Positions 1 to 7,287 of a stretch of DNA of 7,287 nt are shown here, piece by piece. The notes under the pieces were generated by a model, which searched no databases, was not told the DNA's origin, and saw only the letters and a list, made by a program, of their open reading frames with translations. How positions within the stretch are numbered: position 1 is the stretch's first letter; each line of letters starts with the position of its first letter. Position numbers and translations under genes: made by a program. The stretch comes from Candidatus Altarchaeum sp. (lineage in GTDB: Archaea > Altiarchaeota > Altiarchaeia > Altiarchaeales > Altiarchaeaceae): NCBI GenBank assembly GCA_018260755.1, contig JAGTWP010000066.1, positions 1 through 7,287 on the forward strand, written 5' to 3'.

Positions 1-494
1 ATACATTTAATTTTTTCTTTTGCATTTCGTTTGAAATACTGATCCTTTGTTAATAAAACATTACATTTTGATTCAATTGCAGTTGCTAAATGTACTGCAT
101 CTCCGGCGTTTAGATTAATCTCATTCATAAGTTCCATTGCATGTTCCCAACCCTTATCATTTAGATAAATAAGAGTAAATTGAACCACCATTCCTGATAT
201 CTCGCCCATAATTCCAGTAGTTTTCTTTGTTACTTTGCTAAGTTCGCTCTTTTTTAGTTCTCGGTTAAATATCTCTCTCCGGATTACATCAAATGTTTTT
301 TTATTTTCAAATTCTCTTTGCGCAAAATAATCCTCATATTCCTTGTCGAATATCTCAAGATAAGTAAAATAAGAAGTTACCAACTCCACATTATATTTAT
401 AGGCATCATTAATAAATGTAATTGTGTCCTTATCTCTTTTTCGTATATAATCAAGAAATATATTAGTGTCAAGATAACATGTATATTTATCCAT
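1..494 (-). CDS. VapC-like PIN-domain ribonuclease (C-terminus cut by window edge)
   Basis: An open frame of 164 codons starts with ATG at 494 and runs off the left edge without a stop, so only the extreme C-terminus is missing. The protein begins MDKYTCYLDTNIFLDYI, a textbook first strand of a PIN domain with metal-binding Asp9. A mid-protein acidic residue follows (Glu47, in SYFTYLEIF), then the second half of the active site in GDAVHLATA (Asp132) and LLTKDQYF (Asp151). All four acidic positions expected of a Mg-dependent PIN nuclease are therefore present. PIN proteins of this size usually cleave RNA, often as VapC toxins acting on tRNA or rRNA. A GTGA ribosome-binding element lies in the 14-bp gap after the upstream small gene, so the two are probably cotranscribed. 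No recognisable VapB (AbrB, ribbon-helix-helix or Phd type) precedes it, so toxin status is inferred; a housekeeping PIN nuclease is the alternative. Confidence 0.87.
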   Translation of the reverse strand, partial: MDKYTCYLDTNIFLDYIRKRDKDTITFINDAYKYNVELVTSYFTYLEIFDKEYEDYFAQREFENKKTFDVIRREIFNRELKKSELSKVTKKTTGIMGEISGMVVQFTLIYLNDKGWEHAMELMNEINLNAGDAVHLATAIESKCNVLLTKDQYFKRNAKEKIKC

Positions 495-508
495 ATTATG
501 TTTCTCAC
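495..508 (-). promoter_or_regulatory. Intergenic spacer with GTGA ribosome-binding element for the PIN gene
   Basis: On the minus strand the 14 bases between the small gene's TAA and the PIN ATG read GTGAGAAACATAAT. GTGA can pair with the UCAC of the archaeal 16S rRNA 3' end, with a 10-base spacer to the ATG. It is weak, but it supports ATG 494 as the start and translation from a shared transcript. Confidence 0.4.
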
Positions 509-739
509 TTATTTTTTTGATTTGCTTTTTTTTAAATGTTTTTTCACATCTCTCTGGACTTTTTTCACATCATTATCATCCTTTCTTATACCTTTATACG
601 GTCTGACTGTTTTCTTATCAGCGATTATTTTTCCCGTTCCCGTGTCAATCTTAATCCATTTCCCGGTATGCGGATCCAACGCCTGAACCCTTCCTTTAAC
701 CGCGCCCATTCGTTTATCATCTGTTTGTTTTGCCATCAT
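509..739 (-). CDS. Small lysine-rich protein of unknown function, upstream of PIN gene
   Basis: This 76-residue basic protein has no membrane segment and no cysteines. Its core reads KGRVQALDPHTGKWIKIDTG, then TGKIIADKK, then PYKGIRK. This resembles small archaeal and bacterial hypothetical proteins with a 'NPKTGKWVKRDTKTGRI...PYKGVRK' pattern; that resemblance is from memory and no function is known to me. The tail (DVKKVQRDVKKHLKKSKSKK) is strongly positive and could bind nucleic acid or ribosomes. Two adjacent ATG codons (739 and 736) could start it; either changes the product by one residue. It is the first gene of a probable two-gene transcript with the PIN nuclease, which is the position of an antitoxin, but it does not resemble a known antitoxin fold. 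Coding is supported by the patterned, conserved-looking core and the tight spacing. Confidence 0.75.
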   Translation of the reverse strand: MMAKQTDDKRMGAVKGRVQALDPHTGKWIKIDTGTGKIIADKKTVRPYKGIRKDDNDVKKVQRDVKKHLKKSKSKK

Positions 740-754
740 TAGTTTATTAAATGT

Positions 755-767
755 GAATTTAAATTTT
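755..767 (-). promoter_or_regulatory. TATA-like box for the small protein/PIN transcript
   Basis: On the minus strand AAAATTTAAATTC spans 16 to 28 bases upstream of the ATG at 739. An archaeal TATA box here would place transcription start at or near the start codon, consistent with a leaderless message; no ribosome-binding sequence precedes the ATG. The surrounding DNA is uniformly AT-rich, so the match is not very specific. Confidence 0.35.
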
Positions 768-912
768 AAGAACTTGCCTAATATTTAAGAACATAACATT
801 AATAATTAACACTAAATTAATAAATATTAAATTCTATTTCATGTTATTTACGGTCTGGTTTATTTTTTCTTTCTTTTTAGAGTAAAATTTCGGGAAGCAT
901 TTTAAGCAATGT

Positions 913-921
913 TATTTAAAA
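913..921 (+). promoter_or_regulatory. TATA-like box of the DP2 gene
   Basis: TATTTAAAA lies 57 bases before the ATG at 974 and 30 before a TTG at 947. With the usual 26-27 base distance, transcription would begin near 944. That gives either a leader of about 30 bases to the ATG or an almost leaderless message starting at TTG 947. It faces away from the minus-strand promoter, making 740-946 a divergent promoter region. Confidence 0.4.
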
Positions 922-973
922 ATTTTTATCAAAATCATAATAATAATTGGACATTAACAAAAAAGATTGGACA

Positions 974-3900
974 ATGAACATTTCGGAATATTTTAAATTT
1001 ATCGGGGAAAAAGTAGAAGAAGAATACAAAATTGCCGGTGAAGCGAGAGCAAAGAATCTTGACCCTGAAAATTTTGTTGAAGCGGTAAAAAGTAAAAATT
1101 TAGCAGAAAGGGTTGAAGCATTAGTAGGGCCTAAAGGAGTTGCTTTGGCAATTCAGTCAGGAAAAAGCACAAAAGAAATTATTGATGAAATTTTAGAAGG
1201 AAAATACGAAAACAAAAACAAAGAACAATTAGCCGAACAGGCAGTCAGAACAGGACTTGCGATTGAAACCCAGGGCGTTGTTGCCGCTCCGATAGAAGGA
1301 ATAAATAAAATTTCTATTGAGAAAAATCCTGACGGAACATCTTATCTTTCCGTTTATTTTGCGGGTCCGATAAGATCAGCTGGCGGAACCGCCCAGGGAT
1401 TAACTGTTTTAATGACAAATTACATTCAAAACAAGCTCAAACTTGAGGGCTACAGGCCATTGGACGAAGAGGTGGAAAGATATGTGCACGAAGTTATACT
1501 TTATGACAGGAGATGCAAGCCATTACAGTATTGCCCAACAGAAGATGAGATAAGAACAATAGTAAAAAATATTCCCGTGTGCGTAGATGGCGACCCAACA
1601 GAAGATGTTGAGGTTATGGCACACAGGAACTTAGATAGAATTCCAACAAACAATATCAGAGGAGGAGCATGCTTAGTTATCGGAGAAGGACTTGCATTGA
1701 AGGCAAAAAAATTGGCAAAAAAGGCAAAGGACTTTGACATTGACTGGGATTTTTTACTGTCTGTGGGAAAAAAGAAGAAAGAGGGTAGTGAAGATGATAG
1801 AGAATACGCTGCCTTTATGTCAGAAATTGTCGGCGGAAGACCTATATTTTCATTTTCAAATACTTCTGGAGGATTTAGATTACGATACGGAAGAAGTAGG
1901 GCAAGCGGAATTGCCGGAAAATCAATGCATCCAGCAACGATGATTGCTCTTGATGATTTTGTTGCGACAGGAACACAGATAAAGATGGACAGGCCGGGAA
2001 AAGGTGCAGTGATTACATCCTGTGACAGTATTGAAGGACCAATAGTTAAACTGAAAAACGGAAATGTTGTAAAACTCAGAACTTCGGAAATTGCAAGAGC
2101 AGTAAAGAAGGATATTGAGGAAATTTTATTTTTAGGAGATATTTTAATAGGGTTCTGTGATTTTTTACAGACAAACACACCTTTGCTGCCATCCGGCTAT
2201 GTTGAAGAATGGTATCGGAAGGATTTAAAGAAGGTCGGAATTGAAAAAAGTATAGGTGAAATAAATGCAATGAGTGCATCGGAAGCAATTGAAATTTCCT
2301 TAAAATATGGTATTCCTTTACATCCGAATTATTTATTATTTTGGGAAGATATTGATTTGGAAAAACTTCGTTTGCTGCTCAATTTTCTAAAAAAGGGAAA
2401 TTTAAAGGAAGAAAAATTTTATATTTCTTATGATGCAGAAAAGGATGCAAAAGAAAAACGGATTTTGGAAATTTTAGGGGTTGAACATACGATAGAGGAT
2501 AACGATGTGAATAAATTTATTGTTGTAAGCGATTATATCTCTCTGCTTTTTCCGATTGGAATGCTTGAATACAATAATCAAAAATTTAAATTTAATCTGC
2601 CCGTAAATTTAGAAGAACAATTACAAAAATTACAAAATGAAAATGATGAAAACAAAAATGAAGAAAAAAAGTATGATGAGTCCCTTCCATTGGTAAATAA
2701 AATTTCAAAAGTAATAATAAGAAAAAAAGCAGGAACTTATATAGGAACAAGGATGGGCAGACCCGAGAAGGCAAAAGAAAGAAAGATGCAGCCGCCTGTT
2801 CATTGTTTATTTCCGGTAGGTAAATACGGAGGAAAAAGCCGTTTGATAAACGAAGCGGTAAAAAATAATTATATAAACATTGAAATTTTTGACGGGAAGC
2901 AGGTAAGAAAAGGGGAGTTTAATGTCAAAGAAATGTGGGATAAGGCATTGAAAGGCCTTAATATGCAGGCACCGGATGTCCGATGCGTTGAAGGAATGAT
3001 TTCGGCAGAAAAGATTCCTGAAAAAATAGAAAAAGGAATTTTAAGGGCAAAGAATGAGGTATTTGTGTTTAAGGATGGAACAATAAGATATGATATGACC
3101 GATGTTCCGCTCACTCATTTTAAACCGAAGGAAATTTTTACCTCTATTGAAAAGCTAAGAATGCTCGGATATGATAAGGACTATAAAGGCGAGCCTCTTG
3201 TTAGTGATGAGCAAATTTTAGAGTTAAAATGTCAGGACATTATAGTTCCGAAGGGCAGTACTGATTATCTTATCAGGGTGGCAAAATTTGTTGATGATGA
3301 ATTAAATTTGCTTTACAAAATGCCGCCTTTTTACAACCTACAAAAAACAGAGGATTTAATCGGCACGATTGTTGTCGGACTTGCCCCGCATACATCAGCA
3401 GGCATCATCGGAAGAATTATCGGATTTTGTGACGCAACATGCTGTTTTGCCCATCCTCTCTGGCATACCGCAAAAAGAAGAAACACAGACGGTGACGAGG
3501 ATGCAATAATGTTACTGATGGAAACCCTGTTAAATTTCTCCAAAAAATTTTTACCCGCATCAAGAGGTGGAAGAATGGATGCCCCGCTTGTAGTTACAAT
3601 GACCTTGGATGCAAACGAGGTTGATGACGAATCACACAAGGTTGAGGTTGTTGAATCATATCCCGATGGCTTTTATGAGAGCACACTTAAATCGGCAAAT
3701 CCTTCTGATGTAAAGGTGCAGAATATTGGAGATCTGTTGAACACAAATCCATACGAAAATTTAAATTTTACGCATGATAACGGAAATTTAAGCGATGGCG
3801 TTGCCAGGACAAAATATGTGTTGTTAAAAGATATGAGATACAAAGTAGATGCACAATTAGGTCTGGCGGAAAAAATAAGAGCGGTTGATGAAAAAGTAGT

Positions 3901-4225
3901 TGCTGAAATTTTGTTAAATTCTCATTTTTTGAGGGACATTCAGGGAAATTTAAGATCATTCGGTTCGCAAAGTGTCCGGTGCGGGAAATGTAATAGCATA
4001 TACAGGAGAATTCCGTTAATTGGAAAATGTCCGAAATGTGGGGAAAAACTAATACTTACAATTAACGAAGGAGGAATCCGGAAATATTTAAAAATTTCAA
4101 TAGATATCTCAGAGAAATATAAACTTAAAAATTATATACGACAGCGACTAATCATTCTGAATGAAAATATTGATTCAATGTTCGTAGAAGCGAAAAATCA
4201 GAAAAATTTAAGTGAGTTCTGGTAA
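974..4225 (+). CDS. polC: DNA polymerase D (archaeal DNA polymerase II) large catalytic subunit DP2
   Basis: DP2 pairs with the exonuclease subunit DP1 (not in this window) to form the replicative polymerase PolD. Numbering is from ATG 974 (1083 residues). Family landmarks in order are AGPIRSAGGTAQ near 130-141, YGRSRASG from 305, MGRPEKAKERKMQPP from 594, HTSAGIIGRIIGF from 806, and the catalytic stretch KRRNTDGDEDA with Asn837, Asp839 and Asp841 matching the metal-binding NxDxD of Pyrococcus DP2. A zinc finger uses Cys1003, Cys1006, Cys1019 and Cys1022. The last eight residues, QKNLSEFW, are a perfect PCNA-binding (PIP) motif. The protein is about 180 residues shorter than the Pyrococcus form (about 1260); the central CxxC-rich zinc module expected after FPVG..GG.SR is absent. 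A charged low-complexity linker occupies about 546-573. No intein interrupts the catalytic motif. TTG 947, in frame nine codons upstream, is an alternative start; ATG was preferred because it places the conserved EYF about where Pyrococcus has it. Confidence 0.97.
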   Translation: MNISEYFKFIGEKVEEEYKIAGEARAKNLDPENFVEAVKSKNLAERVEALVGPKGVALAIQSGKSTKEIIDEILEGKYENKNKEQLAEQAVRTGLAIETQGVVAAPIEGINKISIEKNPDGTSYLSVYFAGPIRSAGGTAQGLTVLMTNYIQNKLKLEGYRPLDEEVERYVHEVILYDRRCKPLQYCPTEDEIRTIVKNIPVCVDGDPTEDVEVMAHRNLDRIPTNNIRGGACLVIGEGLALKAKKLAKKAKDFDIDWDFLLSVGKKKKEGSEDDREYAAFMSEIVGGRPIFSFSNTSGGFRLRYGRSRASGIAGKSMHPATMIALDDFVATGTQIKMDRPGKGAVITSCDSIEGPIVKLKNGNVVKLRTSEIARAVKKDIEEILFLGDILIGFCDFLQTNTPLLPSGYVEEWYRKDLKKVGIEKSIGEINAMSASEAIEISLKYGIPLHPNYLLFWEDIDLEKLRLLLNFLKKGNLKEEKFYISYDAEKDAKEKRILEILGVEHTIEDNDVNKFIVVSDYISLLFPIGMLEYNNQKFKFNLPVNLEEQLQKLQNENDENKNEEKKYDESLPLVNKISKVIIRKKAGTYIGTRMGRPEKAKERKMQPPVHCLFPVGKYGGKSRLINEAVKNNYINIEIFDGKQVRKGEFNVKEMWDKALKGLNMQAPDVRCVEGMISAEKIPEKIEKGILRAKNEVFVFKDGTIRYDMTDVPLTHFKPKEIFTSIEKLRMLGYDKDYKGEPLVSDEQILELKCQDIIVPKGSTDYLIRVAKFVDDELNLLYKMPPFYNLQKTEDLIGTIVVGLAPHTSAGIIGRIIGFCDATCCFAHPLWHTAKRRNTDGDEDAIMLLMETLLNFSKKFLPASRGGRMDAPLVVTMTLDANEVDDESHKVEVVESYPDGFYESTLKSANPSDVKVQNIGDLLNTNPYENLNFTHDNGNLSDGVARTKYVLLKDMRYKVDAQLGLAEKIRAVDEKVVAEILLNSHFLRDIQGNLRSFGSQSVRCGKCNSIYRRIPLIGKCPKCGEKLILTINEGGIRKYLKISIDISEKYKLKNYIRQRLIILNENIDSMFVEAKNQKNLSEFW

Positions 4226-4296
4226 TAAATATAAAAAACAATTTTGGCAAAATTTTCAGAAAAATTTCTAAACCCAACTTTCCCCCATAAATTAAC

Positions 4297-4316
4297 TTTT
4301 TCACGCTCAGTTTTTT
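4297..4316 (+). terminator. T-tract terminator after DP2
   Basis: A TTTTT run (4297-4301) and a TTTTTT run (4311-4316) lie 72-91 bases after the DP2 stop. Archaeal RNA polymerase terminates at such T-tracts without needing a hairpin. T-runs are common in AT-rich DNA, so this is a plausible assignment only. Confidence 0.35.
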
Positions 4317-4486
4317 GAATCTCACGAAGGAGTTGTAGTTTGTAGTTTTTGTTGGGGGTTTTAACGATTTAGACCACACATTGTTTTATCATCCTTAACA
4401 TAACTTTTTTATCGACCGCAGAAAAACGCTATTTGCCAATGAAAGTATGTGTATTTTGCAATTAGCAATAAACAATTGAAGGAAAT

Positions 4487-4518
4487 ACTTACAACAAGAA
4501 TTGATGAATATTGTAAGT
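4487..4518. repeat. Inverted repeat ACTTACAA ... TTGTAAGT
   Basis: The eight bases at 4487-4494 are the exact reverse complement of those at 4511-4518, separated by 16 bases. It could be a weak RNA hairpin or a binding site for a dimeric regulator. An 8-bp match can arise by chance in DNA this AT-rich. Confidence 0.35.
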
Positions 4519-4588
4519 CATTGAAGAATATGGTAAATTTGATAAAGTAAATTTAAATTTCTTTTTGAAAATAAAACAAAAATGTTTT

Positions 4589-4604
4589 GAAACAAATTTG
4601 TTTC
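4589..4604. repeat. Perfect 16-bp palindrome GAAACAAATTTGTTTC
   Basis: This sequence is identical to its own reverse complement. It spans the junction of repeat units 1 and 2 and most of unit 2, where AAAC/GTTT arms found in the other units are extended into a full palindrome. It is the best candidate for the strongest binding site of whatever protein reads the array. Confidence 0.7.
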
Positions 4605-4699
4605 ATAACAAAACTGTTTCATAACAAAACTGTTTCAAAAAAGCAAATCATTTTTTCTTAATATTTATTGATGAAAATAAAATTAATAAAACAAAACTG

Positions 4700-4707
4700 T
4701 TTTAAAA
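4700..4707 (+). promoter_or_regulatory. Candidate TATA box TTTTAAAA inside the repeat array
   Basis: TTTTAAAA straddles the boundary of repeat units 5 and 6, centred about 34 bases upstream of ATG 4738. Transcription would then begin near 4730, leaving a very short leader, in keeping with the absence of a ribosome-binding site. If correct, a protein occupying units 5-7 would block or assist the basal factors directly. Other AT-rich segments nearby, such as TTAATATTTATT at 4658-4669, could also serve. Confidence 0.35.
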
Positions 4708-4737
4708 CAAAACTGTTTCATAATAAGATCGTTTTAA

Positions 4738-6219
4738 ATGGATAAAACAACAAAGTTAAGAATATCTTTAATGCCACTTGATGACCCAAATCCTTTTGGA
4801 AGAGATGATACATTACACGAAATAGAAAGGTGTATCTCTAATTATGAAAACCTAATATTGTTAGGTGCCAGAAGAATTGGAAAAACATCATTGCTAAACG
4901 CTATAAGGAAAAGGAAAGAGGAAGGATACAAAATAGAGAGAGAATACGAAGTAATTTTCTACGACTGTGAAGAACACAGAAAAATAAATCAATTCTTTGC
5001 AAAGTTGTTTGTATCTACAACAGTTCCAAAAATTTTTGTTTCTTCTATTGGAAAGAAAAGCAAAGGAGAACTTGGAGAGGAAAGAGAAGTTGCTGAAAAA
5101 ACTATAAAGGGACAAGGATGTGAGCCGTTTCTTATTGAAAATATTGTGGAGTCTGATAATGGAACGAAAGTTGAAGAGAAAAATATTAAAAATTCATTTG
5201 CATTTCTTTTAATATTGGGAAAAGAAAAAAGTGATAAGGTAATAGATGAGTACAACTTCGCAATAAAATATAGTATTCCTATATTATGTTTAATAAAGGG
5301 GTTGGACGACAAAGAAAGAGATCATTCAATAATAAATATAATAAAAGATTTAGAAGAAAATGAAAGAGGAATTTATAAAAGATATGAAAATTTAGGCGAG
5401 TTTAAAAAGGTTTTAGAAACGGTGATAGAAGATAAAAAAGAAGAATGGAAGAAAAAGTGGATAAAAAGGTCTGAAAGTGATTCTTTTAGGGATGCTGGAG
5501 ATTCGTTTTTTACAAGTATTGAAAAGCAGACAAACAGGAGATTTTTAATACTCATTGATGAATTCGGAGAACTGAAAAGAGGTGATAAAAAAAACTTTGA
5601 TGAGTTTTTGCCATATTTTAAGACGAAGAGAGCGGGATTGAAAAATTGCACATTTGTTATTACTGGCTCTGAAAATGTATTTATGAGATCTTACGCCAAA
5701 TATTTTGGAGAATTTAAACGCATAAAAATAGAGAAATTTGACATTAAGACTGCAAAAGAGCTTATAATAAATGAACTGGGATGGGATAAACAAAATATAT
5801 TTTTGGATAAAATCATTGAAATAAGCGGAACGCTTCCAAAGGATTTGGTGTATGTCATTAGCGAATTGAGGGATTGGAACGAACAAAATTTTGGTAATAA
5901 TGAAGCAAAAAATATTATTGTAAAGATAATTGAGAAAGATTCGGAGTTTAAAATAGATAAACAATATACTTTTCTTGATGAAAATGAGAAAAATTTTATT
6001 AAGAATATTTCTGAAATTATTCCCGCATCAAAAAGAGAGATTTTAAGCAAGTACCATGAAGAGGAAATTTTTGAGAAGATATGCGATGAATATTTTATTT
6101 TGGATGAGAAAGACGGAAAATACGAATTTGTATCAAAGTTGATGTGGTGGAAGACAATTTATGACAATGATAAAGAAAAATTCAACAAACTCTTAGATAA
6201 TATGTTTAAAAATGGCTGA
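4738..6219 (+). CDS. STAND/ATPase_2-like NTPase with inserted DUF4062/TIR-like domain and C-terminal winged helix
   Basis: The protein has 493 residues. NPFGRDDTLHEIE (18-30) and Walker A GARRIGKTSLL (43-53) match the archaeal ATPase_2/MNS class of STAND NTPases. Walker B FLILIDEFGEL (Asp274, Glu275) and a sensor strand FVITGS (306-311) follow, then KFDIKTAKELI. The Walker motifs are over 220 residues apart, because residues about 96-235 look like a separate domain. That domain starts KIFVSS, continues with GEEREVAEKTI, and contains FAFLLILGKEKSDKVIDEYNFAIKYSIPILCLIK, the pattern I associate with DUF4062 and related TIR-like or nucleoside-deoxyribosyltransferase-like folds; Glu171 could be catalytic. 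A winged helix is likely at about 413-475. There is no signal peptide or membrane segment, so it is cytoplasmic. ATG 4738 directly follows the repeat array and overlaps no other frame. Its stop overlaps the next gene's start by 8 bp, so the two are coupled. The NTPase call is firm, the inserted domain probable, and the role in defence or signalling inferred. Confidence 0.85.
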   Translation: MDKTTKLRISLMPLDDPNPFGRDDTLHEIERCISNYENLILLGARRIGKTSLLNAIRKRKEEGYKIEREYEVIFYDCEEHRKINQFFAKLFVSTTVPKIFVSSIGKKSKGELGEEREVAEKTIKGQGCEPFLIENIVESDNGTKVEEKNIKNSFAFLLILGKEKSDKVIDEYNFAIKYSIPILCLIKGLDDKERDHSIINIIKDLEENERGIYKRYENLGEFKKVLETVIEDKKEEWKKKWIKRSESDSFRDAGDSFFTSIEKQTNRRFLILIDEFGELKRGDKKNFDEFLPYFKTKRAGLKNCTFVITGSENVFMRSYAKYFGEFKRIKIEKFDIKTAKELIINELGWDKQNIFLDKIIEISGTLPKDLVYVISELRDWNEQNFGNNEAKNIIVKIIEKDSEFKIDKQYTFLDENEKNFIKNISEIIPASKREILSKYHEEEIFEKICDEYFILDEKDGKYEFVSKLMWWKTIYDNDKEKFNKLLDNMFKNG

Positions 6220-7279
6220 AAAATCAATTAGTGAAAGTGATTTGGAAAGAATAGTAAAGACTGATACGGGAACAAAGATTTCCTATGAAATATTTAAAAA
6301 GTATTATAATAATTTAATAGAGCGAATAAAAAAAGAACCTTCTCTTTATTTGTTGCAGGGAAGAGGATCTTCCGGAAAAACAACTATTTTAAATAACATT
6401 TATGATGAAATAATTAAGGTTAAAGATTCTGCGTTTGTTGAAGGAGGATCTATATTTACTCCGAGAAGATTCTTTGATAATATTGGGATAGAAATAAAGG
6501 AGAATGAAGATTATAAATCAGCGGCAAATATTTATTTTTATGATTTTAATAAGGTCTTATTTATTGCTGATTTTGATAAGTTGCTTGCTAATTTGGGAGA
6601 GGATTTTGCTGCATATTTAAGAGCAATAATCCAGGAATTTAAAATTAATATTATAGGCACTGCAACTTTAGATAGCAAAGAAACGGACAAATATTTACTT
6701 AGATATGATACACCTTTTTATAGATTTTTTACGCACGTTCCGATTACTTACAATAGTGAAGATATAAAAGAGATTGGAAAAATTTATGGAAAAGAAATAA
6801 AAGAAGAAGACGCCAAACTAATCAGTAAAATTTTTAAAGACAATGTTTCTGCCATAAAAGATGTAACAAAAAACTACAACGGGGATGTGGATATTACAAT
6901 TTATAATGTAGTTAAGAGTAATCCCTCAATTATTAATGAAATTGCCCGGGATATATCTAATCAACAAAGGCAAATATTAGAAGATATGTGCAAGTATATA
7001 ATTGAAAACAACAAAGAGATAGTAACATTGGACGAGCTTGAAAAATATTTGTTTTTAGATGAAACGATTTTGAGAACACAAATAAATAGGCTCATAAAAA
7101 AAGGGTTAATCACTTTGGTTCGTTCGGATAAAAAGAAAGGTTATCTTCCTAACCGGGTTTTTATTGAAAAAAAGAGAATAGAAATAAGCGAAAATCATTT
7201 ATATAAAGGGAATAGATTGTCAGATAAAAAAAATTTTGAAGAAGCAGAGAAAGAATACAGAGAAGCAATAAAGATATAA
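6212..7279 (+). CDS. P-loop NTPase with winged helix and truncated TPR array (likely frameshifted at 3' end)
   Basis: The 355-residue product starts inside the last codons of the preceding NTPase gene (8-bp overlap), which implies coupled translation and a joint role. Walker A is QGRGSSGKTTIL (Lys56). A Walker B-like strand KVLFIADFDKL has Asp120 and Asp122 but no Asp-Glu pair. A sensor-like strand INIIGTATLD lies at 145-154. Residues about 250-318 form a probable winged helix (QRQILEDMCKYI ... LRTQINRLIKKGLITLV). From 327 comes a single TPR unit with Gly333, Ala345, Tyr349 and Ala352 at consensus positions, and then the frame stops. P-loop, winged helix and TPR in this order is typical of STAND signalling proteins, in which TPRs sense a ligand or partner. 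The stop appears artificial or mutational: removing two bases from ATATAAAT continues the frame with INPN, the expected TPR ending. The protein is probably much longer in a sister genome. Its specific function is not recognised. Confidence 0.82.
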   Translation: MAEKSISESDLERIVKTDTGTKISYEIFKKYYNNLIERIKKEPSLYLLQGRGSSGKTTILNNIYDEIIKVKDSAFVEGGSIFTPRRFFDNIGIEIKENEDYKSAANIYFYDFNKVLFIADFDKLLANLGEDFAAYLRAIIQEFKINIIGTATLDSKETDKYLLRYDTPFYRFFTHVPITYNSEDIKEIGKIYGKEIKEEDAKLISKIFKDNVSAIKDVTKNYNGDVDITIYNVVKSNPSIINEIARDISNQQRQILEDMCKYIIENNKEIVTLDELEKYLFLDETILRTQINRLIKKGLITLVRSDKKKGYLPNRVFIEKKRIEISENHLYKGNRLSDKKNFEEAEKEYREAIKI

Positions 7280-7287
7280 ATCCGAAT

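What the first reader, a model, noticed from the sequence alone, without database searches (positions are those of the whole stretch)
5023..5442. DUF4062/TIR-like domain nested inside a STAND-type ATPase core
In the 493-residue NTPase, Walker A (Lys49) and Walker B (Asp274) are separated by about 225 residues, where this ATPase class usually needs roughly 70-100. The extra stretch (about 96-235) reads as a complete alpha/beta domain: KIFVSS, an EER-containing helix, FLLILGKE, then DEYNFAIKYSIPILCLIK. This is the layout of DUF4062 and TIR-like domains, which normally sit at a protein terminus as effectors. Placing it between the strand after Walker A and Walker B would couple nucleotide state directly to effector geometry. 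I do not recall such an arrangement being described.
Basis: partly seen in the sequence, partly recalled or inferred. Interest (0 to 1): 0.78.

Follow-up and report, generated by a model that had tools for sequence, protein, structure and literature searches.

The report
NADase-like domain nested inside archaeal ATPase
A deep-subsurface archaeon (genus Ca. Altarchaeum) has a small gene family in which an enzyme domain of the kind that destroys the cell cofactor NAD is built into the middle of an ATP-driven switch protein instead of hanging off its end, always paired with a second switch protein, which looks like an unrecognised immune device.

Summary
ORF 4738-6219 is an archaeal ATPase_2 (PF01637, STAND-like) protein with a complete DUF4062 domain (about residues 97-237) between Walker A (K49) and Walker B (D274). 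Seven full-length copies occur in all four held genomes of the genus (Ca. Altarchaeum) and in none of the other archaeal genomes searched. The Walker A-B distance is 219-225 residues, against 98-127 in insert-less relatives, which otherwise align end to end (HHalign E 1.6e-23). DUF4062 passes its curated cut-off in five of seven copies. The insert profile's only significant PDB match is KpSwz, a DUF4062 NADase. The insert alone models well (pLDDT 85.6) as a five-stranded TIR/deoxyribosyltransferase fold. The invariant Glu171 aligns with KpSwz catalytic Glu97. Every other DUF4062 I placed is N-terminal, including DUF4062-STAND proteins. Each copy is followed by a co-evolving second ATPase (wHTH, TPR repeats) and preceded by arrays of AACANNNNTGTT palindromes. 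Best explanation: a two-gene STAND immune/abortive module whose nested NADase is switched by ATPase assembly. The anatomy is shown; activity, trigger and coupling are inferred. Verdict: new variant of a known kind. A full-length model failed, so the geometry is untested.

The parts
4575..4634 (.). distal array of four AACANNNNTGTT palindromes, 16-bp period
   Evidence: 6 sites in the window against 0.24 expected; arrays or single sites of this kind precede all seven copies
4690..4717 (.). proximal array, two AACAAAACTGTT palindromes just upstream of the start codon
4738..6219 (+). gene 1: ATPase_2-type NTPase with nested DUF4062 domain and C-terminal wHTH-like region, 493 aa
4864..4887 (+). 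Walker A GARRIGKT, residues 43-50
5026..5448 (+). nested DUF4062 / TIR-like domain, residues 97-237
5248..5250 (+). codon of Glu171, invariant, aligned with KpSwz catalytic Glu97
   Evidence: paper PMC13174449
5545..5562 (+). Walker B LILIDE, residues 270-275
5953..6216 (+). C-terminal wHTH-like region of gene 1, residues 406-493
   Evidence: colinear with the C-terminal region of insert-less relatives
6212..7279 (+). gene 2: NTPase + wHTH + start of a TPR array; overlaps gene 1 by 8 bases; breaks off at the contig end inside the first TPR

Best explanation
A two-gene, STAND-type immune (abortive) module. Gene 1 is an ATPase_2 switch with a TIR-like DUF4062 NADase domain inserted in the segment between the helix after strand 2 and the helix before the Walker B strand. 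Gene 2 is a second ATPase with a wHTH and a variable TPR array that most likely senses the trigger. On sensing, the two ATPases would assemble with ATP, bringing the nested DUF4062 domains together so that they hydrolyse NAD+ and stop the infected cell. The palindrome array upstream probably binds the wHTH of one of the two proteins and keeps the operon down. Shown: the nesting, the fold, the conserved catalytic-position Glu, intact nucleotide motifs in gene 1, constant pairing with gene 2, and the arrays. Inferred: NADase activity, assembly, trigger, repression and defence.
For: Insert: DUF4062 over cut-off; only significant PDB sequence match is the NADase KpSwz, E 5.8e-5; model pLDDT 85.6, pTM 0.82; TIR/NDT-fold matches DNPH1 Z 16.4, MilB 14.9, IL-1RAcPb TIR 14.2, SPARTA TIR 14.2. 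Glu171 is invariant in 7/7 nested copies, in 5/5 archaeal terminal DUF4062s and in all viral-contig rows, although the viral-contig search pattern required that Glu. It pairs with the position mutated (E97A) in the KpSwz structure. DUF4062 NADase activity and abortive phage defence were shown for KpSwz (PMC13174449). ATPase. Pairing with gene 2: 7/7, found in no other genome searched; distance matrices of the gene 1 frame and gene 2 correlate at r 0.93, exact permutation p 0.003. Same type of array directly upstream of a TIR-TPR gene. The genus is a frequent target of lytic viruses (PMC8324899, abstract).
Against: No PADLOC defence model matches gene 1, and the window shows no clear defence island. 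NWD1, NWD2 and NPHP3, which carry DUF4062 on STAND proteins, showed no NADase activity in vitro (PMC13174449). The nested domain lacks the [IL]SxT loop just before the catalytic helix. The full-length model was unusable, so coupling is untested. Gene 2 of the window has lost the first Walker B Asp (LFIADFD; the other six read FIDDFD).
Confidence: 0.55

Rival explanations
1. The nested domain is a NADase or nucleotide N-glycosidase/transferase that makes a signal or acts on another nucleotide rather than draining NAD+; the ATPase pair still switches it.
For: The closest folds are nucleotide N-hydrolases (DNPH1 Z 16.4, MilB CMP N-glycosidase 14.9). The weak second PDB sequence match is BlsM, E 0.23. 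The [IL]SxT loop before the catalytic helix is missing.
Against: Its only significant sequence relative with a structure is the NAD hydrolase KpSwz. Fold rank does not tell substrate.
Confidence: 0.2
2. The nested domain is a non-catalytic assembly or scaffold element, as many TIR domains are, and the output is DNA binding or regulation through the wHTHs.
For: NWD1, NWD2 and NPHP3 were inactive in vitro (PMC13174449). Both proteins carry wHTH regions and a palindromic array sits upstream.
Against: Glu171 and other residues of the DUF4062 signature are invariant and the domain diverges more slowly than its host, which fits enzyme constraint better than scaffolding.
Confidence: 0.17
3. An Orc1/Cdc6-like initiator or regulator pair of a mobile element, with the palindrome arrays as iterons.
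For: ATPase plus wHTH architecture, iteron-like 15-16 bp arrays, a weak PHROG match of gene 2 to a replication-initiation family, several copies in some genomes.
Against: No replication, relaxase or integrase genes recognised in the loci read. Similar arrays also lie near chromosomal gad and SAM-transferase genes and a TIR-TPR gene. A TIR-like enzyme domain and TPR array are not expected in an initiator.
Confidence: 0.06

Closest known systems
Swarozyc (KpSwz), DUF4062 TIR-like NADase phage defence, PMC13174449, PDB 10wc/11cq/11cv
   Same: Homologous DUF4062 domain, same conserved signature residues, catalytic Glu position kept.
   Different: KpSwz is DUF4062 at the N-terminus plus an auxiliary domain that binds phage portal; there is no ATPase. 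Here the domain is inside an ATPase and paired with a second ATPase gene.
DUF4062-STAND proteins: archaeal L045/L047 here; animal TEP1, NWD1, NWD2, NPHP3
   Same: DUF4062 joined to a STAND NTPase.
   Different: There DUF4062 precedes the NTPase domain (PMC13174449). Here it lies between Walker A and Walker B.
Archaeal ATPase_2 family (PF01637; PDB 2qen)
   Same: Colinear ATPase, lid and wHTH-like C-terminus.
   Different: No family member found outside the genus carries the 140-residue insert.
nSTAND2 two-gene counter-invader operon, PMC8195603
   Same: Both genes encode STAND NTPases, predicted to form a hetero-multimer; one carries the effector.
   Different: Different NTPase families and effectors (GT4, HEPN); effectors described there as fused, not nested.
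KAP P-loop NTPases (Aravind et al. 2004; title seen in a reference list)
   Same: Precedent for an insertion within a P-loop NTPase domain.
   Different: The insert there is transmembrane segments, not an enzyme domain.

Membership tests
DUF4062 (PF13271) | profile match above the curated cut-off | tested here: met
   25.3 against 24.7 bits for the isolated insert; five of seven copies over the cut-off
DUF4062 (PF13271) | TIR-like beta-alpha fold of five strands | tested here: met
DUF4062 TIR-like NADase | catalytic Glu (KpSwz E97) | tested here: met
   E171 invariant and aligned with the mutated position 97
DUF4062 TIR-like NADase | NAD+ hydrolysis | not testable with these tools
   needs a biochemical assay
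ATPase_2 / archaeal STAND-like NTPase | Walker A, Walker B, sensor GSE and C-terminal wHTH in family order | tested here: met
   HHalign E 1.6e-23 against insert-less relatives, which include Pfam ATPase_2 members
ATPase_2 / archaeal STAND-like NTPase | Pfam ATPase_2 above its cut-off in the nested protein itself | tested here: not met
   best seen 30.8 against 33.2 bits in L007, covering only the part before the insert; AAA_14 is over its cut-off in P0001
Swarozyc defence system | N-terminal DUF4062 with the KpSwz auxiliary domain | tested here: not met
   domain is nested and the PDB match covers only the DUF4062 part
known anti-phage system (PADLOC) | model match for gene 1 | tested here: not met
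   none for gene 1; gene 2 resembles mad8, E 1.1e-7, and BrxF weakly

The most novel reading that the evidence does not exclude
The NADase active site is gated directly by the nucleotide state of the ATPase core into which it is inserted, within a hetero-oligomer of two STAND ATPases: an immune NADase whose effector is internal to the switch rather than tethered to it.
Probability: 0.35. Interest if true: 0.78.

Novelty: new variant of a known kind. Interest (0 to 1): 0.62.

Why it matters
STAND immune proteins almost always carry effectors at a terminus and are thought to work by bringing tethered effectors close together. A nested effector would test whether nucleotide-driven change inside the ATPase can act on an enzyme directly. 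It would also add an archaeal, two-ATPase member to the newly recognised DUF4062 NADase world, in a genus that lytic viruses often infect and whose defences are little known.

Tried and rejected
A full-length AlphaFold model from two sequences failed (pLDDT 37.5) and is not used. The plasmid hit H1 (Paraburkholderia) looked like a second nested case but is a transcription-regulator STAND without the insert. KpSwz seemed at first to have its catalytic Glu at a position not conserved here; the structure was determined on the E97A mutant, whose Ala occupies the Glu171 column, and close relatives carry Glu there. No nested relatives appeared in IMG/VR, phages or plasmids. A viral-contig scan for ATPase_2 homologues, meant to deepen the model alignment, found none.

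Full report
What is in the window. The window is a whole contig (G000:C23) of a draft archaeal genome. Its nearest named relative carrying this gene is a Ca. Altarchaeum metagenome contig. It holds a PIN-domain gene on the minus strand, a gene I recognise from its sequence as the archaeal PolD large subunit, and the two genes discussed here. Gene 1 (4738-6219) has Walker A at K49 and Walker B at D274.

The insert is a complete DUF4062 domain. Pfam DUF4062 matches residues 98-162, with 25.3 against 24.7 bits when the insert is given alone. In the genus it is over the cut-off in five of seven nested copies. A profile of the seven inserts plus two terminal DUF4062s of the same genus has one significant match in the PDB: KpSwz (10wc), E 5.8e-5. 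The insert alone, modelled with 18 relatives, has pLDDT 85.6 and pTM 0.82, with five alternating strands and helices. Its closest folds are DNPH1, MilB, TIR domains of IL-1RAcPb and SPARTA, and deoxyribosyltransferases. The C-terminal YKRY...ELK part is shared with terminal DUF4062s, so the whole domain, about 97-237, is present.

The host is an ATPase_2 protein. Five insert-less archaeal relatives (L025-L029) align end to end with the nested family (HHalign E 1.6e-23, probability 99.6, columns 18-469), the insert being the part left unaligned. The two of them given to Pfam match ATPase_2 strongly. Their Walker A-B distances are 98-127 residues against 219-225 in the nested family. The insertion lies after the helix that follows strand 2 and before the helix that precedes the Walker B strand, where the relatives have only a short segment of roughly 30-55 residues.

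It is a family. All four held genomes of the genus have it (seven copies) and none of the other archaeal genomes searched do. All seven copies share the same insertion point, which points to one insertion event. The insert is more conserved than the lid and wHTH and diverges less between paralogues than the rest of the protein. Terminal DUF4062 is the rule elsewhere: the domain is rare in the archaeal genomes searched, the cases whose reading frame I read carry it at the N-terminus, two of them as DUF4062-STAND proteins (L045, L047), and all 28 viral-contig cases are N-terminal.

Catalytic residue. In the deposited KpSwz chain the position aligned with Glu171 is Ala. The structures were determined on the E97A mutant (PMC13174449), and close relatives from viral contigs read TEKEFDYA. 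Glu171 therefore occupies the catalytic position. It is invariant in the nested family, in five terminal archaeal DUF4062s and in the viral-contig rows; the last set was found with a pattern that required this Glu, so it adds less weight. The [IL]SxT loop in front of the catalytic helix is missing from the nested domain, which leaves room for an altered substrate or activity.

The partner and the operator. Each copy is followed, between a 17-base overlap and an 85-base gap, by a second NTPase with a wHTH and a TPR array; this gene occurs only there. The gene 1 frame and gene 2 have correlated distances, r 0.93, p 0.003. The TPR units are similar 102-base repeats (84-91% matches), which explains why contigs, this one included, tend to end there. 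Upstream of all seven copies are AACANNNNTGTT palindromes or near matches every 15-16 bases, six sites in the window against 0.24 expected. Tandem pairs match 3-18 times per strand in each genome of the genus and the reversed control never. Other arrays lie near a TIR-TPR gene, an ATPase_2-wHTH-Mrr gene, another ATPase_2 gene and an HsdM gene, but also next to gad and SAM-transferase genes.

Reading. DUF4062 proteins are NAD hydrolases that act in abortive phage defence and in TEP1 (PMC13174449). Two-gene STAND operons with an effector on one partner are described as counter-invader systems (PMC8195603). I therefore read this pair as a two-ATPase conflict module with a nested NADase effector. 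Activity, trigger, assembly and repression are inferred. A full-length model failed, so direct coupling of nucleotide state and active site is a hypothesis, not a result.

Noticed in passing
window 4575-4634 and 4690-4717; also L019, L020, L021, L022, L023, L008: Arrays of AACANNNNTGTT palindromes upstream of all seven copies; the inner bases are alike within a locus and differ between loci, as if each paralogue had its own operator.
   Followed up: partly
L106:1476-3005 (G003:C137): TIR-TPR gene with the same kind of array directly upstream, lying next to an aspartate ammonia-lyase-like gene; in G002:C41 the nested module sits next to the homologous lyase gene, suggesting a shared hot spot with different cargo.
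   Followed up: partly
L105:909-2510 (G003:C119): ATPase_2-wHTH protein with a C-terminal Mrr nuclease domain near a palindrome array.
   Followed up: partly
L037 (G000:C59): Own-genome 493-aa protein with two tandem TIR-like domains and a further C-terminal region.
   Followed up: partly
window 6554-6577: Gene 2 of this genome reads LFIADFD where the six paralogues have FIDDFD: the first Walker B acid is lost.
   Followed up: no
window 7240-7287: Gene 2 breaks off at the contig end inside its first TPR unit, with a frame break against the paralogues; probably an assembly edge in a repeat.
   Followed up: partly
L008:3-1082 and 2749-4260: In HURL_140 the end of another TPR array lies directly upstream of the nested gene, suggesting tandem copies of the module.
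   Followed up: no
L015, L016, L017, L032: The same genus has terminal DUF4062 proteins with a different C-terminal part, a possible source of the insert.
   Followed up: partly
window 3-494: PIN-domain gene on the minus strand, VapC-like.
   Followed up: no
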